Below, piece after piece: positions 1-64,000 of a stretch of 64,000 nucleotides of DNA; the first letter of the stretch is position 1, and the number at the start of each line of letters is the position of its first letter. Position numbers and translations under genes: made by a program. The DNA is from Micromonospora purpureochromogenes. GTDB lineage: Bacteria > Actinomycetota > Actinomycetes > Mycobacteriales > Micromonosporaceae. Under the pieces are notes generated by a model, which saw only the letters and a list, made by a program, of their open reading frames with translations, did no database searches and had not been told where the DNA came from. The DNA lies in the NCBI RefSeq assembly GCF_900091515.1, contig NZ_LT607410.1, forward strand, positions 4,712,001 to 4,776,000. Reading direction: 5' to 3'.

Positions 1-467
1 GCCATGCCCGGGTAGCGCCCCTCGGTGAGGCGCTGGGCGAACATCTCCACGTCCTTCCAGACGTACCGGTCGGCGCCCGCCGGCCACCACAGGTCCAGCT
101 CGTGGTCGAGGGTGTCCACCCCGATCGGGGTACGCCGGAACGGGTCCTGGAGGTTGAAGTACCAACCGGCGAAGGCGCGGTCCTCGCCGGACCAGAAGAC
201 GTCCACCGAGTGCGCCTCACCCGGGCGCTGGAGCATCAGCTTGCCGTGCCCGGACCAGGCCGTGTGGCCGGCGGTCTGCCAGGGGTGCCGTCCACAGGGG
301 AAGGTGCCGCCCTCCGGGAAGCCGAACTCGGCCCCGGGCGGCAGGTAGAGCGCGAGCAGGTCGGCGGAGTCCTCGACGCAGATGGTCGGGCAGCCGAACC
401 AGACCTCGCCGCGCAGCACCTCCCGCCGGACGACCACGTCGCCCGGCGGGAATCGCCGTCCGGTCAT
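1..467 (-). CDS. DUF402 domain protein, 3' end cut by window edge
   Basis: The visible N-terminal 155 residues begin MTGRRFPPGDVVVRRE and contain the aromatic and acidic pattern of DUF402 proteins, such as CPTICVEDSADLLALYLPPG, VDVFWSGEDRAFAGWYFNLQ and DHELDLWWPAG. Characterised relatives of this fold include nucleoside di/triphosphate hydrolases, which bind metal through the acidic residues seen here; whether this member is a phosphatase is inference. The ATG lies 465-467 on the complement and the frame is open to base 1, so the C-terminus is missing. It follows yebC on the same strand with only 5 bp between them, so it is probably the downstream gene of that transcript. Confidence 0.8.
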   Translation of the reverse strand, partial: MTGRRFPPGDVVVRREVLRGEVWFGCPTICVEDSADLLALYLPPGAEFGFPEGGTFPCGRHPWQTAGHTAWSGHGKLMLQRPGEAHSVDVFWSGEDRAFAGWYFNLQDPFRRTPIGVDTLDHELDLWWPAGADRYVWKDVEMFAQRLTEGRYPGM

Positions 468-472
468 CGGGA

Positions 473-1225
473 TCAGGCGTCGACCGCGGCCAGGACGTCG
501 TCGGAGACGTCGAAGTTGGCGTAGACGTTCTGCACGTCGTCGCAGTCCTCGAGCACGTCGATCAGCTTGAAGACCTTGCGCGCGCCGTCGGCGTCCAGCG
601 GCACGTTGACGCTGGGGATCAGCGAGGACTCGGCCGACTCGTACTCGATCCCGGCGTCCTGCAGGGCGGTGCGGACCGGAATCAGGTCGGTCGGCTCGGA
701 GACCACCTCGTACGCCTCACCGAGGTCGTTGACCTCCTCCGCGCCCGCGTCGAGCACGGCCATCATGATGTCGTCCTCGGTCGTGCCGGCCTTGGGGACG
801 ATCACCACGCCCTTGCGGGAGAACATGTACGACACCGAGCCGGCGTCGGCGAGCGAGCCGCCGTTGCGGGTCAGCGCGGTGCGGACCTCGGTGGCGGCCC
901 GGTTGCGGTTGTCGGTCAGGCACTCGATGAGCATCGCCACGCCGTTCGGGCCGTAGCCCTCGTACATGATCGTCTGCCAGTCGGCGCCGCCGGCCTCCAG
1001 GCCGGAGCCCCGCTTGACCGCGCGGTCGATGTTGTCGTTCGGTACCGAGTTCTTCTTGGCCTTCTGGATGGCGTCGTAGAGCGTCGGGTTACCGGCCGGG
1101 TCGCCGCCGCCGGTGCGGGCCGCGACCTCGACGTTCTTGATCAGCTTGGCGAACATCTTGCCGCGCTTGGCGTCGATGACGGCCTTCTTGTGCTTGGTGG
1201 TCGCCCACTTTGAGTGGCCGGACAT
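473..1225 (-). CDS. yebC: YebC/PmpR family transcriptional regulator
   Basis: A 250-residue protein starting [22 protein letters not shown], the near-invariant YebC N-terminus, with the acidic C-terminal part ([20 protein letters not shown]) of the full-length family. YebC proteins are DNA-binding regulators, and in recent work some act on translation of proline-rich stretches. The ATG at 1225 is preceded by ACGGAGG at good spacing; the open frame runs further upstream but without family similarity. In actinobacteria yebC usually lies between pdxT and ruvC; here pdxT is upstream and a DUF402 gene follows. Confidence 0.95.
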
Positions 1226-1477
1226 CTCGTACCTCCGTCTGTCATTCCACGCCTGCGTCGACAGCCCGCGCCGACTCCACCCCGCAACCGGCGACAGGAC
1301 GGCCGGTCGGCTCCACGTGGAGGGCTGCGGCGGGCGATGGCCCTGCCGAACCGCGGCAATCCTACCGAGGTGGTGCCCCGGCTTGTCACACCCGGCACCC
1401 GTCCGGGCGGCGTCGGGGCACCCGGGCCATGAAGGAGACAACCCGCGCGGACCGGGAAACATGCCGGCCCGGCACGC

Positions 1478-1512
1478 GTGCGGAGCCCTTCCGGATCGGA
1501 AGGGCCCCGCAC
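1478..1512 (-). terminator. Intrinsic-type hairpin after pdxT
   Basis: GTGCGG-A-GCCCTTCC and GGAAGGGC-C-CCGCAC form a 14-pair stem with one A/C mismatch and a GGATC loop, 9 bp beyond the pdxT stop. It ends the pdxS-pdxT transcript. The rest of 1226-1520 holds the yebC upstream region and no convincing gene. Confidence 0.7.
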
Positions 1513-1520
1513 GTATCCGC

Positions 1521-2126
1521 TCAGGCGGCGCGGACCAGGTCCACGAAGTAGCGGTGCAGCCGCAGGTCGCCGGTGAGCTCCGGGTGGAACGAGGTGGCCA
1601 GCAGGTTGCCCTGCCGGACCGCGACGATCCGCTCGGCGGCCGGGCCGTCGCTGACCCGGCCGAGCACCTCGACGCCGTCGCCGACCCGCTCGACCCACGG
1701 GGCCCGGATGAAGACCGCGTGGAACGGCTCGCCCGGGACCCCGGCGATCTTCACCGGCGCCTCGAACGAGTCGACCTGCCGGCCGAAGGCGTTGCGCCGC
1801 ACCGTCATCTCGATGCCGGCGAAGCCGCGCTGGTCGGGCCGGCCGTCCAGGACCTCGGTGGCCAGCATGATCATGCCGGCGCAGGACCCGTAGACCGGCA
1901 TCCCACCGGCGATCCGCTTGTCGATCGGCTCGCGCATCTCGAAGATGTCGGCCAGCTTGCTGATCGTGGTGGACTCGCCGCCGGGGATGACCAGCCCGTC
2001 GACCGCGTCCAGCTCGGCCGGGCGGCGTACCGGGCGGGCGTCCGCGCCGGCGCCGGCCAGGGCCGCGACGTGCTCGCGGACGTCACCCTGCAGCGCGAGC
2101 ACACCGATGACCGGCGTCCCGCCCAT
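1521..2126 (-). CDS. pdxT: Pyridoxal 5'-phosphate synthase glutaminase subunit PdxT
   Basis: Class I glutamine amidotransferase of 201 residues that releases ammonia from glutamine for PdxS in the DXP-independent vitamin B6 pathway. It begins [19 protein letters not shown] and carries the PGGES oxyanion loop near residue 49, the nucleophile Cys82 in YGSCAGMI, and the His and Glu of the triad in SFHPE near the C-terminus. The ATG at 2126 was chosen because family similarity begins there. It lies 38 bp after pdxS on the same strand, as expected for subunits of one complex. Confidence 0.95.
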
Positions 2127-2164
2127 GCGCACCGTCCTCTCGTCGTTGCCCGATCCCGCCGGGG

Positions 2165-3082
2165 TCACCAGCCGCGCTCGGCCAGCCGGTGCGGCTGCGG
2201 GATCTCGTCGACGTTGATGCCGACCATCGCCTCGCCGAGGCCCCGGGAGACCTTGGCCAGCACGTCCGGGTCGTCGTGGAAGGTGGTGGCCTTCACGATC
2301 GCGGCGGCGCGCTGGGCCGGGTTGCCGGACTTGAAGATGCCGGAGCCGACGAAGACACCCTCGGCGCCGAGCTGCATCATCATCGCGGCGTCGGCCGGGG
2401 TGGCGATACCACCGGCGGTGAAGAGCACCACCGGCAGCTTGCCGGTCTCGGCGACCTCCTTGACCAGCTCGTACGGGGCCTGGAGCTCCTTGGCGGCGAC
2501 GAACAGCTCGTCGGCCGGCAGCGAGCTGAGCCGGGCGATCTCCTGCCGGATCTTGCGCATGTGCATGGTGGCGTTCGAGACGTCGCCGGTGCCGGCCTCG
2601 CCCTTGGAGCGGATCATCGCCGCGCCCTCGGTGATCCGGCGCAGCGCCTCGCCGAGGTTGGTCGCGCCGCAGACGAAGGGGACGGTGAAGGCCCACTTGT
2701 CGATGTGGTTGGCGTAGTCGGCCGGGGTGAGCACCTCGGACTCGTCGACGTAGTCGACGCCGAGGGACTGCAGGATCTGCGCCTCGACGAAGTGGCCGAT
2801 CCGGGCCTTGGCCATGACCGGGATGGAGACGGCGTTGATGATGCCGTCGATCATGTCCGGGTCGCTCATCCGGGACACCCCGCCCTGGGCGCGGATGTCG
2901 GCGGGCACCCGCTCCAGCGCCATCACGGCGACGGCGCCGGCGTCCTCGGCGATCTTGGCCTGCTCGGCGGTGACCACGTCCATGATCACGCCGCCCTTGA
3001 GCATCTCGGCCATGCCGCGCTTGACGCGGGCGGTGCCGACGAGGGAGGTGGCGTTGGCGTTCTGGGAGGTGGTTTCGGGCAC
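2165..3082 (-). CDS. pdxS: Pyridoxal 5'-phosphate synthase lyase subunit PdxS
   Basis: A 305-residue (beta/alpha)8 enzyme that makes PLP from ribose 5-phosphate, glyceraldehyde 3-phosphate and ammonia supplied by PdxT. Recognisable stretches are [52 protein letters not shown] and the phosphate loop [20 protein letters not shown]. Length matches the family. The start is GTG at 3082 with GAGGAG about 10 bp upstream. The 186-bp gap to the upstream gene suggests a separate promoter, making pdxS-pdxT a two-gene unit inside the PIM cluster. Confidence 0.96.
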
Positions 3083-3268
3083 GGGTTATCGCTCCTCGGA
3101 CCTGCTCGGGGGGTGGCTACGGCTGATGCTACGGCGGGTTCAACGCCGGTCCGACAGCCAATCAGACCCCCGGTGGCCTGCACTGTGGCTGCCATCACCC
3201 GGGATCGGACACCACGGAGGACCGTCTCGAAACCGGGCAGCGGGCACCACCGGTGCCGAAAGTCGACG

Positions 3269-3784
3269 TCAGCTCGCGGGAGCCTCGGCGGCGACCACGA
3301 GCGTCGGGTCGTCGACGTCGAAGTAGCGGGGCCACGGGTGCCGGCGCCCCATCCGGCACAGCCGCACCAGCGGCCGGCTGCGCGCCGCCCGGGCGTCGCG
3401 GACCAGGTCGGTGTGCACCTGCCGGGCCAGCGCCAGCCGCCGGCTGGCGGCGATCACCGCCTCGCAGACCGGGTCGGCCGGGTCCAGCCGCACCGTGCGC
3501 AGCTGCCGGGTCAGGTCGTTCTCGGCGGCCTCCCGCTCCTCCGGCGGGGCGTCCAGCGCGATCCGCGCCGCCGCGTACAGCTCGACGCCGTAGCGCCGCT
3601 CGGCCAGCACCGCGGCGGCGGCCGCCCGGCGCAGCAGGTGCGCGTCGAGGGCCCGGGCCGCCGACTCCGCCCGGGACTGCAGCCGCTCGACGCGGCCGGC
3701 CGTCCAGATCAGGTACGCCGCGACCAGGGCGACGACCACCGTCGCGCCCACCACCCACCACATGTGCGGCATCGTAGTGCTCAC
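3269..3784 (-). CDS. Small membrane-anchored helical protein next to pimA
   Basis: A 171-residue protein with one N-terminal membrane segment (WWVVGATVVVALVAAYLIW) followed by a long charged Ala/Arg/Leu-rich helical region and a conserved-looking tail (WPRYFDVDDPTLVVAAE). GTG at 3784 is taken as the start because it overlaps the pimA stop as GTGA, showing translational coupling. In Mycobacterium the gene at this place (Rv2609c) encodes a membrane protein with a Nudix domain; no Nudix box is visible here, so this may be a shorter positional counterpart. Function is unknown; a role near the membrane in PIM metabolism is inference from position only. Confidence 0.75.
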   Translation of the reverse strand: MSTTMPHMWWVVGATVVVALVAAYLIWTAGRVERLQSRAESAARALDAHLLRRAAAAAVLAERRYGVELYAAARIALDAPPEEREAAENDLTRQLRTVRLDPADPVCEAVIAASRRLALARQVHTDLVRDARAARSRPLVRLCRMGRRHPWPRYFDVDDPTLVVAAEAPAS

Positions 3785-4950
3785 ACCGCCCCGCCCAGCC
3801 CCACCCATTCCTGGTCGATGACCCGGCCGTCGGTGGCCTCGATGGCCGCGGCGTAGACCTCCAGGACCCGGCGGGCGATCACCGGCCAGTCGTAGTGCGC
3901 CACCACCTCGTCGCCGCAGGCGGTCAGCGCGGCCCGGCCCTGCGGGTCGTCGAGCAGGTCGGCCAGGGCGGTACGCAGGGCGGCCGCGTCCCCGGTCGGG
4001 AAGAGCCGGCCGGCCCGCCCGCCGTCGAGCACCCGGCGGAACGCGTCGAGGTCGCTGGCGACCACCGTGGTGCCGGCGGCCAGCGCCTCGGTGAGGATCA
4101 TCCCGAAGGACTCGCCGCCGGTGTTCGGGGCGACGTAGAGGTGCACGCTGTGCAGCATCCGGGCCTTCTTCTCCTCCGGCACCATGCCGAGGAAGGTCAC
4201 CCGGTCGCGCAGCTCGGCCGGGAACCGCCCGAACAGGTCGTCCGGGTCACCGGGGCCGGCCACCAGCAGGCGCAGGCCGGGCCGGTGCGGCGCCAGCGCG
4301 ACGAAGGCGTCGCGCAGGATCGGGAACCCCTTGCGGGCCTCGGTGAAGCGGCCGAGGAAGCCGAGCGTGCCGCCGGTGCCCGGCGCGCACTCCCCCGGCC
4401 AGCCGGGCAACGGCTGCACGCCGGCGAACTTGGCCACCGCCACCCCGTTGGGGATCTCCACCGCGCCGCCGTCCATGTGCTCGACCTGGACCTTGCGGGC
4501 CAGGGCGCTGACCGCGATCCGGGCGGTGATCCGCTCCAGCACGATCTGCAGGACGCCCTGCGCGGCGGCGAGCACCCGGGACCGGGTCATCGCGGTGTGG
4601 AAGGTCGCCACCACCGGGCCGCGCGCGGAGAGCACCGCCAGCATCGAGAGGCTCAGGGTCAGCGGCTCGTGCACGTGCAGCACGTCGAAGTCGCCCCGGG
4701 TGAGCCAGCGGCGCACCCGGGCGGTGGAGACCGGGCCGAACGCGATCCGGGCCACCGACCCGTTGTACGGCAGCGACACGGCGCGCCCCGCCGAGACCAC
4801 GTACGGCGGCAGCGCCGACTCCTCGTCGGCCGGGGCGAGCACGCTCACCTCGTGACCGAGCCCGATCAGCGCCTCGGCGAGGTCCATGACGTGGTTCTGC
4901 ACCCCACCGGGTACGTCGAAGGAGTACGGGCACACGATGCCGATCCGCAC
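3781..4950 (-). CDS. pimA: Phosphatidylinositol alpha-mannosyltransferase PimA
   Basis: GT4-family glycosyltransferase of 389 residues that transfers the first mannose from GDP-mannose to phosphatidylinositol on the inner face of the membrane. It starts MRIGIVCPYSFDVPGG and contains VQNHVMDLAEALIGLGHEV, LHVHEPLTLSLSMLAVLSA, the nucleotide-sugar loop LGFLGRFTEARKGFPIL and the E-x7-E signature ESFGMILTEALAAGT. GTG at 4950 lies 16 bp after the acyltransferase stop. The order pgsA, acyltransferase, pimA matches the mycobacterial PIM operon, which strongly supports this assignment over other GT4 functions. Confidence 0.93.
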   Translation of the reverse strand: MRIGIVCPYSFDVPGGVQNHVMDLAEALIGLGHEVSVLAPADEESALPPYVVSAGRAVSLPYNGSVARIAFGPVSTARVRRWLTRGDFDVLHVHEPLTLSLSMLAVLSARGPVVATFHTAMTRSRVLAAAQGVLQIVLERITARIAVSALARKVQVEHMDGGAVEIPNGVAVAKFAGVQPLPGWPGECAPGTGGTLGFLGRFTEARKGFPILRDAFVALAPHRPGLRLLVAGPGDPDDLFGRFPAELRDRVTFLGMVPEEKKARMLHSVHLYVAPNTGGESFGMILTEALAAGTTVVASDLDAFRRVLDGGRAGRLFPTGDAAALRTALADLLDDPQGRAALTACGDEVVAHYDWPVIARRVLEVYAAAIEATDGRVIDQEWVGLGGAV

Positions 4951-4966
4951 GTAGACGCCCTTCCCG

Positions 4967-5905
4967 TCAGGCCTGGCCGGTGACCGGCGCGGGTGGTGTC
5001 GCGCCGCTGTCCGTGCTCCGCTGGTCCAGCCACATCCGCTGCAACATGTGCCAGTCTTCCGGATGCTGGGCGATGCCCGCGGCCAGAGCATCGGCAATCC
5101 GCTGGGTCAGCAACCGGACCCGCTGGTCCAACGGCGCCGAGTCCGGGTCCGGCAGCGGCAGCGGACCCTCGAGCGAGGCGCAGGCGGCGTCCGGTTCGTA
5201 CCACATCGACGCGACGTAGAGCGGGGCGCCGGTGCGGACCGCCAGCAGCGCGGGGCCGGCCGGCATCCGGGTCCGGCCGCCGAAGAAGTCGACCTCCACC
5301 CCCCGGGCGGAGAGGTCCCGGTCGGCCAGCAGCGGCACCACCGTACCGGCGCGGACCCGGTCCACCAGCACGTCGAAGGCCGGCCGGCCGCCGCCGTGGG
5401 TGGGCAGGATCTCCATGCCCAGGCCCTGCCGGAAGGCGAGGAACCGCTCGTAGACCGCCTCGGGCCTGAGCCGCTCGGCGACGGTGGTGATCGGCCAGCC
5501 GGTGGCGGCGACCCAGGCGCCCGCGGCGTCCCAGTTGCCGGCGTGCGGCAGGGCGACCACCGCGCCCCGGCCGGCGGCCACGTCGCCGGCGAGCAGGTCC
5601 GCCCCGGCCGGGTCCAGGCGGAACCCGGCGAGGATCTGGGTACGGCTCAGCGCCGGCAGCCGGAACGCCTCCATCCAGTACCGGGCGTACGAGCGCATCC
5701 CGCGCCGGACCAGCGCGTCCAGCTCCGCCTCGGGAAGGTCGGGGCCGACCACCCGGCGCAGGTTGGCGCGCAGTCGGGCCGTACCCGGGCCGCCTCGGCG
5801 GTGGGCGCGGTCCGCGCCCACGGAGAAGGCCGCGGCCACCACGGGCCGGGGCAGCGCGCGGGCCAGGCGCCAGCCGGCGACGTAGCCGAGCTCGGTGAGG
5901 TTCAC
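4967..5905 (-). CDS. Phosphatidylinositol mannoside acyltransferase (PatA type)
   Basis: A 312-residue LpxL/HtrB-like acyltransferase that in mycobacteria (Rv2611c) adds palmitate to the mannose of PIM. The catalytic motif is ALPHAGNWDAAG; MEILPTHGGGRPAF, DRDLSARGVEVDFFG and HPEDWHMLQRMWL match the mycobacterial enzyme closely. Start is GTG 5905 overlapping the pgsA stop as GTGA; the AAGGAG before it is very close, so initiation probably depends on coupling to pgsA. Expected at the cytoplasmic face of the membrane. Confidence 0.92.
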   Translation of the reverse strand: MNLTELGYVAGWRLARALPRPVVAAAFSVGADRAHRRGGPGTARLRANLRRVVGPDLPEAELDALVRRGMRSYARYWMEAFRLPALSRTQILAGFRLDPAGADLLAGDVAAGRGAVVALPHAGNWDAAGAWVAATGWPITTVAERLRPEAVYERFLAFRQGLGMEILPTHGGGRPAFDVLVDRVRAGTVVPLLADRDLSARGVEVDFFGGRTRMPAGPALLAVRTGAPLYVASMWYEPDAACASLEGPLPLPDPDSAPLDQRVRLLTQRIADALAAGIAQHPEDWHMLQRMWLDQRSTDSGATPPAPVTGQA

Positions 5906-6522
5906 TCCTTGCCGACCAGCTGGGCCTGCCGGTACACGTGGGCCATGCGCTGCCCCACCGTGAAGATCGAGACGGCGGCGAGCAGCCAGAGCGCGACCTC
6001 CAGAGCGCGGTCCACGCCGAACCCGGTGAGCAGGCCGCCCACCCCGACGATCAGCAGCCGCTCGGTGCGCTCGGCGATGCCCACGTTGCAGGTCATGCCG
6101 AGCCCCTCGGCGCGGGCCTTGACGTAGGAGACCAGGCTGCCGGCGGCCAGGCAGAGCAGCGCCGCGGCCACCCCGGAGTATTCGTGCTCGGTGGCCAGCC
6201 AGTACGCCACCGCGCCGAAGACGGCGCTGTCGGCGACCCGGTCCATGCTCGAGTCGAGGAACGCCCCGAACCGGGTGGAGCCGCCGCTCATCCGGGCCAT
6301 CGTCCCGTCGAGCAGGTCGGTCAGCGCGAAGACCGTCACGATGAGGGCGCCGGCGACCAGGTCACCGCGGGCGCCGAAGCCGAGGGCGCCGACGAGCACG
6401 CCGAGGGTACCGGTCACGGTGACCGCGTTGGGGGACACGCCGGCGCGGAGCAGGCCGCGCGCGACCGGCTCCACGACGCGGGTCATCCCCGCGCGGGCCG
6501 TCACTTGGAAGATCTTCGCCAT
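5902..6522 (-). CDS. pgsA: Phosphatidylinositol phosphate synthase PgsA (CDP-alcohol phosphotransferase)
   Basis: A 206-residue membrane enzyme joining CDP-diacylglycerol and inositol 1-phosphate, the first committed step to phosphatidylinositol. The CDP-alcohol phosphotransferase signature D-x2-DG-x2-AR-x8-G-x3-D-x3-D is intact: Asp69, Asp72, Gly73, Arg77, Gly86, Asp90 and Asp94. Several hydrophobic helices follow. ATG 6522 (MAKIFQVTARAGM) is preferred to a start 39 bp upstream that lacks homology. It heads the pgsA-acyltransferase-pimA operon and is divergent from the EF-G-like gene. Confidence 0.95.
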   Translation of the reverse strand: MAKIFQVTARAGMTRVVEPVARGLLRAGVSPNAVTVTGTLGVLVGALGFGARGDLVAGALIVTVFALTDLLDGTMARMSGGSTRFGAFLDSSMDRVADSAVFGAVAYWLATEHEYSGVAAALLCLAAGSLVSYVKARAEGLGMTCNVGIAERTERLLIVGVGGLLTGFGVDRALEVALWLLAAVSIFTVGQRMAHVYRQAQLVGKE

Positions 6523-6620
6523 GGCGGTCCCACGATAACGGCCGGCAGCGGTCGGCGACACAGCCGGTCGTCCGACCCGCGTGGCGCAGGCTTGTGTCGG
6601 GTCGGTAACGGGTGTGAGAT

Positions 6621-6669
6621 CGGGTATGGGGGGTGAGCCAGCTCACCGGCTCACCCGGCTGAATACCCG
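6621..6669. promoter_or_regulatory. Nested inverted repeat in the pgsA / EF-G-like divergent region
   Basis: Outer arms CGGGTAT (6621-6627) and ATACCCG (6663-6669) enclose inner arms GGTGAGCC (6632-6639) and GGCTCACC (6648-6655). It sits about 110 bp before the EF-G-like start and about 100 bp before pgsA, so it could be an operator or a leader RNA hairpin. No family of known element is recognised. Confidence 0.4.
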
Positions 6670-6775
6670 TCGTCCAGGAGAGCACCGGAGGATATCGCCG
6701 CGGCACCCGCCCGGGCCCGCTTCCCCGTCGCGAGCGGCGGTCGCCACCAACCACGGCTGAGGGAGGTGCGCCGCG

Positions 6776-8938
6776 ATGGCGCAGAAGAACCAGGAGAAGG
6801 GTGTCACCGGCGCGGCGCCGGTGGTGACCGAGCCCGGCAGGGTTCGCAACGTGGTGCTCGTCGGGCACTCCGGGGCAGGCAAGACGACCCTGGTCGAGGC
6901 GCTGCTCGCGGCCAGCGGCACGATCAGCCGGGCCGGCAGCGTCACCGACGGCACCACCGTCTGCGACCACGACCCGGCGGCGGTACGCCAGCAGCGCTCG
7001 GTGAGCCTGGCCTGCGCGCCGCTCATGCACCAGGACGTCAAGGTCAACCTGCTGGACACCCCGGGGTACGGCGACTTCGTCGGCGAGCTGCGAGCCGGCC
7101 TGCGGGCCGCCGACGCCGCGCTGTTCGTGGTCTCCGCAGCCGACGGGATGGACATGGCCACCGCCGCCCTGTGGGAGGAGTGCGCCGCGGTGGACATGCC
7201 GCGAGCCGTCGCGGTCTCCCGGCTGGACCACCCGCGCGCCGACTTCGACGAGGCGGTGGCGCTGTGCCAGCGGGTGTTCGGCGACAACGTGCTCCCGCTC
7301 TACCTGCCGATGCTCGGCGACGACGGCGTGTCGGTGGTCGGCCTGATGGGCCTGATCACCCGCCGGGTCTTCGACTACTCCGCCGGGCTGCCCGCCGCCG
7401 TGCGCGAGCCGGACCCGGAACACCTGCCGGCGATCCTGGAGGCCCGCAACGAGCTGATCGAGGGGATCATCGCCGAGAGCGAGGACGAGACCCTGATGGA
7501 CCGCTACCTCGGCGGCGAGGAGATCGACACCGAGGTGCTGATCACCGACCTGGAGAAGGCGGTCGAACGGGGTCACTTCTACCCGGTGGTGCCGGTCTGC
7601 GCGGAGTCCGGCGTCGGCCTGGACGTGCTGCTGGACGGGCTGGTGGCCGCCTTCCCGTCCCCGCTGGAGCACGAGGTGCCCGCGGTCACCGGCGTGGACG
7701 GCTCGCCCCGGCCGCCGCTGAGCTGCGACCCGGACGGCCCGCTGGTCGCCGAGGTGGTCAAGACGACCGTCGACCGGCACGTCGGCCGGGTCTCGCTGGT
7801 ACGGGTCTTCTCCGGCACGCTCCGCCCCGACCAGGTGGTGCACGTCTCCGGGCACGGCATGGCCGAACGCGGGCACCCCGACCACGACGCCGACGAGCGG
7901 GTCGGGCACATCTACACCCCGCTGGGCGCGACGCTGCGCGAGGTGACCGCCTGCGTGGCCGGCGACCTCTGCGCGATCACCAAGTCGGGCAGCGCGGAGA
8001 CCGGCGACACCATCTCCGCCAAGGAGGAGCCGCTGCTCGTCGCCCCCTGGGCGATGCCCGAGCCGCTGCTGCCGGTGGCGATCGTGGCGAAGAGCCGGGC
8101 CGACGAGGACGCCCTGGCCCGCAACCTGGGCCGGCTGGTCGCCGGCGACCCCACGCTGCGCCTGGAGCGCAACCCGGAGACCCACCAGTTGGTGCTCTGG
8201 TGCATGGGCGAGGCGCACGCCGACGTGGTCCTGGACCGGCTGCGCAGCGGCGGCGTGGAGCTGGAGACCGAGCCGGTACGGGTGGCGCTGCGCGAGACGC
8301 TGACCGTCGGTGGCCGGGGCCACGGCCGGCACGTCAAGCAGTCCGGCGGCCACGGCCAGTACGCCGTCTGCGACATCGAGGTGGAGCCGCTGCCGCGCGG
8401 CGAAGGCTTCGAGTTCGTCGACCGGGTGGTCGGCGGGGCGGTCCCGCACAACTACATCCCGTCGGTGGAGAAGGGCGTGCGGGCGCAGATGGAACGCGGC
8501 CTGGTGGCCGGCTTCCCGGTGGTGGACCTGCGGGTCACCCTCGTCGACGGCAAGGCGCACAGCGTCGACTCCTCCGACGCGGCCTTCCAGACCGCCGGCG
8601 CGCTGGCGCTGCGCGACGCCGCCGAGAAGGGGCAGCCGGCGGTGCTGGAGCCGGTCGACGAGGTGGTCATCCGGGTGCCCGACGGCTCGGTCGGCGCGGT
8701 GATGGGCGACCTGTCCGGCCGGCGCGGCCGGGTGCTCGGCACCGAGCCCGACCCGGACGCCGACGGGCACACCCTGGTCCGCGCCGAGGTGCCCGCCACC
8801 GAACTGCTCCGCTACGCGGTCGAACTCCGCTCGATGACCCACGGCACCGGCACCTTCACCCGCGACTTCGCCCGCTACGACCCCATGCCCGCCCACCTGG
8901 CCGAGCAGGCCCGCAAGGAACACACCACCCACCCCTGA
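6776..8938 (+). CDS. EF-G-like GTPase (EF-G2 type)
   Basis: A 720-residue translational GTPase with the EF-G domain plan. P-loop GHSGAGKT is at residues 30-37 and the G3 box is DTPGYGD; the usual G4 box NKxD is replaced by a sequence around VSRLDHPRAD, so guanine specificity may differ. Domain IV-like GGRGHGRHVKQSGGHGQYAV and C-terminal VPATELLRYAVELRSMTHGTG follow. It is not the canonical fusA, which normally sits with rpsL/rpsG/tuf. A GGGAGG ribosome site precedes the ATG. The exact role of this actinobacterial second EF-G is not known to me. Confidence 0.88.
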   Translation: MAQKNQEKGVTGAAPVVTEPGRVRNVVLVGHSGAGKTTLVEALLAASGTISRAGSVTDGTTVCDHDPAAVRQQRSVSLACAPLMHQDVKVNLLDTPGYGDFVGELRAGLRAADAALFVVSAADGMDMATAALWEECAAVDMPRAVAVSRLDHPRADFDEAVALCQRVFGDNVLPLYLPMLGDDGVSVVGLMGLITRRVFDYSAGLPAAVREPDPEHLPAILEARNELIEGIIAESEDETLMDRYLGGEEIDTEVLITDLEKAVERGHFYPVVPVCAESGVGLDVLLDGLVAAFPSPLEHEVPAVTGVDGSPRPPLSCDPDGPLVAEVVKTTVDRHVGRVSLVRVFSGTLRPDQVVHVSGHGMAERGHPDHDADERVGHIYTPLGATLREVTACVAGDLCAITKSGSAETGDTISAKEEPLLVAPWAMPEPLLPVAIVAKSRADEDALARNLGRLVAGDPTLRLERNPETHQLVLWCMGEAHADVVLDRLRSGGVELETEPVRVALRETLTVGGRGHGRHVKQSGGHGQYAVCDIEVEPLPRGEGFEFVDRVVGGAVPHNYIPSVEKGVRAQMERGLVAGFPVVDLRVTLVDGKAHSVDSSDAAFQTAGALALRDAAEKGQPAVLEPVDEVVIRVPDGSVGAVMGDLSGRRGRVLGTEPDPDADGHTLVRAEVPATELLRYAVELRSMTHGTGTFTRDFARYDPMPAHLAEQARKEHTTHP

Positions 8939-8966
8939 CCCACCCCGCCCCCGGGCCTCCTGCGCC

Positions 8967-9032
8967 GCGCACTTTCAGAGAAAGAGTGCCTATTCCCCGC
9001 TGGATGGCCACGCTTTCTCGGAAAGTGCCCGG
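8967..9032. repeat. Dispersed long inverted repeat, copy 1
   Basis: About 66 bp: GCGCACTTTCAGAGAAAG, then AGTGCC, an 18-nt middle ending CTGGATGGCCACG, then CTTTCTCGGAAAGTGCCC. The two arms are complementary and each arm itself contains a mini-palindrome of the form CTTTC-N3-GAAAG. It lies between the convergent EF-G-like and aldo/keto reductase genes and could end both transcripts. Confidence 0.8.
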
Positions 9033-9090
9033 CTCTTGCACCCGTCGCCCCGCACCCCGCCCCGCCGCATCGCCCGGGTCCGCCCCGCCC

Positions 9091-9120
9091 GGCCGGGCGC
9101 GGCCGGGCGCGGCCGGGCGC
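9091..9120. repeat. 10-bp tandem repeat, three copies
   Basis: Three exact direct copies of GGCCGGGCGC directly abut the second long inverted repeat. No coding role is visible. Confidence 0.7.
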
Positions 9121-9184
9121 GCACTTTCGGAGAAAGAGTGGCTATTTTCCGCTGGATGGCCACGCTTTCTCGGAAGGTGTGTGC
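9119..9184. repeat. Dispersed long inverted repeat, copy 2
   Basis: Same orientation as copy 1, 152 bp further on: GCGCACTTTCGGAGAAAG, then AGTGGCTATTTTCCG, CTGGATGGCCACG and CTTTCTCGGAAGGTG. The middle segment CCGCTGGATGGCCACG is identical to copy 1, so conservation is not limited to the stem. Confidence 0.8.
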
Positions 9185-9219
9185 GGCTCAGGGGTGCAGG
9201 CGGGGGGCGGCGGAGGGGG

Positions 9220-10278
9220 TCAGGGGCGGGCGGTGGGGATGGGGGGCATCGGCCAGTGGGGGCGGTCGGCGTCGCGCAGGGCGGCCGTGCGCAGGGCGGC
9301 GAGCTGACGTTCGACCTCGGCGAAGTGGTCCGGGGCGAGCGGGCCGAGGCGCAGCGCGGCGGCGTTCTCCTCGACCTGGGCGACCGTACGGCACCCCGGG
9401 ATCGGCACCGTGCGGGCGCTGCGCGCCCAGATCCAGCCCAACGCGCCCTGGCTGAGGGTGCGCCCGTCCGCCGTGAGCGCGCCACGTACCGCCGCGACCC
9501 GGCGCAGCCACTCCGGCGCCGGGCGCCCGCCGCGGAACCACTCCAGCCAGGTCGGGGCGACGCCGCGTACGTCGTCGCGGGGCAGGGTGGACGCCGCGGT
9601 GTACTTGCCGGTCAGCAGCCCCATCCCGAGCGGGCTCCGGTTGACGCTGGCCAGGTCGTGCTTGTCGCAGACGGCCAGCATCACCGGGGTGTCCCGGAGC
9701 ACGGAGAGGGTGTGCTGCACGGCGGTGGCGCGCGGGGCCGCCTCGGCGAAGGCCGCCGCCCGGTCGGCCCGGTCGGTGCTCCAGCCGTACGCGCGGACGA
9801 GTCCCTCGGCGACCAGGTCCTCCAGCGTGCCGAGCAGCGCCTCCACCCGGGGCAGCGGCAGGTCGCCCAGGTGCAGCTGGTAGAGGTCGATCCGATCGGT
9901 GTCCAGCCGACGCAGCGAGTCGATGACCGCCCGGCGCAGGTACGCCGGTGACGGGTCCTCACCGGTGGCCTGGCGGGTCTGCTCGTCGAAGGTGTAGCCC
10001 CACTTGGTGGCGATCACGGCCTCGTCCCGGCGGCCGGCGAGCGCCCGGCCGAGGACCCGCTCGCCGTGCCCGGCCCCGTACGTGTCGGCGGTGTCGAAGA
10101 GGGTCACGCCGAGGTCCAGCGCCCGGCGTACCGCCCGGACCGACTCCTCGTCGTCGACCCTGCCCCAACCCAAGGGCCGGGCCCCCTCGGCCCAGGGGCC
10201 ACCGATCGCCCAGCACCCCATGCCGAGGGCGCTGACCTCGATGCCGCTGCGGCCCAATGTCCGCGTCGTCACTGCCAT
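9220..10278 (-). CDS. Aldo/keto reductase
   Basis: A 352-residue NADPH-dependent oxidoreductase with the catalytic Asp and Tyr in LFDTADTYGAGHGERVLGRA, Lys in AVIATKWGY and His in LYQLHLGDLP; C-terminal VPIPGCRTVAQVEENAAAL binds the cofactor phosphate. The substrate is unknown. The ATG at 10278 has no ribosome site but a CAGGAT box ends 6 nt before it, suggesting a leaderless message. It is divergent from a HAD-like gene 67 bp away. Confidence 0.9.
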   Translation of the reverse strand: MAVTTRTLGRSGIEVSALGMGCWAIGGPWAEGARPLGWGRVDDEESVRAVRRALDLGVTLFDTADTYGAGHGERVLGRALAGRRDEAVIATKWGYTFDEQTRQATGEDPSPAYLRRAVIDSLRRLDTDRIDLYQLHLGDLPLPRVEALLGTLEDLVAEGLVRAYGWSTDRADRAAAFAEAAPRATAVQHTLSVLRDTPVMLAVCDKHDLASVNRSPLGMGLLTGKYTAASTLPRDDVRGVAPTWLEWFRGGRPAPEWLRRVAAVRGALTADGRTLSQGALGWIWARSARTVPIPGCRTVAQVEENAAALRLGPLAPDHFAEVERQLAALRTAALRDADRPHWPMPPIPTARP

Positions 10279-10284
10279 CGCCGC

Positions 10285-10338
10285 ATCCTGCCACCTCCAC
10301 CCGACAGCCGGGCGGGAACGTCACCTGTGGTGCAGGAT
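10285..10338. promoter_or_regulatory. Paired divergent -10 elements for leaderless transcripts
   Basis: CAGGAT occurs on the minus strand at 10285-10290, 6 nt before the aldo/keto reductase ATG, and on the plus strand at 10333-10338, 7 nt before the HAD-like ATG. This mirror arrangement suggests two short-leader or leaderless transcripts from a compact divergent promoter. Confidence 0.45.
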
Positions 10339-10345
10339 CGACCGC

Positions 10346-10855
10346 ATGGGACGGCTGGGCGTGGACGTCGGCGGTGTGATCATCGAGCTGAGCGACGGGG
10401 ACGAGGACACCTCGTTCTTCGGCGACAACTACCTGCGCACACCCCCGCTGGACGGGGTGTTCGAGGCGCTGGCCGCGCTGGTCCCGCTCTTCGACGAGGT
10501 GTACGTGGTGTCGAAGTGCGCCGAGCCGACCGAGCGGCGGACCCGGGACTGGCTGGCCCACCACGACTTCCACGCCCGCACCGGGATCGGCCCGGAGCAG
10601 CTGCGCTTCTGCCGTACCCGGCCGGAGAAGGGGCCGATCGCCGCGCAGCTGGGGCTGACCCACTTCGTCGACGACCGGCTGGAGGTGCTGAGCTGTCTCG
10701 ACACGGTGCCGCACCGGTACCTGATGCAGCCCCGGGAGGACGAGGTGACCGCGCAGCGGGCCCACCTGGCCGGCGTGCAGCGAGTGCAGAGCTGGCCGGA
10801 GCTCCTCGCGCGGATCTCGGCGGACGCCGCGAAGGGCACGGCCGACCGACGCTGA
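10346..10855 (+). CDS. HAD-like hydrolase-fold protein
   Basis: A 169-residue protein starting MGRLGVDVGGVIIELSDGDE. HAD motifs can be followed: nucleophile-position Asp in DVGGV, the Ser of VVSKC, the Lys in RPEKGPIA and acidic FVDDRLEVL. The second Asp of the usual DxD motif is Gly (D-V-G), so it may bind phosphate esters without normal phosphatase chemistry. Function is unknown. ATG 10346 is chosen because the motif starts six residues in and a -10 box fits a leaderless start. Confidence 0.75.
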   Translation: MGRLGVDVGGVIIELSDGDEDTSFFGDNYLRTPPLDGVFEALAALVPLFDEVYVVSKCAEPTERRTRDWLAHHDFHARTGIGPEQLRFCRTRPEKGPIAAQLGLTHFVDDRLEVLSCLDTVPHRYLMQPREDEVTAQRAHLAGVQRVQSWPELLARISADAAKGTADRR

Positions 10856-10920
10856 CCCCGCGACACCCGCCATCCGCCGCGAACCGGATGGCGGTACGGC
10901 CCGGCGAGCGGCTGGCGGCC

Positions 10921-11083
10921 GTCAGCGCGGGGGCGGCGACGAGCGGGAGCCGTCAGCGCCCGAACGCGGAGACGAGTGGCAGCCGTCAGCGCCCGAACGC
11001 GGAGACGAGTGGCAGCCGTCAGCGCCCGAACGCGGAGACGAGTGGCAGCCGTCAGCGCCGGATCGCGGAGGCGAGCGGCAGCG
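10921..11083 (-). repeat. 33-bp tandem repeats derived from a gene's 3' end
   Basis: Three identical 33-bp units (10952-10984, 10985-11017, 11018-11050), a degenerate 31-bp unit before them and a diverged unit at 11051-11083 that is the true 3' end of the minus-strand gene ending at 11052. On that strand each unit reads RLPLVSAFGR followed by TGA, against PLASAIRR-TGA in the gene. Since 33 is a multiple of three, all the stop codons are in one frame. Confidence 0.9.
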
Positions 11084-11684
11084 GGGTCGGCCGGCCCTCC
11101 CAGGTGCCGGTCAGCACGGCACCGGCCGGCGAGGTGCCGCGGTCGAGGCGTCGGACGACCGCCAGCTCGACGGTGTCGGTGACGATCAGCGTCGGGTCGG
11201 CGTCCACCACCCGGCGGGGCGTACCCACCTCGGGCAGCTCGGCGGCGTCGGCCCCGCTGCTGTCGATGGCCATCGTCGGCGCCCGCCGCTCCTGCCCGCC
11301 GTCGACCTCGAAGAACTCCTCGGCCTGACCGGATCCGGTGAGGATCGCGGCGGCCAGCGCGGCGGCGTAGACCGGGTCGCCGCAGGCGTCGTAGACCCAG
11401 CGCCGGCCGAGCACCGAGTGCGCGGTGGTGCCGACCAGCCAGTCGTCGGCGCCGTCGAGCGGCGCGCCCCGGTAGGTCAGCGGGACCTGGTGGACCGGCC
11501 CGTCACCGGCCCGGACGAGCAGGGTCTCGACGCCGACCTCCCCGGCGGGGTCGTCGAACCGGTAGCCCGCGACGCGCACCACCTCGACGCCGGCGGGTCC
11601 GTCGTACCAGCCTCGGCCGGGCAGCCACTCGGTGAGCAGTTCCAGCTTCGTGGGGCGCAGCGTGGCGCGGTGCAGCAGGGCCAT
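11052..11684 (-). CDS. Maltokinase N-terminal cap-like protein (CG0192 type)
   Basis: A 210-residue protein starting MALLHRATLRPTKLELLTEW and LPGRGWYDGP, which resembles the N-terminal cap of actinobacterial maltokinase (typical LPGRRWF) but has no kinase domain. In such actinobacteria stand-alone proteins of this type are found; a link to maltose/trehalose metabolism is inference. ATG 11684 is preferred over a TTG 6 bp upstream: TACGAT ends 7 nt before it and there is no ribosome site. Its C-terminal codons are the source of the 33-bp repeats directly downstream. Confidence 0.75.
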   Translation of the reverse strand: MALLHRATLRPTKLELLTEWLPGRGWYDGPAGVEVVRVAGYRFDDPAGEVGVETLLVRAGDGPVHQVPLTYRGAPLDGADDWLVGTTAHSVLGRRWVYDACGDPVYAAALAAAILTGSGQAEEFFEVDGGQERRAPTMAIDSSGADAAELPEVGTPRRVVDADPTLIVTDTVELAVVRRLDRGTSPAGAVLTGTWEGRPTPLPLASAIRR

Positions 11685-11734
11685 GCACAAGATCGTATGC
11701 CCGGCCGGCCGCGCGAGCCGTCCCGGCGCGGGGG

Positions 11735-12304
11735 TCAGGCCGGCCAGGCCTTGGCGAACAGGTCGCGGGTGTCGGCCAGCAGCTGCGGCAGGACCTTCGT
11801 CCGGCCGATCACCGGCATGAAGTTGGCGTCGCCGCCCCAGCGCGGCACCACGTGCTGGTGCAGGTGGGCGGCGATGCCGGCGCCGGCGACGCCGCCCTGG
11901 TTCATGCCGAGGTTGAACCCGTGCGCGTTGCTGACCGTGCGGACCACCCGCATCGCGGTCTGGGTGTACACGCCCAGCTCGATGGTCTCCGCCGGGTCCA
12001 GGTCGGTGTAGTCGGCCACGTGCCGGTACGGGCAGACCAGCAGGTGCCCCGGGTTGTACGGGTAGAGGTTGAGCACCGCGAAGACGTGCTCCCCGCGCGC
12101 CACGACCAGGCTCTCCCCCTCGGGCAGGCCGGGGGCCAGGCAGAACGGGCAGCCGGTGGGCTTCTCGTAGCCGCCCTCGGGACGGTCCTCGCCGGAGATG
12201 TAGGTCATCCGGTGCGGCGTCCAGAGCCGCTCCAGCCCGTCCGCCAGGCCGGTGTCGCCGGTGATGTCCGTGCCGTCGTCAGAGTGCCGCGCCGCCCCAG
12301 TCAC
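11735..12304 (-). CDS. HIT-family diadenosine tetraphosphate phosphorylase-like protein
   Basis: A 189-residue histidine-triad protein with the active site AHLHQHVVPRWGGD near residue 145 and the zinc-type Cys pair in GCPFCLAP. Its mycobacterial counterpart (Rv2613c) splits Ap4A by phosphorolysis and also lies between thrS and pgsA. Start is GTG 12304 with GGAT upstream. It follows thrS on the same strand, 176 bp downstream and separated from it by a long inverted repeat. Confidence 0.88.
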   Translation of the reverse strand: MTGAARHSDDGTDITGDTGLADGLERLWTPHRMTYISGEDRPEGGYEKPTGCPFCLAPGLPEGESLVVARGEHVFAVLNLYPYNPGHLLVCPYRHVADYTDLDPAETIELGVYTQTAMRVVRTVSNAHGFNLGMNQGGVAGAGIAAHLHQHVVPRWGGDANFMPVIGRTKVLPQLLADTRDLFAKAWPA

Positions 12305-12383
12305 ACGCCGATCCTACGGTCACCGCGACGCACCCCACCCGTCCCCACCGCCCCACCCGAACCCGGGCCGCGCTCCCCCCTCG

Positions 12384-12449
12384 CGCGCACTTTCCGAGAA
12401 AGCGTGGCCATCCGGCGAGGAACAGCCACTCTTTCTCGGAAAGTGCGCG
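12384..12449. repeat. Dispersed long inverted repeat, copy 3 (inverted)
   Basis: Begins GCGCACTTTCCGAGAAAG and ends CTTTCTCGGAAAGTGCGC. The middle reads CGTGGCCATCCGGCGAGG, so it is the reverse complement of copies 1 and 2. The arms form a stem of about 24 pairs with one mismatch. It lies just after the thrS stop and before the HIT gene, so it could terminate or attenuate the thrS transcript. Confidence 0.82.
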
Positions 12450-12480
12450 GGTCGTGGGGTGGGCGGTGGGCCCGGCGGGG

Positions 12481-14487
12481 TCAGCTCTTGGCGGACGGGC
12501 CGGAGTTGGAGCGGGAGCTGACCACGTCGAGGACGTGGGTGACCGCCTCGGCCATCGGGACGCCGTTGCGCTGGGAGCCGTCGCGGTAGCGGAAGGAGAC
12601 CGTGCCGGCGGCCACGTCGTCGTCGCCGGCGATCACCATGAACGGGATCTTCTGCTGCTGGGCGGTGCGGATCTTCTTCTGCATCCGGTCGTCACCCGCG
12701 TCCACCTGGGCGCGGATCCCCTCGGCGCGCAGCGCCGCGACGAAGCCGTGCAGGTAGTCGGTGTGGTCCTCGCGGATCGGGATGCCGACCACCTGCACCG
12801 GGGCCAGCCAGGCCGGGAACGCGCCCGCGTAGTGCTCGGTGAGCACGCCGAAGAAGCGCTCGATCGAGCCGAAGAGGGCCCGGTGGATCATCACCGGCCG
12901 CTGCCGGCTGCCGTCCGCCGCCTGGAACTCCAGGCCGAACCGCTCGGGCTGGTTGAAGTCGACCTGGATGGTGGACATCTGCCAGGTCCGGCCGATGGCG
13001 TCCTTGGCCTGCACCGAGATCTTCGGGCCGTAGAAGGCCGCGCCGCCCGGGTCGGGCACCAGGTCCAGCCCGGACGACTCGGCGGCGGTGCGCAGCGCCT
13101 CGGTCGCCTCCGCCCAGTCCTCGTCCGACCCGATGAACTTGGGCGAGTCGTCGCGGGTGGACAGCTCCAGGTAGAAGTCGTCCAGGCCGTAGTCGCGCAG
13201 CAGGTCGAGCACGAACGACAGCAGGGTGGACAGCTCGCCGGGCATCTGCTCGCGGGTGCAGTAGATGTGCGAATCGTCCTGGGTGAGGCCGCGGACCCGG
13301 GTGAGGCCGTGCACCACGCCGGACTTCTCGTACCGGTAGACCGTGCCGAACTCGAACAGCCGCAGCGGCAGCTCGCGGTAGGACCGCCCGCGCGCCCTGA
13401 AGATCAGGTTGTGCATCGGGCAGTTCATCGCCTTGAGGTAGTAGTCCGCGCCCTCCAGCTGCATGGGCGGGAACATCGTCTCGGCGTAGTAGGGCAGGTG
13501 CCCGGAGGTCTCGAACAGGTGCGCCTTGGTGATGTGCGGGGTGTTGACGAACTCGTACCCGGCCGCCTCGTGCCGGCGGCGCGAGTAGTTCTCCATCTCC
13601 CGGCGGATGATGCCGCCCTTGGGGTGGAAGACCGCCAGACCCGAGCCGACCTCGTCGGGGAAGCTGAACAGGTCGAGGTCCGCGCCGAGCTTGCGGTGGT
13701 CGCGCCGGGCGGCCTCCTCGAGGAGCTTCAGGTACGCCTTCAGCTCGTCCCGGGTCGGCCACGCGGTGCCGTACACCCGCTGCAGCTGCGGGTTCTTCTC
13801 CGACCCCCGCCAGTACGCGGCGGCCGAGCGCATCAGCTTGAACGCGCCGATCAGCCGGGTGGTGGGCAGGTGCGGCCCCCGGCACAGGTCGGACCAGCAG
13901 ACCTTGTCCTCGTTCGCGGCGAGGTTGTCGTAGATGGTCAGCTCGCCGCCGCCCACCTCCATCACCTCGGAGGAGTCCAGCCCCTCCCCCTTGACGTCGA
14001 TCAGCTCCAGCTTGAACGGCTCGGCGGCCAGCTCGGCCTTCGCCTCGTCCAGGCTGTTGAAGCGGCGACGGCGGAACCGCTGGCCGGACTTGATGATCTC
14101 CTGCATGCGCTTCTCGAGCTTGCTCAGGTCGTCCGGCTGGAACGGCTTGTCGACGGCGAAGTCGTAGTAGAAGCCGTTCTCGATGGGCGGGCCGATGCCG
14201 AGCTTGGCCTCCGGGAAGACGTCCTGCACGGCCTGGGCGAGCACGTGCGCCGTCGAGTGGCGCAGCACGTTGAGCCCCTCCGGCGAGTCGAGGGTGACCG
14301 GCTCGACGCTGGTCTCCTCGGCCGGCTTCCAGTCCAGGTCGCGCAGCACACCCTGCGGGTCGCGCACCACCACGATCGCCTTCGGCCCGGCCATCGGCAG
14401 CCCGGCCGCGGCCACCGCGTCGGCCGCCGTGGTCCCGGCGGCGACGACGACGGGGTCGGCCACGACGGGGGTACGGGGTGCGGACAC
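12481..14487 (-). CDS. thrS: Threonyl-tRNA synthetase
   Basis: A 668-residue class II synthetase charging tRNA-Thr. Order of parts: a short TGS-like N-terminus, the editing domain with [12 protein letters not shown], the catalytic core with the zinc Cys in MNCPMHNLI, motif 2 around [23 protein letters not shown], and the anticodon-binding domain from about residue 565. Start is GTG 14487 with GAGGAG six bases upstream. It heads the thrS-HIT pair known from mycobacteria. Confidence 0.96.
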
Positions 14488-14540
14488 GGTGACTCCTCAG
14501 CTGCAGACGGTACGGATGCTGCCGGTTCCGGCTCCCTGCG

Positions 14541-14546
14541 ATGCTA
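14541..14546 (-). promoter_or_regulatory. Candidate thrS -10 element
   Basis: TAGCAT on the minus strand lies about 54 bp before the GTG, giving a leader of roughly 45 nt. No clear -35 box is seen, and no T-box or leader peptide could be recognised in the short leader. Confidence 0.35.
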
Positions 14547-14710
14547 TCGGTCGCCCGTTTCCGCCCGGTCGTCGGGAAAGGATGGGCCCGCGTGTCCCGC
14601 CCGCCGCGCAGATCGTGCCGGCGCGGATTGAACCTTTCCGACCCGCGATCCGAACTACCCGGTGTGGCCGGAAACCGGAGCCGGCCGCGTGGAGACGGAT
14701 GGGGGCACAG

Positions 14711-15556
14711 ATGGCGATCACCCGCAACGGCGGCCGACGGGCGGGTCTCGTGCTGGCCGCCGCGGTCACCGGGGCGCTGGCCTGGCCGGGCGCGGCGCTG
14801 GCGGCGGACGTGACGACCACGCCGACGCAGGCGAACCAGGGCGACGCGGTGGAGCTGACGTTCGTGGTGCCGGAGGAACGGCCCGGCGCGCGCACCGAGA
14901 AGATCGAGGTCAAGCTGCCCCCGGACGCCCCGATCGGGGAGGTCTACCCGTTGTCGGTGGACGGCTGGGCACCCCTGATCACCTCACGGAACCTGGACGC
15001 CCCGGTGGCCGGCATCCACGCGCCCTCGGTGACCACGGTGACCGCCGCGGTGGTCTGGACCCGGGCCGCCGGGAAGCCGCAGCCCGGCCCCGCCCGGCTC
15101 GCCCTGGCGATGGGCCCGCTGCCGCAGACCGACCGGATGAGCTTCGAACTGGTGCAGACGTACTCCGACGGCACGGTGGTGCGCTGGGCCGACCCGGCCG
15201 GTGGCGCGCACCCGGCGCCGACCCTGACCCTGCTCCCGGCGGCCCCCGGGGCGGCGACCGGCCACGGCCACGCCGGCCCGGACGCCGCGCCGGCCGACGG
15301 CCGGAACGAGGCGGCGGCCGACCCGGACGCGGAGGACGGCGGTCCGAGCGCGGACGTGCTGCTCGGCGGCGGTCTGCTGATCGGCCTGGGCGGTGGCGCC
15401 CTGGTCGGCTGGGCGGTGAGCCGGGCACGGCACCGGGCCGAGCCGGCGGACGACGTCGAGGGCGACCAGCCCGACGGCGAGCCGTCGACGGACGAGCAGC
15501 CCGAGGGCGAGCGCTCCACCGCCGGTGTGCGGGGCGAGCCGGTGAGGTCGCGCTGA
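14711..15556 (+). CDS. YcnI-like (DUF1775) secreted, membrane-anchored protein
   Basis: A 281-residue protein: Sec signal peptide ending near ALAADVTT, a YcnI/DUF1775 beta domain (DAVELTFVVPEERPG to DGTVVRWADP), a His/Asp/Pro-rich linker with GHGHAGPD, one C-terminal membrane helix (VLLGGGLLIGLGGGALVGWA) and an acidic cytoplasmic tail. YcnI proteins are linked to copper; characterised ones use an N-terminal His of the mature protein, which here appears to be Asp or Ala. ATG 14711 has GGGGG six bases upstream. No copper transport gene lies beside it. Confidence 0.8.
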   Translation: MAITRNGGRRAGLVLAAAVTGALAWPGAALAADVTTTPTQANQGDAVELTFVVPEERPGARTEKIEVKLPPDAPIGEVYPLSVDGWAPLITSRNLDAPVAGIHAPSVTTVTAAVVWTRAAGKPQPGPARLALAMGPLPQTDRMSFELVQTYSDGTVVRWADPAGGAHPAPTLTLLPAAPGAATGHGHAGPDAAPADGRNEAAADPDAEDGGPSADVLLGGGLLIGLGGGALVGWAVSRARHRAEPADDVEGDQPDGEPSTDEQPEGERSTAGVRGEPVRSR

Positions 15557-15558
15557 GG

Positions 15559-16476
15559 TCAGCGCGCCCAGTCCGGCAGCGGCTCCCGCGCCGCCAGCCA
15601 GCCGTCGGGCACCCCGCCCGGCGTACCGACCCCGGTGTGGGCGGCGACGATCGCGCCGACGATCGCGGCGGTGGTGTCGACGTCCCCGCCCGCCTCGACG
15701 CAGGCCCGGATCGCCGCCGGGTAGTCGTCGAGGTGGGTGGCGGCCACCCAGAGGGTGAAGGCCACGGTGTCCTGGGCGGTCACCCGGGAGCCGTTGCCGA
15801 GCGCCTCGACCGCCGCCGGCAGCCCGCGGCCGAGCAGCCCGACGGCGCGGCGTACCCGGCGGTGCACCTCGGCGGCCGGGTCCAGCGCGGCGGCGACCGC
15901 CGCGAGCAGCCGGGCCGGGTCGGGGCGGTCGCCGTCCAGGCGGGCCCGGGCGGCGAGCGCGGCGGCCACGGCCACCGCCACGGCGCCGGCGATCCCCTCC
16001 GGGTGGGCGTGGGTGACCTCGGCGGAGGCGCGGGCCTGCGCCGCCGCGCGGGTGGTGGAGTCGGCGAACCAGGCGCCCAGCGGCCCGACCCGCATCGCCG
16101 CGCCGTTGCCGCAGGAACCCTGCCCGTCGAACGCCGACGCCGCAGCCACCGGCCAGGGCGTGCCGGCGCGGATCAGTTCGAGCAGCTCGACGGCGCCGGC
16201 GCCGTAGCGGCGGGCCGGGTCGTAGCGGGCGGCGAAGGCGGCGGCGAGGGCGTCCCGGTCGATCGTGCCGGCGTCGGCCAGGCAGCCGACCACCGAACAG
16301 GCCATCTCGGTGTCGTCACTCCACGGCCACGGCCCGGCCGGCAGGCCGTCCCGCCAGGGCGCCACGCCCCGCCCCGGCACGAAGAACATCCCGCCCAGGG
16401 CGTCGCCGACGGAGAGACCGGTGAGGCTGTCCCGGGCCAGGGCCAGCCGGGTGTCGGGAAACAGGGTGAACGTCAT
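15559..16476 (-). CDS. ADP-ribosylglycohydrolase family protein
   Basis: A 305-residue protein of the ARH/DraG family, which removes ADP-ribose from proteins or small molecules using two metal ions. Metal motifs are SDDTEMA near residue 53 and EAGGDVDTTAAIVGAI near the C-terminus; GSCGNGAAMRVGPLG is also typical. It ends 2 bp from the convergent YcnI-like gene. No ADP-ribosyltransferase is seen nearby, so the substrate is open. Start MTFTLFPDTRLALARD at 16476 has no clear ribosome site. Confidence 0.88.
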   Translation of the reverse strand: MTFTLFPDTRLALARDSLTGLSVGDALGGMFFVPGRGVAPWRDGLPAGPWPWSDDTEMACSVVGCLADAGTIDRDALAAAFAARYDPARRYGAGAVELLELIRAGTPWPVAAASAFDGQGSCGNGAAMRVGPLGAWFADSTTRAAAQARASAEVTHAHPEGIAGAVAVAVAAALAARARLDGDRPDPARLLAAVAAALDPAAEVHRRVRRAVGLLGRGLPAAVEALGNGSRVTAQDTVAFTLWVAATHLDDYPAAIRACVEAGGDVDTTAAIVGAIVAAHTGVGTPGGVPDGWLAAREPLPDWAR

Positions 16477-16549
16477 CGTCGTGCCAGCTTGCCCGGTGCG
16501 CGAGCCCTCCGCAACGCGATCAACTTGCCACGGGCAGTACGGTGCTGAC

Positions 16550-17239
16550 GTGGCCACCGTGCTCCTGGTCGAAGACGACCACGTCGTACGCGGCGCGATG
16601 CTGCGTTCACTCAGCGAGCGGGGGCACGCGGTGCACGCGGTCGGCACGGCGCTGGACGCGCTGCGCCGGGTCGCCGCCGAGACCCCCGACCTCGTCGTAC
16701 TCGACCTCGGCCTGCCCGACCTGGACGGCTCGGACGCGCTGCGGATGCTGCGCGGCATCACCGACGTACCGATCATCATCGCCACCGCCCGCGACGACGA
16801 GCAGTCGGTGGTCCGGCTGCTGCGGGCCGGCGCGGACGACTACATGGTCAAGCCGTTCACCGGCGCGCACCTGGACGCCCGGATCACCACCGTGCTGCGC
16901 CGGGTCGGCCGGGCCAGCCGGACGGTGCAGCCGGCGGTGCACACGGTGGGCGGCCTGCGGGTGGACGTGGGCGAGCGCAGCGCGGTGCTCGACGGGGAGC
17001 CGCTGGCGCTGACCCGCAAGGAATTCGACCTGCTGGCGTATCTCGCCGCCCGACCCGGCCGGGTAGTGTCCCGGCGGGAGCTCTTGGAGGAGGTATGGCG
17101 GCAGCCGTCGGTAGGCGAGGACCAGACCATCGACGTTCACCTGTACTGGCTACGCCGAAAGATGGGCGAGTCCGCGGCGAAGCCGCGCTACCTGCGCACC
17201 GTGCGGGGGGTGGGCTTCCGACTGGTGGCCCCGGACTGA
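16550..17239 (+). CDS. Response regulator, OmpR/PhoB type
   Basis: A 229-residue regulator. Receiver domain: acidic pocket VEDD at 7-10, phospho-acceptor Asp52 in VVLDLGLPDLDG and Lys101 in MVKPFTG. The C-terminal winged helix has LTRKEFDLLAYLAARPGRVV, DVHLYWLRRKMGE and LRTVRGVGFRL. Start is GTG 16550; TACGGT ends 6 nt before it and no ribosome site exists, so the message may be leaderless. It is coupled to the kinase gene that follows. Target genes are unknown. Confidence 0.92.
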   Translation: MATVLLVEDDHVVRGAMLRSLSERGHAVHAVGTALDALRRVAAETPDLVVLDLGLPDLDGSDALRMLRGITDVPIIIATARDDEQSVVRLLRAGADDYMVKPFTGAHLDARITTVLRRVGRASRTVQPAVHTVGGLRVDVGERSAVLDGEPLALTRKEFDLLAYLAARPGRVVSRRELLEEVWRQPSVGEDQTIDVHLYWLRRKMGESAAKPRYLRTVRGVGFRLVAPD

Positions 17240-18672
17240 GGCTGGCGCTGGCCTACCTCACGGCCGGCATGTGCGCGCTGGTCGCGCTGGCGTTCCTGAT
17301 CCCGCTCGGGGTGAGCCTGCGCGACGACGTCCGCGACGAGGCGCTGGCCGACGCGGCGCGGCGCAGCGCGCTGGTCACCGGAGCGCTGGCGGTCAGCACG
17401 GAACCGGCGGCCGTGCGGCGGGCCGTGGAGGCCACCGGGGACGACCCGGCGACCCGGCCGGTGGTGCACGGGCTGGGCGGGGACGAGACGGCCGGCCGGG
17501 CCCTCGATGCGGACCTGCAACGGGCCCGTACGGAGAAGCGGTCGGTGGTCACCGACGTCTCCGGCGGGGTGCTGCGGTTGGATCCGGTGGTGCTCGACGG
17601 CCGGGTGGCCGTGGTGGAGGTGTTCGTCCCCGAGGCCGACCTCGACGAGGGCTTCGGCGCCACCTGGCTGCTGCTGACCGCCGTCGCCGTTGCCCTGGTC
17701 GGCGCCGCCGTGATCGTGGTGGACCGGGTGGCGGCCCGCGCGGTCGACTCCACCCGGGGGCTGGTCAAGGCGGCCCTGGCCGTCGGCGACGGCGACCTCG
17801 GCGTACGCGTCGAGCCGAGCGGCCCGCGGGAGCTGGCCGAGGCCGGGTACGCGTTCAACCGGATGGCCGACCGGCTGGTCGCCTCCCGCACCGACGAACG
17901 GGAGCTGGTGGCGGACCTGTCGCACCGGCTGCGGACGCCGCTGACGGTGCTGCGGCTGGACGCCGAGGGGCTGGACTCCGACGACACCAGCGTCGGCTCG
18001 TTCACCCCGGCGGAGCTGGACCGGCGGCGCACGATCCGGCGCATCCGGCAGGCGATCGTCACCCTCGAGGGCGAGATCGACGTGCTGATCAAGACCACCC
18101 GCAAGGCGGTGGCCCACGAGGCCGGGCCGGCGGAGTGCGACGTCAGTGAGGTGGTCCGGGACCGGATGGTGTTCTGGGCGGCGCTGGCCGGCGACCAGAA
18201 CCGGCCGCACCGGGTCAGCGGCGCCCAGCTGCGCATCCCCGCGCTGGTGCCGCGCGCCGAGCTGGCCGCCGCGTTGGACGCGGTGATCGGCAACGTGTTC
18301 CGCTACACCCCGCAGGGGACGGCGTTCGAGGTGGCGGTCTCCCGCCGGGACGGCTACGTGGCCATCCGGATCGACGACGCCGGCCCCGGCATCGCCAACC
18401 CGGACCGGGCGCTGCGCCGGGGCGCCAGCGACCAGGGCTCCACCGGGCTGGGGCTGGACATCGCCAAGCGGGTGGCCTTGCAGGCCAACGGTTCGGTGAG
18501 CATCGACCGGGCCCGGCTGGGCGGGGCCAGCGTGGTGATGCTGCTGGCCGACCCGGAGGCGACGCCCCGGCAGGTCAACCGCTTCGGGCTGGTCGGCCGG
18601 ATGGCCCGGGAGGCCCGGGAGCAGAAGACCGGCGGGCGCCGGTGGCCCCGGCAGCGTCCCGCCGACGACTGA
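17236..18672 (+). CDS. Sensor histidine kinase, probable CTG start
   Basis: A 478-residue kinase: membrane helices at about 5-27 and 142-162 bound an extracytoplasmic sensor of about 115 residues, then HAMP, His230 in LVADLSHRLRTPLTVLR, N-box VIGNVFRYTPQGT and G-boxes DDAGPGI and STGLGLDIAKR. No ATG, GTG or TTG lies at the natural start; CTG 17236-17238 overlaps the regulator stop as CTGA and keeps the basic residue before helix 1. The alternative ATG at 17269 would cut into that helix. It pairs with the upstream response regulator. Confidence 0.85.
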   Translation: MRLALAYLTAGMCALVALAFLIPLGVSLRDDVRDEALADAARRSALVTGALAVSTEPAAVRRAVEATGDDPATRPVVHGLGGDETAGRALDADLQRARTEKRSVVTDVSGGVLRLDPVVLDGRVAVVEVFVPEADLDEGFGATWLLLTAVAVALVGAAVIVVDRVAARAVDSTRGLVKAALAVGDGDLGVRVEPSGPRELAEAGYAFNRMADRLVASRTDERELVADLSHRLRTPLTVLRLDAEGLDSDDTSVGSFTPAELDRRRTIRRIRQAIVTLEGEIDVLIKTTRKAVAHEAGPAECDVSEVVRDRMVFWAALAGDQNRPHRVSGAQLRIPALVPRAELAAALDAVIGNVFRYTPQGTAFEVAVSRRDGYVAIRIDDAGPGIANPDRALRRGASDQGSTGLGLDIAKRVALQANGSVSIDRARLGGASVVMLLADPEATPRQVNRFGLVGRMAREAREQKTGGRRWPRQRPADD

Positions 18673-18828
18673 CGCACCGCGACCGGCAGCGGCGGTCCGG
18701 CCACCGGGACGCCCCGGCGGCGAGGCGGGCGGGCGCTGGTTGTGGGGTGGCGCAAGTCTTCCTTAGATCCGGCTTAACGCGGACGCCGGCGCGGCCGGAC
18801 GCTGCCAGGATCAGGGAGAACCCATCAG

Positions 18829-18870
18829 CTCCACCGGTCTGTCGCCCCTGACAACTGCCGGCCGGTGGAG
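18829..18870. repeat. Inverted repeat in 346-bp convergent gap
   Basis: CTCCACCGG (18829-18837) and CCGGTGGAG (18862-18870) are complementary 9-bp arms. The gap 18673-19018 between the kinase and the deaminase holds this, the terminator hairpin that follows it and no believable gene. Confidence 0.5.
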
Positions 18871-18875
18871 CCCGA

Positions 18876-18922
18876 GCGCGCGGCGGGGGCACGGTCCCCC
18901 CACACCCGCTCCCGCCGCGCGC
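18876..18922. terminator. Hairpin between convergent kinase and deaminase genes
   Basis: GCGCGCGGCGGG (18876-18887) pairs perfectly with CCCGCCGCGCGC (18911-18922), with a smaller GGGGG/CCCCC pairing inside the loop. There is no U-run, as is usual in high-GC actinomycetes. It can act on either strand. Confidence 0.6.
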
Positions 18923-19018
18923 CCCACCTCTCAGCGACAGTCGTGCGGTGACCCGATGAGCCCGTCCGTGACCCGGCTGCTGCCTTGGGCCGCCGTGGTC
19001 GGCGCGGGACCCGCCGGC

Positions 19019-20044
19019 TCAGCGCGTCCCGGCTGCCGACCAGGCGTCGATCTCGGCGCTGATCCGGGCCTTCTCGCCCGGTTCGAGGAACGAGGCGGTC
19101 ACCCCGTCCCGGGCCAGCGCGGCGACCCCCTCGGGCCCGACGTCGAGCAGCGCGGCGGCCACCGCGTACTCGTCGTTGAGGGTGGTGCCGAACATCGGCG
19201 GGTCGTCGGAGTTGATGCTGACCAGCACGCCGGCGTCGACCAGCCGCCGCAGCGGGTGCTCCGCCAGCCGCGCCACGGCCCGGGTACGGACGTTGGAGGT
19301 CGGGCAGACCTCCAACGCGATCCGGTGCTCGGCCAGGTACGCCAGCAGCTCCGGGTCCTCGGCGGCGGAGATACCATGCCCGATCCGCTCGGCGCCCAGG
19401 TCGCGCAGGGCGTCCCAGACCGTCTGCGGGCCGGTGGTCTCCCCCGCGTGCGGCACCGAGCGCAGCCCGGCCGCCCGGGCCTGGTCGAAGTACGGCTTGA
19501 ACTGCGGCCGGGGCACCCCGATCTCGGGGCCGCCGAGGCCGAAGCTGATCAGCCCGTCCGGCCGCTCCTCCAGGGCGATCCGCAGGGTCTCCTCGGCCGC
19601 CGGCAGCCCGGCCTCGCCCGGAATGTCGAAGCACCAGCGCAGGGCGATGCCGAAGTCGGCCTCGGCCCGCTTGCGGGCGTCCTCGATCGCCTCGCAGAAC
19701 GCCGGGGCGGGGATGCCCCGGCGCACGTGCGAGTACGGGGTGATGGTCAGCTCGGCGTACCGGACCTGCTGGCGGGCCAGCTCGCGGGCCACCTCGTGGG
19801 TGAGGATCCAGACGTCCTCCGGGTCGCGGATCAGATCCACGACGCTGAGGTACACCTCGATGAAATGGGCGAAGTCGCGGAACGCGAAGTAGTCGACGAG
19901 CGCGGCCGGGTCCGCCGGGACCGGGCTGCGCCCCTCGTGCCGGGCGGCCAGCTCGGCGACGATGCGGGGCGAGGCGGAGCCGACGTGGTGCACGTGCAGC
20001 TCCACCTTGGGCAGTCCGGCGATGAAGGTGGGCAGATCGGTCAC
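19019..20044 (-). CDS. Adenosine deaminase family protein (adenosine or 6-aminodeoxyfutalosine deaminase)
   Basis: A 341-residue metal-dependent amidohydrolase. Zinc ligands: His17 and His19 in KVELHVHHVGS, His in VPHAGETTG, with Glu catalytic, His in RIGHGISA and Asp in NSDDPPMF. The first motif has HVHHVG rather than the common HLHLEG or HLHLDG, a variant seen in actinobacterial relatives; some members of this family deaminate 6-aminodeoxyfutalosine in menaquinone synthesis. No mqn genes are nearby, so substrate remains open. GTG 20044 overlaps the methyltransferase stop as GTGA. Confidence 0.85.
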   Translation of the reverse strand: MTDLPTFIAGLPKVELHVHHVGSASPRIVAELAARHEGRSPVPADPAALVDYFAFRDFAHFIEVYLSVVDLIRDPEDVWILTHEVARELARQQVRYAELTITPYSHVRRGIPAPAFCEAIEDARKRAEADFGIALRWCFDIPGEAGLPAAEETLRIALEERPDGLISFGLGGPEIGVPRPQFKPYFDQARAAGLRSVPHAGETTGPQTVWDALRDLGAERIGHGISAAEDPELLAYLAEHRIALEVCPTSNVRTRAVARLAEHPLRRLVDAGVLVSINSDDPPMFGTTLNDEYAVAAALLDVGPEGVAALARDGVTASFLEPGEKARISAEIDAWSAAGTR

Positions 20045-20835
20045 AGGTTCTCCTCTGCGCGGGCGCCGGTACGGGCGACGGTGAAGATCCGGCGGAACGG
20101 GAAGTACACCTGACCCTGCCGCACCGGGTACGCCTCGGCGAGGCGTACCCCCAGCTCGGCCCGGAAGTCAGCCCAGCCGGCGCGGTCCAGCGCGGCCCGG
20201 ACCGGTCGCAGCGCGGTCCCCTCCATCCAGGCCAGCACCGGGTGGTCGGCGGCGGAATCGGCCGGCAGCAGGTGCACGTAGACAGTCTCCCAGGCGTCGA
20301 CCGCGCAGCCGGCGGCGGCCAGCGACGCGGCGTACCCGACGGCGTCGTCGACCGGGGTCTCGCGCAGCAGCGGCGCCAGCGTGGCGGCCCAGCGGTCCCG
20401 GCGGGCGACCTCGCGCAGCGCCCGGTGCGAGGGGGCGTCGAAGTTGCCGGGGACCTGGAACGCCAGCCAGGCGCCGGCGGGCAGCTCGCGAGCCCAGCGG
20501 GCGAGCAGCTCCCGGTGCTCCGGCACCCACTGGAGCACGGCGTTGCAGACGACCACGTCGACGTCGGCTGCGGGCCGCCAGTCCCGGACGTCACCGACGG
20601 TGAACTCGACCGGGGCGGCCAGGGCGGCGGCCCGGTCGATCATCTCCGGGGACGAGTCGAGGCCGCGGATCTCGGCGGCCGGCCAGCGGGCGGCGAGGGT
20701 GGCGGTCAGGGTGCCGGGCCCGCAGCCGAGGTCGACCACGGCGCGCGGCCGGTCGGCCGGGACGCGGGCGACGAGGTCGTGGAACGGGCGGGACCGTTCG
20801 TCGCCGTAGCGCAGGTAGGTCGTCGGATCCCACAT
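20041..20835 (-). CDS. tam: Trans-aconitate 2-methyltransferase-like SAM methyltransferase
   Basis: A 264-residue class I methyltransferase starting MWDPTTYLRYGDERSRPFHD, typical of Tam, which methylates trans-aconitate formed from cis-aconitate. SAM motif I is VVDLGCGPGTLTATLA, followed by IRGLDSSPEMID, DVRDWRP and VVCNAVLQWVPEH. The ATG has GGAGG at good spacing. It is translationally coupled to the deaminase gene; no functional link between the two is obvious. Confidence 0.85.
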   Translation of the reverse strand: MWDPTTYLRYGDERSRPFHDLVARVPADRPRAVVDLGCGPGTLTATLAARWPAAEIRGLDSSPEMIDRAAALAAPVEFTVGDVRDWRPAADVDVVVCNAVLQWVPEHRELLARWARELPAGAWLAFQVPGNFDAPSHRALREVARRDRWAATLAPLLRETPVDDAVGYAASLAAAGCAVDAWETVYVHLLPADSAADHPVLAWMEGTALRPVRAALDRAGWADFRAELGVRLAEAYPVRQGQVYFPFRRIFTVARTGARAEENL

Positions 20836-20850
20836 CGCTGCCTCCAAACC

Positions 20851-20860
20851 GTACGTACGT
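20851..20860. promoter_or_regulatory. Short palindrome before tam
   Basis: GTACGTACGT, inside CCGTACGTACGTC, is a self-complementary element 16-25 bp before the tam ATG and between two divergent genes. It could be an operator; chance occurrence cannot be excluded. Confidence 0.25.
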
Positions 20861-20920
20861 CTTGCTATGACCCTACGGCCCGCGCTGCGGTCCGGCAAGG
20901 CGATCACTAGGCTCTCTCCG

Positions 20921-21904
20921 ATGGAACAGCGCAGCTTCGACCGGCTCGGCCGGCAGGTGGGTGTGGTCGGTCTCGGCGCCTGGCAGCTCGGCGCCGACTG
21001 GGGCGGGGTCAGCGAGAGCGACGCCCTGGCCGTGCTCGCCGCCGCCGTGGACTCCGGAGTCACCTTCCTGGACACCGCCGACGTCTACGGCGACGGACGC
21101 AGCGAGCAGCTGATCGGGCGGTTCCTGCGCGAGCGGCCCGGGCACGGCCTGACCGTGGCCACCAAGATGGGCCGCCGGGTGGAGCAGACGCCCGAGGCCT
21201 ACACCCTGGCCAACTTCCGGGCCTGGACCGACCGGTCCCGGGCCTACCTCGGCACGGACACCCTGGACCTGGTCCAGCTGCACTGCCCGCCCACGGCCGT
21301 CTTCGCCGACGACCGGGTCTTCGACGCCCTCGACACGCTGGTGGCCGAGGAGCGCGTGGCCGGGTACGGCGTCAGCGTGGAGACCTGCGACCAGGCGCTC
21401 ACCGCCATCGCGCGGCCCGGCGTCGCCAGCGTGCAGATCATCCTCAACGCCGTCCGGCTCAAGCCCCTGGAGCGGGTGCTGCCGGCCGCCGCCGCGGCCG
21501 GGGTGGGCATCATCGCCCGGGTGCCGCTGGCCAGCGGCCTGCTCTCCGGCCGGTACGACGAGCGCACCACCTTCGCCGCCGACGACCACCGCACCTACAA
21601 CCGGCGCGGGGAGAGCTTCGATATCGGGGAGACCTTCTCCGGCGTCGACTACGACCTCGGCCTGGCGGTCGTGCGGCGGCTCGCCCCGCTGGTCGGCACG
21701 GACCGCACGATGGCCCAGTTCGCGCTGCGCTGGATCATCGACCAGCCGGGCGTCACCGTGGTCATCCCCGGCGCGCGTGACGCCGCGCAGGCGCGGGGCA
21801 ACGCCGCCGCGGCCGACCTGCCGCCGCCGACCGCCGCCGAGCGGGACAGGGTCCGGGCGGTCTACGACGAACTGGTCCGTGCCCGGGTGCACGACCGGTG
21901 GTGA
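20921..21904 (+). CDS. Aldo/keto reductase
   Basis: A 327-residue reductase distinct from the one at 9.2 kb. Catalytic residues: Asp and Tyr in FLDTADVYGDGRSEQLIGRF, Lys in TVATKMGRR and His in LVQLHCPP; VVIPGARDAAQARGN is the cofactor-binding end. ATG 20921 was chosen over an in-frame start 54 bp upstream because TAGGCT ends 7 nt before it, fitting a leaderless message, and similarity starts there. Substrate unknown. Confidence 0.88.
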   Translation: MEQRSFDRLGRQVGVVGLGAWQLGADWGGVSESDALAVLAAAVDSGVTFLDTADVYGDGRSEQLIGRFLRERPGHGLTVATKMGRRVEQTPEAYTLANFRAWTDRSRAYLGTDTLDLVQLHCPPTAVFADDRVFDALDTLVAEERVAGYGVSVETCDQALTAIARPGVASVQIILNAVRLKPLERVLPAAAAAGVGIIARVPLASGLLSGRYDERTTFAADDHRTYNRRGESFDIGETFSGVDYDLGLAVVRRLAPLVGTDRTMAQFALRWIIDQPGVTVVIPGARDAAQARGNAAAADLPPPTAAERDRVRAVYDELVRARVHDRW

Positions 21905-21992
21905 GCCGCGCCGGGGCGGTGCTCGCGTACCGGCCGGACGGGCCACATGCTGACCGGAGGCCGGGACCACCGGCGCGGGTGAGGAGGAACCG

Positions 21993-22187
21993 ATGAGGGG
22001 CTGGCTGGCGCTCACCCTCGGGCTGCTGGCCGTGGTGGTCGGAGCGGTGTGGACGGTGCAGGGCCTCGGGTACGTCGGCGGCAGCGTGATGACCGACCAG
22101 CGGATCTGGGCGCTGGTCGGCCCGGTGGTGATCCTGATCGGACTCGTGGTGCTCTGGCAGGGCCTCAAGACCCGCCGCCGCACCTGA
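21993..22187 (+). CDS. Small two-helix membrane protein
   Basis: A 64-residue protein with two hydrophobic segments (LALTLGLLAVVVGAVWTV and ALVGPVVILIGLVVLWQGL) and a basic C-terminus KTRRRT. GAGGAGG lies ideally before the ATG, which makes it a convincing gene despite its size. Short proteins of this type are common in Micromonosporaceae; function is unknown. Confidence 0.8.
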   Translation: MRGWLALTLGLLAVVVGAVWTVQGLGYVGGSVMTDQRIWALVGPVVILIGLVVLWQGLKTRRRT

Positions 22188-22263
22188 CCGACCCGCCGCC
22201 GACCCGCGCGGCGAGCGCCCGGGCGGGCGCGCGGTGGGCCGGCACCGGACCCGGACACGCGGA

Positions 22264-22294
22264 AAGCCCCGCGTCCCTGCAGGACACGGGGCTT
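22264..22294. terminator. Bidirectional hairpin between membrane protein and cspA
   Basis: AAGCCCCGCGTCC and GGACACGGGGCTT pair with one G/U wobble around a CTGCA loop. T-rich flanks occur on both sides (CTTCTCGTC on plus, TTTCC on minus), so it can end both convergent genes. Confidence 0.75.
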
Positions 22295-22349
22295 CTCGTC
22301 GATCCGGGGGGCCGGATCACCCGGGCCGGCGGCTGCCGACCGGCACTAC

Positions 22350-22553
22350 TCAGATGGGGCGGACCTGCTCGGCCTGCGGACCCTTCTGACCCTGGGCGAT
22401 CTCGAACTCCACCCGCTGGTTCTCCTCCAGCGAGCGGTAGCCGCTGGACTGGATGGCCGAGAAGTGGACGAACACGTCAGCACCCCCGCCGTCGACGGTG
22501 ATGAAGCCGAAGCCCTTGTCAGCGTTGAACCACTTCACGGTTCCCTGCGCCAT
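22350..22553 (-). CDS. cspA: Cold-shock protein
   Basis: A 67-residue single-domain nucleic-acid chaperone with RNP1 KGFGFITV and RNP2 VFVHFSAI. Preceded by the very strong site AGAAGGAGAT. Single-domain proteins of this kind are often abundant rather than strictly cold-induced. Confidence 0.96.
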
Positions 22554-22760
22554 GTCTATCTCCTTCTAAAACTGGCGGCCGAGCACGCCGTGCGGCCGAT
22601 TGGCCGTTTTCGAGCAGCGGCGCCTGAGGCGGCCCCCACGAAGGAGGACTTCTCTCAACCCACGCCATCTCGCAACAGCGGGCACCAGCAAACCACGTAC
22701 GCAAAAACTCCGCACTAGCCTACCGGCCGAAATTCTCCGACATGTGACCTGACGGATGCC
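22554..22760 (-). promoter_or_regulatory. Probable promoter and long leader of cspA
   Basis: This stretch is AT-richer than its surroundings and holds TAGGCT on the minus strand near 22717-22722 as a possible -10 box, which would give a leader of about 155 nt. Long structured leaders are usual for cold-shock genes; no consensus cold box could be confirmed. Between here and 22843 nothing else is seen. Confidence 0.35.
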
Positions 22761-22843
22761 GAAGATCGCTGGGCGGGTGCCCGCGGCCGTGCGAAACGCC
22801 CCCCACCCGTCGATACGGAAGGGGGACCTTCGACCTCTGCGAC

Positions 22844-23116
22844 TCAGTCCGGCCAGCGGCCGGTCAGCCGTCGTACGCCGACCGCACCGCCGCGGTCCAC
22901 AGCGGCCCGGACGACGGCGAAGATGGCGCCCTGCAACGCCGCCGCGGCCAGGATTTCGCCCCAGCCACGGTCCTCGTCGGTCGCGCTCGGCGCCTCGCCG
23001 TCGCCGGCCGTCATCGTCCAGACCTGCCGGAAGATCGCCCCGGCGACCGTACCGGCGGCCAGCCCGAGCAGCACCCCGACGGGCTTGTACGCGGCCCTGC
23101 CCATGCCCCTGCTCAC
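22844..23116 (-). CDS. DUF4235 small membrane protein
   Basis: A 90-residue protein with GRAAYKPVGVLLGLAAGTVAG and IFRQVWTMTAGD, and a second helical stretch EILAAAALQGAIFAVVRAAVDRG, the usual DUF4235 layout. GTG 23116 overlaps the upstream stop as GTGA and has GGAGG before it. It is last in a three-gene envelope operon of a kind common in actinobacteria. Function unknown. Confidence 0.82.
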   Translation of the reverse strand: MSRGMGRAAYKPVGVLLGLAAGTVAGAIFRQVWTMTAGDGEAPSATDEDRGWGEILAAAALQGAIFAVVRAAVDRGGAVGVRRLTGRWPD

Positions 23117-23454
23117 CTGCGCCTCCCCCGGACGATCAGCAGCACGACCACCGCCGCCACGGCGCCGGCCGCCACCGTCGCCCACGGCACCGGGTTGCTC
23201 CGGACCGTCGCCCCTTTCTCGTGCGCCTGGGACCGCGCCACGTCCGCCTTCTGCGCCGCCTGCCCGCGCACCCGGGCGACGGTCTGCGCGGCCTGCTGGC
23301 GCATCCGCTCCTTCGCCTGGCCGGCGGACTCCCGCAGCCGGGCCTTCACGTCGGCCCTGGCGACCAACAACTCCATCGTCTCGCCCAGCTCCACCCGGGT
23401 ACGCCGGATCTCCTCGCGGAGCGCCTCGGCGTCGCCGGTCCCGTTGCCCGTCAT
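23113..23454 (-). CDS. DUF3618 membrane protein
   Basis: A 113-residue protein with the DUF3618 start GDAEALREEIRRTRVELGET, an Ala/Gln/Arg-rich probable coiled coil and one C-terminal membrane helix (PWATVAAGAVAAVVVLLIV) ending in RGRRR. ATG 23454 overlaps the upstream stop as ATGA. Function unknown; constantly found with the neighbouring holin-like and DUF4235 genes. Confidence 0.87.
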   Translation of the reverse strand: MTGNGTGDAEALREEIRRTRVELGETMELLVARADVKARLRESAGQAKERMRQQAAQTVARVRGQAAQKADVARSQAHEKGATVRSNPVPWATVAAGAVAAVVVLLIVRGRRR

Positions 23455-23885
23455 GCCCGTCCCCTGTCCTTCACCGCGGCGGTGACGACGTCCACGTCCG
23501 CCCGGACGCTCTGCACTGTCGACGACGGAACCGGGGGGACCGCCTGGCTGACCTGCTTCTTGCCCACCAGGGCGAGCACCCCGGCGACCAGGAAGAGCAC
23601 CACCGCCACGATCAGGGCGGCCAGCCACGCCGGCATGACCAGGTCGAGCAGCAGCACCGCGGTGACGACCAGCGCGCCCAGCCCGTAGAAGGCCAGCGCC
23701 CCACCCCCGCCGAAGAGACCGATTCCGATCCCGGCGTGCTTGCCCTTCCGGGTCAACTCCGCCCGGGCCAGCGCCAACTCGTCCCGTACGAGGCGGGAGA
23801 CCTGCTCGGTGGCCCGCTGCACCAGTTCGGCGGTGGACGGCTCGCTCCCGGTCCGGGACGTCTGTTGGTTCGCGACGTCAGCCAT
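23451..23885 (-). CDS. Phage-holin-superfamily (DUF1469) membrane protein
   Basis: A 144-residue protein: N-terminal amphipathic part (ELVQRATEQVSRLVRDELAL), then two membrane helices (GIGIGLFGGGGALAFYGLGA and WLAALIVAVVLFLVAGVLAL). The family name reflects distant similarity; it is not thought to be a phage lysis gene. The ATG follows AAAGGAGG. First gene of the DUF1469-DUF3618-DUF4235 operon. Confidence 0.87.
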   Translation of the reverse strand: MADVANQQTSRTGSEPSTAELVQRATEQVSRLVRDELALARAELTRKGKHAGIGIGLFGGGGALAFYGLGALVVTAVLLLDLVMPAWLAALIVAVVLFLVAGVLALVGKKQVSQAVPPVPSSTVQSVRADVDVVTAAVKDRGRA

Positions 23886-23910
23886 GCTGTCCTCCTTTCA
23901 TCATCACCGC

Positions 23911-23939
23911 GCTGTATGCCCGGAGTCGCCGCCCGTCAA
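23911..23939 (-). promoter_or_regulatory. Housekeeping-type promoter of the envelope operon
   Basis: On the minus strand TTGACG (23934-23939), 17 bp, TACAGC (23911-23916), close to the actinobacterial principal sigma consensus; predicted start near 23904, about 20 nt before the ATG at 23885. Confidence 0.55.
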
Positions 23940-24019
23940 TCCTGCGCGCAGTGACCAACCACATCTGACCCCAGGTGGACCCGCAACGTCCGGCGAAACG
24001 CGGAAGCCGTTATGACGAA

Positions 24020-24056
24020 GCACCCGCCGACGGCGCGCGGGCCGGTCGGCGGGTGC
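24020..24056 (-). terminator. Hairpin after the MscS gene
   Basis: GCACCCGCCGAC (24020-24031) pairs perfectly with GTCGGCGGGTGC (24045-24056), 14 bp beyond the stop of the mechanosensitive channel gene. Confidence 0.7.
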
Positions 24057-24070
24057 GGTCAGCGGGTGGT

Positions 24071-25267
24071 TCAGCGGCGGGAGTCGGCGTGCTCCTCGGG
24101 GCCGACGAAGGCCTCGCTGCGGGCGTCGCCGTCGTGGCTGCCGCCGAAGACGCGGGCGTCGTCGGGCACCTCCGGCTCCTGGAGCCGGCGCACCGGCCGG
24201 CGGGGCTGGGCCCACTGCCAGGGCAGCGCGCCGGAGGCGTCGCCGACCTCGGTGCGGGTCCGGGGCAGGGCCGTGGGGCGGTGGTCCCGCACCCAGCCGA
24301 CCAGGTGCTCCCGGACCAGGCAGCGCAGGTCCCAGAGGCTGCCCGCGTCGGCGGCGCTGACCAGCGCCCGGACGGTGATCGTGCCGCCGGTCGCGTCGGT
24401 CACCTGGAGCACGCAGACCCGGCCGTCCCACAGCTCGGTGCTCTCCACCAGGCGGCGCAGTTCCTCCCGCATCGCCTGCACCGGGATCGCCCAGTCCACC
24501 TCGAACTCGGCGGTGCCGAGGACGGCGGCCTCGGTGCGGGTCCAGTTCTGGAACGGCTTGCTGGTGAAGTACGAGGTGGGCAGGATCAGCCGGCGGTCGT
24601 CCCAGATCTGCACCACCACGTAGCTCAGGGTCAGCTCCTCGATCCGGCCCCACTCCCCCTCCACCACGACCACGTCGTCGAGGCGTACCGCGTCGCTGAA
24701 GGCGAGCTGGAGGCCGGCGATGACGTTGCCGAGCAGGCTCTGGGCGGCCAGCGCGGCGACCACACCCACCACACCGGCGGAGGTGAGCACGCCGGCGCCG
24801 ATGCCGCGTACGGCGGGGAAGGTCATCAGCATCACGCCTACCGTGAGCACCACGATCACCGCGATGGTCAGCCGGCGCAGCAGCACCACCTGGGTGCGGA
24901 CCCGGCGGGCGTGGCGGTTGTTCGGCACGTCCACCCGGAACCGGGCCAGGGCGGCGTCCTCGATCGCGACCAGCAGCGCGGCGACCAGCCAGGCCACGGC
25001 GGCGACCACGGCCAGCACCAGGGCGTGCAGCACCACCTGCCGCCAGGGCCTGCCGACGGCGTACCCGGTGGTGAACCGGACCGCGAACTGGACGGCGAGG
25101 ACGGTGCCGGCCATCTGGAACGGGCGGTGCGCGTGCTCGGTGAGCTCGGTCATCAACATCGAGCCCCGGCCGAACCGCCGGATCACCCGGTGCACCACCT
25201 CGACCAGCAACAGGGCGATCGCCGCCGCGGCAGCCACGGCGGCGATCGTCTCCAGGTAGTCCTGCAC
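24071..25267 (-). CDS. MscS-family mechanosensitive ion channel
   Basis: A 398-residue channel with four hydrophobic N-terminal segments and the MscS core: pore-lining region GVLTSAGVVGVVAALAAQSL followed by LGNVIAGLQLAFSDAVRLDD, then the beta domain with LPTSYFTSKPFQNWTRT. The C-terminus extends into a Pro/Arg/acidic tail of about 45 residues with no recognised domain. GTG 25267 follows GGAGGGAGAG; the open frame continues upstream without similarity. Likely an osmotic safety valve in the plasma membrane. Confidence 0.9.
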   Translation of the reverse strand: MQDYLETIAAVAAAAAIALLLVEVVHRVIRRFGRGSMLMTELTEHAHRPFQMAGTVLAVQFAVRFTTGYAVGRPWRQVVLHALVLAVVAAVAWLVAALLVAIEDAALARFRVDVPNNRHARRVRTQVVLLRRLTIAVIVVLTVGVMLMTFPAVRGIGAGVLTSAGVVGVVAALAAQSLLGNVIAGLQLAFSDAVRLDDVVVVEGEWGRIEELTLSYVVVQIWDDRRLILPTSYFTSKPFQNWTRTEAAVLGTAEFEVDWAIPVQAMREELRRLVESTELWDGRVCVLQVTDATGGTITVRALVSAADAGSLWDLRCLVREHLVGWVRDHRPTALPRTRTEVGDASGALPWQWAQPRRPVRRLQEPEVPDDARVFGGSHDGDARSEAFVGPEEHADSRR

Positions 25268-25335
25268 GCTCTCTCCCTCCGGCCGGGCTTCGGGCAAAGG
25301 CCCTATGGTGCCCGGTGGTTCCGGAATCGACCACC

Positions 25336-26157
25336 TCAGACCTTGCGGTACCGGGACTGGAGGAAGCAGTAGATCCCGAAGGCGGCGATGCCGAGCGCCA
25401 TCAGCGCCAGGAGGATCGGGCCGTACGACTGGTCGCGCAGGGTGCGCAGGGCGGCGTCCAGGCCCCGGGCCTTCTCCGGGTCGTACTTCACCGCCGCCAC
25501 CACGATCAGCAGGCCGGCGATCGCGAACACGGCGCCCCGGGCGGCATAGCCGGCCATGCCCAGCCGGCGGGTCAGCGTGCGGGTCTTCGGGCTCATCTCG
25601 CCGGTCTTCAGGTTCCGCTCGAACTTCTTCTTGAGCCCGTAGATCACCATGCCGATACCGACGATGGCGAGCACCAGACCGGCCAGCCCGACCAGCCAGC
25701 GGCCCCCGGCGGAGGTCATCAGCTTCTCGGACAGGGCCTCCTGCTGGTCGGCGCTGTTGGAGCTGGCGTCCTGGAACACCTTGACGGCGGTCCAGGCGAG
25801 CCAGAGGAAGACCACGGTGCGGACGACGGAGGTGATCCGCTCGAAGAGCCGGTCCCTGCCCTGCAGGAAGCGGTGCCCGACGGCGGCCTCCAGCGCCTGC
25901 CAGATCGCCATGGCGACCAGGCCGACCGCGATCGTGATCAGCAGGAACTTGCCGAGGGGCTGGGCGCCCAGGGTGCGCAGCGCGCCGTTCTGGTTGCCCT
26001 CCTCCCGGGAGTTGCCGAAGGCGATCTGCAAGGCGAGCCAGGCGAACAGCAGGTGCACGACCCCGTAGCCGATGAAACCGGCCCGGGTGAGGAGTTCCAG
26101 CCAGCGGCTGTCCGCGGTGCGGGCGGCGGTGGCTTCGGCGTTCCCGGTGAGAGACAT
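25336..26157 (-). CDS. DUF1206 membrane protein
   Basis: A 273-residue protein built of three repeated two-helix units, e.g. LLTRAGFIGYGVVHLLFAWL, VGLAGLVLAIVGIGMVIYGL and RLGMAGYAARGAVFAIAGLL. The GY/GL-rich repeat is diagnostic for DUF1206; function is unknown. ATG 26157 (MSLTGNAE) is chosen; GGAG lies about 12 bp upstream. It sits 68 bp before the MscS gene on the same strand, so co-transcription is possible. Confidence 0.88.
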   Translation of the reverse strand: MSLTGNAEATAARTADSRWLELLTRAGFIGYGVVHLLFAWLALQIAFGNSREEGNQNGALRTLGAQPLGKFLLITIAVGLVAMAIWQALEAAVGHRFLQGRDRLFERITSVVRTVVFLWLAWTAVKVFQDASSNSADQQEALSEKLMTSAGGRWLVGLAGLVLAIVGIGMVIYGLKKKFERNLKTGEMSPKTRTLTRRLGMAGYAARGAVFAIAGLLIVVAAVKYDPEKARGLDAALRTLRDQSYGPILLALMALGIAAFGIYCFLQSRYRKV

Positions 26158-26217
26158 GGCGCCACAATCTCCGATTGCGAAGATTCCCAAACGTGACGCG
26201 GCGCCGTCCCGACGCCG

Positions 26218-26583
26218 TCAGCTGCTGGTGTTGCGCGCCACGCGGATCTTGACCTGCTGGTCGGTGACGCTGTCCAGGGTGACCGCGAAGCCGCCCACCT
26301 CGGTGGCCTGCTGGCCGACGGTGAGCGAGAGCTGCTCGCCGGCCACCTCGACGGTGACCTGGTCGCCCTGGGCCCCGATCAGCTTGGCCTCGACGCCGAG
26401 GATGTTCGCGCTGGCGTCGACGCCCCGGTCGAAGGTGACCGTGCAGGCGTCCAGGCCGCAGTCGGTGTCGGCCCCCTCGGAGCTGCAGCCGGCCAGCACG
26501 GCCACGCCGAGGGCCAGGCCGGCGAGCAGGCCGGCAACGCGGCGGGTGGGGGTGAGCGGGGAGGTAGCGGATTGCGTCGTCAC
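26218..26583 (-). CDS. Small lipoprotein
   Basis: A 121-residue secreted protein with lipobox GVAVLAGC near residue 33, a short cysteine-containing stretch DCGLDACTVTFDRGVDAS and a predicted beta-rich domain. Expected to be attached to the outer face of the membrane. GTG 26583 lacks a ribosome site, but TACCCT (26591-26596, minus) ends 7 nt before it, fitting a leaderless message. Not assigned to a family. Confidence 0.82.
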   Translation of the reverse strand: MTTQSATSPLTPTRRVAGLLAGLALGVAVLAGCSSEGADTDCGLDACTVTFDRGVDASANILGVEAKLIGAQGDQVTVEVAGEQLSLTVGQQATEVGGFAVTLDSVTDQQVKIRVARNTSS

Positions 26584-26667
26584 GCGACCAAGGGTACGAG
26601 ACGGCGACGGGACCGGCACCGCCCGCGTGATCATCAGGGCCCCGGGGCCGCGCGTTAGGGTCCGGTC

Positions 26668-27894
26668 ATGCCGTTCGACATCGCCCGGACCCGGGCCGCC
26701 TACCCCGCCCTGACCGAGGGTTTCGCCCACTTCGACGGTGCCGGCGGCACCCAGACCCCGCAGTCGGTGATCGACGCGGTCAGCGCGGCGATGGGCACCG
26801 CGCTCGGCAACCGCACCCCCGCCTTCGCGCCCGGCCACCGGTCGCTGGAGCTGGTCGACGCCGCCCGCGCCGCGGTGGCCGACCTGCTCGGCGCGGCGCC
26901 GCGCGGGGTGGTGCTCGGGCCGAGCGCGACCGCGCTGACGTACACGCTGGCCCGGACCCTGGGCGCGACCTGGCGTCCCGGCGACGAGGTGGTGGTCTCC
27001 CGACTCGACCACGACGCGAACGTGCGGCCCTGGGTGCAGGCGGCCCTGGCGGCCGGCGCGACCGTGCGCTGGGCGGAGTTCGACCCGGCCACCGGTGAGC
27101 TGCCCGCCGGCCAGTACGCCGAGCTGGTCGGCGAGCGGACCCGGCTGGTCGCGGTGACCGCCGGCAGCAACGCCGTCGGCACGATGCCGGACGTGGCGGC
27201 GATCGCCAAGACCGCGCACGCGGCCGGCGCGCTGGTCTGCGTCGACGGGGTGCACTCCGTGCCGCACGGCCCGACCGATCTCGCCTCGACCGGCGCGGAC
27301 TTCCTGGTCACCAGCGCCTACAAGTGGTCCGGCCCGCACCTGGCCGCGATGGTGGCCGACCCGGCCCGGTGGGAGTCGCTGCACCCGGCCAAGCTGGTCC
27401 CCTCCTCCGACGCGGTGCCCGACCGGTTCGAGGCCGGCACCCCGAGCTTCCCGCTGCTGGCCGGGGTGGCCGCCGCGGTGGACCACCTGGCCGGGTTGGA
27501 CCCGAGCGCCACCGGCGACCGGCGGGAGCGGGTCCGGGCCGGGCTGGCCGCCGCCCAGGCGTACGAGGAGGCGCTCTTCGACCGGCTGCTGGCCGGGCTG
27601 GCCGACAACTCCGCGGTGACCGTGTACGGCTCCGCGGCGCGGCGCTGCCCGACGGTGTCGTTCCGGCTCGCCGGCTGGTCGCCGGCGGGGCTGGCGGCGG
27701 CGCTGGGCGAGGCGCGGCTCTGCCTCTCCTCCGGCGACTACTACGCCTACGAGTACTTCCGGACGATGGGGCTGCGGGAGACCGGCGGCGCGGTCCGGGC
27801 CAGCGTCTACCACTACAACACGGCCGACGAGGTGGACCGGTTGCTCAGCGAACTGCACACCCTGGCCCGGCAGCGGGAGACAATGGGCCGGTGA
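26668..27894 (+). CDS. Cysteine desulfurase-like class V aminotransferase
   Basis: A 408-residue PLP enzyme resembling SufS, of the VC1184-like subfamily. PLP lysine lies in TSAYKWSGPH and the cofactor Asp/His in VCVDGVHSVPHG. The loop that in true desulfurases carries the catalytic Cys (RTGHHC) reads CLSSGDYYAYEYF, so persulfide chemistry is doubtful. TAGGGT ends 6 nt before the ATG, so the message may be leaderless. The stop overlaps the start of a small acetyltransferase. Confidence 0.9.
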   Translation: MPFDIARTRAAYPALTEGFAHFDGAGGTQTPQSVIDAVSAAMGTALGNRTPAFAPGHRSLELVDAARAAVADLLGAAPRGVVLGPSATALTYTLARTLGATWRPGDEVVVSRLDHDANVRPWVQAALAAGATVRWAEFDPATGELPAGQYAELVGERTRLVAVTAGSNAVGTMPDVAAIAKTAHAAGALVCVDGVHSVPHGPTDLASTGADFLVTSAYKWSGPHLAAMVADPARWESLHPAKLVPSSDAVPDRFEAGTPSFPLLAGVAAAVDHLAGLDPSATGDRRERVRAGLAAAQAYEEALFDRLLAGLADNSAVTVYGSAARRCPTVSFRLAGWSPAGLAAALGEARLCLSSGDYYAYEYFRTMGLRETGGAVRASVYHYNTADEVDRLLSELHTLARQRETMGR

Positions 27895-28178
27895 GCTACC
27901 TGGTCGAGGAGAACCCCGCCAAGCATCGCTTCGAGATCCTGGTCGACGACGCGCTGGCCGGCTTCACGGCGTACCTGCCGCGCGGCGAGGTGCGGATCTT
28001 CACCCACACGGAGGTGCGCCCGGAGTTCCAGGACATGGGGGTCGGCGCCGCGCTGGTCCGGGCCACCCTTGACCAGGTGCGCGAGCAGGGCGGCCGGTTG
28101 GTGCCGCAGTGCCCGTTCGTGCGGGCGTACATCGAGCGGCATCCCGAGTACGCCGACCTGGTCTTCGAGCCGGCCTGA
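27891..28178 (+). CDS. Small GNAT-type acetyltransferase (YjdJ-like)
   Basis: A 95-residue minimal GNAT protein: LVEENPAKHRFEILVDDALA, TEVRPEFQDMGVGAALVRAT (acetyl-CoA loop) and RLVPQCPFVRAYIERHPEY, the COG2388 pattern. Such proteins bind acetyl-CoA but substrates are mostly unknown. GTG 27891 overlaps the upstream stop as GTGA, so both are co-translated. Confidence 0.88.
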   Translation: MSYLVEENPAKHRFEILVDDALAGFTAYLPRGEVRIFTHTEVRPEFQDMGVGAALVRATLDQVREQGGRLVPQCPFVRAYIERHPEYADLVFEPA

Positions 28179-28189
28179 CCGCCGCCGGG

Positions 28190-28425
28190 TCGCCTTCGTT
28201 CGCGACTGCGGGGCTCGCAACCCCGGCTCACTCCTCGCGCTCACCGGGTCGCCTTCGTTCGCGACTGCGGGGCTCGCAACCCCGGCTCACTCCTCGCGCT
28301 CACCGGGTCGCCTTCGTTCGCGACTGCGGGGCTCGCAACCCCGGCTCACTCCTCGCGCTCACCGGGTCGCCTTCGTTCGCGACTGCGGGGCTCGCAACCC
28401 CGGCTCACTCCTCGCGCTCACCGGG
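28190..28425. repeat. Four tandem copies of a 59-bp repeat
   Basis: Exact 59-bp period, units starting at 28190, 28249, 28308 and 28367, apparently identical. Each contains TTCGTTCGCGACTGC, the small hairpin GCGGGGCTCGCAACCCCG and CTCACTCCTCGCGCTCACC. The period is not a multiple of three. The array fills the space between the acetyltransferase gene and the convergent hexosaminidase gene. Confidence 0.95.
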
Positions 28426-28472
28426 CCCGCCGCACCGGGCGATCGTCGTCGCGGTGCGGCGGGGCGGAGTGG

Positions 28473-29957
28473 TCAGCGGGGGCCGGCGAGCAGTTCGGCG
28501 GCGGCCCGCGCGCCGGCGCGGGTGGCGCCGTGGGTGGCCACGTGCACCCGGCCGACGACCAGTTCGGGCACGCCCAGCTCGACCACGACCGCGTCCGGCC
28601 GGGCGGCGAGGGCCCGCTCGACGGCGGACCGCATCCAGTCGTGCCGGTGCAGGTCGCGGACGACCAGTACGACCGGCCGGCCGCCGGCCCCGGCCGTCGG
28701 ATCCGCGGGCACCTCGGACTCGGCGAACCGGGCGGTGGTGGTGCCGGGCCGCAGCGCGGCCAGCGGGGCGGCGATGCCCCAGGGGGTCTCCGGGCCGATG
28801 GCGATGTTGCGCAGCGGGGAGAACTCCACCACGTGGGCGGGGGCGACCAGCGGCAGAGCGGCGGTGGCGCCGCTGACCCGCAGGGCCCGGCGCGCGGCGG
28901 CCAGGCCGACCGGCGAACCGTCGTGGGCCGGCACGCCCCCCGCCGGCAGGTCGGCGCGGGCGGCCACCGTCCAGGCGGCGAGCTGACCGACCCGCTTGGC
29001 CGCCTCGGCGAGCCGTTCCTCGGGCAGTTCCCCGGCCATGACGGCGGCGACGATGGCGTCGCGCAGGTGGCGGGCGGCGTCCTCGTCGGCCCGTTCCCCG
29101 CCGACGCAGACCGCGTCGGCCCCGGCGGCCAGGGCGCGCACGGCGGCGCCGGCGAAGCCGTACCGGTCGGTGACCGCCCGCATCTCCACCGCGTCGGTGA
29201 TCACCACGCCGGAGAAGCCCAGCTCCTCGCGGAGCAGGTCGCCGAGGATGCGGGGGCTGAGGGTGGCGGGCAGTTCCTCGTCGAGGGCGGGCACGAGCAG
29301 GTGCCCGGTCATCACGGCCTGCACCCCGGCCGCCACGGCGGCTCGGAACGGGACCAGCTCGCCGGCGTCGAGGCGGGCCCGGCTGGCGCCGATGCGGGGC
29401 AGGTCGTGGTGCGAGTCGACCCGGGTGTCGCCGTGGCCGGGGAAGTGCTTGGCGCAGGCGGCGACGCCGGCGGACTGGAGGCCGCGTACCCAGGCGGCGG
29501 TGTGCCGGGCGACCAGCTGGGGGTCGGCGCCGAAGGACCGGACGCCGATCACCGGGTTGGCCGGGTTGTTGTTGACGTCGGCGTCCGGGGCGTAGTTGAG
29601 GGTGATGCCGAGGGCGGCGAGGTCGGCGCCGAGGTCCCGGGCCACTTCCTCGGTCAGCGCCGGGTCGTCGACCGCGCCGAGGGCGAAGTTGCCCGGGCGG
29701 GAGCTGCCCAGCGCCGACTCGATCCGGGTGACGTCGCCGGCCTCCTCGTCGATGGCCACCAGCACGTCCGGCCGTTCGGCGCGCAGGGTCGCGGTGAGCG
29801 CGGCCAGCTGGCCGGGGTCGACGACGTTGCGGGCGAACAGGACCACCGAGCCGAGCCCCTCGCCGAGCCAGCGGCAGACCCAGTCGGGCGGGCTGGTGCC
29901 GACGAAACCCGGCTGCAGGACGGCGGCCGCCAGGCCTGCCAGGTTGCGCTCGCTCAT
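28473..29957 (-). CDS. Glycoside hydrolase family 3, probable beta-N-acetylhexosaminidase
   Basis: A 494-residue GH3 enzyme with the NagZ-type motif KHFPGHGDTRVDSHHDLP (catalytic His/Asp) and nucleophile Asp in GVVITDAVEMRAV, plus a C-terminal domain of about 150 residues. Such enzymes release N-acetylglucosamine from peptidoglycan fragments. No signal peptide is visible, suggesting cytoplasmic recycling. ATG 29957 has GGGGG upstream. Confidence 0.9.
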   Translation of the reverse strand: MSERNLAGLAAAVLQPGFVGTSPPDWVCRWLGEGLGSVVLFARNVVDPGQLAALTATLRAERPDVLVAIDEEAGDVTRIESALGSSRPGNFALGAVDDPALTEEVARDLGADLAALGITLNYAPDADVNNNPANPVIGVRSFGADPQLVARHTAAWVRGLQSAGVAACAKHFPGHGDTRVDSHHDLPRIGASRARLDAGELVPFRAAVAAGVQAVMTGHLLVPALDEELPATLSPRILGDLLREELGFSGVVITDAVEMRAVTDRYGFAGAAVRALAAGADAVCVGGERADEDAARHLRDAIVAAVMAGELPEERLAEAAKRVGQLAAWTVAARADLPAGGVPAHDGSPVGLAAARRALRVSGATAALPLVAPAHVVEFSPLRNIAIGPETPWGIAAPLAALRPGTTTARFAESEVPADPTAGAGGRPVVLVVRDLHRHDWMRSAVERALAARPDAVVVELGVPELVVGRVHVATHGATRAGARAAAELLAGPR

Positions 29958-30014
29958 GCGGCCCCCGTACCCCCGTGTGGTCGTCCGACGGCCTCTCGCC
30001 GTCGCGGTGCTGCC

Positions 30015-30043
30015 ATGGTCACACCGGGCAACGAAATAGTCAA
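30015..30043 (-). promoter_or_regulatory. Candidate promoter of the GH3 gene
   Basis: Minus strand TTGACT (30038-30043), 17 bp, GACCAT (30015-30020), within an unusually AT-rich island (30034-30060). Predicted start about 50 nt before the coding region. Confidence 0.45.
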
Positions 30044-30098
30044 TAAACCTTACTGTTACCGTCTGGCGCCCTCCGGGGCGGCGTGCGACAGTGCGGGA

Positions 30099-30224
30099 AT
30101 GGATCTGCTGCCGCTCGCCGACGCCACCTCGCCGGCCGACGTCCCCGGCGTGCGCCTGCTCGGCGTCGTGGTCGGCGGCCTGCTGCTGCTCGCCGCCATC
30201 CGGGCCATGTTCGGCCGCCGCTGA
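30099..30224 (+). CDS. Possible 41-residue membrane peptide
   Basis: MDLLPLADATSPADVPGVRL leads into one hydrophobic helix LLGVVVGGLLLLAAIRAMF and ends GRR. Only a weak GGGA precedes the ATG. It sits between the GH3 gene and the LLM gene in 344 bp that otherwise hold promoters. Codon use looks right for the genome but support is limited. Confidence 0.4.
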   Translation: MDLLPLADATSPADVPGVRLLGVVVGGLLLLAAIRAMFGRR

Positions 30225-30301
30225 CTGATCCCCCGAGTCCGGGGTAGGGCATCCCTGGTCAGCCCGGCGCGTCCGGCGCCGGGCGACGGCGAGGGGGAAA
30301 G

Positions 30302-31252
30302 ATGAAGATCGGTTACTTCCTGTCCAGTGAGGAGTTCACCCCGGCGGAGTTGCTGGAGCAGGCGCGCGGCGCCGAACGCGCCGGGTTCGAGGCGCTGTGG
30401 ATCTCGGACCACTACCACCCCTGGGTGGAGGCGCAGGGGCAGAGTCCCTTCGTCTGGTCGACCATCGGCGCGCTCAGCCAGGTCTGCTCGCTGCCCGTCA
30501 CCACCGCGGTGACGTGCCCGACCGTCCGCATCCACCCGGCGGTGCTCGCCCAGGCCGCGGCCACCAGCGCGGTCCTGCACTCCGGGCGCTTCGTGCTCGG
30601 CGTGGGCTCCGGCGAGGCGCTCAACGAGCACATCCTCGGCGACGCCTGGCCGCAGACCGACGTCCGGCTGGAGATGCTGCAGGAGGCGGTCGAGGTGATG
30701 CGCGAGCTGTGGCAGGGCGGATTCGTCAACCACCACGGCAAGCACTACACCGTCGAGCACGCCCGGATCTACACGCTGCCCGACGCGCCCCCACCGGTCT
30801 ACGTCTCCGGCTTCGGTCCCAAGGCGATCGACCTGGCCGCCCGGATCGGCGACGGCTACATCAGCGTCATGCCCGACGCCGACATGGTCCGCCGGTTCCG
30901 GGAGAGCGGCGGCGGCGACAAGCCGTGCCAGGCCGGCTTCAAGGCGGCGTACGCCGACAGCGAGGAGGAGGGCGCGCGGTTGGCGTACGAGAAGTGGCCG
31001 AACGCCGGGGTGCCCGGCGAGCTGTCCCAGGTGCTGCCCTCCCCCCGCCACTTCGAGCAGGTCGCCCAGCTGGTCAAGCCGGAGATGATGAAGAAGTCGT
31101 TCGTCTGCGGCAACAGCGCCGACGCGCACCTGGAGATGATCGACCAGTACGCCAAGGCCGGCTTCGACGAGGTCTACGTCGCCAACACCGGCCCGCACAC
31201 CCAGGGCCTGTTCGACCTCTACCAGCGCGAGGTGCTGCCCCGCCTGCGCTGA
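30302..31252 (+). CDS. LLM-class F420-dependent oxidoreductase (Fgd-related)
   Basis: A 316-residue TIM-barrel enzyme of the luciferase-like family related to F420-dependent glucose-6-phosphate dehydrogenase: MKIGYFLSSEEFTPAELLEQ, LWISDHYHPWVEAQGQSPF, TTAVTCPTVRIHPAVLAQAA, RFVLGVGSGEALNEHILG. These match the TIGR03557-like group, whose substrate is uncertain, rather than classical Fgd. GAGGGGG precedes the ATG. No F420 synthesis gene is in the window. Confidence 0.88.
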   Translation: MKIGYFLSSEEFTPAELLEQARGAERAGFEALWISDHYHPWVEAQGQSPFVWSTIGALSQVCSLPVTTAVTCPTVRIHPAVLAQAAATSAVLHSGRFVLGVGSGEALNEHILGDAWPQTDVRLEMLQEAVEVMRELWQGGFVNHHGKHYTVEHARIYTLPDAPPPVYVSGFGPKAIDLAARIGDGYISVMPDADMVRRFRESGGGDKPCQAGFKAAYADSEEEGARLAYEKWPNAGVPGELSQVLPSPRHFEQVAQLVKPEMMKKSFVCGNSADAHLEMIDQYAKAGFDEVYVANTGPHTQGLFDLYQREVLPRLR

Positions 31253-31327
31253 CCCGGGGCACCCGGGCCGGATCGGCGCCGGCCCGGGCGCGATATTCGG
31301 GTGCGCCGCCCGGTCCCGGCCCCGATC

Positions 31328-32398
31328 ATGATCGGCGTGCACTCCGCCCTCACGGTGACCCCGGCCGAACTGCCCGCGCTGCTGCTGCACGTCGCGGTGG
31401 TCCGGCCCGTCTTCGTCTGGGGCGCACCGGGCATCGGCAAGAGTTCGCTGGTCCGGGCCTTCGCCGACTCGCTCGGCCTGCCCTGCGTGACGCTGGTCGG
31501 CACCCAGCTCGCCGCCGAGGACCTGATCGGCGTGCCGGAGCTGCGCGACGGGCGCAGCCGCTTCGCCCCGCCCGAGTCGATCGCCCGCACCGAGCCGTAC
31601 TGCCTCTTCCTGGACGAGCTGAACTCCTCCAGCCCCGAGGTGCAGAAGGCCTTCTACTCGCTGATCCTGGACCGCCGGATCGGCTCGTACGAGCTGCCGG
31701 CGGGCTCGATCGTGATCGGCGCCGGCAACCGGGCCACCGACAACGCGCTCGCCCGGCCGATGGCGTCCGCCCTGGTCAACCGGCTGGTGCACGTGCACCT
31801 GCGGGCCTCGGCCACCGACTGGCTGGCCTGGGCGGCCGGCGCGGGCCTGCACCCGTGGGTGCTGGACTACCTGACCGAGCGCCCGGACCAGTTGTGGGTG
31901 GCGCCGCCGAAGACCGAGGAGCCGTTCTCCACCCCGCGCAGCTGGCACATGCTCTCCGACGCGCTGCGCTCCTTCGGCGAGGGCGTCGACGAGGCGACCG
32001 TCCGGCTGCTGGCGGCCGGCACGCTGACCGGGCAGCACGCGGCCGGCTTCACCGCGTACGTCAAGACGGTGCGCCACCGGTACGGCCTGGACGCCATCGT
32101 CCGGGGCGACGCCGGCTGGCCGCGCGCGGCGACCGACCGTGACCTGCTCTACTTCTTCGCCGAGGCGTTCCGGGCGCGGCTGGTCAAGGAACTGCCCGCC
32201 GACCGGGACCACGCCTCCCGCCCGGTCCGCGACTTCGCCCTGCGCGCCAAGGGCCTGCTGGTGGAGCTGGCCGAGATCTCCCTGGAGTGCGCCCAGCTGG
32301 TCGTCGCCACCGACGACGACGGGATGCCGGTGCTGCCGGCGTGGTTCCTGGTCGAGGTGACCCGGGACCTGCCCCGGCTCGTCGCGGCCCGGGCCTGA
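31328..32398 (+). CDS. MoxR-type AAA+ ATPase
   Basis: A 356-residue AAA+ protein: Walker A WGAPGIGKSSLVRAF, Walker B LFLDELNSSSPEVQKAFYSL, sensor 1 IGAGNRATDNALARPM. MoxR ATPases act as chaperones with VWA-domain partners, and the next gene, 3 bp downstream, encodes one. ATG 31328 was chosen; in-frame GTG codons at 31301 and 31337 are alternatives and no strong ribosome site distinguishes them. Confidence 0.9.
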   Translation: MIGVHSALTVTPAELPALLLHVAVVRPVFVWGAPGIGKSSLVRAFADSLGLPCVTLVGTQLAAEDLIGVPELRDGRSRFAPPESIARTEPYCLFLDELNSSSPEVQKAFYSLILDRRIGSYELPAGSIVIGAGNRATDNALARPMASALVNRLVHVHLRASATDWLAWAAGAGLHPWVLDYLTERPDQLWVAPPKTEEPFSTPRSWHMLSDALRSFGEGVDEATVRLLAAGTLTGQHAAGFTAYVKTVRHRYGLDAIVRGDAGWPRAATDRDLLYFFAEAFRARLVKELPADRDHASRPVRDFALRAKGLLVELAEISLECAQLVVATDDDGMPVLPAWFLVEVTRDLPRLVAARA

Positions 32399-32401
32399 GC
32401 G

Positions 32402-34237
32402 GTGGCCGCCCGCCGCGCCGGCCGCCGGCCGGACCCGAACGAGGAGGCGTTCCGCCAGGCCAGGCAGCGGGTGACCGCGCACCCGATGTTCCGGCCGCTC
32501 TGCTCCGCCGGCGCGCGCAACGCCTGGTTCGCCTGGTGCGACGACGACGAGCTCGCCGACCAGCGGGGGTGGGCGCGGGTCCGCGAGGACGGGAAGGTCG
32601 TGGTCAACCGGCGGCGCCGCGCCGACGCCGACGAGTGGTACTGGGTGCTGGTGCACTGCCTGCTGCACCTCGGCTTCGACCACCTCGCCCCGGAGCGGGA
32701 GGGCCCGGCCGACCGGGCCGAGCAGGCCGCCGCCTGCCTGGTGGTGGCCCGGTTCCAGCACGACGCCAAGCTGGGCCGGCCGCCGGCCGAGCTGCCCACC
32801 CCGCTGCCGGCCGGTGACGAGGCCCGGCTGGCCGCCCGGTGGCGGGCGAGCGGCGTTCCCGACGGGTACGCCGGGTGCGGCGTCGGCGGGCACGGCGGTG
32901 ACCTCGACCGCCGCCCCCGGCCACCCGACCGGTACGGCTGGCGGCCGCCGCCCGGCGTGCGCTGGCAGAGCTGGCCGGAGCGGTTCGCGGTGGGGCTGGC
33001 GGCGGCGGCGAGCGCGGCGGTGGAGGAGGCCGGGGCGCCGAGGCCGGGCCCCGGGGGTGTCACCCGGGACAACCCCTGGGAGCGGGCGCGGCGCTGGTTC
33101 GTCTCGTCGTACCCGTTGCTGGGGGCGCTGGCGGCCGGCTTCCGGATCGTCGCCGACGTGGAGCTGGCCCGGTCCTGGGACATCGCGGTGGCGGCGGTCG
33201 ACGCGCACGCCGGGGAGATCTACGTCAACCCGCTGCGGGCGATGCCGGAGGAGGAGTGCCGGTTCGTCCTGGCCCACGAGATGCTGCACGCCGCGCTGCG
33301 GCACGCCGACCGGGTGGCGCACCGCGACCCGTTCCTGTGGAACGTCGCCACCGACTACGTCATCAACGGCTGGCTGGTGGAGATGGGCGTCGGTGTCATG
33401 CCGGACGGGCTGCTGCACGACCCGCAGCTGCGCGGGCTGTCGAGCGAGGCGGTCTACGACCGGATCGCCACCGACCTGCGCCGGCACCGCAGGCTGGCCA
33501 CCCTGCGCGGCGCCGGGCTGGGCGACATGCTGGGCGAGCGGACGCCCGGGCCCGGCGAGGCGCGCCGGGCGGTCGACCTCGACGAGTACTACCGTCGCGC
33601 GCTGACCAGCGGGTTGGCGTTCCACGAGTCGGCCGGGCGCGGCCTGCTGCCGGCCGGCCTGGTGGCCGAGATCCGGGTGCTCGACGCGCCGCCCCCGCCG
33701 TGGGACGTGCAGCTGGCCCGCTGGTTCGACGAGCACTTCCCGGCCCGTGAGCGGCAGCGGTCGTACGCCCGCCCGTCCCGCCGCCAGGCGAGCACCCCGG
33801 GCATCCCCCGCCCCGGCTGGCACCGCCCGGAGGAGCGGGAGCGCCGCCGGACGTTCGGGGTGGTGCTGGACACCTCGGGGTCGATGAGCGCCCGGCTGAT
33901 GGGGCGGGCGCTCGGCGCGGTCGCCTCGTACGCGCTGGCCCGGGACGTACCGGCGGCCCGGGTGGTGTTCTGCGACGCGGTGGCGTACGACGCCGGCTAC
34001 CTGCCGGTGGAGGAGATCGCCGGCCGGGTGCGGGTACGCGGCCGGGGCGGCACCGTGCTGCAACCCGGGATCCGGCTGCTGGAACGGGCCGAGGACTTCC
34101 CGTCGGACGGCCCGATCCTGGTCGTCACCGACGGCGAGTGCGACGTGCTGCGGATCCGGCGCGACCACGCGTTCCTGGTGCCGGCGGGCGCCCGGCTGCC
34201 GTTCACCCCGCGCGGCCCGGTCTTCCGGATGAGCTGA
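32402..34237 (+). CDS. DUF2201-type metallopeptidase-like/VWA protein, MoxR partner
   Basis: A 611-residue protein. A zinc-peptidase-like motif HEMLHAALRH is at 292-301, followed by DPFLWNVATDYVINGWL, and a C-terminal VWA domain has the MIDAS DTSGS at 490-494 and TDGE near 590. The N-terminal part holds a second, degenerate copy, HCLLHLGFDH at 85-94, with the same spacing of histidines. GTG start at 32402, 3 bp after the MoxR-like stop. The pair probably forms a metal-dependent AAA+/VWA complex of unknown target. Confidence 0.88.
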   Translation: MAARRAGRRPDPNEEAFRQARQRVTAHPMFRPLCSAGARNAWFAWCDDDELADQRGWARVREDGKVVVNRRRRADADEWYWVLVHCLLHLGFDHLAPEREGPADRAEQAAACLVVARFQHDAKLGRPPAELPTPLPAGDEARLAARWRASGVPDGYAGCGVGGHGGDLDRRPRPPDRYGWRPPPGVRWQSWPERFAVGLAAAASAAVEEAGAPRPGPGGVTRDNPWERARRWFVSSYPLLGALAAGFRIVADVELARSWDIAVAAVDAHAGEIYVNPLRAMPEEECRFVLAHEMLHAALRHADRVAHRDPFLWNVATDYVINGWLVEMGVGVMPDGLLHDPQLRGLSSEAVYDRIATDLRRHRRLATLRGAGLGDMLGERTPGPGEARRAVDLDEYYRRALTSGLAFHESAGRGLLPAGLVAEIRVLDAPPPPWDVQLARWFDEHFPARERQRSYARPSRRQASTPGIPRPGWHRPEERERRRTFGVVLDTSGSMSARLMGRALGAVASYALARDVPAARVVFCDAVAYDAGYLPVEEIAGRVRVRGRGGTVLQPGIRLLERAEDFPSDGPILVVTDGECDVLRIRRDHAFLVPAGARLPFTPRGPVFRMS

Positions 34238-34880
34238 CCGCCGCACCGCCCGGGTCCGGGGTGACGCCGCGCAGGAGCGTGCGGACCAGGTCGTCGACCA
34301 GCCGGGGTGCGGGCTCCGGGGCGGGGCCGGCGGGGTCGAGCACGTGGCGGAGCACCAGGTCGTGACAGACGCCGACGACCAGCGCGGCGACCGCCTCGGC
34401 GCTGGCGTCCGGGGCCACCCGGCCGAGTTCCTGCTCGGCGCGGACGTAGCCGGCGAGTTCGTCGCGCAGGCCGGCCCCGCCGCCGATCGGGTTGGGCAGC
34501 TCGGCCAGCCGGGCGAGCATCCCGGGCTGGGTGAACACGCCGGCCATGGCCGGCAGGATCGCCGCGTGCAGCGCGAGCGCCCGCGACAGGTACGCCCGCA
34601 GGTTCGCCGCCACCGTGCCCGCGCCCGCCTGCGGGGGCGCGTCCGCCAGCTCCGCCTCGACGGCCCGCACGTGCGCGTGCAGCGCGTACGCGAGCAGTTC
34701 CTCCTTGTCGGCGAAGTGGTTGTAGAGCACCCCGTCGGCGACCTGTGCCTCGCGGGCGATGTCGCGGACCGTCACCCCGACGGTGCCACGCCGGGCGACC
34801 AACCGTCGCGCGGCGGCGATCAGGTGCTCGCGCAGGCTCCGGTCGCCGCCGCGCAGCGCCGCGGCTCTCCTCGGTGACAT
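34203..34880 (-). CDS. TetR-family regulator
   Basis: A 225-residue regulator with helix-turn-helix VTVRDIAREAQVADGVLYNHFADKEELL near residues 35-62 and a helical ligand domain. Its 3' end overlaps the convergent VWA gene by 35 bp. ATG 34880 is preferred over ATG 34889: TAGGAT (34888-34893, minus) ends 7 nt before it, a leaderless arrangement. The neighbouring methyltransferase gene has a palindromic site in its promoter that may be its target. Confidence 0.9.
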   Translation of the reverse strand: MSPRRAAALRGGDRSLREHLIAAARRLVARRGTVGVTVRDIAREAQVADGVLYNHFADKEELLAYALHAHVRAVEAELADAPPQAGAGTVAANLRAYLSRALALHAAILPAMAGVFTQPGMLARLAELPNPIGGGAGLRDELAGYVRAEQELGRVAPDASAEAVAALVVGVCHDLVLRHVLDPAGPAPEPAPRLVDDLVRTLLRGVTPDPGGAAVSSSGRPGRAG

Positions 34881-34962
34881 CACCGGCATCCTAGGGCCGC
34901 CTCGGTCACGACGTGCCCCGTCCCGCGAGGGGCGCGGCGATCCGGCCGCGGGAGGGACCGGG

Positions 34963-35802
34963 TCACGCCGGACGGCGGGCGGTGACCAGCCAGGCGGTGC
35001 CGCGCAGGCGTACCCCCTCGGGTCCCTCGTGGGCGCGCAGCGCGTCGGTCAGCGCGGCGCGCGCCCGGCCCGCGGTCGCCGCGTCGACCCGGTCGAGCTG
35101 ATGCCGCACCGGTCCCCAGCCGGCGAGGAACTCCCCGGCGTCGACGGCGTCGCGCCCCCAGAGCTGGGACGCCTCGGCCGGGACGCACGCCACCTCGACC
35201 AGGCCGGCCTCGGTGAGGACCCGCTCGACGACCGCCGGGTCGGCGAGGGAGAGCGGCTCGGCGGCGCCCGTGCCGTCGGTGCCCGGATGCGGCAGGTGGG
35301 CCGCCAGCGCGGCGAACATCCGCCCCAGGTCGCTGTGCCGGATGTCGTCGAGGCAGACGAAGGCGAGCCGGCCGCCGGGGCGCAACGCTCGGGCGAGGTT
35401 GCCGAACGCGGCGACCGGGTCGGCGAAGAACATCACCCCGAACCGGCTGAGAACCACGTCGAACGCGGCGTCGGGCAGCGGGTGCACCTGCGCGTCGCCC
35501 TGGATGAACCGGACGTTGCGCACCTGCTCCGCCGCCGCGCCGGCCCGGGCCCGGTCGAGCATCGGCGCGGAGAGGTCGATCCCGACCGCGTGGCCGTCGC
35601 CGACCCGGCGGGCGGCCAGCCGGGTGAGCTGCCCGTTGCCGCAACCGACGTCCAGCACCCGGTCGCCCGGCCCGACGTACGCCAGCAGCGGAGCGTTGAA
35701 GCCGGCGTTCACCGCGTCGTAGCGGTCGTGGTGCTGGGCCCAGTGCCGACCCTCGTAGCCGTTCCACGCCTGCGCCTGGTGGGTGTTGGCGACCGTCTCC
35801 AT
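34963..35802 (-). CDS. Class I SAM-dependent methyltransferase
   Basis: A 279-residue methyltransferase: WNGYEGRHWAQHHDRYDAVN, motif I RVLDVGCGNGQLTRLAA, IDLSAPMLDRAR and FDVVLSRFGVMFFADPVAAF, the UbiE/ubiquinone-type group. Substrate is unknown. GGGGAGG precedes the ATG. It lies upstream of the TetR gene on the same strand and carries a likely TetR operator in its leader. Confidence 0.88.
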   Translation of the reverse strand: METVANTHQAQAWNGYEGRHWAQHHDRYDAVNAGFNAPLLAYVGPGDRVLDVGCGNGQLTRLAARRVGDGHAVGIDLSAPMLDRARAGAAAEQVRNVRFIQGDAQVHPLPDAAFDVVLSRFGVMFFADPVAAFGNLARALRPGGRLAFVCLDDIRHSDLGRMFAALAAHLPHPGTDGTGAAEPLSLADPAVVERVLTEAGLVEVACVPAEASQLWGRDAVDAGEFLAGWGPVRHQLDRVDAATAGRARAALTDALRAHEGPEGVRLRGTAWLVTARRPA

Positions 35803-35816
35803 CGAGCCTCCCCGTT

Positions 35817-35832
35817 ATGAACGTATGTTCAT
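35817..35832. promoter_or_regulatory. Probable TetR-type operator
   Basis: ATGAAC-GTAT-GTTCAT is a 6+6 bp palindrome 15 bp before the methyltransferase start, with a further GTTCAT half-site at 35840-35845. Such sites typically bind the adjacent TetR regulator, which here would control the methyltransferase and possibly itself. Confidence 0.6.
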
Positions 35833-35913
35833 GAGCACCGTTCATAATGGGCGGGCTGATCGGCCGGTGTCAACGGTTTCGGCGCTGATCTCCTCGGGTA
35901 CCTCCGGCCCTCG

Positions 35914-37545
35914 ATGAAGCTGTCCATGCACTCGACGACGTTGCGCCGCGCGGCGCGGAGCCTCTTCGGTTGGACCGCGCTGCGGCCCAACCAACTCGCC
36001 GCCATGCGCGCGGTGATGAAGCGACGCGACGCCCTGGTGGTCCTGCCCACCGGCGCCGGCAAGTCGGCGATCTACCAGATCCCAGCCAGCCTGATCCCCG
36101 GACCGACGGTGGTGATCTCCCCGCTGCTGGCGCTGCAGCAGGACCAGATCGCCGCCCTCAACGAACGGCAGCGCCCCGAGCTGCGGGCGGTACGGATTAG
36201 CTCCGACGAGTCCCCGGCCCAGCAGGCCCAGGCCATCGAGGAGATCCGCGACGGCCGGGCCGAGTTCCTCTTCATCACCCCGGAGCAGCTCAGCAACCCC
36301 GACCGGATGGCCGAGGTCAGGGCGCTGAAGCCGGCGCTGGTGGCGATCGACGAGGCGCACTGCATCTCGGCCTGGGGGCACGACTTCCGCCCCGACTACC
36401 TGGCGCTGGGCCACCTGATCGAGGGCATCGGCCGGCCACCGGTGGTGGCCCTGACCGCCACCGCCTCACCCCCGGTGCGCGACGACATCATCGCCCGGCT
36501 GCGGCTGCGCGACCCGGAGGTGGTGGTCTCCGGGCTGGACCGGCCCAACCTCTTCCTGGAGGTCGCGCACTGCCCCACCGACGACTACCGGTGGCGGCGG
36601 CTGGTGGCGCTGCTGCGCGACGACCAACGCCCCGGCATCATCTACGTGCCGACCCGGCGGGCCGCCGAGGAGCTGGCCCAGCGGTTGACCGACGCCGGCT
36701 TCCCGTCGCAGTACTACCACGGCGGGATGGCCACCGGCGCCCGGCACGAGCTGCACGAGGCGTTCCTCGCCGACCAGGTGCCGATCATGGTGGCCACCTC
36801 GGCCTTCGGCATGGGCATCGACAAGCCGAACATCGCCTGGGTGGTGCACATGGCGCTGCCCGACTCGCCGGACAGCTACTTCCAGGAGATCGGCCGCGCC
36901 GGCCGGGACGGCGCGCCGGCCCGGGTGCTGCTGCTCTGGAGCGCCGAGGACGTCGGGCTGCAACGCTACTTCAGCGGCGGCCTGCCGGACTCCACCGAGC
37001 TGCGCGACCTGGCCGCGCTGCTCCGCAAGGAGGCGCGGACCAAGAAGGAGCTGCGCGAGGTGACCGGACTGGGTCCGCGCAAGCTCGGCCAGTACCTGTC
37101 GCTGCTGGAGCAGATCGGGGCCGCCGAGCGGCGGGCCAAGCAGAAGATCGGCGCGCCCCGCTACTCCCCCACGCCGGTGGACGCCGCCGCTGCGGCCCTG
37201 GCCGAGGCGGAGCGGCAGCAGACCGTGACCCGGTCCCGCACCGACATGATGCGGGCCTTCGCCGAGACCACCGCCTGCCGGGGGCAGACGCTGCTGGCGT
37301 ACTTCGGTGAGCAGATGTCGGAGGTCTGCGGGCACTGCGACAACTGCCACGCCGGCACCAGCACCGCCGACGACGGCGCGGTCGGGCCGTTCCCGGTGCA
37401 CAGCCAGGTCCGCCACCCCGAGTGGGGGGCGGGACTGGTGCTCAACTACGAGGAGGACCGGATGACGGTGCTCTTCGACGAGGTCGGCTACAAGACGCTT
37501 TCCGTGCCCGTGGTGTCGGAGCAGGGCCTGCTGACGCTGGACTAG
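35914..37545 (+). CDS. RecQ-family ATP-dependent DNA helicase
   Basis: A 543-residue 3'-5' helicase: LRPNQLAAMRAVM, Walker A PTGAGKS with Lys50, DEAH at 146-149 in AIDEAHCISAWGHDFRPDYL, motif VI QEIGRAGRDG and the RecQ zinc cluster C-x17-C-x2-C-x2-C (ACRG to CGHCDNC). No HRDC domain follows; instead the C-terminus has a short beta-rich unit (QVRHPEWGAGLVLNYEEDRM) known from actinobacterial members. Start MKLSMHSTTLRRAARSLFGW has no clear ribosome site. Confidence 0.92.
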   Translation: MKLSMHSTTLRRAARSLFGWTALRPNQLAAMRAVMKRRDALVVLPTGAGKSAIYQIPASLIPGPTVVISPLLALQQDQIAALNERQRPELRAVRISSDESPAQQAQAIEEIRDGRAEFLFITPEQLSNPDRMAEVRALKPALVAIDEAHCISAWGHDFRPDYLALGHLIEGIGRPPVVALTATASPPVRDDIIARLRLRDPEVVVSGLDRPNLFLEVAHCPTDDYRWRRLVALLRDDQRPGIIYVPTRRAAEELAQRLTDAGFPSQYYHGGMATGARHELHEAFLADQVPIMVATSAFGMGIDKPNIAWVVHMALPDSPDSYFQEIGRAGRDGAPARVLLLWSAEDVGLQRYFSGGLPDSTELRDLAALLRKEARTKKELREVTGLGPRKLGQYLSLLEQIGAAERRAKQKIGAPRYSPTPVDAAAAALAEAERQQTVTRSRTDMMRAFAETTACRGQTLLAYFGEQMSEVCGHCDNCHAGTSTADDGAVGPFPVHSQVRHPEWGAGLVLNYEEDRMTVLFDEVGYKTLSVPVVSEQGLLTLD

Positions 37546-37594
37546 CCTGACCGGGCACCGGGCGCAGACGCAACGAAACGAGAGGGGCTCAGTC

Positions 37595-38098
37595 GTGATC
37601 GAACAGCCGGCGTACACCGGGTTCGGGTTCTCCGACGAGGAGTGGGGGCTGCTGGTCGGCCTGCCGCAGGCGGTCCTGACCGCGGCCAGCGCCGCGGAGC
37701 ACGACGGCAGCCGGCGCACCCGCGCGGAGAACGCCGCCGGGCTGGAGACCATCTCCGCCGGCCGCGAGTCGGCCAACCCGCTGGTCGCGGCGGTCGCCGG
37801 GGAGATCGTGTCCCGGGTGGGCGACCCGGAGGCCGGCGAGGAACTGCCGGTCATCGAGCCGGCCGACCCGCAGGCCCTGATCGACGACGTGCTGGCCCGG
37901 GCCGGCCAGGCGTCGGCGCTGCTGGCCGCCCGGGTGGACGAGGGCGAGGCCGGGGCGTACAAGCACTGGCTGGTGGAGATCGCCGAGCAGGTGGTCGGCG
38001 CCGCCGCCAGCGGCGGCCTCCTCGGCCTCGGCGGCGACCAGGTCAGCGACTCGGAGCGGCGCTTCCGCGACCGGCTCTCGCACGTGCTCAACGACTGA
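37595..38098 (+). CDS. Conserved hypothetical helical protein
   Basis: A 167-residue, acidic, alanine-rich protein (FGFSDEEWGLLVGLPQAVLT; HWLVEIAEQVVGAAASGGLL; FRDRLSHVLND) predicted all-helical and soluble. I do not recognise a family with confidence. GTG 37595 with GAGAGGGG upstream. It follows the helicase gene by 49 bp and may be co-transcribed. Confidence 0.75.
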   Translation: MIEQPAYTGFGFSDEEWGLLVGLPQAVLTAASAAEHDGSRRTRAENAAGLETISAGRESANPLVAAVAGEIVSRVGDPEAGEELPVIEPADPQALIDDVLARAGQASALLAARVDEGEAGAYKHWLVEIAEQVVGAAASGGLLGLGGDQVSDSERRFRDRLSHVLND

Positions 38099-38222
38099 TC
38101 GGCCCCGCCTCGGATCCGCGCGCCCACCCGGTCGCGCGGATCCGTCGTCTCCGCGCTCTTTCGCCGGCCGGGCCGTCATCGACAATGGGCAGGACACACG
38201 CGGAACCACGGAGGCGGGAAAG

Positions 38223-39257
38223 ATGCTGGACCGGAACGTCATCGACACGGAGGCACTGCCGCCGCGCGAGCGGTTCGGGATGTGGCTGGACCTCGTCGCC
38301 CGCACCGCGTCGCCACTGCGGATGCGGTCCGCGCACGCCGACGACTTCACCGCCCGCGCCGAGATCATCCCCCTCGGCCCGATCCAGTTGGTGAACTACC
38401 GCTACCCCTCGCTGGACGCCGTACGGACCGCCAAGCTGGCCCGGCAGACCGAGGTGGACTACTTCCTGCTCGCCCTGACCACCACCGGTACCGGCTCGTC
38501 CGGGCAGGCCGGCCGGCAGAGCGTGCTCGGGCCGAGCGAGTTCACCTTCTACGACGGGTCGCGCCCCCACCAGGTCAGCCACGAGGGCGCCCAGGGCGGG
38601 CAGCAGCACGCCAGCTCAGTGGTGGCCCTGATCCCGTTCGGCGCGCTGCCGCTGCCCCCCGATCGGCTGGCTCCCCTGCTCGCCGGCCGGATGTCCGGCA
38701 CCGAGGGGGTGGGCGCCCTGCTGGCCCAGTACCTGGTGCAGATCACCGGTCATCCGGAGCAGTACCACGCGGCGGACGCCGACCGGCTCGGCACGACCGC
38801 ACTCGACCTGATCGCCACCATGCTCGGCCGGCACCTGGTCGCCGAGGACGCGGTTCCCCGGGAGGTACGTCGTCGGGCGCTGCTCGCGCAGGTACGCGGC
38901 TACATCCAGCGGCACCTGGGCGACTCCGCGCTGAGCCCGCAGACGATCGCCGACGCGCACCACGTCTCCGTCCGGACCCTGCACCGGCTCTTCGAGACGG
39001 AGGAGAGCACGGTGGCGTCCTACGTGCGCGACCTGCGCCTGGGCCGGTGCCGCCGCGACCTCGCCGACCCGGCGCAGGCACACCGGGCGGTCCAGGCCGT
39101 CGCCGCTCGCTGGGGCTTCGGTGACAAGGCGGTCTTCAGCCGCGCCTTCCGCGCCGCCTACGGCGAGACCCCGCAGGGGTACCGCTCGGCCCGGCGAGAA
39201 CAGGCACGGATCGTCAACGACGCGGCATCCGTCGTCAACTCGACGTCGACATACTGA
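38223..39257 (+). CDS. AraC-family regulator with AraC-binding-like N-terminus
   Basis: A 344-residue regulator. The N-terminal ligand-type domain (VDYFLLALTTTGTGSSGQAG; LGPSEFTFYDGSRPHQV) matches the AraC-binding-like group, and the C-terminal double helix-turn-helix has LSPQTIADAHHVSVRTLHRL and WGFGDKAVFSRAFRAAYGETPQGYR. GGAGGCGGGAAAG precedes the ATG. No evident target gene beside it. Confidence 0.9.
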   Translation: MLDRNVIDTEALPPRERFGMWLDLVARTASPLRMRSAHADDFTARAEIIPLGPIQLVNYRYPSLDAVRTAKLARQTEVDYFLLALTTTGTGSSGQAGRQSVLGPSEFTFYDGSRPHQVSHEGAQGGQQHASSVVALIPFGALPLPPDRLAPLLAGRMSGTEGVGALLAQYLVQITGHPEQYHAADADRLGTTALDLIATMLGRHLVAEDAVPREVRRRALLAQVRGYIQRHLGDSALSPQTIADAHHVSVRTLHRLFETEESTVASYVRDLRLGRCRRDLADPAQAHRAVQAVAARWGFGDKAVFSRAFRAAYGETPQGYRSARREQARIVNDAASVVNSTSTY

Positions 39258-39399
39258 TTCCGAACCGGCGGTCGGCAGGCCCGTGCCGGCCACCGGTAAC
39301 GGGGGACCGTGGTGGCGCCCGTGACCTCCTTGTCACGGGCGGCCGCCCCGGTTGCCGCGCGGACGGCCCGCCACCGCCAGCCACCCGGCCACACCGATT

Positions 39400-39442
39400 C
39401 CGGCCCCGTCGCTCTTCCCCCCAGGACCGACGACGGGGCCGG
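39400..39442 (-). terminator. Strong hairpin closing the heptose/glycan operon
   Basis: CCGGCCCCGTCG (39400-39411) pairs perfectly with CGACGGGGCCGG (39431-39442), directly at the stop codon of the topoisomerase gene. It probably ends the eight-gene minus-strand transcript; the remaining 39258-39399 stretch shows nothing else. Confidence 0.75.
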
Positions 39443-40426
39443 TCAGGCCTCCTCCAACAACTCCAGGACCGTCCGCTCGGCCTCGGGCTTCGGGGTGTCC
39501 GGCCGGACCGGCGCCACCACCCCGTCGTGGTAGAGGTCGACCACCCGTGGGTCCACATAGGACGTCCGGGCCACCGTGGGGGTGTTGCCCAGCAGCTCGG
39601 CGACCTCCTTCATCACCCCGGCGACCGCCTTCTTCCGGGCGGTGGCGGACCGCTGCACGCCCACGGTGGCCAGCTCCGTCGCCGCGAGCACCGTCGCGTG
39701 CCAGGTGCGGAAGTCCTTGGCGGTCATCTCGCCCCCGCTGGCGTCGCGCAGGTACTCGTTGACCTCGTCGCTGCGCACGTCGCGCCACTGCCGCCCGTCC
39801 CAGTAGCCGAAGAGGCGGTCCTCCGTCCGCCGCCGCCGGCGCAGGTTGGTCAGCACCTGGCACAGCTCCGCGTCCTCGATCCGGCGGACCTGTTCGATGC
39901 CGCCCTTGGCGGGGAACTCGAAGACCACGCAGCCGCCCTTCGAGCGGGCGTGCTCGGGGCGCAGGGTGGAGACCCCGAAGGTGGCGTCCTCGCCGACCGC
40001 GTACTGGTCGTTGCCGACCCGGAACATCCCCATGTCCAGCAGCCGGGCGACGGTGGCCAGCACCCGGTCCCGGTTCAGGCCCCGCCGGCCCAGGTCGTCG
40101 GCGATCCGCGCGCGCAGCACCGGCAGCCGGTGGGCGACCTCGAGCACGTGGTCGAACTTCGCCTCGTCGCGCTTGCGCCGCCACTCCGGGTGGTAGAGGT
40201 ACTGCTTGCGGCCGGCCGCGTCAACGCCGGTCGCCTGGATGTGCCCGTTCGGGTACGGCGAGATCCAGACGTCCTGCCAGGCGGGCGGGATGACCAGCTC
40301 GCGCAGTCGGGACAGTTCGTCGGGGTCGCGGACCGCCTCGCCCCGGGGGTCGAGGAACACCAAGCCCTTGCCGGCCCGGCGGCGCCCGTACCCCGCCCGG
40401 CCCGGATCACTACGCCGCAATCGCAC
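39443..40426 (-). CDS. DNA topoisomerase IB
   Basis: A 327-residue poxvirus/eukaryote-like type IB topoisomerase: GLVFLDPRGEAVRDPDELSR, IPPAWQDVWISPYPNGHIQA, TGVDAAGRKQYLYHPEWR, active-site region with KDFRTWHATV and catalytic Tyr in TSYVDPRVVDLY. It relaxes supercoils through a 3'-phosphotyrosine. GTG 40426 overlaps the upstream GT9 gene by 17 bp, so it is read as the last gene of the glycan operon, an unusual location. Confidence 0.93.
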   Translation of the reverse strand: MRLRRSDPGRAGYGRRRAGKGLVFLDPRGEAVRDPDELSRLRELVIPPAWQDVWISPYPNGHIQATGVDAAGRKQYLYHPEWRRKRDEAKFDHVLEVAHRLPVLRARIADDLGRRGLNRDRVLATVARLLDMGMFRVGNDQYAVGEDATFGVSTLRPEHARSKGGCVVFEFPAKGGIEQVRRIEDAELCQVLTNLRRRRRTEDRLFGYWDGRQWRDVRSDEVNEYLRDASGGEMTAKDFRTWHATVLAATELATVGVQRSATARKKAVAGVMKEVAELLGNTPTVARTSYVDPRVVDLYHDGVVAPVRPDTPKPEAERTVLELLEEA

Positions 40427-41351
40427 CGGAGACCCGCACCGCCTCTTCGGCCTCTTCCACGGCGGCCAGCACCCGGTCCACGGGCAGGGCCGCCACCGTC
40501 GGGTGGCTTCCTACCCCGGGCCGGCCGGGCCAATCCCGCGCGCCGCTCCACAGCACCCGGTGCCGGGACCGGTCCGGCGGCGGACCCCACTCGGCCGGCG
40601 GGACCGGGCCGAAGAGCAGCACGGACCCGGTGGCGTAGGCGGTGGCGAGGTGGCCGACCCCGGTGTCGCCGCTGACCACCAGGCGGGCGTGGGCGACCAG
40701 CGCGGCCAGCTCGCCCAGGTCGGTCCGGCCGGCCAGGACGGCGGAGTCGGGCAGACCCGCCCCGGCGGCCACCCGACGCGCCAGCTCCCGCTCGTCGGCC
40801 GAGCCGGTCACCACCACCCGGTGGCCGCGCTCGGCGAGGGTCCGGGCCAGCGCGGCGAAGCGCGCCGCCGGCCAGCGCTTCTCGGGGATCTTGCTGCCCG
40901 GGTGGACGACGGTGACCCCGGTCGGCGCCCGGTCCGCCGCCGGCCGGCGCAGGGCGAGGTCGCCGGGGTCGGCGGGGATGCCGTACCAGGCCAGCAGGCG
41001 GCACCAGCGGTGCACCTCGTGCTCCCCGGGACGCCACCGCGGGCCGTCCGGGTGGCCGGCCTCGGGGCAGCGGAACGCCAGCAGCCGGCCCGCGCCGGCC
41101 AGCATCCGGTGCGAGTCGGGCCCGCGCCCGTGCAGGTTGACCGCGACCGGCGGGGGCGGCCACGGCGGGGAGCCCAGGCCGTCGGTGGGCAGCAGCCGGT
41201 CGACGCCGCCGACCAGGTCGACCAGCGGCCCGAGCCAGGCCGGCGCCGCCAGCACCAGTTCCCGGTCGGGGTACGCGGCCCGCAGCGCGCGCAGCGCGGG
41301 CACCGCCGTGGCCAGGTCGCCCACGCCGAGGGCGCGGAGCACGAGGATCAC
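40410..41351 (-). CDS. GT9-family (heptosyltransferase-like) glycosyltransferase
   Basis: A 313-residue GT9 protein, the family of ADP-heptose:LPS heptosyltransferases. N-terminal VILVLRALGVGDLATAVPAL and donor-site TVVHPGSKIPEKRWPAARFA plus VVSGDTGVGHLATAYATGSV are typical. With hldE and gmhA next to it, an ADP-heptose donor is plausible. GTG 41351 overlaps the SDR stop as GTGA. The acceptor is unknown; Gram-positive envelopes have no LPS. Confidence 0.88.
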   Translation of the reverse strand: MILVLRALGVGDLATAVPALRALRAAYPDRELVLAAPAWLGPLVDLVGGVDRLLPTDGLGSPPWPPPPVAVNLHGRGPDSHRMLAGAGRLLAFRCPEAGHPDGPRWRPGEHEVHRWCRLLAWYGIPADPGDLALRRPAADRAPTGVTVVHPGSKIPEKRWPAARFAALARTLAERGHRVVVTGSADERELARRVAAGAGLPDSAVLAGRTDLGELAALVAHARLVVSGDTGVGHLATAYATGSVLLFGPVPPAEWGPPPDRSRHRVLWSGARDWPGRPGVGSHPTVAALPVDRVLAAVEEAEEAVRVSGAIAA

Positions 41352-42046
41352 GGGTACGAGGTCTCCTGCTCGGCGCAGACCACCATCTCGCGTACCGCGC
41401 AGCCGGGCGGCTGGGAGAGGGCGAACATCACCGCAGCGGCGGTGTCGCCCGGCGCGTTGAGCTTGGCGTCCGGGCCGGGCCGGTACTGCGGGTCGCGCTC
41501 GTCGAAGAAGGCGGTGCGCATCCCGCCGGGGATCAGCAGCGTCACGTTCACCCGGCCGGCGAGTTCGGCGGCGAGCGCCCGGGTGAAGCCGACCACCCCG
41601 AACTTGGCCGCGCAGTACGCGGTGGCGTCGCTGACCGCCTTCACCCCGAGGGTGGAGGCCACCGTGACGATCCCGCCCCGGGACGCCTCCAGGTACGGCA
41701 GCGCCGCGCGGACCACCGCCACCGTGGCGAGCAGGTCGACCGCGACGATCCGCTCCCAGGTCTCCCGGGGCACGTCGGCGAGCTTGCCGGGCACGTCCAT
41801 GCCGGCCGCGGTGACCACCGCGTCGAGGCCGCCGGAGCGCTCGGCCAGCTCCCGGGTGGCCTCCTCGGCGGCCCGGGTGTCGGCCAGGTCGCACTCGATC
41901 CAGGGCACCCCGTCACCGGGGCGCTGCCGGTCCAGCACCAGCGGCCGACCGCCGGCCCGGGCCACCGCGGTGACCACCGCCGCGCCGAGCCCGCTCGATC
42001 CGCCGGTGACCAGGACGATCGGGCCGGCACCCGGTGCACTGCTCAT
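41348..42046 (-). CDS. Short-chain dehydrogenase/reductase
   Basis: A 232-residue classical SDR: cofactor motif VTGGSSGLGAAV, catalytic Ser in VTVASTLGV and YxxxK in AYCAAKFGVVGFT. Too short, and of the wrong class, to be the extended-SDR epimerase HldD; its role in the operon, perhaps oxidation/reduction of a sugar or nucleotide sugar, is open. ATG 42046 overlaps the hldE stop as ATGA. Confidence 0.88.
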   Translation of the reverse strand: MSSAPGAGPIVLVTGGSSGLGAAVVTAVARAGGRPLVLDRQRPGDGVPWIECDLADTRAAEEATRELAERSGGLDAVVTAAGMDVPGKLADVPRETWERIVAVDLLATVAVVRAALPYLEASRGGIVTVASTLGVKAVSDATAYCAAKFGVVGFTRALAAELAGRVNVTLLIPGGMRTAFFDERDPQYRPGPDAKLNAPGDTAAAVMFALSQPPGCAVREMVVCAEQETSYP

Positions 42047-43554
42047 CGCGCTCCCTCCGCCGTCGGACGCTGCGCACCGGCTGCCCTGGCGGCGCCGGTC
42101 GGTGCGGCGCGGTACGCCCCGGGGCGCTCGCCGCGGGCCACCGCGATCATGTCGGTGGTGGAGCGCCCGTCCAGGTACGGCACCACCACCGAGTGCCCGC
42201 CCCAGCGGCGCAGCGCCTCGGCCTCCGGCAGGCTCGCCGGGTCGCCGCCGCCGGTGGCGTAGTCGCCGCCCTTGACCCAGATGTCCGGGCGCAGCCAGCT
42301 CAGCACCGCGTCCGGGGTGGACTCGTCGAAGACCAGCACCGCGTCGACGCAGCTCAGCGCCGCGAGCAGCCGGCTGCGGTCGCCCTGCGGCACGACCGGG
42401 CGCTCCGGCCCCTTTAGCCCGGCGACGCTGGCGTCGGAGTTGAGGCAGACGATCAGGCAGTCACCGAGCTGCCGGGCGGCCTGCAGGGTCGCCACGTGCC
42501 CGGCGTGCAGCAGGTCGAAGCAGCCGCCGGTGGCGACCACGGTGCCGCCGGCGGCGCGTACCTCGGCCACCACCGCACCGGCCGCGGCGGCCCCGATCCG
42601 CTCCCCGCCGCCGCCCAGTGGCACCGGTGCGGCGGCGCGGACCTCGGGCGGCAGCGCGGCCGCCACTCCCCCACCGGCCACGTACGCCGACGCCTCCGCC
42701 ACCGCCTCCTGCACCGCCTCGGAGACCAGCGCGCCCCGGGCCAGCGCGAGGCTGGCCGCCGAGGCGAACCAGTCCCCGGCCCCGCAGGTGTCGCCCTCGG
42801 CGTTGACCGGGGCCGCGACCACCAGCGGGGTGGCGCCGGCGTGGCAGAGCAGCGCGCCGTCGCCACCCAGGGTCACCGCCACCGCGCCGGCCCGCCACCG
42901 CTCGCGCAGCCCCTGCGCGCCCCTGGAGGCGGTGGCCAGCCGGGACGAGCCCGGCGGGACCTCGGTCAGGTCGCGTACCTCCGCCTCGTTCGGGGTGGCC
43001 AGGGTGACCCCGGGCACCGCCGCCGGTCCGCGCGGGTGCGGGTCCCAGACCACCGGCGCGCGGGTCGCGGCGAGCGCCGCGCGCAGCGCCGGCTGCCGGG
43101 TGACGCCCCGGCCGTAGTCGCTGACCAGCACGGCGGACGCCTCGGCGATCAGCCGGAGCACCGCCTCGCTCGGCGGCCCGGGGTCGGCGGCCGCCCCGCC
43201 CCGGTCGTGGCGCAGCAGCACCCGGCCGCGGGCCCGCAGCCGGATCTTCTCCGCGGTGGCGCCGGGCAGCGGCAGCGCGTACACCTGCACGCCGGCGGCG
43301 CTGAGCAGGCAGCTGAGCCGGGCGCCGCCGGCGTCGTCGGCGAGCGCCGTCACCAGCGCCACCTCGCCGGCGCCCTGGGCGGCGGCGAAGACCGCGGCCA
43401 GGCCGGCGCCGCCGGGGCGGTCGGCGTACGTCGTCTCGTCGAGCACCGGTACGGGTGAGTCCGGGCAGAGCCGGTTCACCACGCCCTCGACGTCGCGGTC
43501 CAGCAGGGTGTCGCCGATGACCACCAGGGGTCCCCGCACGGCCGGCCGCCTCAT
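42043..43554 (-). CDS. hldE: Bifunctional heptose 7-phosphate kinase / heptose 1-phosphate adenylyltransferase HldE
   Basis: A 503-residue fusion. Residues 1-310 are a ribokinase-like kinase (VIGDTLLDRDVEG; GAGD at 258-261 with catalytic Asp261). Residues 335-480 are a nucleotidyltransferase with GCFDLLHAGHV (HxGH at 350-353), LNSDASVAGLKGPERPVVPQ and DIWVKGGDY. It phosphorylates D-glycero-D-manno-heptose 7-phosphate at C1 and then makes ADP-heptose after GmhB action. Both halves look intact. Start overlaps gmhA stop as ATGA. Confidence 0.93.
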   Translation of the reverse strand: MRRPAVRGPLVVIGDTLLDRDVEGVVNRLCPDSPVPVLDETTYADRPGGAGLAAVFAAAQGAGEVALVTALADDAGGARLSCLLSAAGVQVYALPLPGATAEKIRLRARGRVLLRHDRGGAAADPGPPSEAVLRLIAEASAVLVSDYGRGVTRQPALRAALAATRAPVVWDPHPRGPAAVPGVTLATPNEAEVRDLTEVPPGSSRLATASRGAQGLRERWRAGAVAVTLGGDGALLCHAGATPLVVAAPVNAEGDTCGAGDWFASAASLALARGALVSEAVQEAVAEASAYVAGGGVAAALPPEVRAAAPVPLGGGGERIGAAAAGAVVAEVRAAGGTVVATGGCFDLLHAGHVATLQAARQLGDCLIVCLNSDASVAGLKGPERPVVPQGDRSRLLAALSCVDAVLVFDESTPDAVLSWLRPDIWVKGGDYATGGGDPASLPEAEALRRWGGHSVVVPYLDGRSTTDMIAVARGERPGAYRAAPTGAARAAGAQRPTAEGAR

Positions 43555-44243
43555 CCCGCCTCGACCCGCCGGTCGCCGCCGTCGAGCACCACCTCGACGC
43601 CGGTGCGCACCGGCGCGCCGGGCCGCTCGACGGTGGCCGGACCGGCCGTCCCGGCCACCGCCAGCGCCGCCGGCAGGGCCCGGTCGACGTACTCGCAGAG
43701 CACGTGGGTGGAGACCAGGTGCAGCTCCTGCACCACCTGGCTCTCCGGCGAGGCGATGGCGAGCGTGTCGTGGCAGGCCTCGGCGAGCGGGTTGGGCGCC
43801 GGGCCGGTGAACGCCCAGCAGCGCAGCCCGACCTCCCGGCCGGCACGGGCGGCGGCCAGCAGGTTGGCGCTGGCCCCGCTGGTGGACATCAGCAGCAGGA
43901 TGTCGTTCTCCCGGCCGTGCGCGCGGACCTGGCGGGCGAAGACCTCGTCGTAGCCGTAGTCGTTGCCGATCGCGGTCATCGCGGAGGTCTCCGCGTGCAG
44001 CGCGATCGCCGACAGCGGCTGCCGGTCGTCGCGGAGCTTGCCGACCAGTTCGGCGGTGAGGTGCTGGGCCTCGGCCGCGCTGCCGCCGTTGCCGGCGACC
44101 AGCAGCCGGCCCCCGCCGGCCAGCGTGGCGGCCAGTTCGGTGCCCCAGCGGGCGAGCTGCTGCTCCGAGGACCGGTACGGCAGCAGCGCCTCGGCCAGCA
44201 GGGTGAGGTGCGCGTCCAGCAGCCCGTCGGTGGCCGTGGTCAT
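43551..44243 (-). CDS. gmhA: Phosphoheptose isomerase GmhA (SIS domain)
   Basis: A 230-residue SIS protein that converts sedoheptulose 7-phosphate to D-glycero-D-manno-heptose 7-phosphate. The substrate/zinc motif VAGNGGSAAEAQHLTAEL has His61 and Glu65; SAIALHAETSAMTAIGNDYG, LLMSTSGASANL and VVQELHLVSTHVLCEYVD (C-terminal zinc ligands Gln/His) also match GmhA. A C-terminal extension of about 35 residues is extra. ATG 44243 overlaps the upstream stop by one base (TGATG). Confidence 0.92.
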   Translation of the reverse strand: MTTATDGLLDAHLTLLAEALLPYRSSEQQLARWGTELAATLAGGGRLLVAGNGGSAAEAQHLTAELVGKLRDDRQPLSAIALHAETSAMTAIGNDYGYDEVFARQVRAHGRENDILLLMSTSGASANLLAAARAGREVGLRCWAFTGPAPNPLAEACHDTLAIASPESQVVQELHLVSTHVLCEYVDRALPAALAVAGTAGPATVERPGAPVRTGVEVVLDGGDRRVEAG

Positions 44244-45460
44244 CAGGCGACCACCCGGGTCGGCCGGCGCACGGCGGCCACCTCGCCGTACAGCTCCGCC
44301 AGCCGCTCGGCGGTGGTCGACCAGGAGTAGCTGCGCCGGGCGCGTTGCAGCGCCGCGGTGGCGTAGCCGAAGCGGCGGATCCGGTCGTCGAGCAGGCGCT
44401 GGATCGCCGTGCCCAGGGCCTGCGGGTCCCTGGCCGGGACGAGGTCCCCGGTCACCCCGTCGACCACGGTGTCCTTGATCCCGCCCACGGCGGTGCCGAC
44501 CACGGGCACGCCGCAGGCCATCGCCTCCAGCGGGGTGAGCCCGAACGGCTCGTACCAGGGGGCGGCGACCAGCACGTCGGCGGAGCGGTACCAGCGCCCC
44601 ATCTCCTCCCGGGGCACCGCGCCGACCAGCCTGACCCGGTCGGCCACCCCACAGGTGGTGGCGAGGGCGCGCAGCCGGCGGGCGTACGGGTCGGTCTCCA
44701 GCAGGCCGGCCGGCGGGCCGCCCACCACCACGCACTCGGCGTCGGGCACCAGGGCCATCGCCCGGATCACCGTCTGGAAGCCCTTGCGTTCCACCAGCCG
44801 CCCGACGGTGAGGATCCGGGGCCGGTCGGGCTCCCGCTCGGCGGCCGGGCCGAGCGGGGCGAAGCTGGCGAGGTTGACCCCGGACGGCACGACGGTCATC
44901 CGCGAGCGCGGGACGCCGAGGCGGACCAGCTCGCCCACCTCGTCCTGGCACTGCGCGACCACCCGGTCGACCGCGCGGCCCAGCTCCCGCTCGTACGCGA
45001 TCCGCCGCGCCGGGCTGGTGTCCTGCACGCCCTGGTAGCGCCGCTTCACGGTGCCGAGCGCGTGGTACGTCTGCACCACCGGCACCCCGGTCTGCCGGCT
45101 GGCGGCCAGCGCGGCGAGCCCGCTCATCCAGAAGTGCGCGTGGATCACCTCGGGCACCCAGTCGCCGCCGCGCCACCGCTCCACCAGCCAGCCGCTGAAC
45201 TCCTTCATGTGCGGCAGCAGCGCGTCCTTGGCCAACGGCTCGGCCGGACCGGCCGGTACGTGCACCACGTCGTACCCGTTCGGGGCGCGGACGGTGACCG
45301 GCAGGTCGACCGCGTCGCGTCGGGTGTAGACCCGGACATCGTGCCCGGCGGCCGCCAGCGCGGCGGAGAGCTCCGCGACGTGGGTGTTCTGCCCACCGGC
45401 ATCCTCACCGCCCAGGATGGCGAGCGGGCTGGCGTGCTCGGAGATCATCGCGATGCGCAT
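44243..45460 (-). CDS. GT4-family glycosyltransferase
   Basis: A 405-residue retaining glycosyltransferase: ISEHASPLAILGGEDAGGQN, QTYHALGTVKRRYQG, donor site LTVGRLVERKGFQTVIRAM and E-x7-E in YEPFGLTPLEAMACGVPVVG. The N-terminus resembles sucrose-phosphate-synthase/MshA-type GT4 proteins. GGAGGAGG precedes ATG 45460. Acceptor and donor unknown; operon position suggests assembly of the same heptose-containing glycan. Confidence 0.9.
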   Translation of the reverse strand: MRIAMISEHASPLAILGGEDAGGQNTHVAELSAALAAAGHDVRVYTRRDAVDLPVTVRAPNGYDVVHVPAGPAEPLAKDALLPHMKEFSGWLVERWRGGDWVPEVIHAHFWMSGLAALAASRQTGVPVVQTYHALGTVKRRYQGVQDTSPARRIAYERELGRAVDRVVAQCQDEVGELVRLGVPRSRMTVVPSGVNLASFAPLGPAAEREPDRPRILTVGRLVERKGFQTVIRAMALVPDAECVVVGGPPAGLLETDPYARRLRALATTCGVADRVRLVGAVPREEMGRWYRSADVLVAAPWYEPFGLTPLEAMACGVPVVGTAVGGIKDTVVDGVTGDLVPARDPQALGTAIQRLLDDRIRRFGYATAALQRARRSYSWSTTAERLAELYGEVAAVRRPTRVVA

Positions 45461-46419
45461 ACTTCCTCCTCCAGCAGGCGGTCCCAGTCGGCGAGGAAAC
45501 GGTCCAGGCCGTAGCGGGCCCGGGCGGCGGTGCGCGCCTCGGCGCCGGCGCGGCGGGCCTCGGCGGGTTGCGTGACGAACCGCCCCGCGGCCTCCAGCAG
45601 CGCGTCCACCCGGGTGGAGAGGGCGCCGGCCCCGGGCGGCACGGCCTCGACGGCCTCGGTGGTGGCCAGCGCGACGACCGGCATGCCCATCGTCATGGCC
45701 TCGATCAGGCTCAGCCCCAGCGACGTCCACCGGCACAGGTGCAGGTACGCCCGCCGCCGCGCCAGCTCGGCGTGCATCCGGTGCTGCGGCACGTCGTCGT
45801 GGCTGACCAGCCGGTCGGCCGGGAGGCCGAGGTGTTCGGCGAGCCCGGCGACCTTCATGCCGAACACGTCCAGCGGGGCGATCTCGGCGAAGCGGGACAG
45901 CAGGTCGGTGCCGGTGACCCGCCAGCGGCGTACCGGCTCGTTGATGACGACGGCGAGCCGGTCCAGCTCGCCGGTCCACTGCACCGCCGGCGGGACCACC
46001 CCGTGCTCGACCACGGCGGTGCGGGTGCCGCCGTTGTCCCAGAACAACTCGTTGAAGTGCGTGACGTGGGTGAGCAGCAGGTCGTCCCGGTCGGCCATCG
46101 GGTGGCGGGTGTTGGGCACGTCGCCCTTGGGGGTGTTGTGCTCGACGTAGATCGCCGGCAGGTCCCGGCCGGTCCGCCGGCCCAGCCAGTCGCAGGCCAG
46201 GTCCATCTCCTCGGGCCGTTGCAGCAGCACCACGTCGACCTCCTCCCGGCGCAGCTGCTGCGGCGTGACCTCCACCGCGCTGTCCGGCCAGGGATAGGTG
46301 CGGGCCCGGCCCAGCCCGTACGGGCCGCGGTCGGGGGTGACCGGCACCAGGTAGCGGTGCTTGCCGTGCACGAACGAGGTGGTCCAGGAGCCGTGCACGT
46401 GCCACACCAGGATGTTCAT
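45445..46419 (-). CDS. Glycosyltransferase, GT4-like
   Basis: A 324-residue protein beginning MNILVWHVHGSWTTSFVHGK, with IYVEHNTPKGDVPNTRHPMA and C-terminal LCRWTSLGLSLIEAMTMGMP, an E-x-M variant of the GT-B donor site. The sugar is unknown. It overlaps the next gene by 16 bp and the previous one as ATGA, so it is firmly part of the operon. Confidence 0.85.
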   Translation of the reverse strand: MNILVWHVHGSWTTSFVHGKHRYLVPVTPDRGPYGLGRARTYPWPDSAVEVTPQQLRREEVDVVLLQRPEEMDLACDWLGRRTGRDLPAIYVEHNTPKGDVPNTRHPMADRDDLLLTHVTHFNELFWDNGGTRTAVVEHGVVPPAVQWTGELDRLAVVINEPVRRWRVTGTDLLSRFAEIAPLDVFGMKVAGLAEHLGLPADRLVSHDDVPQHRMHAELARRRAYLHLCRWTSLGLSLIEAMTMGMPVVALATTEAVEAVPPGAGALSTRVDALLEAAGRFVTQPAEARRAGAEARTAARARYGLDRFLADWDRLLEEEVCASR

Positions 46420-48116
46420 CGGGCGCTCCCGCCGCCGGCGATCACCGGATCGATGCCGACGGTGGCCGGCGCCGCGCCCGGCGGGGGCGCGTCGGCGGGT
46501 ACCCCGAGCAGGCGTACGGCCGCCAGGACGTGGCCCGGCTCGACGGCGGACAGGCAGGGGTGGCCGGGCACCGGGCAGCGGGTGGCCCGGGTGTCCCGGC
46601 AGGGCGCGGCGGCGTCGCCGAGGCGTACCGCCGGCACCCGGTACGGCCCCCACTGTCCGAACGGGACGGTGGGGGCGAAGAGGCTCACCACCGGTACGCC
46701 CAGCGCGGCGGCCAGGTGCGCCGGGCCGGTGTTGCCGACCACCAGCGCGCCGGCGTCGGCCAGCACGGCGGCGAGTTCCGCCAGACCGGTCCGCCCGCCC
46801 AGGTCGACGCCGGTGTCGCCGGCCACCCGGGCGGTCAGCTCCGCCTCGTCCGGGCCGCCGGTGACCGCCACCCGGTGGCCGGCCGCGGTGAGCACCCGGA
46901 CGATCCGGGCGGCCAGCTCGGGCGGGCAGGCCCGGGTCTGCACCGCCGAGCCGGGGTGCAGCACCACGTAGCCGGGGCGGCCGAGCCTGGCCGGCGCGGG
47001 CGGCAGCCGGTCGGTGCGGATGCGCAGCGCCGGGTCGTCGGCGGCCGGGAGCGGGAAGCCGGCGGCCGCCGCCAGCGAGAGCGCCCGCTCGGGCTCGGGC
47101 AGCCCGTCCGGCACCCGGTGCCGGACGTCGAGCAGCGCGCCCGGGTAGTCGTCGCTGATCGCGCTGACCCGGGGCACGCCCGCCATCCGCAGCAGCAGCG
47201 CGAGCGGGAGCGGTGACTGGTGGAAGGAGGTGAAGACCACCGCCTCGTCGGCGCGCACCGCGGCGAGGCGGTCGGTGAGCCGGCGGATGTCGTGCGGGTC
47301 GACCGGGGCGGGGTCGCCGTCGATCCAGGGCAGGGGCCATTCGACGAGTTCGTCGACGCCGGGCAGCAGGGCGGCGGCGTGCCGACCGCGTGGCCCGTGG
47401 AGCAGGACGACCCGGTCGGCTCCGGCGGCGACGGCGCGGACGGCCGGGCCGGTGACCAGCACGTCGCCGGCCGAGTCGCTGCGGACGACGAGCACGGTGC
47501 CGGCCCGGCGGGGCGCGCTGGGGCGCAGCGCGGCCTGCCGCCGGAGGATCTCCTCGATGGCCGCCGGCAGGTCGCGGGCGACGTGCGGGGCGGCGGCCAC
47601 CTCCTCGGGCCGGGTGACCGGGGTGGGGACCAGCAGCCCGGTGGCGCCGGCGGCGAGCGCGGCGGTCAGGTCCCGGCCGATGTCACCGACCAGCACGCAC
47701 CGGGCGGGCGTGGTGCCCAGCGCGGCGGCGGCCCGGTGGACCAGGCCGGGGGCGGGTTTGCGGCAGGAGCAGCCGTCGCCGTCGTCGTGCGGGCAGACCT
47801 GCCAGGTGTCGAACGGGCCGAGCAGGGCCTCGATCCGGGCGTGCACCGCCCGCAGCTGCGCGGCGGTGAACAATCCCTTGGCCAGCCCGGACTGGTTGCT
47901 CACCACGCCGAGGCGCAGGCCGGCCGCGCGCAGCCGGTCCAGCGCCGCCCGCGCGCCCGGCATCGGCCGCACCTTCTCCGGGTCACCGTTGTACGGCACG
48001 TCCTCGACCAGGGTGCCGTCCCGGTCCAGCAGCACCGCGTCGAACAGGACCGGCCGGATCACGGCCCGGTCGACGGCCGGGTCGACCCGGCCTGACCTGC
48101 GCTGATCCGGCTCCAT
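46416..48116 (-). CDS. Fusion of heptose 1,7-bisphosphatase (GmhB-like HAD) and GT9 glycosyltransferase
   Basis: A 566-residue protein. Residues about 25-190 are a GmhB-type HAD phosphatase: DRDGTL with Asp31/Asp33, VVSNQSGLAKG, zinc loop Cys108-x-His110 ... Cys116-x-Cys118 followed by KPAPGL, and Asp145 in LVGDIGRDL. Residues about 206-545 are a GT9 domain: VVRSDSAGDVLVTGPAVRA, VVLHPGSAVQTRACPPELAA and VVGNTGPAHLAAALGVPVVS. It would supply heptose 1-phosphate and use the later ADP-heptose. ATG 48116 is chosen; ATG 48170 in frame is possible. Neither start has a strong ribosome site. Confidence 0.88.
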   Translation of the reverse strand: MEPDQRRSGRVDPAVDRAVIRPVLFDAVLLDRDGTLVEDVPYNGDPEKVRPMPGARAALDRLRAAGLRLGVVSNQSGLAKGLFTAAQLRAVHARIEALLGPFDTWQVCPHDDGDGCSCRKPAPGLVHRAAAALGTTPARCVLVGDIGRDLTAALAAGATGLLVPTPVTRPEEVAAAPHVARDLPAAIEEILRRQAALRPSAPRRAGTVLVVRSDSAGDVLVTGPAVRAVAAGADRVVLLHGPRGRHAAALLPGVDELVEWPLPWIDGDPAPVDPHDIRRLTDRLAAVRADEAVVFTSFHQSPLPLALLLRMAGVPRVSAISDDYPGALLDVRHRVPDGLPEPERALSLAAAAGFPLPAADDPALRIRTDRLPPAPARLGRPGYVVLHPGSAVQTRACPPELAARIVRVLTAAGHRVAVTGGPDEAELTARVAGDTGVDLGGRTGLAELAAVLADAGALVVGNTGPAHLAAALGVPVVSLFAPTVPFGQWGPYRVPAVRLGDAAAPCRDTRATRCPVPGHPCLSAVEPGHVLAAVRLLGVPADAPPPGAAPATVGIDPVIAGGGSAR

Positions 48117-48247
48117 CTGGTCCCGTCGCACGGGCGGCGGGTTCCCGGAGCCCCGGGGAGTAAACATCATCTACCCGGCGGTACGGCTCGTCGCCGTCCC
48201 GGCCGCGCAGCGGTCGCCGACCCGGCCTTACCCGTCGCCCCGGAGAA

Positions 48248-48277
48248 GCTAACGCCCGGTCCGACCCGCCGGTTAGC
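48248..48277. promoter_or_regulatory. Inverted repeat in the divergent glycan-operon/SRPBCC region
   Basis: GCTAAC (48248-48253) and GTTAGC (48272-48277) are complementary 6-bp arms 18 bp apart; the right arm overlaps the -35 element of the SRPBCC promoter, so a bound regulator could control that gene and perhaps the divergent operon. Confidence 0.4.
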
Positions 48278-48297
48278 CCCGGTCGCCGGCGGGGTAC
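48272..48297 (+). promoter_or_regulatory. Stress-sigma-type promoter of the SRPBCC gene
   Basis: GTTA, 16 bp, GGGTAC, close to the SigB/SigF consensus GTTT-N14-16-GGGTAT. The box ends 9 nt before the GTG at 48307, so the message would have almost no leader. Confidence 0.5.
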
Positions 48298-48306
48298 TGG
48301 ACGCCA

Positions 48307-48765
48307 GTGGCGATTGTGGAGAAAGTGATCGACGCTCCCCCCCAGCAGGTGTTCGACGTGCTGGCGGACGGGTGGACGTACAGCGACTGGGTGGTCGGGA
48401 CCGTGCACGTGCGGGACGTCGACGACAGCTGGCCGCGGGTGGGCAGCCAACTGCACCACAAGGCGGGGCCGTGGCCGCTCTCGTTGCAGGACTCCTCGAC
48501 GGTGCTGGCCTGCGAGCCGCCGCACAAGCTGGTCATCAAGGCCGGGCTCTGGCCGGCCGGTGAGGCGATCGTGGTGTTCACCCTGGATCCGGTCGGCGCC
48601 GACGCCACCCGGGTGCGGATCGGCGAGGACTTCGCCGCCGGGCCGCTGCGCTGGATCCGCAACAAGCTCAACGACCTGGTTCTGCACCAGCGCAACAAGG
48701 AGACCCTGCGGCGGCTCGCCGACATCGCCACCCGCCAGAAGGCGGACGAGGCCGCGGAGAGCTGA
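48307..48765 (+). CDS. SRPBCC-family protein
   Basis: A 152-residue START/SRPBCC fold protein: VEKVIDAPPQQVFDVLADGW, TVHVRDVDDSWPRVGSQLHH and VRIGEDFAAGPLRWIRNKLN. These bind hydrophobic ligands; this subgroup has no assigned ligand. GTG start with no ribosome site. It precedes the mannosyltransferase-like GT2 gene by 82 bp. Confidence 0.87.
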   Translation: MAIVEKVIDAPPQQVFDVLADGWTYSDWVVGTVHVRDVDDSWPRVGSQLHHKAGPWPLSLQDSSTVLACEPPHKLVIKAGLWPAGEAIVVFTLDPVGADATRVRIGEDFAAGPLRWIRNKLNDLVLHQRNKETLRRLADIATRQKADEAAES

Positions 48766-48847
48766 GGGGCGGGGAGCCTCGACAGGGCCCGGCGGGGCAC
48801 TGGCTACCCTTTGGGGGAAAACCGTCGGCAACCAGAGGATGTCCGTC

Positions 48848-49615
48848 ATGATCGAACCCGTGGAGCTGCCCTCGCCGTGGCGGGAAGCACGCCTGACCGT
48901 CGTGGTCCCCACCTACAACGAGGCGGGCAACCTCCCGGTGCTGGTCGAGCGGCTCCTCGCCCTGCCGCTGCCCGGCCTCAAGGTGCTGGTGGCGGACGAC
49001 AACTCCCCGGACGGCACCGGCGAGGTGGCCGACAAGCTGGCCATCGAGCACCCCGACCGGATCCAGGTCCTGCACCGGGCCGGCAAGGAGGGCCTGGGCC
49101 GGGCGTACGTCGACGGGATCGGCCGGGCGCTCGACGGCGGCGCCGACTACGTCGCGCAGATGGACGCCGACCTGTCCCACCCGGCGGAGGCGCTGCCCGG
49201 CATGCTCGGCGCGCTGCTCTCCACCCAGGCCGGCGTGGTGATCGGCTCCCGGTACGTGCCCGGTGGCGAGCTGGACGAGAACTGGCCGCTGTACCGCCGC
49301 GCGCTCAGCGGCTGGGCGAACCTCTACGTGCACACCCTGCTGCGGGTGCGGATCCGTGACCTCACCGCCGGCTTCAAGATCTGGCGGGCGGACGCGCTGC
49401 GCGACATCGGCCTGGAGCGGGTGCAGTCCAACGGGTACAGCTTCCAGGTTGAGATGCACTACCTCGCCACCAAGCTGGGGCACACCATCCTGGAGGTGCC
49501 GATCCGCTTCGAGGAGCGCCACGACGGCGCCTCGAAGATGACCACCGCCACCAAGGTGGAGAGCGCGCTGATGCCGTTCAAGCTGCGTACCCGGCACCGC
49601 AACCTGGAGCGCTGA
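48848..49615 (+). CDS. GT2-family polyprenol monophosphomannose synthase-like enzyme
   Basis: A 255-residue single-domain DPM1-like transferase: TVVVPTYNEAGNLPVLVERL, VADDNSPDGTGEVADKLA, DxD in QMDADLSHPAEALPG and IGSRYVPGGELDENWPLYR, with LTAGFKIWRADAL. It would make polyprenyl-phosphate mannose from GDP-mannose, a donor for extracellular mannosylation. ATG 48848 has AGAGG nine bases upstream; ATG 48839 is too close to it. Supports a glycan-assembly context with the neighbouring operon. Confidence 0.9.
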   Translation: MIEPVELPSPWREARLTVVVPTYNEAGNLPVLVERLLALPLPGLKVLVADDNSPDGTGEVADKLAIEHPDRIQVLHRAGKEGLGRAYVDGIGRALDGGADYVAQMDADLSHPAEALPGMLGALLSTQAGVVIGSRYVPGGELDENWPLYRRALSGWANLYVHTLLRVRIRDLTAGFKIWRADALRDIGLERVQSNGYSFQVEMHYLATKLGHTILEVPIRFEERHDGASKMTTATKVESALMPFKLRTRHRNLER

Positions 49616-49673
49616 CCCACCCGTCGCAACCGGACCGTCACGCCACGTGACGGCTGCGGCGGACACCGTCGTG

Positions 49674-49719
49674 AGCGACCTGCCCGAGGAGCATGCGAAT
49701 GCCGCTCGGGCAGGTCGCT
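49674..49719 (+). terminator. Strong terminator after the GT2 gene
   Basis: AGCGACCTGCCCGAG (49674-49688) pairs perfectly with CTCGGGCAGGTCGCT (49705-49719), followed by TTGCTTC. A smaller hairpin CCGTCAC/GTGACGG lies just upstream near 49635-49653. Confidence 0.85.
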
Positions 49720-49747
49720 TGCTTCGGGCCGGGAAAGCGGCGCCGGG

Positions 49748-51352
49748 TCAGCGGTAGACCGCGCGGTGGGCGGCGCCGATCGCCCGGGCGTACAGGCCGC
49801 CGGTGAGGGCCCGGTTGCGGCTCAACGCCGCCTGCGCCGCGTTCGCGCCCGGGGCGCCGTGCACCCCGCCGCCCGGGTTCGCCGAGGCGCTGGCCAGGTA
49901 GAGCCGGTCGACCGGGGTGTCCGGCCGGCCCAGGCCGGGCACCGGGCGCAGGAAGAGCTGCTGGTACGCGGCGGCCGTGCCGCCGCCCACCGCGCCGCCG
50001 ACCAGGCTCGGGTTGCGCTCCTCCAGGTCGGCGGGGCCGGCCACGAAGCGGCCCCGGACGAGCCCCTTGAAGCCGGGGGCGTGGCGCTCCAGCACCGCCT
50101 CCATCCGGTCCACGTGCGCGGCCACGTCCTCGGCCCGCCAGTCCCGCCGGAACGGCAGGTGGGTGTACGACCAGAGCGACTCCGTGCCGGCCGGTGACCG
50201 GCTCGCGTCGGCGGTGGTCATCTGGCCGAGCAGCAGGAACGGGTCCTCCGGCAGCTGCCCGCAGGCCAGGTCCGCCGCGTAGCGGGTGAGCCCGTCGACG
50301 TCCGTGGCCAGGTGCACGGTGCCCGCCCCGGCGACCTGCGGGTTGGTCCACGGCATCGGCCCGTCCAGCGCCCAGTCGACCTTGACCGTCGAGCCGTCCC
50401 AGCGGAAGTGGTCGAGGTCCTCGACCAGCCGGGGCGGCAGCCAGGCCGCGCCGACCAGGTCCAGGTAGAGCGCGGGCGCCGGCACGTCGGCCAGCACCGC
50501 CCGACGGGCCCGCCAGGTGGCGCCGCCCTCGGTCCGTACGCCCATCGCCCGGCCCCGGGCGACGAGCACCCGGTCCACCCGGGCGGAGTAGGTGATCCGG
50601 CCGCCCTTGGCGATCAGCCGCGCGACCAGCGCGTCGGTGATCCGCTGCGCGCCGCCCACCGGCACCGGCCAGCCGACCTGCTGACCGAGCATGGCGAGCA
50701 GCCAGCCGTAGATGCCCGACCCGGCGTCGTCGGGCGACAGGTCGGTGTGCAGGGCGCAACTCGCCATCAGCGCGGGCGCGCCCTCGCCCCGGAACACCTC
50801 GCGGCCGAACTGGCGGCTCGGCAGCACCAGCCGGCGGGCCAGCCGCAGCGCCCCGGCGGTGCGCAGCCGGCCCAGCAGCGCCAACCCGTCGCGGACCGGC
50901 GGGAAGGGAGTGAACAGCGCGTTCACCAGGGGACGGGAGATCGCCCGCCAGTCGTCGTACGTGTCGAGCCAGCGCTGCCCGTCGCCGGGCGCGAACGCCT
51001 CCATCGACGCGGCGCTGCGGTCGGGGTCGCGGTTCAGAACCGCCGCCCGGCCGTCGGGCAGCACGTGCGCCAGCACGTCGGGCGCGTGCGTCCAGGCCAG
51101 TCCGTACGCGTCGAGGCGGAGCCCGCGCAGCACCGGCGAGGCGTACCCGAGGGGGTAGAAGGAGCTGTAGAGGTCGCTCAGGTAACCGGGGGTGGTCACC
51201 TCGGCGGAGCGGACCGCCCCGCCGGGGGCGCCGGTGGCCTCCAGGACCAGCACGTCCCAGCCGGCGTCGGCGAGCAGGTTGGCGGCCACCAGTCCGTTGT
51301 GCCCGGCGCCGATGACGACGGCGTCCGCGGTCTCGATGCCGGTCCCGGTCAT
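49748..51352 (-). CDS. FAD-dependent phytoene-desaturase-like oxidoreductase
   Basis: A 534-residue flavoprotein: dinucleotide motif AVVIGAGHNGLVAANLLADA, EATGAPGGAVRSAEVTTPGY, and C-terminal LYLASASANPGGGVHGAPGA with the FAD-binding end. It resembles PYROXD2/carotenoid-desaturase-like proteins; no carotenoid genes are near, so the substrate is unknown. ATG 51352 has no ribosome site; TAGGCG ends 6 nt before it. Confidence 0.88.
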   Translation of the reverse strand: MTGTGIETADAVVIGAGHNGLVAANLLADAGWDVLVLEATGAPGGAVRSAEVTTPGYLSDLYSSFYPLGYASPVLRGLRLDAYGLAWTHAPDVLAHVLPDGRAAVLNRDPDRSAASMEAFAPGDGQRWLDTYDDWRAISRPLVNALFTPFPPVRDGLALLGRLRTAGALRLARRLVLPSRQFGREVFRGEGAPALMASCALHTDLSPDDAGSGIYGWLLAMLGQQVGWPVPVGGAQRITDALVARLIAKGGRITYSARVDRVLVARGRAMGVRTEGGATWRARRAVLADVPAPALYLDLVGAAWLPPRLVEDLDHFRWDGSTVKVDWALDGPMPWTNPQVAGAGTVHLATDVDGLTRYAADLACGQLPEDPFLLLGQMTTADASRSPAGTESLWSYTHLPFRRDWRAEDVAAHVDRMEAVLERHAPGFKGLVRGRFVAGPADLEERNPSLVGGAVGGGTAAAYQQLFLRPVPGLGRPDTPVDRLYLASASANPGGGVHGAPGANAAQAALSRNRALTGGLYARAIGAAHRAVYR

Positions 51353-51424
51353 CCGATCCGCCTACCCGGCCAGCAACCGGGCGAAACGCGTTTGCCTCGC
51401 CGGGACCGGGGCATCCACTGCCGC

Positions 51425-52858
51425 ATGTACAGGGTTGAACAGCTCATCGGTGGAGTGTGGGGCGCGGGCGGCGCGGGCGGTGAACTGGTCGTGCACGATC
51501 CCGCCGACGGCACGCCGGTCAGCACCGTACCGGTGGCGACGGCGGACGAGGTGGCCAAGGCGGTCGAGGCGGCCCGGGGCGCGGCGGCGGAGTGGGCGGC
51601 GACGGCCCCGGCGGAGCGGGCGGCGGCGCTGCACCGGGCCGCGGACGCGCTGGCGGCGGCGGCGGACGAACTGGCCGAGGCGACGACGGCGGAGATGGGC
51701 AAGCCACTCGCCGACGCCCGGGGCGGCGTGGAGGCGGGCATCGGCACGCTGCGACAGTACGCCGAGTTGGGCCCGGTGCGGGGCGGGCGGACGCTGCACG
51801 GCGGCGCGCACGCCATCGACTTCATGGCGCCGGAGCCGCGCGGGGTGCTCGCCGCCATCACCCCGTGGAACGACCCGGTGGCGGTCTCCTGCGGGCTGCT
51901 CGGCGCGGCCCTGGTGACCGGCAACGTGGTGCTGTACAAGCCGAGCGAGCGGACCCCGGCCACCGGCTGGCTGCTGGCCCGGATCCTCGACGGCGCGCTG
52001 CCGGCCGGGGTGCTGTCCCTGCTGACCGGCGGTGGCGAGGTGGGCGCGGCGCTGGCCGCGCAGGAGGTGGACGTGGTGGCCCACGTCGGCTCCACCGCCA
52101 CCGGCCGGGCCATCGCGGCGGCCTGCGCCCGGACCGGCGCGAAGGCGCTGCTGGAGAACGGCGGCAGCGACCCGCTGATCGTCGACGCCGGGGTGGACCC
52201 GGTCTGGGCGGCCGGGCAGGCGGCGATCGGCTCGTTCGCCAACGCCGGCCAGATCTGCGTCGCCGTCGAGCGGATCTACGTGCACCGGGACGTGGCGGAG
52301 GACTTCGTCGACGCGCTGGTCGAGCGGGCGGAGGCACTGCGGGTCGGCCCGGGCCGGGACCCGGAGACCGAGCTGGGCCCGCTGGTGGACCGGCGGCACC
52401 GCGACCACGTGCACGGCCAGGTGACCGCGGCGGTGGCCGAGGGGGCGACGCTCCGCACCGGGGGGGTGCTGCCGGAGGGGTCGGGGGCGTTCTACCCGGC
52501 GACGGTGGTCACCGATTGCCGGCACGAGATGACCCTGGTCCGCGAGGAGACGTTCGGGCCGGTGGCCCCCGTGGTGGTGGTGGACTCGTTCAGCGAGGCG
52601 TTGCGCTGCGCCGCCGACTCCCCGTACGGGCTGGCCGGCACGGTGCTCACCGCCTCGATGAGCCACGCGCAGCGGGCCTGGCGGGAGCTGCCGGTGGGCA
52701 CCGTCAAGGTGAACGCGGTGTTCGGCGGGGCACCGGGCGGCGCCGCGCAGCCGCGTCGCGGCAGCGGCCAGGGCTTCGGGTACGGCCCGGAGCTGCTCGA
52801 CGAGTTCAGCACGGTGAAGACGGTGCACCTGGAGGCCCCGGGTGGCGGCCACTGGTGA
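51425..52858 (+). CDS. Aldehyde dehydrogenase
   Basis: A 477-residue NAD(P)-dependent enzyme: general base Glu in ALLENGGSDPLIVDAG, nucleophile Cys in FANAGQICVAVERIY, cofactor motif VGSTATGRAI and ETFGPVAPV. The usual ELGGK motif is ENGGS. Substrate unknown. ATG 51425 has no ribosome site and lies 72 bp from the divergent flavoprotein gene, which might act in the same pathway. Confidence 0.9.
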   Translation: MYRVEQLIGGVWGAGGAGGELVVHDPADGTPVSTVPVATADEVAKAVEAARGAAAEWAATAPAERAAALHRAADALAAAADELAEATTAEMGKPLADARGGVEAGIGTLRQYAELGPVRGGRTLHGGAHAIDFMAPEPRGVLAAITPWNDPVAVSCGLLGAALVTGNVVLYKPSERTPATGWLLARILDGALPAGVLSLLTGGGEVGAALAAQEVDVVAHVGSTATGRAIAAACARTGAKALLENGGSDPLIVDAGVDPVWAAGQAAIGSFANAGQICVAVERIYVHRDVAEDFVDALVERAEALRVGPGRDPETELGPLVDRRHRDHVHGQVTAAVAEGATLRTGGVLPEGSGAFYPATVVTDCRHEMTLVREETFGPVAPVVVVDSFSEALRCAADSPYGLAGTVLTASMSHAQRAWRELPVGTVKVNAVFGGAPGGAAQPRRGSGQGFGYGPELLDEFSTVKTVHLEAPGGGHW

Positions 52859-52867
52859 GCGGTGACG

Positions 52868-52901
52868 CGGGAGCCCGGGACCGTGCGGTCCCGGGCTCCC
52901 G
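52868..52901. terminator. Perfect bidirectional terminator hairpin
   Basis: CGGGAGCCCGGGACC and GGTCCCGGGCTCCCG form a 15-bp perfect stem around a GTGC tetraloop between the convergent aldehyde dehydrogenase and ChaB-like genes. Confidence 0.85.
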
Positions 52902-52918
52902 TGCGTCGTACCCCTGGC

Positions 52919-53341
52919 TCAGCGCCCGCTGCGGGCCTTGGACCTCTCGCGGGCCTCCGTGGTCTGCCGAAGGTTCGCCTTCTGGATCGCCTTGACCAGT
53001 TCCGGCTTGGTCATCCGGGACCGGCCGGGTACGTCCAGCTTCTTGGCCACCTCCATCAGGTGCTCCTTCTTGGCGTTGGCGTCCACGCCGCCCGCCGTGG
53101 GAGCCCGTCGGGCCGGTCCGCCACCCTGCGCCTGGCGGTCGCTGGGTCCCTTGCGTCCCTTCGGCTCCCAGTGGTCGCCGACCTTCTCGAACTCGTGCTT
53201 GACCGCGGCGAACGCGGTGCGGTGCGCCCGCTCGCCCTCGCCGTACGTCTCCACCGCCGAGTCGTGCGTCTTCTCCCAGGTGCGCTGCGCCTTGTCCGGG
53301 GAGCGCCGCAGCGTGCTGGGCAGTACCTCGCGCCCGGGCAT
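52919..53341 (-). CDS. ChaB-like protein with C-terminal SAP/Rho-N-type domain
   Basis: A 140-residue basic protein. The N-terminal half (LRRSPDKAQRTWEKTHDSAV; AFAAVKHEFEKVGDHWEPKG) is ChaB-like; the C-terminal half (NAKKEHLMEVAKKLDVPGRS; MTKPELVKAIQKANLRQ) resembles Rho-N/SAP nucleic-acid-binding modules. Possibly nucleoid- or stress-associated. GGAGGAGG precedes the ATG. Confidence 0.85.
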   Translation of the reverse strand: MPGREVLPSTLRRSPDKAQRTWEKTHDSAVETYGEGERAHRTAFAAVKHEFEKVGDHWEPKGRKGPSDRQAQGGGPARRAPTAGGVDANAKKEHLMEVAKKLDVPGRSRMTKPELVKAIQKANLRQTTEARERSKARSGR

Positions 53342-53413
53342 CTCGTCCTCCTCCGCGTCGATGTCTGCGTATGAACGGTTCCCCGGGCCCTGATCGGCAA
53401 ACTCACCCGCCGG

Positions 53414-53439
53414 GTTTGTCGATTTCCGGCACCGGGTAC
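53414..53439 (+). promoter_or_regulatory. Stress-sigma-type promoter of yihY-like gene
   Basis: GTTT (53414-53417), 16 bp, GGGTAC (53434-53439): a close match to SigB/SigF promoters, about 50 bp before the ATG at 53489. Confidence 0.6.
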
Positions 53440-53488
53440 CGGCGGGGCCAGCGGGTGCCGGGTGCGCCGGCGGGGACGGGAGCGGGAG

Positions 53489-54472
53489 ATGGCAGCGACG
53501 ACGGAGCCGACCGCGGTCGCCGGCGGCCGGGACGGCCTGCGGATCCCCCGCCAGGTACGCCAGCTACGCTGGTCCACCTGGCGCGGGGCGGTGGTGCGCA
53601 GCGGGCGCAACTTCGTCAAGGACAACTGCGCGGACTGGGCGGCGGCGCTGACCTACTACGGCGTACTCGCGCTCTTCCCCTCCACCGTGGTGGTGGTCGC
53701 CCTGGTCGGCCTGGTCTCCGACGGCGAGCGCACCGTCGACACGGTGCTGGGGCTGGCCCGCGACATCGGCGCCGGCTCGGTGGTCGCCAACGACGGTTTC
53801 GTGTCGGTGGTGCGCACCGTGGTCGACCAGCAGAGCGGGGCGAAGGTGCTGCTCAGCTTCGGTCTGCTCGGCGCGCTCTGGTCGGCGTCCGGCTTCATCG
53901 GCGCGTTCACCCGGGCCTCCAACGCGATCTACGGGGTCGAGGAGGGGCGGCCGTTCTACCGGTTGCGCCCGATGCAGATCGGCCTGGCGGCCCTGTCGCT
54001 GGTCCTGCTCGCCGTGGTGGCCCTCGGCCTGATCGTCAGCGGGCCGGTGACCGACGCGGTGGGCGACCTGCTGGGCGCCGGCGGGTTGGCCCGCACGGTG
54101 TGGAGCGTGGCCAAGTGGCCGGTGCTGGCGCTGGTGATGATGACGCTGCTGTCCCTGCTGTTCTGGATCGCCCCGAACGTCCGGCAGCCGAGGTTCCGCT
54201 GGCTCACCCCCGGCGGGGCGGTGGCCCTGCTCTCCTGGATCGTCGCCTCCGCCGGTTTCGGCCTGTACGTCGCGAACTTCGGCTCCTACGACGTGACGTA
54301 CGGCAGCCTGGGCGCGGTGATCGCCTTCCTGGTCTGGCTCTACCTGTCCAACTGCGCGCTGATGTTCGGCGTGCAGATCAACGCCGAGCTGCAACGGGGC
54401 CGGGTGCTCCAGGCGGGGGCGGCGGATCCGGGCGAGCCGGTCCTGCCTCCGAAGGCCCCCGCCGATTCGTGA
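53489..54472 (+). CDS. YihY/BrkB-family membrane protein
   Basis: A 327-residue protein with about six membrane helices: DWAAALTYYGVLALFPSTVV, FGLLGALWSASGFIGAFTRA, SNAIYGVEEGRPFYRLRP and VIAFLVWLYLSNCALMFGVQ match the family once misnamed ribonuclease BN. Function is unproven. GGGAG lies just before ATG 53489. It is preceded by a stress-type promoter. Confidence 0.9.
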   Translation: MAATTEPTAVAGGRDGLRIPRQVRQLRWSTWRGAVVRSGRNFVKDNCADWAAALTYYGVLALFPSTVVVVALVGLVSDGERTVDTVLGLARDIGAGSVVANDGFVSVVRTVVDQQSGAKVLLSFGLLGALWSASGFIGAFTRASNAIYGVEEGRPFYRLRPMQIGLAALSLVLLAVVALGLIVSGPVTDAVGDLLGAGGLARTVWSVAKWPVLALVMMTLLSLLFWIAPNVRQPRFRWLTPGGAVALLSWIVASAGFGLYVANFGSYDVTYGSLGAVIAFLVWLYLSNCALMFGVQINAELQRGRVLQAGAADPGEPVLPPKAPADS

Positions 54473-54490
54473 CCGCGTGCCGGGTTCGGC

Positions 54491-54515
54491 GTTTCCCGGG
54501 GGCCGCCAGGGGTAG
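54491..54515 (+). promoter_or_regulatory. Stress-sigma-type promoter of DUF2795 gene
   Basis: GTTT (54491-54494), 15 bp, GGGTAG (54510-54515), ending 9 nt before the ATG. Fits a nearly leaderless SigB/SigF-type transcript running into the SRPBCC gene. Confidence 0.5.
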
Positions 54516-54524
54516 CACCACAGC

Positions 54525-54947
54525 ATGGAACTGGAACGTGGCAGCAGCAAGCACGGACCGAGGCTCGACGAGCAGATGAGCCAGGAGGTCGCCGGCCTGG
54601 TCCAGGGCCCGGGCACCGGGGGCTCGCGCGCCGAGGAGTTCCGCGAGCCCGAACCGGCCGGCGAGGACCAGCCGGGCACGACCACGGCCCCGGCCGGTGA
54701 GCTGCGCAGCGGCGCCCCGAAGGGCATGAGCTCCCGGGACGTCGAGGACCGCAGCCGGCTCGGGCGGTTCATCACGATGGCGGCCCTGCCGGGCGACCGC
54801 GAGACGCTGATCGCCAACGCCCGCGAGAACCAGGCGCCCGCCGACCTCATCGAGGACCTGGAGCGGCTGCCCGACGGTACGCGGTATCGCACCGTTTCCG
54901 AGGTATGGGCCGCCCTCGGTCACAAGAACGAGACGACCCGCTGGTGA
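54525..54947 (+). CDS. DUF2795 protein
   Basis: A 140-residue hydrophilic protein. The C-terminal DUF2795 part (IANARENQAPADLIEDLERL; VSEVWAALGH) follows an acidic, disordered N-terminus (RLDEQMSQEVAGLVQGPGTG). Small DUF2795 proteins in actinobacteria are often stress-induced; biochemical role unknown. Confidence 0.85.
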   Translation: MELERGSSKHGPRLDEQMSQEVAGLVQGPGTGGSRAEEFREPEPAGEDQPGTTTAPAGELRSGAPKGMSSRDVEDRSRLGRFITMAALPGDRETLIANARENQAPADLIEDLERLPDGTRYRTVSEVWAALGHKNETTRW

Positions 54948-54999
54948 CCGGATCGGCCCACGATCCGGACGAACACCGGCGGCCAGAGGAGGAATCTTC

Positions 55000-55461
55000 A
55001 TGAGCGGCGTTACCGAGCACGTGGACGTCTCCGTCCCGATCCGCACCGCGTACGACCAGTGGACCCAGTTCGAGGAGTTCCCCCACTTCATGGAGGGGGT
55101 GCAGGAGGTCCGGCAGCTGACGGACACGATGACCCACTGGACCGTCGACATCGCCGGGGTCAAGCGTGAGTTCGACGCCGAGATCACCGAGCAGCTCCCC
55201 GACGAGCGGGTGGCCTGGAAGTCGACCGGCGGCACCCAGCAGGCCGGCGTGGTCACCTTCCACCGGCTCGACGAGGGCAGGACGCGGGTCACCCTGCAGA
55301 TGGACTTCGAGCCGCACGGCGTGGTGGAGAAGGCCGGCGACAAGCTGGGTGTGGTGGACCGGCGCGCCAAGGGCGACCTGGAGCGGTTCAAGCAGTTCAT
55401 CGAGCGCCGCGGTCAGGAGACCGGCGCCTGGCGCGGCAAGGTGGACCGCCCGCAGCCGTGA
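55000..55461 (+). CDS. SRPBCC (polyketide cyclase/dehydrase-like) protein
   Basis: A 153-residue START-fold protein: TEHVDVSVPIRTAYDQWTQF, EEFPHFMEGVQEVRQLTD, VAWKSTGGTQQAGVVTFHRL. This cyclase/dehydrase subgroup is typically stress-associated in actinomycetes. GGAGGAATC precedes the ATG; 52 bp after the DUF2795 gene, so likely co-transcribed. Confidence 0.88.
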   Translation: MSGVTEHVDVSVPIRTAYDQWTQFEEFPHFMEGVQEVRQLTDTMTHWTVDIAGVKREFDAEITEQLPDERVAWKSTGGTQQAGVVTFHRLDEGRTRVTLQMDFEPHGVVEKAGDKLGVVDRRAKGDLERFKQFIERRGQETGAWRGKVDRPQP

Positions 55462-55487
55462 TCCTCTCCCCCGCACCTCACCCGTCC

Positions 55488-55516
55488 GATGGCCGCCGGA
55501 GAATCCGGCGGCCATC
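55488..55516 (+). terminator. Terminator hairpin after SRPBCC gene
   Basis: GATGGCCGCCGG pairs perfectly with CCGGCGGCCATC around AGAAT, 26 bp after the stop. Confidence 0.8.
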
Positions 55517-55567
55517 GCCGTGTCCGGTTCCGGGTGCCGTCGCCGGGCCCGACGAGTGGGCGCGGCC

Positions 55568-55592
55568 GTTTGCGATCATCAGCCCCGGGTAC
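55568..55592 (+). promoter_or_regulatory. Stress-sigma-type promoter, best match in window
   Basis: GTTT (55568-55571), 15 bp, GGGTAC (55587-55592), ending 9 nt before the ATG of the next small gene. Confidence 0.6.
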
Positions 55593-55601
55593 CGCCAAGG
55601 A

Positions 55602-55862
55602 ATGACGGAGAACGACGACAGCGTGTGGCGGGACGAGCAGAAGATCCCGCTGAGGGAGCTGGACCGGGCGATCGCCCGCTCCACGCTCGACGGGCAGGCC
55701 GACGACGTCACCGGCAACGACGCCGGCGAGGAGGCCGCCTTCGGTCACGGGCCGGAAGCGGCGGACCGGGGTGCCGGGGAAGCCGAGCGGCGCGAGATGA
55801 CCGACTCCGAGCGGGCCTACCGCCCCTCCACCACCGGCCGGACCGGCCCCGACACGATGTGA
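55602..55862 (+). CDS. Small acidic hypothetical protein
   Basis: An 86-residue, very acidic, probably disordered protein (DDSVWRDEQKIPLRELDRAI; DDVTGNDAGEEAAFGHGPEA). No family recognised. AAGGA is directly at the ATG, too close for normal use, so the stress-type promoter ending 9 nt upstream suggests a leaderless start. Confidence 0.7.
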   Translation: MTENDDSVWRDEQKIPLRELDRAIARSTLDGQADDVTGNDAGEEAAFGHGPEAADRGAGEAERREMTDSERAYRPSTTGRTGPDTM

Positions 55863-55959
55863 CGGCGGGGCCCGGGCGGGACGACGTGTCCGGTGCCCCG
55901 GGGTGTTCGAAGGCGCTGCCGGGCCGCCCGAGCCTGTCCCGGTGCTGCGGCTGGTCGGC

Positions 55960-57147
55960 TCACCCCGTGGCGGCCCCCGGTCTGCGCCCGGCCAGGGCGT
56001 GCAGGAGCAGCAGCAGCGCCGCCAGCACGGTCAGCGCCGGCCCCAGCAACGCCACCGAGGTGTGGCCGAACAGCACCCCGAGCCCGCCGGGGATCAGCGC
56101 CGCGCCGAGCCCGGCGGTCCCGATCTGGACGCCGATGGCGCGGTCCGCGTGCGCCGCGCCGACCCGCTCCGGGGTGGCGAGGGTGAGCAGCGGGAAGACC
56201 GGCGCGGCGGCGAAGCCCACCAGGACCAGGCCGGCCACCGCCACCCAGGCCGGAGCCGGCAGCGCGATCAGCAGGGCGCCGGCCGCCATGCCGAGCAGGC
56301 TGCCCCGCAGCACCCGACCGACGCCCAGGCGCTCGGCGACCACGCCCTGCACGACCCGCCCCACGAAGAGGCTCCCCCAGTAGCCGGAGACGCACAGGCC
56401 GGCGGTGGTCGCTGACAGTCCGCGCCCCTCGGTGAGCAGCAGGAACGCCCAGAGCCCGGCGCTGATCTCGATCGCCACGTAGACCGCGAAGGCGAGCGCG
56501 CCCAGCCAGACCGCCGGCAGCCGCAGCGTCTCGCGTACCGGCACCGGCCCGCTGCCGGCCACGACGGGTACGGCCGGGTCCGCCGGCCGGCCCCGCCAGG
56601 CCCGCACGGTCAGCGCGAAGGCAGTGGCCAGGGCGAGCTGCGCCGCGGCGCCGAGACCGTAGCCCCAGCGCCAGCTCAGGCCGGCGCCGAGCGCGCCGGT
56701 CATGATCAGCGGGCCGATCGCCACCCCGAGGCCGAAGCAGGCGTGCATCCAGGTCATGTGCCGAGGCCCGAACGCCCCGGCCGCGTACGCGTTGAGCCCG
56801 GAGTCGACGGCGCCCGAGCCGAGCCCGAGGACCAGCGCGCAGCCGATCATCAGGGCCAGCTCCGGCGTCGAGGCGTACCCGGTGAGCGCCAGGCTGGCCA
56901 GCACCGTGCTGCCGGCCAGCAGCCGACCGACGCCGAGTCGGGCCAGAGTGAAGCCGGCGAGCACGCTGGAGGTCAGATAGCCGACGGTGCCCGCAATGAG
57001 CACCAGCCCGACCGCCTCCGTCGGTACGCCGAGGTCCGCGCGGATCGACGGCCAGCCGACCCCGATCAGCCCGTCGGGCAGGCCGAGGCTGACGAAGGCG
57101 AGGTAGGCGAGCAGGAGCAGGGAGGCGCGGGGCGGGGTGACGGACAC
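55960..57147 (-). CDS. MFS transporter
   Basis: A 395-residue transporter with 12 predicted helices: LAYLAFVSLGLPDGLIGVGW, TLARLGVGRLLAGSTVLAS, NAYAAGAFGPRHMTWMHACF and GLCVSGYWGSLFVGRVVQGV. The N-terminal LGLPDGLIGVGWP resembles FucP/YfkF-like members; substrate unknown. GTG 57147 has AGGAT nine bases upstream; the open frame continues upstream without similarity. Confidence 0.88.
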   Translation of the reverse strand: MSVTPPRASLLLLAYLAFVSLGLPDGLIGVGWPSIRADLGVPTEAVGLVLIAGTVGYLTSSVLAGFTLARLGVGRLLAGSTVLASLALTGYASTPELALMIGCALVLGLGSGAVDSGLNAYAAGAFGPRHMTWMHACFGLGVAIGPLIMTGALGAGLSWRWGYGLGAAAQLALATAFALTVRAWRGRPADPAVPVVAGSGPVPVRETLRLPAVWLGALAFAVYVAIEISAGLWAFLLLTEGRGLSATTAGLCVSGYWGSLFVGRVVQGVVAERLGVGRVLRGSLLGMAAGALLIALPAPAWVAVAGLVLVGFAAAPVFPLLTLATPERVGAAHADRAIGVQIGTAGLGAALIPGGLGVLFGHTSVALLGPALTVLAALLLLLHALAGRRPGAATG

Positions 57148-57309
57148 GGGGGGCCATCCTGCCGCATCCGCCGAGAACACTTCCAGCCGGCGACGACTTC
57201 CTCCGAACCGGCAAAAAGCAACGCCCGGACGGGCAGGAATGCGGACAGCCCATCCAGAATCGGCCGATCGGGTGACGGCAACCGGGGGGTGCCGCGTCAG
57301 ACTTTCGGG

Positions 57310-57519
57310 ATGCAACAGGGTTCCGGCATCCTCACCCCACGTCAGCGGCGTCTGGCCTGGCTCGGCTTTCTGCTCGCCGCGCTCCAGGCCCCGGTCTCGG
57401 CCAAGCTGGTCGCCGACGACTCCTGGCTGTTCAGCCTCTGCGTCGCGCTCATGGTGGCGACCGTCATCATCGCCGACGACACCAGCCGTCGCCGGCCGGC
57501 CGACGCGTCGGCCGACTGA
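57310..57519 (+). CDS. Small membrane protein
   Basis: A 69-residue protein with a basic start (TPRQRRLAWLGFLLAALQAP), a second hydrophobic segment (WLFSLCVALMVATVIIADD) and tail SRRRPADASAD. No family recognised and no ribosome site, so the start is uncertain. It lies between the MFS gene and a convergent gene. Confidence 0.6.
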   Translation: MQQGSGILTPRQRRLAWLGFLLAALQAPVSAKLVADDSWLFSLCVALMVATVIIADDTSRRRPADASAD

Positions 57520-57599
57520 CACCCACCTGGCGGGCGGCCTCGCGACACCCGAGTGGCCGGGGTCAGGTGTACCGGTGCGCGGGGAACGTGCTGTTCGCG

Positions 57600-58061
57600 T
57601 CAGTCCCGGGGTGAGCCGGGCTCGGCGGGGCGGGACTCGTGCCCGGGCCGGCCCCGGGTCCGCCGCCGCTCCTTCATCTCCGCCTCGTAGAGGTGGCGCC
57701 GGCCGCCCACCAGCTTGTCCCGGGCGGCGCGGTCCAGCTCGCGGAAGACCGCGTAGTAGTTGTCGTCGAAGTCCTCGACGATCTGGAACGTCCACCGACC
57801 GGCGATCACGTTCCGGCCGAGCAGCTCGGTGCGGACCCGCTCCGCGAGGTCCTCATGCCCGGCGGCCCGCAACTGCGCGACCGCGTCGTCGAGCATCAGG
57901 TCGGCGTGCCCGATCAACTGGTGCAGCGAGTAGAGGTGCCCGCGCGCCCGCTCCACCGTCTCCAGCGCCTCGCTGAGCTTGCCCAGCGCGGCCACCGTCT
58001 CGTCGGTCACCCCGTCCGGCCGCCGGTGCTGCCGGTCCGGGCCGTCGTCGTGCTGTCCCAA
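57600..58061 (-). CDS. Conserved hypothetical helical protein
   Basis: A 153-residue protein: ALGKLSEALETVERARGHLY, SLHQLIGHADLMLDDAVAQL and RWTFQIVEDFDDNYYAVFRE with a basic C-terminus rich in Arg. The start TTG 58061 is chosen because GGGGGG lies five bases before it; GTG further in (GVTDETVA) is an alternative. Family not recognised. Confidence 0.75.
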   Translation of the reverse strand: MGQHDDGPDRQHRRPDGVTDETVAALGKLSEALETVERARGHLYSLHQLIGHADLMLDDAVAQLRAAGHEDLAERVRTELLGRNVIAGRWTFQIVEDFDDNYYAVFRELDRAARDKLVGGRRHLYEAEMKERRRTRGRPGHESRPAEPGSPRD

Positions 58062-58121
58062 TCCGTCCCCCCAAGGTGCCGGCTGCGCCCGTTCGCGCGC
58101 GGTTCTCCTTCTGCCCACCGT

Positions 58122-58142
58122 CCGCCGGGTCAATCCCGGCGG
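58122..58142. promoter_or_regulatory. Small perfect hairpin in divergent gap
   Basis: CCGCCGGG-TCAAT-CCCGGCGG, 8-bp perfect stem, between the divergent genes starting at 58061 and 58228. Role unknown. Confidence 0.35.
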
Positions 58143-58227
58143 AGGAGGGCGGCCGACCGGAAGAGGACCCGGGACCGGCCGAGCGGCCGAGGCCGCCCGG
58201 GCCGCCGGGTGACTAGCCTCGGTCCCC

Positions 58228-58596
58228 ATGCGTGTGCCGTACTCCCAGGTCGCGAACCGGACCGCCGCGAGCGCGGCGCGGTCCGCCCTCGCCCTGCTCT
58301 GCGCCTCGGTCGGCGTCTCCGGCCTCGCCGCGGCGGCCGCCAACCCCGGCCTGCTCGCGATGGTCGACCAGCACGCGGCCGCGGTACGCGACAGCCTCGA
58401 CGGCGACCGGCGACCGCTGACCCCGGCGGCGCTGGTCGGGTACGCCGACGGGCTGCGGGCGGCCGCACTGGAGCACGGCCTGACCCCGCCCACCGGCGCG
58501 GTCGACTGGACCGAGCCGGACTGGTTGCGCATCCGCCTGCTGGCGATCTGCGCGCTGGCCCGCACGCTCGATCCGCGTCACCTCGAAGCGGCCTGA
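58228..58596 (+). CDS. Hypothetical protein (possibly DUF6401)
   Basis: A 122-residue protein: ALALLCASVGVSGLAAAAAN, VDQHAAAVRDSLDG and TPAALVGYADGLRAAALEHG. It resembles actinobacterial proteins annotated DUF6401, but I am not certain. TAGCCT ends 8 nt before the ATG and there is no ribosome site, suggesting a leaderless message. Confidence 0.65.
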   Translation: MRVPYSQVANRTAASAARSALALLCASVGVSGLAAAAANPGLLAMVDQHAAAVRDSLDGDRRPLTPAALVGYADGLRAAALEHGLTPPTGAVDWTEPDWLRIRLLAICALARTLDPRHLEAA

Positions 58597-58613
58597 CCCG
58601 CTCCGGACACGAC

Positions 58614-58647
58614 GGAGGGGCGTCCGCGCCCCGCACGGACCCCCTCC
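58614..58647. terminator. Hairpin between convergent genes
   Basis: GGAGGGG-C-GTCCG pairs with CGGAC-CCCCTCC with one bulged base, between stops at 58596 (+) and 58665 (-). Confidence 0.75.
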
Positions 58648-58664
58648 ACCGGTACGCCTCCGAC

Positions 58665-59540
58665 TCAGGTCCCCGGCCGGCGGAACTGCTGGGTCTCCTC
58701 GCCCACGTTGCCGGACTGGTACGTCCCCCGGCCCCCGGCCGCCGCCCTGGCCTCCTCGGCGCTCGCCATGGGAGCGACGCGCTCGCCGCCCCGGTCGGCC
58801 ATCTGCCGGCTCATGTCGCCCCGCCCGGCCGCCTGGGCCTGGCGGTGCACCTGGATCGCCCGCGACTCCTCGGCCATCCGGTCCAGCCAGCGGTCCCAGC
58901 GGCTCTGCATCGGCTTCACCAGACCACCGCCGACGCCGACGATCAGGATGCCGGCCACCGTGGCGAGCACCGCGATCAGCACCGGCGTGGTCACCGTGGT
59001 GGCGACGCCCACCTGGTTCAGCGCGGCGATGATGCCGAGCGCCAGGATGAAGACCGCCACCAGGTCGCCGAGGATCCGGCCGTACGAGAGGCCGCCCAGC
59101 GCGCCGGTGACCAGGTCCCGGACGGCGTTGGCGATCGCGGCCGCCACGACCACGATGACGATGGCCACGAACGCGCGCGGCAGCCAGGCCACCACGCCGC
59201 GGATCAGGTCACTGATCGCGTTGGGTCCCCACACCCCGAAGGCGAACTGCAGGGTGAACAGCAGGACCGCGTAGTACGCGAGCTTCGCCAGGATGTCACT
59301 GGCGTCGTACTTCGTGCGTTCCAGGGCGCGTTTGATGCCACCCCGTTCGACCGCCCGGTCGAACCCCACCCGTTCCAGTACCTTGTCCACGATTTTGAGT
59401 ACCGCTCGGGCGATGATCCAGCCCACCACGAGGATCGCGATGAACGCGATCGCCCTCGGGATGAAGAGCAGCACCGACCTCCACATGTCGGCCACGGCGT
59501 CGCCGATGTCGGCCTGCCTGACCGCAAGGGTTTCCGGCAT
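58665..59540 (-). CDS. Mechanosensitive-channel-like membrane protein (conserved TM-helix repeat)
   Basis: A 291-residue protein with four hydrophobic segments in the conserved TM-helix (PF05552-like) pattern, e.g. FIPRAIAFIAILVVGWIIAR, LLFTLQFAFGVWGPNAISDL and AIANAVRDLVTGALGGLSYG, and a soluble Gln/Arg-rich tail. It has no full MscS beta domain. ATG 59540 has GGAGGG upstream. Possible small channel; GGGTAT at 59576-59581 on the minus strand could be a stress -10 box. Confidence 0.85.
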   Translation of the reverse strand: MPETLAVRQADIGDAVADMWRSVLLFIPRAIAFIAILVVGWIIARAVLKIVDKVLERVGFDRAVERGGIKRALERTKYDASDILAKLAYYAVLLFTLQFAFGVWGPNAISDLIRGVVAWLPRAFVAIVIVVVAAAIANAVRDLVTGALGGLSYGRILGDLVAVFILALGIIAALNQVGVATTVTTPVLIAVLATVAGILIVGVGGGLVKPMQSRWDRWLDRMAEESRAIQVHRQAQAAGRGDMSRQMADRGGERVAPMASAEEARAAAGGRGTYQSGNVGEETQQFRRPGT

Positions 59541-59741
59541 GATGTCCCTCCTGTCGCATGGACTGCGCCGGGCGGATACCCGGTCGCTCAGGGTGCACGC
59601 CGCGACACCCTGGATCAATTTCCCGACATGTCCCCCTAAAGGCCTCCTGACCTGCCCTAACATCACCGCCGGCGGGCCGTCCGGCACGGTCGGGGGGCAT
59701 GATCCAAACCTCTGCGCGACGCTCCGGCTAGGCTGCGTGAC

Positions 59742-61868
59742 ATGCCAGGCACGGTCGGGCGAGTCCCCACGCCACCACCCGCCGCCCCCGGACCGGCCCC
59801 GGTCTCGCAGGTGGCGGCGGCCGTGCTCGCCCACCCCTGGGCGGGCACCCCGCTCGGGCCGCCGCAGGGCTGGGACCCGGCGGTACGCGCCCTGGTCGAC
59901 GTGATCCTCTCCTCGCCGGTGCCGATGGCGCTCTACTACGGCGACGAGTTCGTGCTGCTCTACAACCAGGGCTACTCCGAGCTGATCGGAGACCGGCACC
60001 CGGACGCCCTCGGCCGGCCCGCCGGTGAGGTCTTCGCGGACCTGTGGCACACCCCCGGGGTGGGCGACGTGATCGAACGGGCCTACCGGCGGGGCGAGTC
60101 CTTCCTCCAGCGGGAGTCGATGCTGCCGGTCGACCGGCACCTGGCCGCCGCCGGCGACCACGCCGTCTTCACCCGCGGCCACTCGCCGGTGCGCGACAGC
60201 ACCGGCCGGATCGTCGGCGTGCTCACCGTGGCCGCGCAGACCACCCAGCTCACCCAGCAGTTGCAGAGCCTCAGCGACTTCGCCGCCGCGCTCTCCGGCA
60301 CGCTCACCCTCGACGACGTGGCCCGGGTGACCCTGCGCTACGCGCTGCACTCCTTCGACGCCGACCGGGTGACCTTCGCCGTCGACGACGGCCCCGGCTG
60401 GCGGATGGTCCGGCGCATCCGGGGCGAACTGCTCGACGAGGCCGACGAGCGGCTGCCGCCGCTGTGGCGGCCCACCTCCGCGGACTCCCCCACCCCGGTG
60501 GTGGTGACCGCGCGCAGCGGCGTGCCGTACTTCGTCGGCGACGGCGAACCGCTGCGGGCGAGCGCGATCGACCGGCACGACCAGAAGATCCGCTCGCTGG
60601 CCGCGCTGCCGCTGCGCTCCTCGGTGATCCGCGGCGGCCTCGCCGTCGGCTACCGGACGCCGCACGGCTGGTCGGCGGCGGAGCGGGCGTTGCTGGCCGC
60701 CTCGGCGGAGCTGGTCGGCCAGGCGGCCGAGCGGGCCCGCCGGTTCGAGACCCAGCACGGCACCGCCCAGCTGCTGCAACGCAGCATGCTGCCGGAGCGG
60801 CTGCCGGCGCTGCCCCGGCTGCGCATCGCCGCCCGGTACGACCCGGGCGTCGACGGCAACGCCGCCGGCGGTGACTTCTACGACGCCTTCGTGCTGCCCA
60901 CCGGCGACCTGGGCGTGGTCCTCGGCGACGTCGCCGGCCACGACGTGCAGGCGGCAGCCCGGATGGGCCAGGTACGCGCGGCGCTGCGCGCCCTCGCGCT
61001 GGCCGATCCGCGCCCGGACGCCGTGCTCACCGGGCTGGACCGGCTGGTGGCCAGCCTCGGCACCGAGACCGGCACCCAGGAACTCTTCGTCACCGTGGTC
61101 TTCGGCGTGGTGGACGCCGACCGCGGCGAGATCACGCTGGCCAGCGCCGGGCATCCGCCGCCGCTGATCCGGCGCTGCCACCCCGACGGCTCGGCGACGG
61201 CCGCCTTCGTCGAGCTGCCGGCGGGCGCCCCGCTGGGGCTGGGCTGCCGGCCGCGTACCGCGACCGTGCCGTTCCAGCCCGGGGACACCCTGTTGCTGTA
61301 CAGCGACGGGGTGGTCGAACGGCGGCGGCAGAGCCTCACCGCGGGGCTGGACGTACTGGTCACGGCGGTGGCCCACGCGGCCAGCGGCGACCCGCGCGCG
61401 CTCTGCGCGGTGGCCACCGGCGCGGTGGACGGGGCGACCGAGGACGACGTCGCGGTACTGGCGGTGGAGCACGCGCTGAAGCCGAGCCGCTCGGCGAGCA
61501 TGGAGATGCCGGCCGAGCCGACCGCACCGAGCCGGGTGCGGCACTGGCTGACCGGGCAGCTGACCGACTGGCGGGTGCCGGAGGCGGTGATCGGCGCGGC
61601 GGTGCTGTGCACCAGCGAGCTGACCACCAACGCGCTGCTGCACGCCGGCACGGCCGCCCGGGTGGAGATCGACCTCAGCCCGGAGCGGCTGCTGGTCTCG
61701 GTCGCCGACTCGGGCACCCGGGGCACCGTGACCCGGGCGCAGACCGACACGTTGAGCAGCCGGGGCCGGGGCCTCGGCCTGATCGAGCAGCTCTCCGACG
61801 CCTGGGGCACCGACCCCACGGTCCGTGGTTCGACGGTCTGGTTCGAGATCCTCATCCCGGCGGGATGA
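59742..61868 (+). CDS. PAS/GAF-SpoIIE phosphatase with C-terminal histidine-kinase-like ATPase
   Basis: A 708-residue soluble signalling protein: PAS-like sensor (about 50-170; ALYYGDEFVLLYNQGYSELI), GAF-like region (about 180-335), PP2C/SpoIIE phosphatase (about 350-580; AGGDFYDAF, LGDVAGHDVQAA, YSDGVVERR, DDVAVLAVE), and an HATPase_c anti-sigma-type kinase domain (LCTSELTTNALLHA; SRGRGLGLIEQLSDAWGTD). This combines both opposing activities of a partner-switching pathway in one chain. TAGGCT (59729-59734) ends 7 nt before the ATG: leaderless. Possible input for the stress sigma promoters nearby. Confidence 0.9.
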   Translation: MPGTVGRVPTPPPAAPGPAPVSQVAAAVLAHPWAGTPLGPPQGWDPAVRALVDVILSSPVPMALYYGDEFVLLYNQGYSELIGDRHPDALGRPAGEVFADLWHTPGVGDVIERAYRRGESFLQRESMLPVDRHLAAAGDHAVFTRGHSPVRDSTGRIVGVLTVAAQTTQLTQQLQSLSDFAAALSGTLTLDDVARVTLRYALHSFDADRVTFAVDDGPGWRMVRRIRGELLDEADERLPPLWRPTSADSPTPVVVTARSGVPYFVGDGEPLRASAIDRHDQKIRSLAALPLRSSVIRGGLAVGYRTPHGWSAAERALLAASAELVGQAAERARRFETQHGTAQLLQRSMLPERLPALPRLRIAARYDPGVDGNAAGGDFYDAFVLPTGDLGVVLGDVAGHDVQAAARMGQVRAALRALALADPRPDAVLTGLDRLVASLGTETGTQELFVTVVFGVVDADRGEITLASAGHPPPLIRRCHPDGSATAAFVELPAGAPLGLGCRPRTATVPFQPGDTLLLYSDGVVERRRQSLTAGLDVLVTAVAHAASGDPRALCAVATGAVDGATEDDVAVLAVEHALKPSRSASMEMPAEPTAPSRVRHWLTGQLTDWRVPEAVIGAAVLCTSELTTNALLHAGTAARVEIDLSPERLLVSVADSGTRGTVTRAQTDTLSSRGRGLGLIEQLSDAWGTDPTVRGSTVWFEILIPAG

Positions 61869-61910
61869 GCACGGGCGTCAGCGCCGCCCGAGCGGGGTAG
61901 GAGGACGCCC

Positions 61911-62624
61911 ATGAGCGCAGAAGGTCCCTCCGGCGTCCTCTTCGACGTCGACGGCACGCTGGTCGACACCACCTACCTGCACACGGTGAGCTGGTGGGAG
62001 GCGCTGCGGCAGGCCGAGCACCGGGTGCCGATGTCGCTGATCCACCGGTCCATCGGGATGGGCTCGGACAAGCTCCTGGACCACCTGCTCGGCCCGGAAC
62101 GGGATCGGGCCGCCGACGGCAAGCTGCGCGACGCGCACGACAGCCTCTTCGCCGAGTACTGGGAGCGCCTCGCCCCGCTGCCCGGCGCGGCGGAACTGCT
62201 GCGCGCCTGCGCCGCCGGGGGCCTGCGGGTGGTGCTCGCCACCTCCGCCGCCGAGCACGAGGTCGGGGCGTTGCGCGCCGCGTTGGACGCCGACGACGCG
62301 GTCGACACCGTCACCTCGTCGGCCGACGCGCAACAGAGCAAGCCGGCGCCGGACATCCTGGTGGCCGCCCTGGAGCAGTCCGGCCTGGACGCCCGGCGGG
62401 TGGTCTTCGTCGGCGACTCGGTCTGGGACGTCGCCGCCGCCGCCAAGCTCGACATCCCCTGCGTCGGGCTGACCTGCGGCGGCACCAGCCGAGGTGAGCT
62501 GGCCGGGGCGGGCGCGGTCGCCGTCTACGACGACCCGGCGGCCCTGCTGGCCGCGCTGGCCGACTCCCCCCTCCGCACACCGCGGCGGACGTCACCGCGG
62601 GACAAGCCGGACACCGAGGCTTAG
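61911..62624 (+). CDS. HAD phosphatase (phosphoglycolate/beta-phosphoglucomutase-like)
   Basis: A 237-residue HAD enzyme: nucleophile DVDGTLVDT, cap domain, ATSAAEHEV, KPAPDI with Lys and VFVGDSVWDVAAAAKL. Full DxD present, so active phosphatase or mutase chemistry is plausible; substrate unknown. GGAGGACGCCC precedes the ATG. Confidence 0.9.
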   Translation: MSAEGPSGVLFDVDGTLVDTTYLHTVSWWEALRQAEHRVPMSLIHRSIGMGSDKLLDHLLGPERDRAADGKLRDAHDSLFAEYWERLAPLPGAAELLRACAAGGLRVVLATSAAEHEVGALRAALDADDAVDTVTSSADAQQSKPAPDILVAALEQSGLDARRVVFVGDSVWDVAAAAKLDIPCVGLTCGGTSRGELAGAGAVAVYDDPAALLAALADSPLRTPRRTSPRDKPDTEA

Positions 62625-62650
62625 CCTCCCGGAGCACGGGGCACAGTCCC

Positions 62651-62678
62651 CACCTCGCGCGCGGGCGCGGGCGAGGTG
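62651..62678. terminator. Hairpin between HAD and antiporter genes
   Basis: CACCTCGC (62651-62658) and GCGAGGTG (62671-62678) form an 8-bp stem 27 bp after the HAD stop and 15 bp before the antiporter start; it could terminate the first or attenuate the second. Confidence 0.45.
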
Positions 62679-62692
62679 CGAGAGGTGGTGCC

Positions 62693-63979
62693 GTGGAACC
62701 GGTCGATGTCGCGTTCGCGCTGGTGGGCGTGGGCGCCCTGCTGGCCGGGATCCTGCCCCGGGTGCTGGAGCGCCGCCCGCTGTCCATGCCGATCGCGTTC
62801 CTCGGGCTGGGCATGCTGGTCTTCCTGCTGCCCACCGGGCTGCCGTCGCCGGACCCGCTGGCCCATCCGGAGCTGACCACCCACCTGACCGAGATCGGGG
62901 TGATCGTCGCCCTGATGGGCGCCGGCCTCAAGATCGACCGACCGTTGAGCTGGCGGCGGTGGTCGTCCACCTGGCGCCTGCTGGCGATCGCGATGCCGGT
63001 GTGCGTCGCGGCGGTGACGCTGCTCGGCTGGTGGTGGGCCGGCCTGGTACCGGCCGCCGCGCTGCTGCTGGGGGCGGCGCTGGCCCCGACCGACCCGGTG
63101 CTCGCCGCCGACGTGCAGGTGGGCGAGCCCACCGACGTGGAGGACTCCGAGGACGAGGTCCGCTTCGCCCTCACCTCGGAGGCCGGCCTGAACGACGGGC
63201 TGGCGTTCCCGTTCGTGTACGCCGCCATCGCCATCGCCACCACCAGCCTCGCCCCGGCGGACTGGCTCGCCGACTGGTTCACCGTCGACGTGCTCTACAA
63301 GCTCGCCGTCGGCATCGGGGGCGGCCTGCTCATCGGCTGGCTGCTCGGCAAGCTGTTCTTCCGCGCCCCCAGCGAGCTACGGCTGGCCCGGCACGCCGAG
63401 GGCTTCCTCGCCCTGGCCGCCACCTTCCTGGCGTACGGGCTGGTGGAGGTGGTCGGCGGGTACGGCTTCCTGGCCGTCTTCGTGGCCGCGCGGGCGATCC
63501 GGGCGGCCGAGCGGACCCACGAGTTCCACTCGGTGCTGCACGACTTCGCCGAGCAGGTCGAGCGGCTGCTGACGGTGCTGTTGCTGCTGCTCTTCGGCGG
63601 CGCGGTGATCGACGGCCTGCTGGCCCCGCTGACCTGGCCGGCGGCGGCGGTCGGACTGGCCCTGCTCTTCGTGGTCCGGCCGCTGGTGGCCTGGCTGTCG
63701 CTGCGGGGCGCGCCCGGCCGACCGGCCGAGCACTGGGTGATCTCGCTGTTCGGCATCCGTGGCGTCGGGTCGTTCTACTACCTGGCGTACGCGACCAGCA
63801 GGACCGACTTTCCCCAGGCCGACCTGATCTGGGCGACCGTCGGGCTAGTGGTGGTGGTGTCCGTGGTGGTGCACGGGATCGCCGCGACCCCGGTCATGCA
63901 GCTGCTCGACCGGGCGGGCGAGCGCACCGCCGACCCGTCAGAGCGGGGCGAGCCCGCACTCGGCGGCGTCCGGGGCTGA
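62693..63979 (+). CDS. CPA1-type Na+/H+ antiporter
   Basis: A 428-residue transporter with about 12 helices and the NhaP/CPA1 motifs ALAPTDPVLAADVQVGEP and LTSEAGLNDGLAFPF, in which the Asp residues carry the ion. It exchanges Na+ or K+ for H+ for pH and salt balance. Start is GTG 62693; AGAGGTGG precedes it. The gene appears complete, ending 21 bp before the window end. Confidence 0.92.
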   Translation: MEPVDVAFALVGVGALLAGILPRVLERRPLSMPIAFLGLGMLVFLLPTGLPSPDPLAHPELTTHLTEIGVIVALMGAGLKIDRPLSWRRWSSTWRLLAIAMPVCVAAVTLLGWWWAGLVPAAALLLGAALAPTDPVLAADVQVGEPTDVEDSEDEVRFALTSEAGLNDGLAFPFVYAAIAIATTSLAPADWLADWFTVDVLYKLAVGIGGGLLIGWLLGKLFFRAPSELRLARHAEGFLALAATFLAYGLVEVVGGYGFLAVFVAARAIRAAERTHEFHSVLHDFAEQVERLLTVLLLLLFGGAVIDGLLAPLTWPAAAVGLALLFVVRPLVAWLSLRGAPGRPAEHWVISLFGIRGVGSFYYLAYATSRTDFPQADLIWATVGLVVVVSVVVHGIAATPVMQLLDRAGERTADPSERGEPALGGVRG

Positions 63980-64000
63980 CCGCGGCGCGGGCACCGTGGC

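Follow-up and report, generated by a model that had tools for sequence, protein, structure and literature searches.

The cwg operon and described heptose systems

The closest described relative of the operon discussed here is the cwg operon of Streptomyces coelicolor, reportedly named by Hong, Paget and Buttner in 2002. It comprises SCO6179-SCO6190, is annotated as directing cell-wall glycan synthesis, and in Streptomyces is a vancomycin-induced sigma-E target (available extracts of PMC6767563 and PMC5839063); cwgE is termed a putative heptosyl transferase (extract of PMC5882110), and the available portions of the cwg literature call the operon's product predicted, putative or tentative. A second described system is the Gram-negative LPS ADP-heptose pathway (GmhA, HldE, GmhB, HldD and WaaC/WaaF). 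Use of heptose in an actinomycete is known from septacidin. The latter is described as a heptose natural product in the available part of Tang et al. (PMC11573728), which also reports the STTR5 motif (F/L)XXGRSTT for enzymes that make CDP- and UDP-heptose as well. Bleomycin-type sugar tailoring, considered as a possible nearest kind, was set aside, a search having given no usable support.

The window analyzed here (a 64,000-nucleotide stretch of Micromonospora purpureochromogenes DNA) contains eight genes on the minus strand that overlap at all seven of their junctions, an arrangement read in the earlier note and borne out when coordinates, strand and domains were rechecked. The genes parallel cwg in the same order: a gene at the GmhB position, a GT9 (cwgE), two glycosyltransferases, a phosphoheptose isomerase (cwgH), a bifunctional synthase/transferase (cwgI) and a transferase (cwgJ), with S. 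coelicolor matched by product names and order. The ordered block GmhB, GT9, GT4a, GT4b, GmhA, HldE, GT9 is common to the window and Streptomyces loci L067, L071, L075 and L083, except that the window has a GmhB-GT9 fusion and a short-chain dehydrogenase (SDR) gene ahead of the last GT9. Locus L071 has 12 genes, the cwg number, and fits seven of the eight cwg product names compared; the remaining one, "dehydratase" for the GmhB position, agrees only on the assumption of a HisB-like label. Compared with L071 as a cwg proxy, the window operon is without the leading epimerase-type gene, the carbamoyltransferase, the GT2 and two trailing GT2-like genes; it has an added SDR and type IB topoisomerase (TopIB) and a different upstream element. 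The divergent neighbor of L071 appears by eye to be hemerythrin-like, not the deacetylase listed beside cwg. The match in order and product names suggests that the window operon represents not a new kind of system but a variant of one that is known and still unsolved.

The sigma-E motif AAC-N16-18-CGTC was sought up to 400 bp upstream of 76 loci, with a shuffle test on the 71 having at least 100 bp. It was found in 8 of 37 window-type loci (3.65 expected), seven of the eight sharing a single site, located in the window at 48331-48353, inside the divergent gene; in none of 10 paralogous loci (0.75 expected); and in 2 of 24 loci of other lineages (3.0 expected), both times within the coding region of the carbamoyltransferase. 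The window also has a looser match, AAC-N17-CGTT, which no other window-type locus shares, and the scan gave no evidence of sigma-E control of the window operon. Since the motif is no more frequent than chance in Streptomyces and distant loci and comes down to one shared site in the window type, regulation does not link the operons; the tested Streptomyces loci also had no sigma-E signal, so they are no positive control.

Predicted heptose biosynthesis genes

The first gene (46416-48131) encodes a HAD phosphatase of the D,D-heptose 1,7-bisphosphate 7-phosphatase type (GmhB) fused to a GT9 domain, as judged by domain and model matches and alignment; across genera, GmhB occurs alone, in fusion with GT9 or, as in Blastococcus, in fusion with GT2. 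GmhA (43551-44243) is of the sedoheptulose 7-phosphate isomerase type (1tk9, 1.3e-40), and HldE (42043-43554) joins a heptose 7-phosphate kinase to a heptose 1-phosphate nucleotidyltransferase, with motifs GAGD, HAGH and GRSTT. By sequence, all four ADP-heptose steps (isomerase, heptose kinase, phosphatase and nucleotidyltransferase) are encoded. Because the set is complete and the three hldE loci hold every one of the genome's five GT9 matches, the ADP-heptose-type biosynthesis and heptosyltransfer that had been proposed for this operon are well supported as predictions. The early steps are the same as in the Gram-negative pathway; the window's host differs in having no HldD 6-epimerase over the 274.6-bit cut-off (11 genome matches, the best 113.7 bits; the cut-off was passed in 2 of 14 control genomes), in gathering the genes with GT4 and SDR genes in one operon, and in being Gram-positive, where an LPS acceptor is not expected. 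The claim of an acceptor other than LPS agrees with this.

The window HldE and the STTR5 enzymes (available text of PMC11573728) are both didomain kinase/nucleotidyltransferases with the GRSTT arginine; the STTR5 motif opens with F or L, whereas that of the window protein (YLDGRSTT) opens with Y. GRSTT is present in 62 of 75 HldE proteins, and among those compared two have F and none L at the opening position. From GRSTT, the window enzyme may make other NDP-heptoses besides ADP-heptose, and ADP may not be the sole nucleotide of the product first suggested.

Glycosyltransferases and SDR

The WaaC lysine and aspartate have roles at the donor site. The separate downstream GT9 (40410-41351, heptosyltransferase-like) retains both, along with the GD motif; in the GT9 half of the GmhB fusion they are replaced by R and N. 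GT4a (45445-46419) is a GT-B type glycosyltransferase whose PF00534 match (5.7e-8) covers the C-terminal half only. GT4b (44243-45460) is a GT4 enzyme for which domain, model and structure matches show kinship with MshA and the Tll1590 protein (6kih); its structure matches are 6kih and 3c48, and it scores 251.8 bits against the MshA model, under the cut-off of 462.5. The SDR (41348-42046) is of the classical short type, with S-Y-K recognized by eye, and is not an HldD epimerase. No flippase, ligase or lipid-carrier transferase gene lies within the operon.

Distribution and a paralogous operon

Near-full-length HldE of the window type is present in 107 of 121 Micromonospora genomes, which supports conservation within the lineage. 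It is not peculiar to the genus; HldE of this kind (HldE only) occurs in 72 of 296 genomes of the class and 35 of 105 genera, and the gene order matches the annotated cwg. Gene calling finds the seven core genes in a single order in 34 of 40 window-type loci, to which tblastn adds four Salinispora loci; the apparent lack of GT9 and TopIB in Salinispora is a gene-caller artefact, as tblastn finds both in all four.

A paralogous operon lies 0.2 Mb from the window operon and retains the carbamoyltransferase and GT2 genes of relatives, both of which are absent from the window operon. Solved-structure relatives of its carbamoyltransferase include TobZ, GdmN and a novobiocin enzyme, all of which tailor antibiotics. 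Among 28 more distant loci, 11 carry a UDP-xylose-synthase-like epimerase and six a UDP-glucose-dehydrogenase-like gene, and one scanned locus has a polysaccharide pyruvyltransferase.

Gene overlaps and flanking elements

Overlap coupling of this sort is ordinary in actinomycete operons. Conservation of the overlaps was counted in window-type loci from starts picked by the gene caller, which chooses later starts for HldE and TopIB even in the window itself. The overlaps at GmhB-GT9/GT4a (4 bp, ATGA), GT4a/GT4b (16 bp), GT4b/GmhA (1 bp, TGATG) and HldE/SDR (4 bp) are kept in 36, 28, 29 and 22 of 38 loci, respectively, and that at SDR/GT9 (4 bp, GTGA) in 34 of 35; those at GmhA/HldE (4 bp) and GT9/TopIB (17 bp, in 5 of 34) are mostly not kept as called. 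The Actinoplanes homolog in locus L050 begins like the window's TopIB and so supports its start at GTG 40426. Translation of the first gene had been placed at ATG 48116, which is not conserved; GTG 48131 is found in 39 of 39 aligned rows and is therefore favored as the place where translation may begin.

The perfect 12-bp hairpin noted after the operon is real (minus strand, 39400-39442; arms 39400-39411 and 39431-39442, 19-nt spacer). It starts at the base directly after the TopIB stop and is terminator-like; a T-run was looked for beside it and is absent. A second, 10-bp inverted repeat (39316-39341) lies between the convergent genes, and a 151-nt stretch holding it and nearly all of the 12-bp repeat folds better than 200 of 200 shuffles.

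An 83-bp conserved element, a putative control element, precedes the window-type operon, covering the start of the first gene (48087-48169, minus strand) as judged by alignment and by pattern and profile searches. Of 121 Micromonospora genomes, 116 contain exactly one copy of its pattern, and its columns have entropies of 0.16-0.39 bits versus 0.84 at GmhB third codon positions. The profile matches 38 of 40 other window-type loci, the exceptions (L004 and L025) being cut at the first gene, and has no significant match in paralogous loci. No Rfam family reaches its gathering score in the window, the best match in the leader region (E 0.01) being on the opposite strand and below that score. A structured RNA was rejected, as no pair in the RNAalifold structure shows changes on both sides and z-scores for single sequences of eight species range from -2.2 to +2.0; a coding sequence was rejected too, since variant codons (9 synonymous versus 48 nonsynonymous in 34 rows) show the reverse of protein constraint. 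A 5-bp hairpin drawn by hand across the GTG shows pairing in 86.7% of cells, against 17-63% at slid positions; among 37 distinct rows, one pair of this hairpin is C-G in 17 and U-A in 8, and is lost in 12. Because the species compared are close kin, this pairing support is weak. The leader may be either a DNA-level element or a small start-codon hairpin.

Proposed function

It seems likely that in Micromonospora the actinobacterial cwg (cell wall glycan) operon takes the form of the window operon, by which an NDP-heptose is made and placed on an envelope glycan; the substrates, the nature of the glycan and the envelope location we infer from the observed domains, motifs, gene order, conservation and duplication. 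GmhA, the HldE kinase, GmhB and the HldE nucleotidyltransferase would successively convert sedoheptulose 7-phosphate to NDP-D-glycero-D-manno-heptose, most likely the ADP- and possibly also the CDP- or UDP-sugar. Heptosyl transfer would most likely fall to the downstream GT9. Both GT4 enzymes and the GT9 fused to GmhB would add further residues to an acceptor at the cytoplasmic face, whose product would end in the cell envelope, and the SDR would modify a sugar of the glycan or its precursor. The epimerase-like, dehydrogenase-like and pyruvyltransferase genes of the other loci speak for this reading, whereas the lack of flippase, ligase and lipid-carrier transferase genes, the absent regulatory link, the hemerythrin-like neighbor of L071, the R and N of the fused GT9 and the equivalog cut-offs not reached among the listed matches speak against it.

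That the operon instead yields a heptose-bearing specialized metabolite or glycolipid, comparable to septacidin, is unlikely. ADP-heptose does serve bacterial natural-product synthesis (available text of PMC11573728), export and polymerase genes are absent from the operon, and the paralogue's carbamoyltransferase has antibiotic-tailoring kin; against this, the operon is nearly universal in the genus with the same order across families, the seven neighbors scanned contain no PKS or NRPS genes, no metabolite cluster was seen beside the window operon, and Streptomyces cwg responds to vancomycin according to the extracts cited above. A drift of the enzymes to another sugar, with no manno-heptose made, is less probable still: no operon protein reached an NCBIfam equivalog cut-off among the matches listed, and the fused GT9 has altered donor-site residues, but the four-step set stays with GT9 genes and the GAGD and HxGH motifs of kinase and nucleotidyltransferase are kept in 75 of 75 HldE proteins.

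The last gene (39443-40426), a TopIB by domain and neighborhood, had been counted as an operon member. As a stable neighbor in the window lineage it holds that place: gene calling puts it after GT9 in 33 of 40 window-type loci, and tblastn does so in the four Salinispora loci. Gene calling detects it, however, in 0 of 14 paralogous loci and in 2 of 27 from other lineages, which makes it a probable passenger. A functional part in the pathway, such as coupling envelope synthesis to DNA state, is barely conceivable, for all its steady position and 17-bp overlap in the window, given those counts and the lack of any tblastn match in the 10 other-lineage loci tested.

A more speculative and rather doubtful extension of the envelope-glycan reading is that species with both operons run two parallel heptose-glycan lines. 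The paralogue would make a carbamoylated heptoside, and the window operon, having lost the carbamoyltransferase and gained its private single-copy control element, an envelope glycan that is not carbamoylated, and NDP-heptoses with different nucleotides would be present in a Gram-positive cell.

The absence of carbamoyltransferase and GT2 from the window operon, the paralogous operon, the variety of GmhB fusions, the 83-bp element and the HldE GRSTT motif are new here. Linking cwg to an actinobacterial heptose operon, with its minimal and near-universal Micromonospora version, offers a compact set of genes through which the glycan might be identified. If the proposal is correct, Gram-positive actinobacteria would regularly use NDP-heptose, which is an ALPK1 ligand, as a precursor of the envelope.

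Operon layout and gene assignments

The genome carrying the window is one contig of 6.67 Mb (G000:C1; the window is G000:C1:4712001-4776000). The eight-gene overlapping operon described in the earlier note is borne out: it runs on the minus strand from about 48131 to 39443, and all seven junctions overlap. The 12-bp hairpin reported after it is also present, as a perfect inverted repeat directly beyond the last stop codon, and a second inverted repeat of 10 bp lies beyond that one; a T-run is absent from both, and a putative terminator 3′ of the type IB topoisomerase (TopIB) gene is likely. Each of the eight assignments is backed by Pfam, and NCBIfam gives the same kind for most of the proteins (none for the topoisomerase). 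No NCBIfam equivalog model among the matches listed (the best 25 for three proteins) reaches its cut-off, so protein names finer than the family are ones that we infer. The topoisomerase gene is most plausibly a passenger in the operon.

Heptose enzymes and the expected sugar

GmhA is similar to solved phosphoheptose isomerases (1tk9, 1.3e-40). HldE carries the motifs GAGD (kinase) and HAGH (nucleotidyltransferase); its N-terminal half resembles heptose kinase 4e84 (2.6e-17) and its C-terminal half 5x9q, named a putative cytidylyltransferase (4e-34). In the product of the first gene, the phosphatase half resembles 4pnh, a heptose bisphosphate phosphatase, and 3l8h, a putative HAD hydrolase. 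The equivalog for HldD, the 6-epimerase of the ADP-heptose pathway, has 11 matches in the genome, none over the cut-off (the top one scores 113.7 against 274.6 bits), which points to D,D-heptose as the product expected from the sequence.

One study reports (F/L)XXGRSTT as a hallmark of heptose nucleotidyltransferases that accept several NTPs (Tang et al., PMC11573728). GRSTT is present in 62 of the 75 HldE proteins compared, whose first motif position is F in two and L in none; the window HldE (YLDGRSTT) has the motif arginine but departs from the strict pattern at its first position.

All five GT9 matches in the genome lie within its three hldE loci. In alignment, the separate GT9 of the operon retains the lysine and aspartate that we take to line the donor site of WaaC, the GT9 heptosyltransferase of Gram-negative LPS; the GT9 half of the fusion has arginine and asparagine at these positions, and its donor may thus be a different one.

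Gene order among relatives

The loci compared are the best 80 of 470 relative-encoding stretches from a genome-contig scan plus the paralogous operon of the same genome (L084), and comprise 40 window-type, 14 paralogue-type and 27 other-lineage loci. The search for the same gene order proposed in the earlier note finds the core seven genes unbroken, by gene calling, in 34 of the 40 window-type loci. Of the six exceptions, four come from Salinispora, and tblastn recovered the missed genes in them; of the remaining loci, L011 stops at a contig end and L066 is broken in a draft assembly. TopIB is called next in 33 of the 40, and follows in the four Salinispora loci as well. The closest named HldE among the best 80 stretches is that of Micromonospora halophytica (88-89%), which makes the host a Micromonospora. 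The plus-strand neighbour of the window operon (37595-38098) encodes a protein with no Pfam match and is called in 33 of the 40 window-type loci.

A carbamoyltransferase gene is called in none of the 40 window-type loci, in eight of 14 paralogue-type loci (in the six others, the sequence available on the upstream side is shorter than 5 kb) and in 20 of 27 other loci. An HldE match (E up to 1e-60) occurs in 72 of the 296 genomes of the class and in 35 of its 105 genera, own genus included; this survey counts such matches and not whole operons. Four Streptomyces loci have separate GmhB and GT9 genes and lack the SDR gene, and Blastococcus L081 carries a GT2-GmhB fusion (4645-6141) in contrast to the GmhB-GT9 fusion of the window. 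Eleven of the 28 more distant loci have an epimerase that, from its motifs, is presumably UDP-xylose-synthase-like (the top NCBIfam match of the one in L075 is a dTDP-glucose dehydratase, below cut-off), and six have a UDP-glucose-dehydrogenase-like gene.

A paralogous operon and the history of the window operon

The paralogous operon, at about 4.95-4.96 Mb on the strand opposite to the window operon, has the order carbamoyltransferase-GT2-GmhB/GT9-GT4a-GT4b-GmhA-HldE-SDR-GT9. Of 121 Micromonospora genomes, 107 have a window-type HldE that is near full length (identity of 76% or higher), at least 24 have one of the paralogue type (65-70%), and 29 have the paralogue's carbamoyltransferase; all 24 listed paralogue-type genomes also have a window-type match, one of them partial and at a contig edge. 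Fourteen genomes lack a window-type HldE of near full length: G010, G100 and G111 have a distant match only, and the remainder match partially or more weakly. In the 14 genomes that carry both types on a single contig, the two face in opposite directions and, except in G065, are 168-211 kb apart.

In a 75-row HldE tree the Micromonosporaceae group together (99/98), the paralogues form one clade (100/100), and the window type joins Actinoplanes weakly (83/54). Two Actinoplanes loci (L049 and L050) are flanked by ALDH and TopIB on opposite sides, like the window region, and retain carbamoyltransferase and GT2 genes; the window operon is thus probably a vertically kept copy that has lost these two genes.

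A third HldE-like gene (L085 9078-10958; G000:C1 about 24.1-26.0 kb; 626 aa) has a kinase-domain match in two pieces, about 110 aa apart, and adjoins a GT2 gene and a convergent GT9 gene. A second carbamoyltransferase match (G000:C1:4468355-4468858) lies outside the three hldE loci. On contig 407 of genome G088, a window-type HldE gene has a carbamoyltransferase gene 5.6 kb away on its 5′ side, and the match to the control element described below is on a different contig; recombination between the two operons or misassembly is possible.

A conserved upstream control element

A single-copy 83-bp control element (48087-48169, minus strand), shared by Micromonospora and Salinispora, lies upstream of the window-type operon and spans the GTG at 48131. 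Its conservation greatly exceeds that of coding third positions, with entropies of 0.16-0.39 against 0.84 bits. A 29-base pattern taken from it (three or fewer mismatches) has exactly one match in each of 116 of the 121 Micromonospora genomes, and its reversed control has none. The element profile matches 38 of the 40 other window-type loci (L034 weakly), the remaining two being cut at the first gene, and finds nothing significant in the paralogous loci (best E 0.23). Read as codons, the variants are 48 nonsynonymous and 9 synonymous, so protein constraint does not account for this conservation; the signs of RNA structure in the element are weak and mixed. In genomes G100 and G111 the element is present and no close match to the window-type HldE is seen, through either gene loss or an assembly gap. 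About 100 bp farther upstream (48220-48276, minus strand) is a second motif, TAAC ... GTTAGCTTCTC ... GGGTA, whose GTTAGCTTCTC part is matched in nine of ten loci examined and is absent in L034.

Comparison with the cwg operon

As far as the accessible parts of the published accounts go, the 12-gene cwg operon of Streptomyces coelicolor (SCO6179-SCO6190) is predicted to direct cell wall glycan synthesis, is partly sigma-E dependent and is induced by vancomycin (PMC6767563). The products listed are transferases (cwgB, cwgC, cwgE, cwgG and cwgJ), a dehydratase (cwgD), a phosphoheptose isomerase (cwgH) and a bifunctional synthase/transferase (cwgI) (PMC5839063), with cwgE elsewhere a putative heptosyl transferase (PMC5882110). 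The literature seen in part on SCO6179-6190 and cwg gives no structure for the cwg product, and one may exist. Streptomyces locus L071 likewise has twelve consecutive genes, the final two GT2-like by eye, and their kinds fit seven of the eight product names directly; the cwg "dehydratase" at the GmhB place matches solely if that is a HisB-like label. The divergent neighbour differs, being hemerythrin-like by eye in L071 but a deacetylase as listed for SCO6178. This likeness is one of order and product names, not of S. coelicolor sequence, and the sigma-E motif does not argue for regulation common to cwg and the loci here. Gene content, motifs, order, duplication, spread and the control element are read directly from the sequences, whereas we infer the enzyme substrates, sugar product, acceptor and envelope location; overall, the window operon is a variant of an already known operon type and shows some structure that is new.
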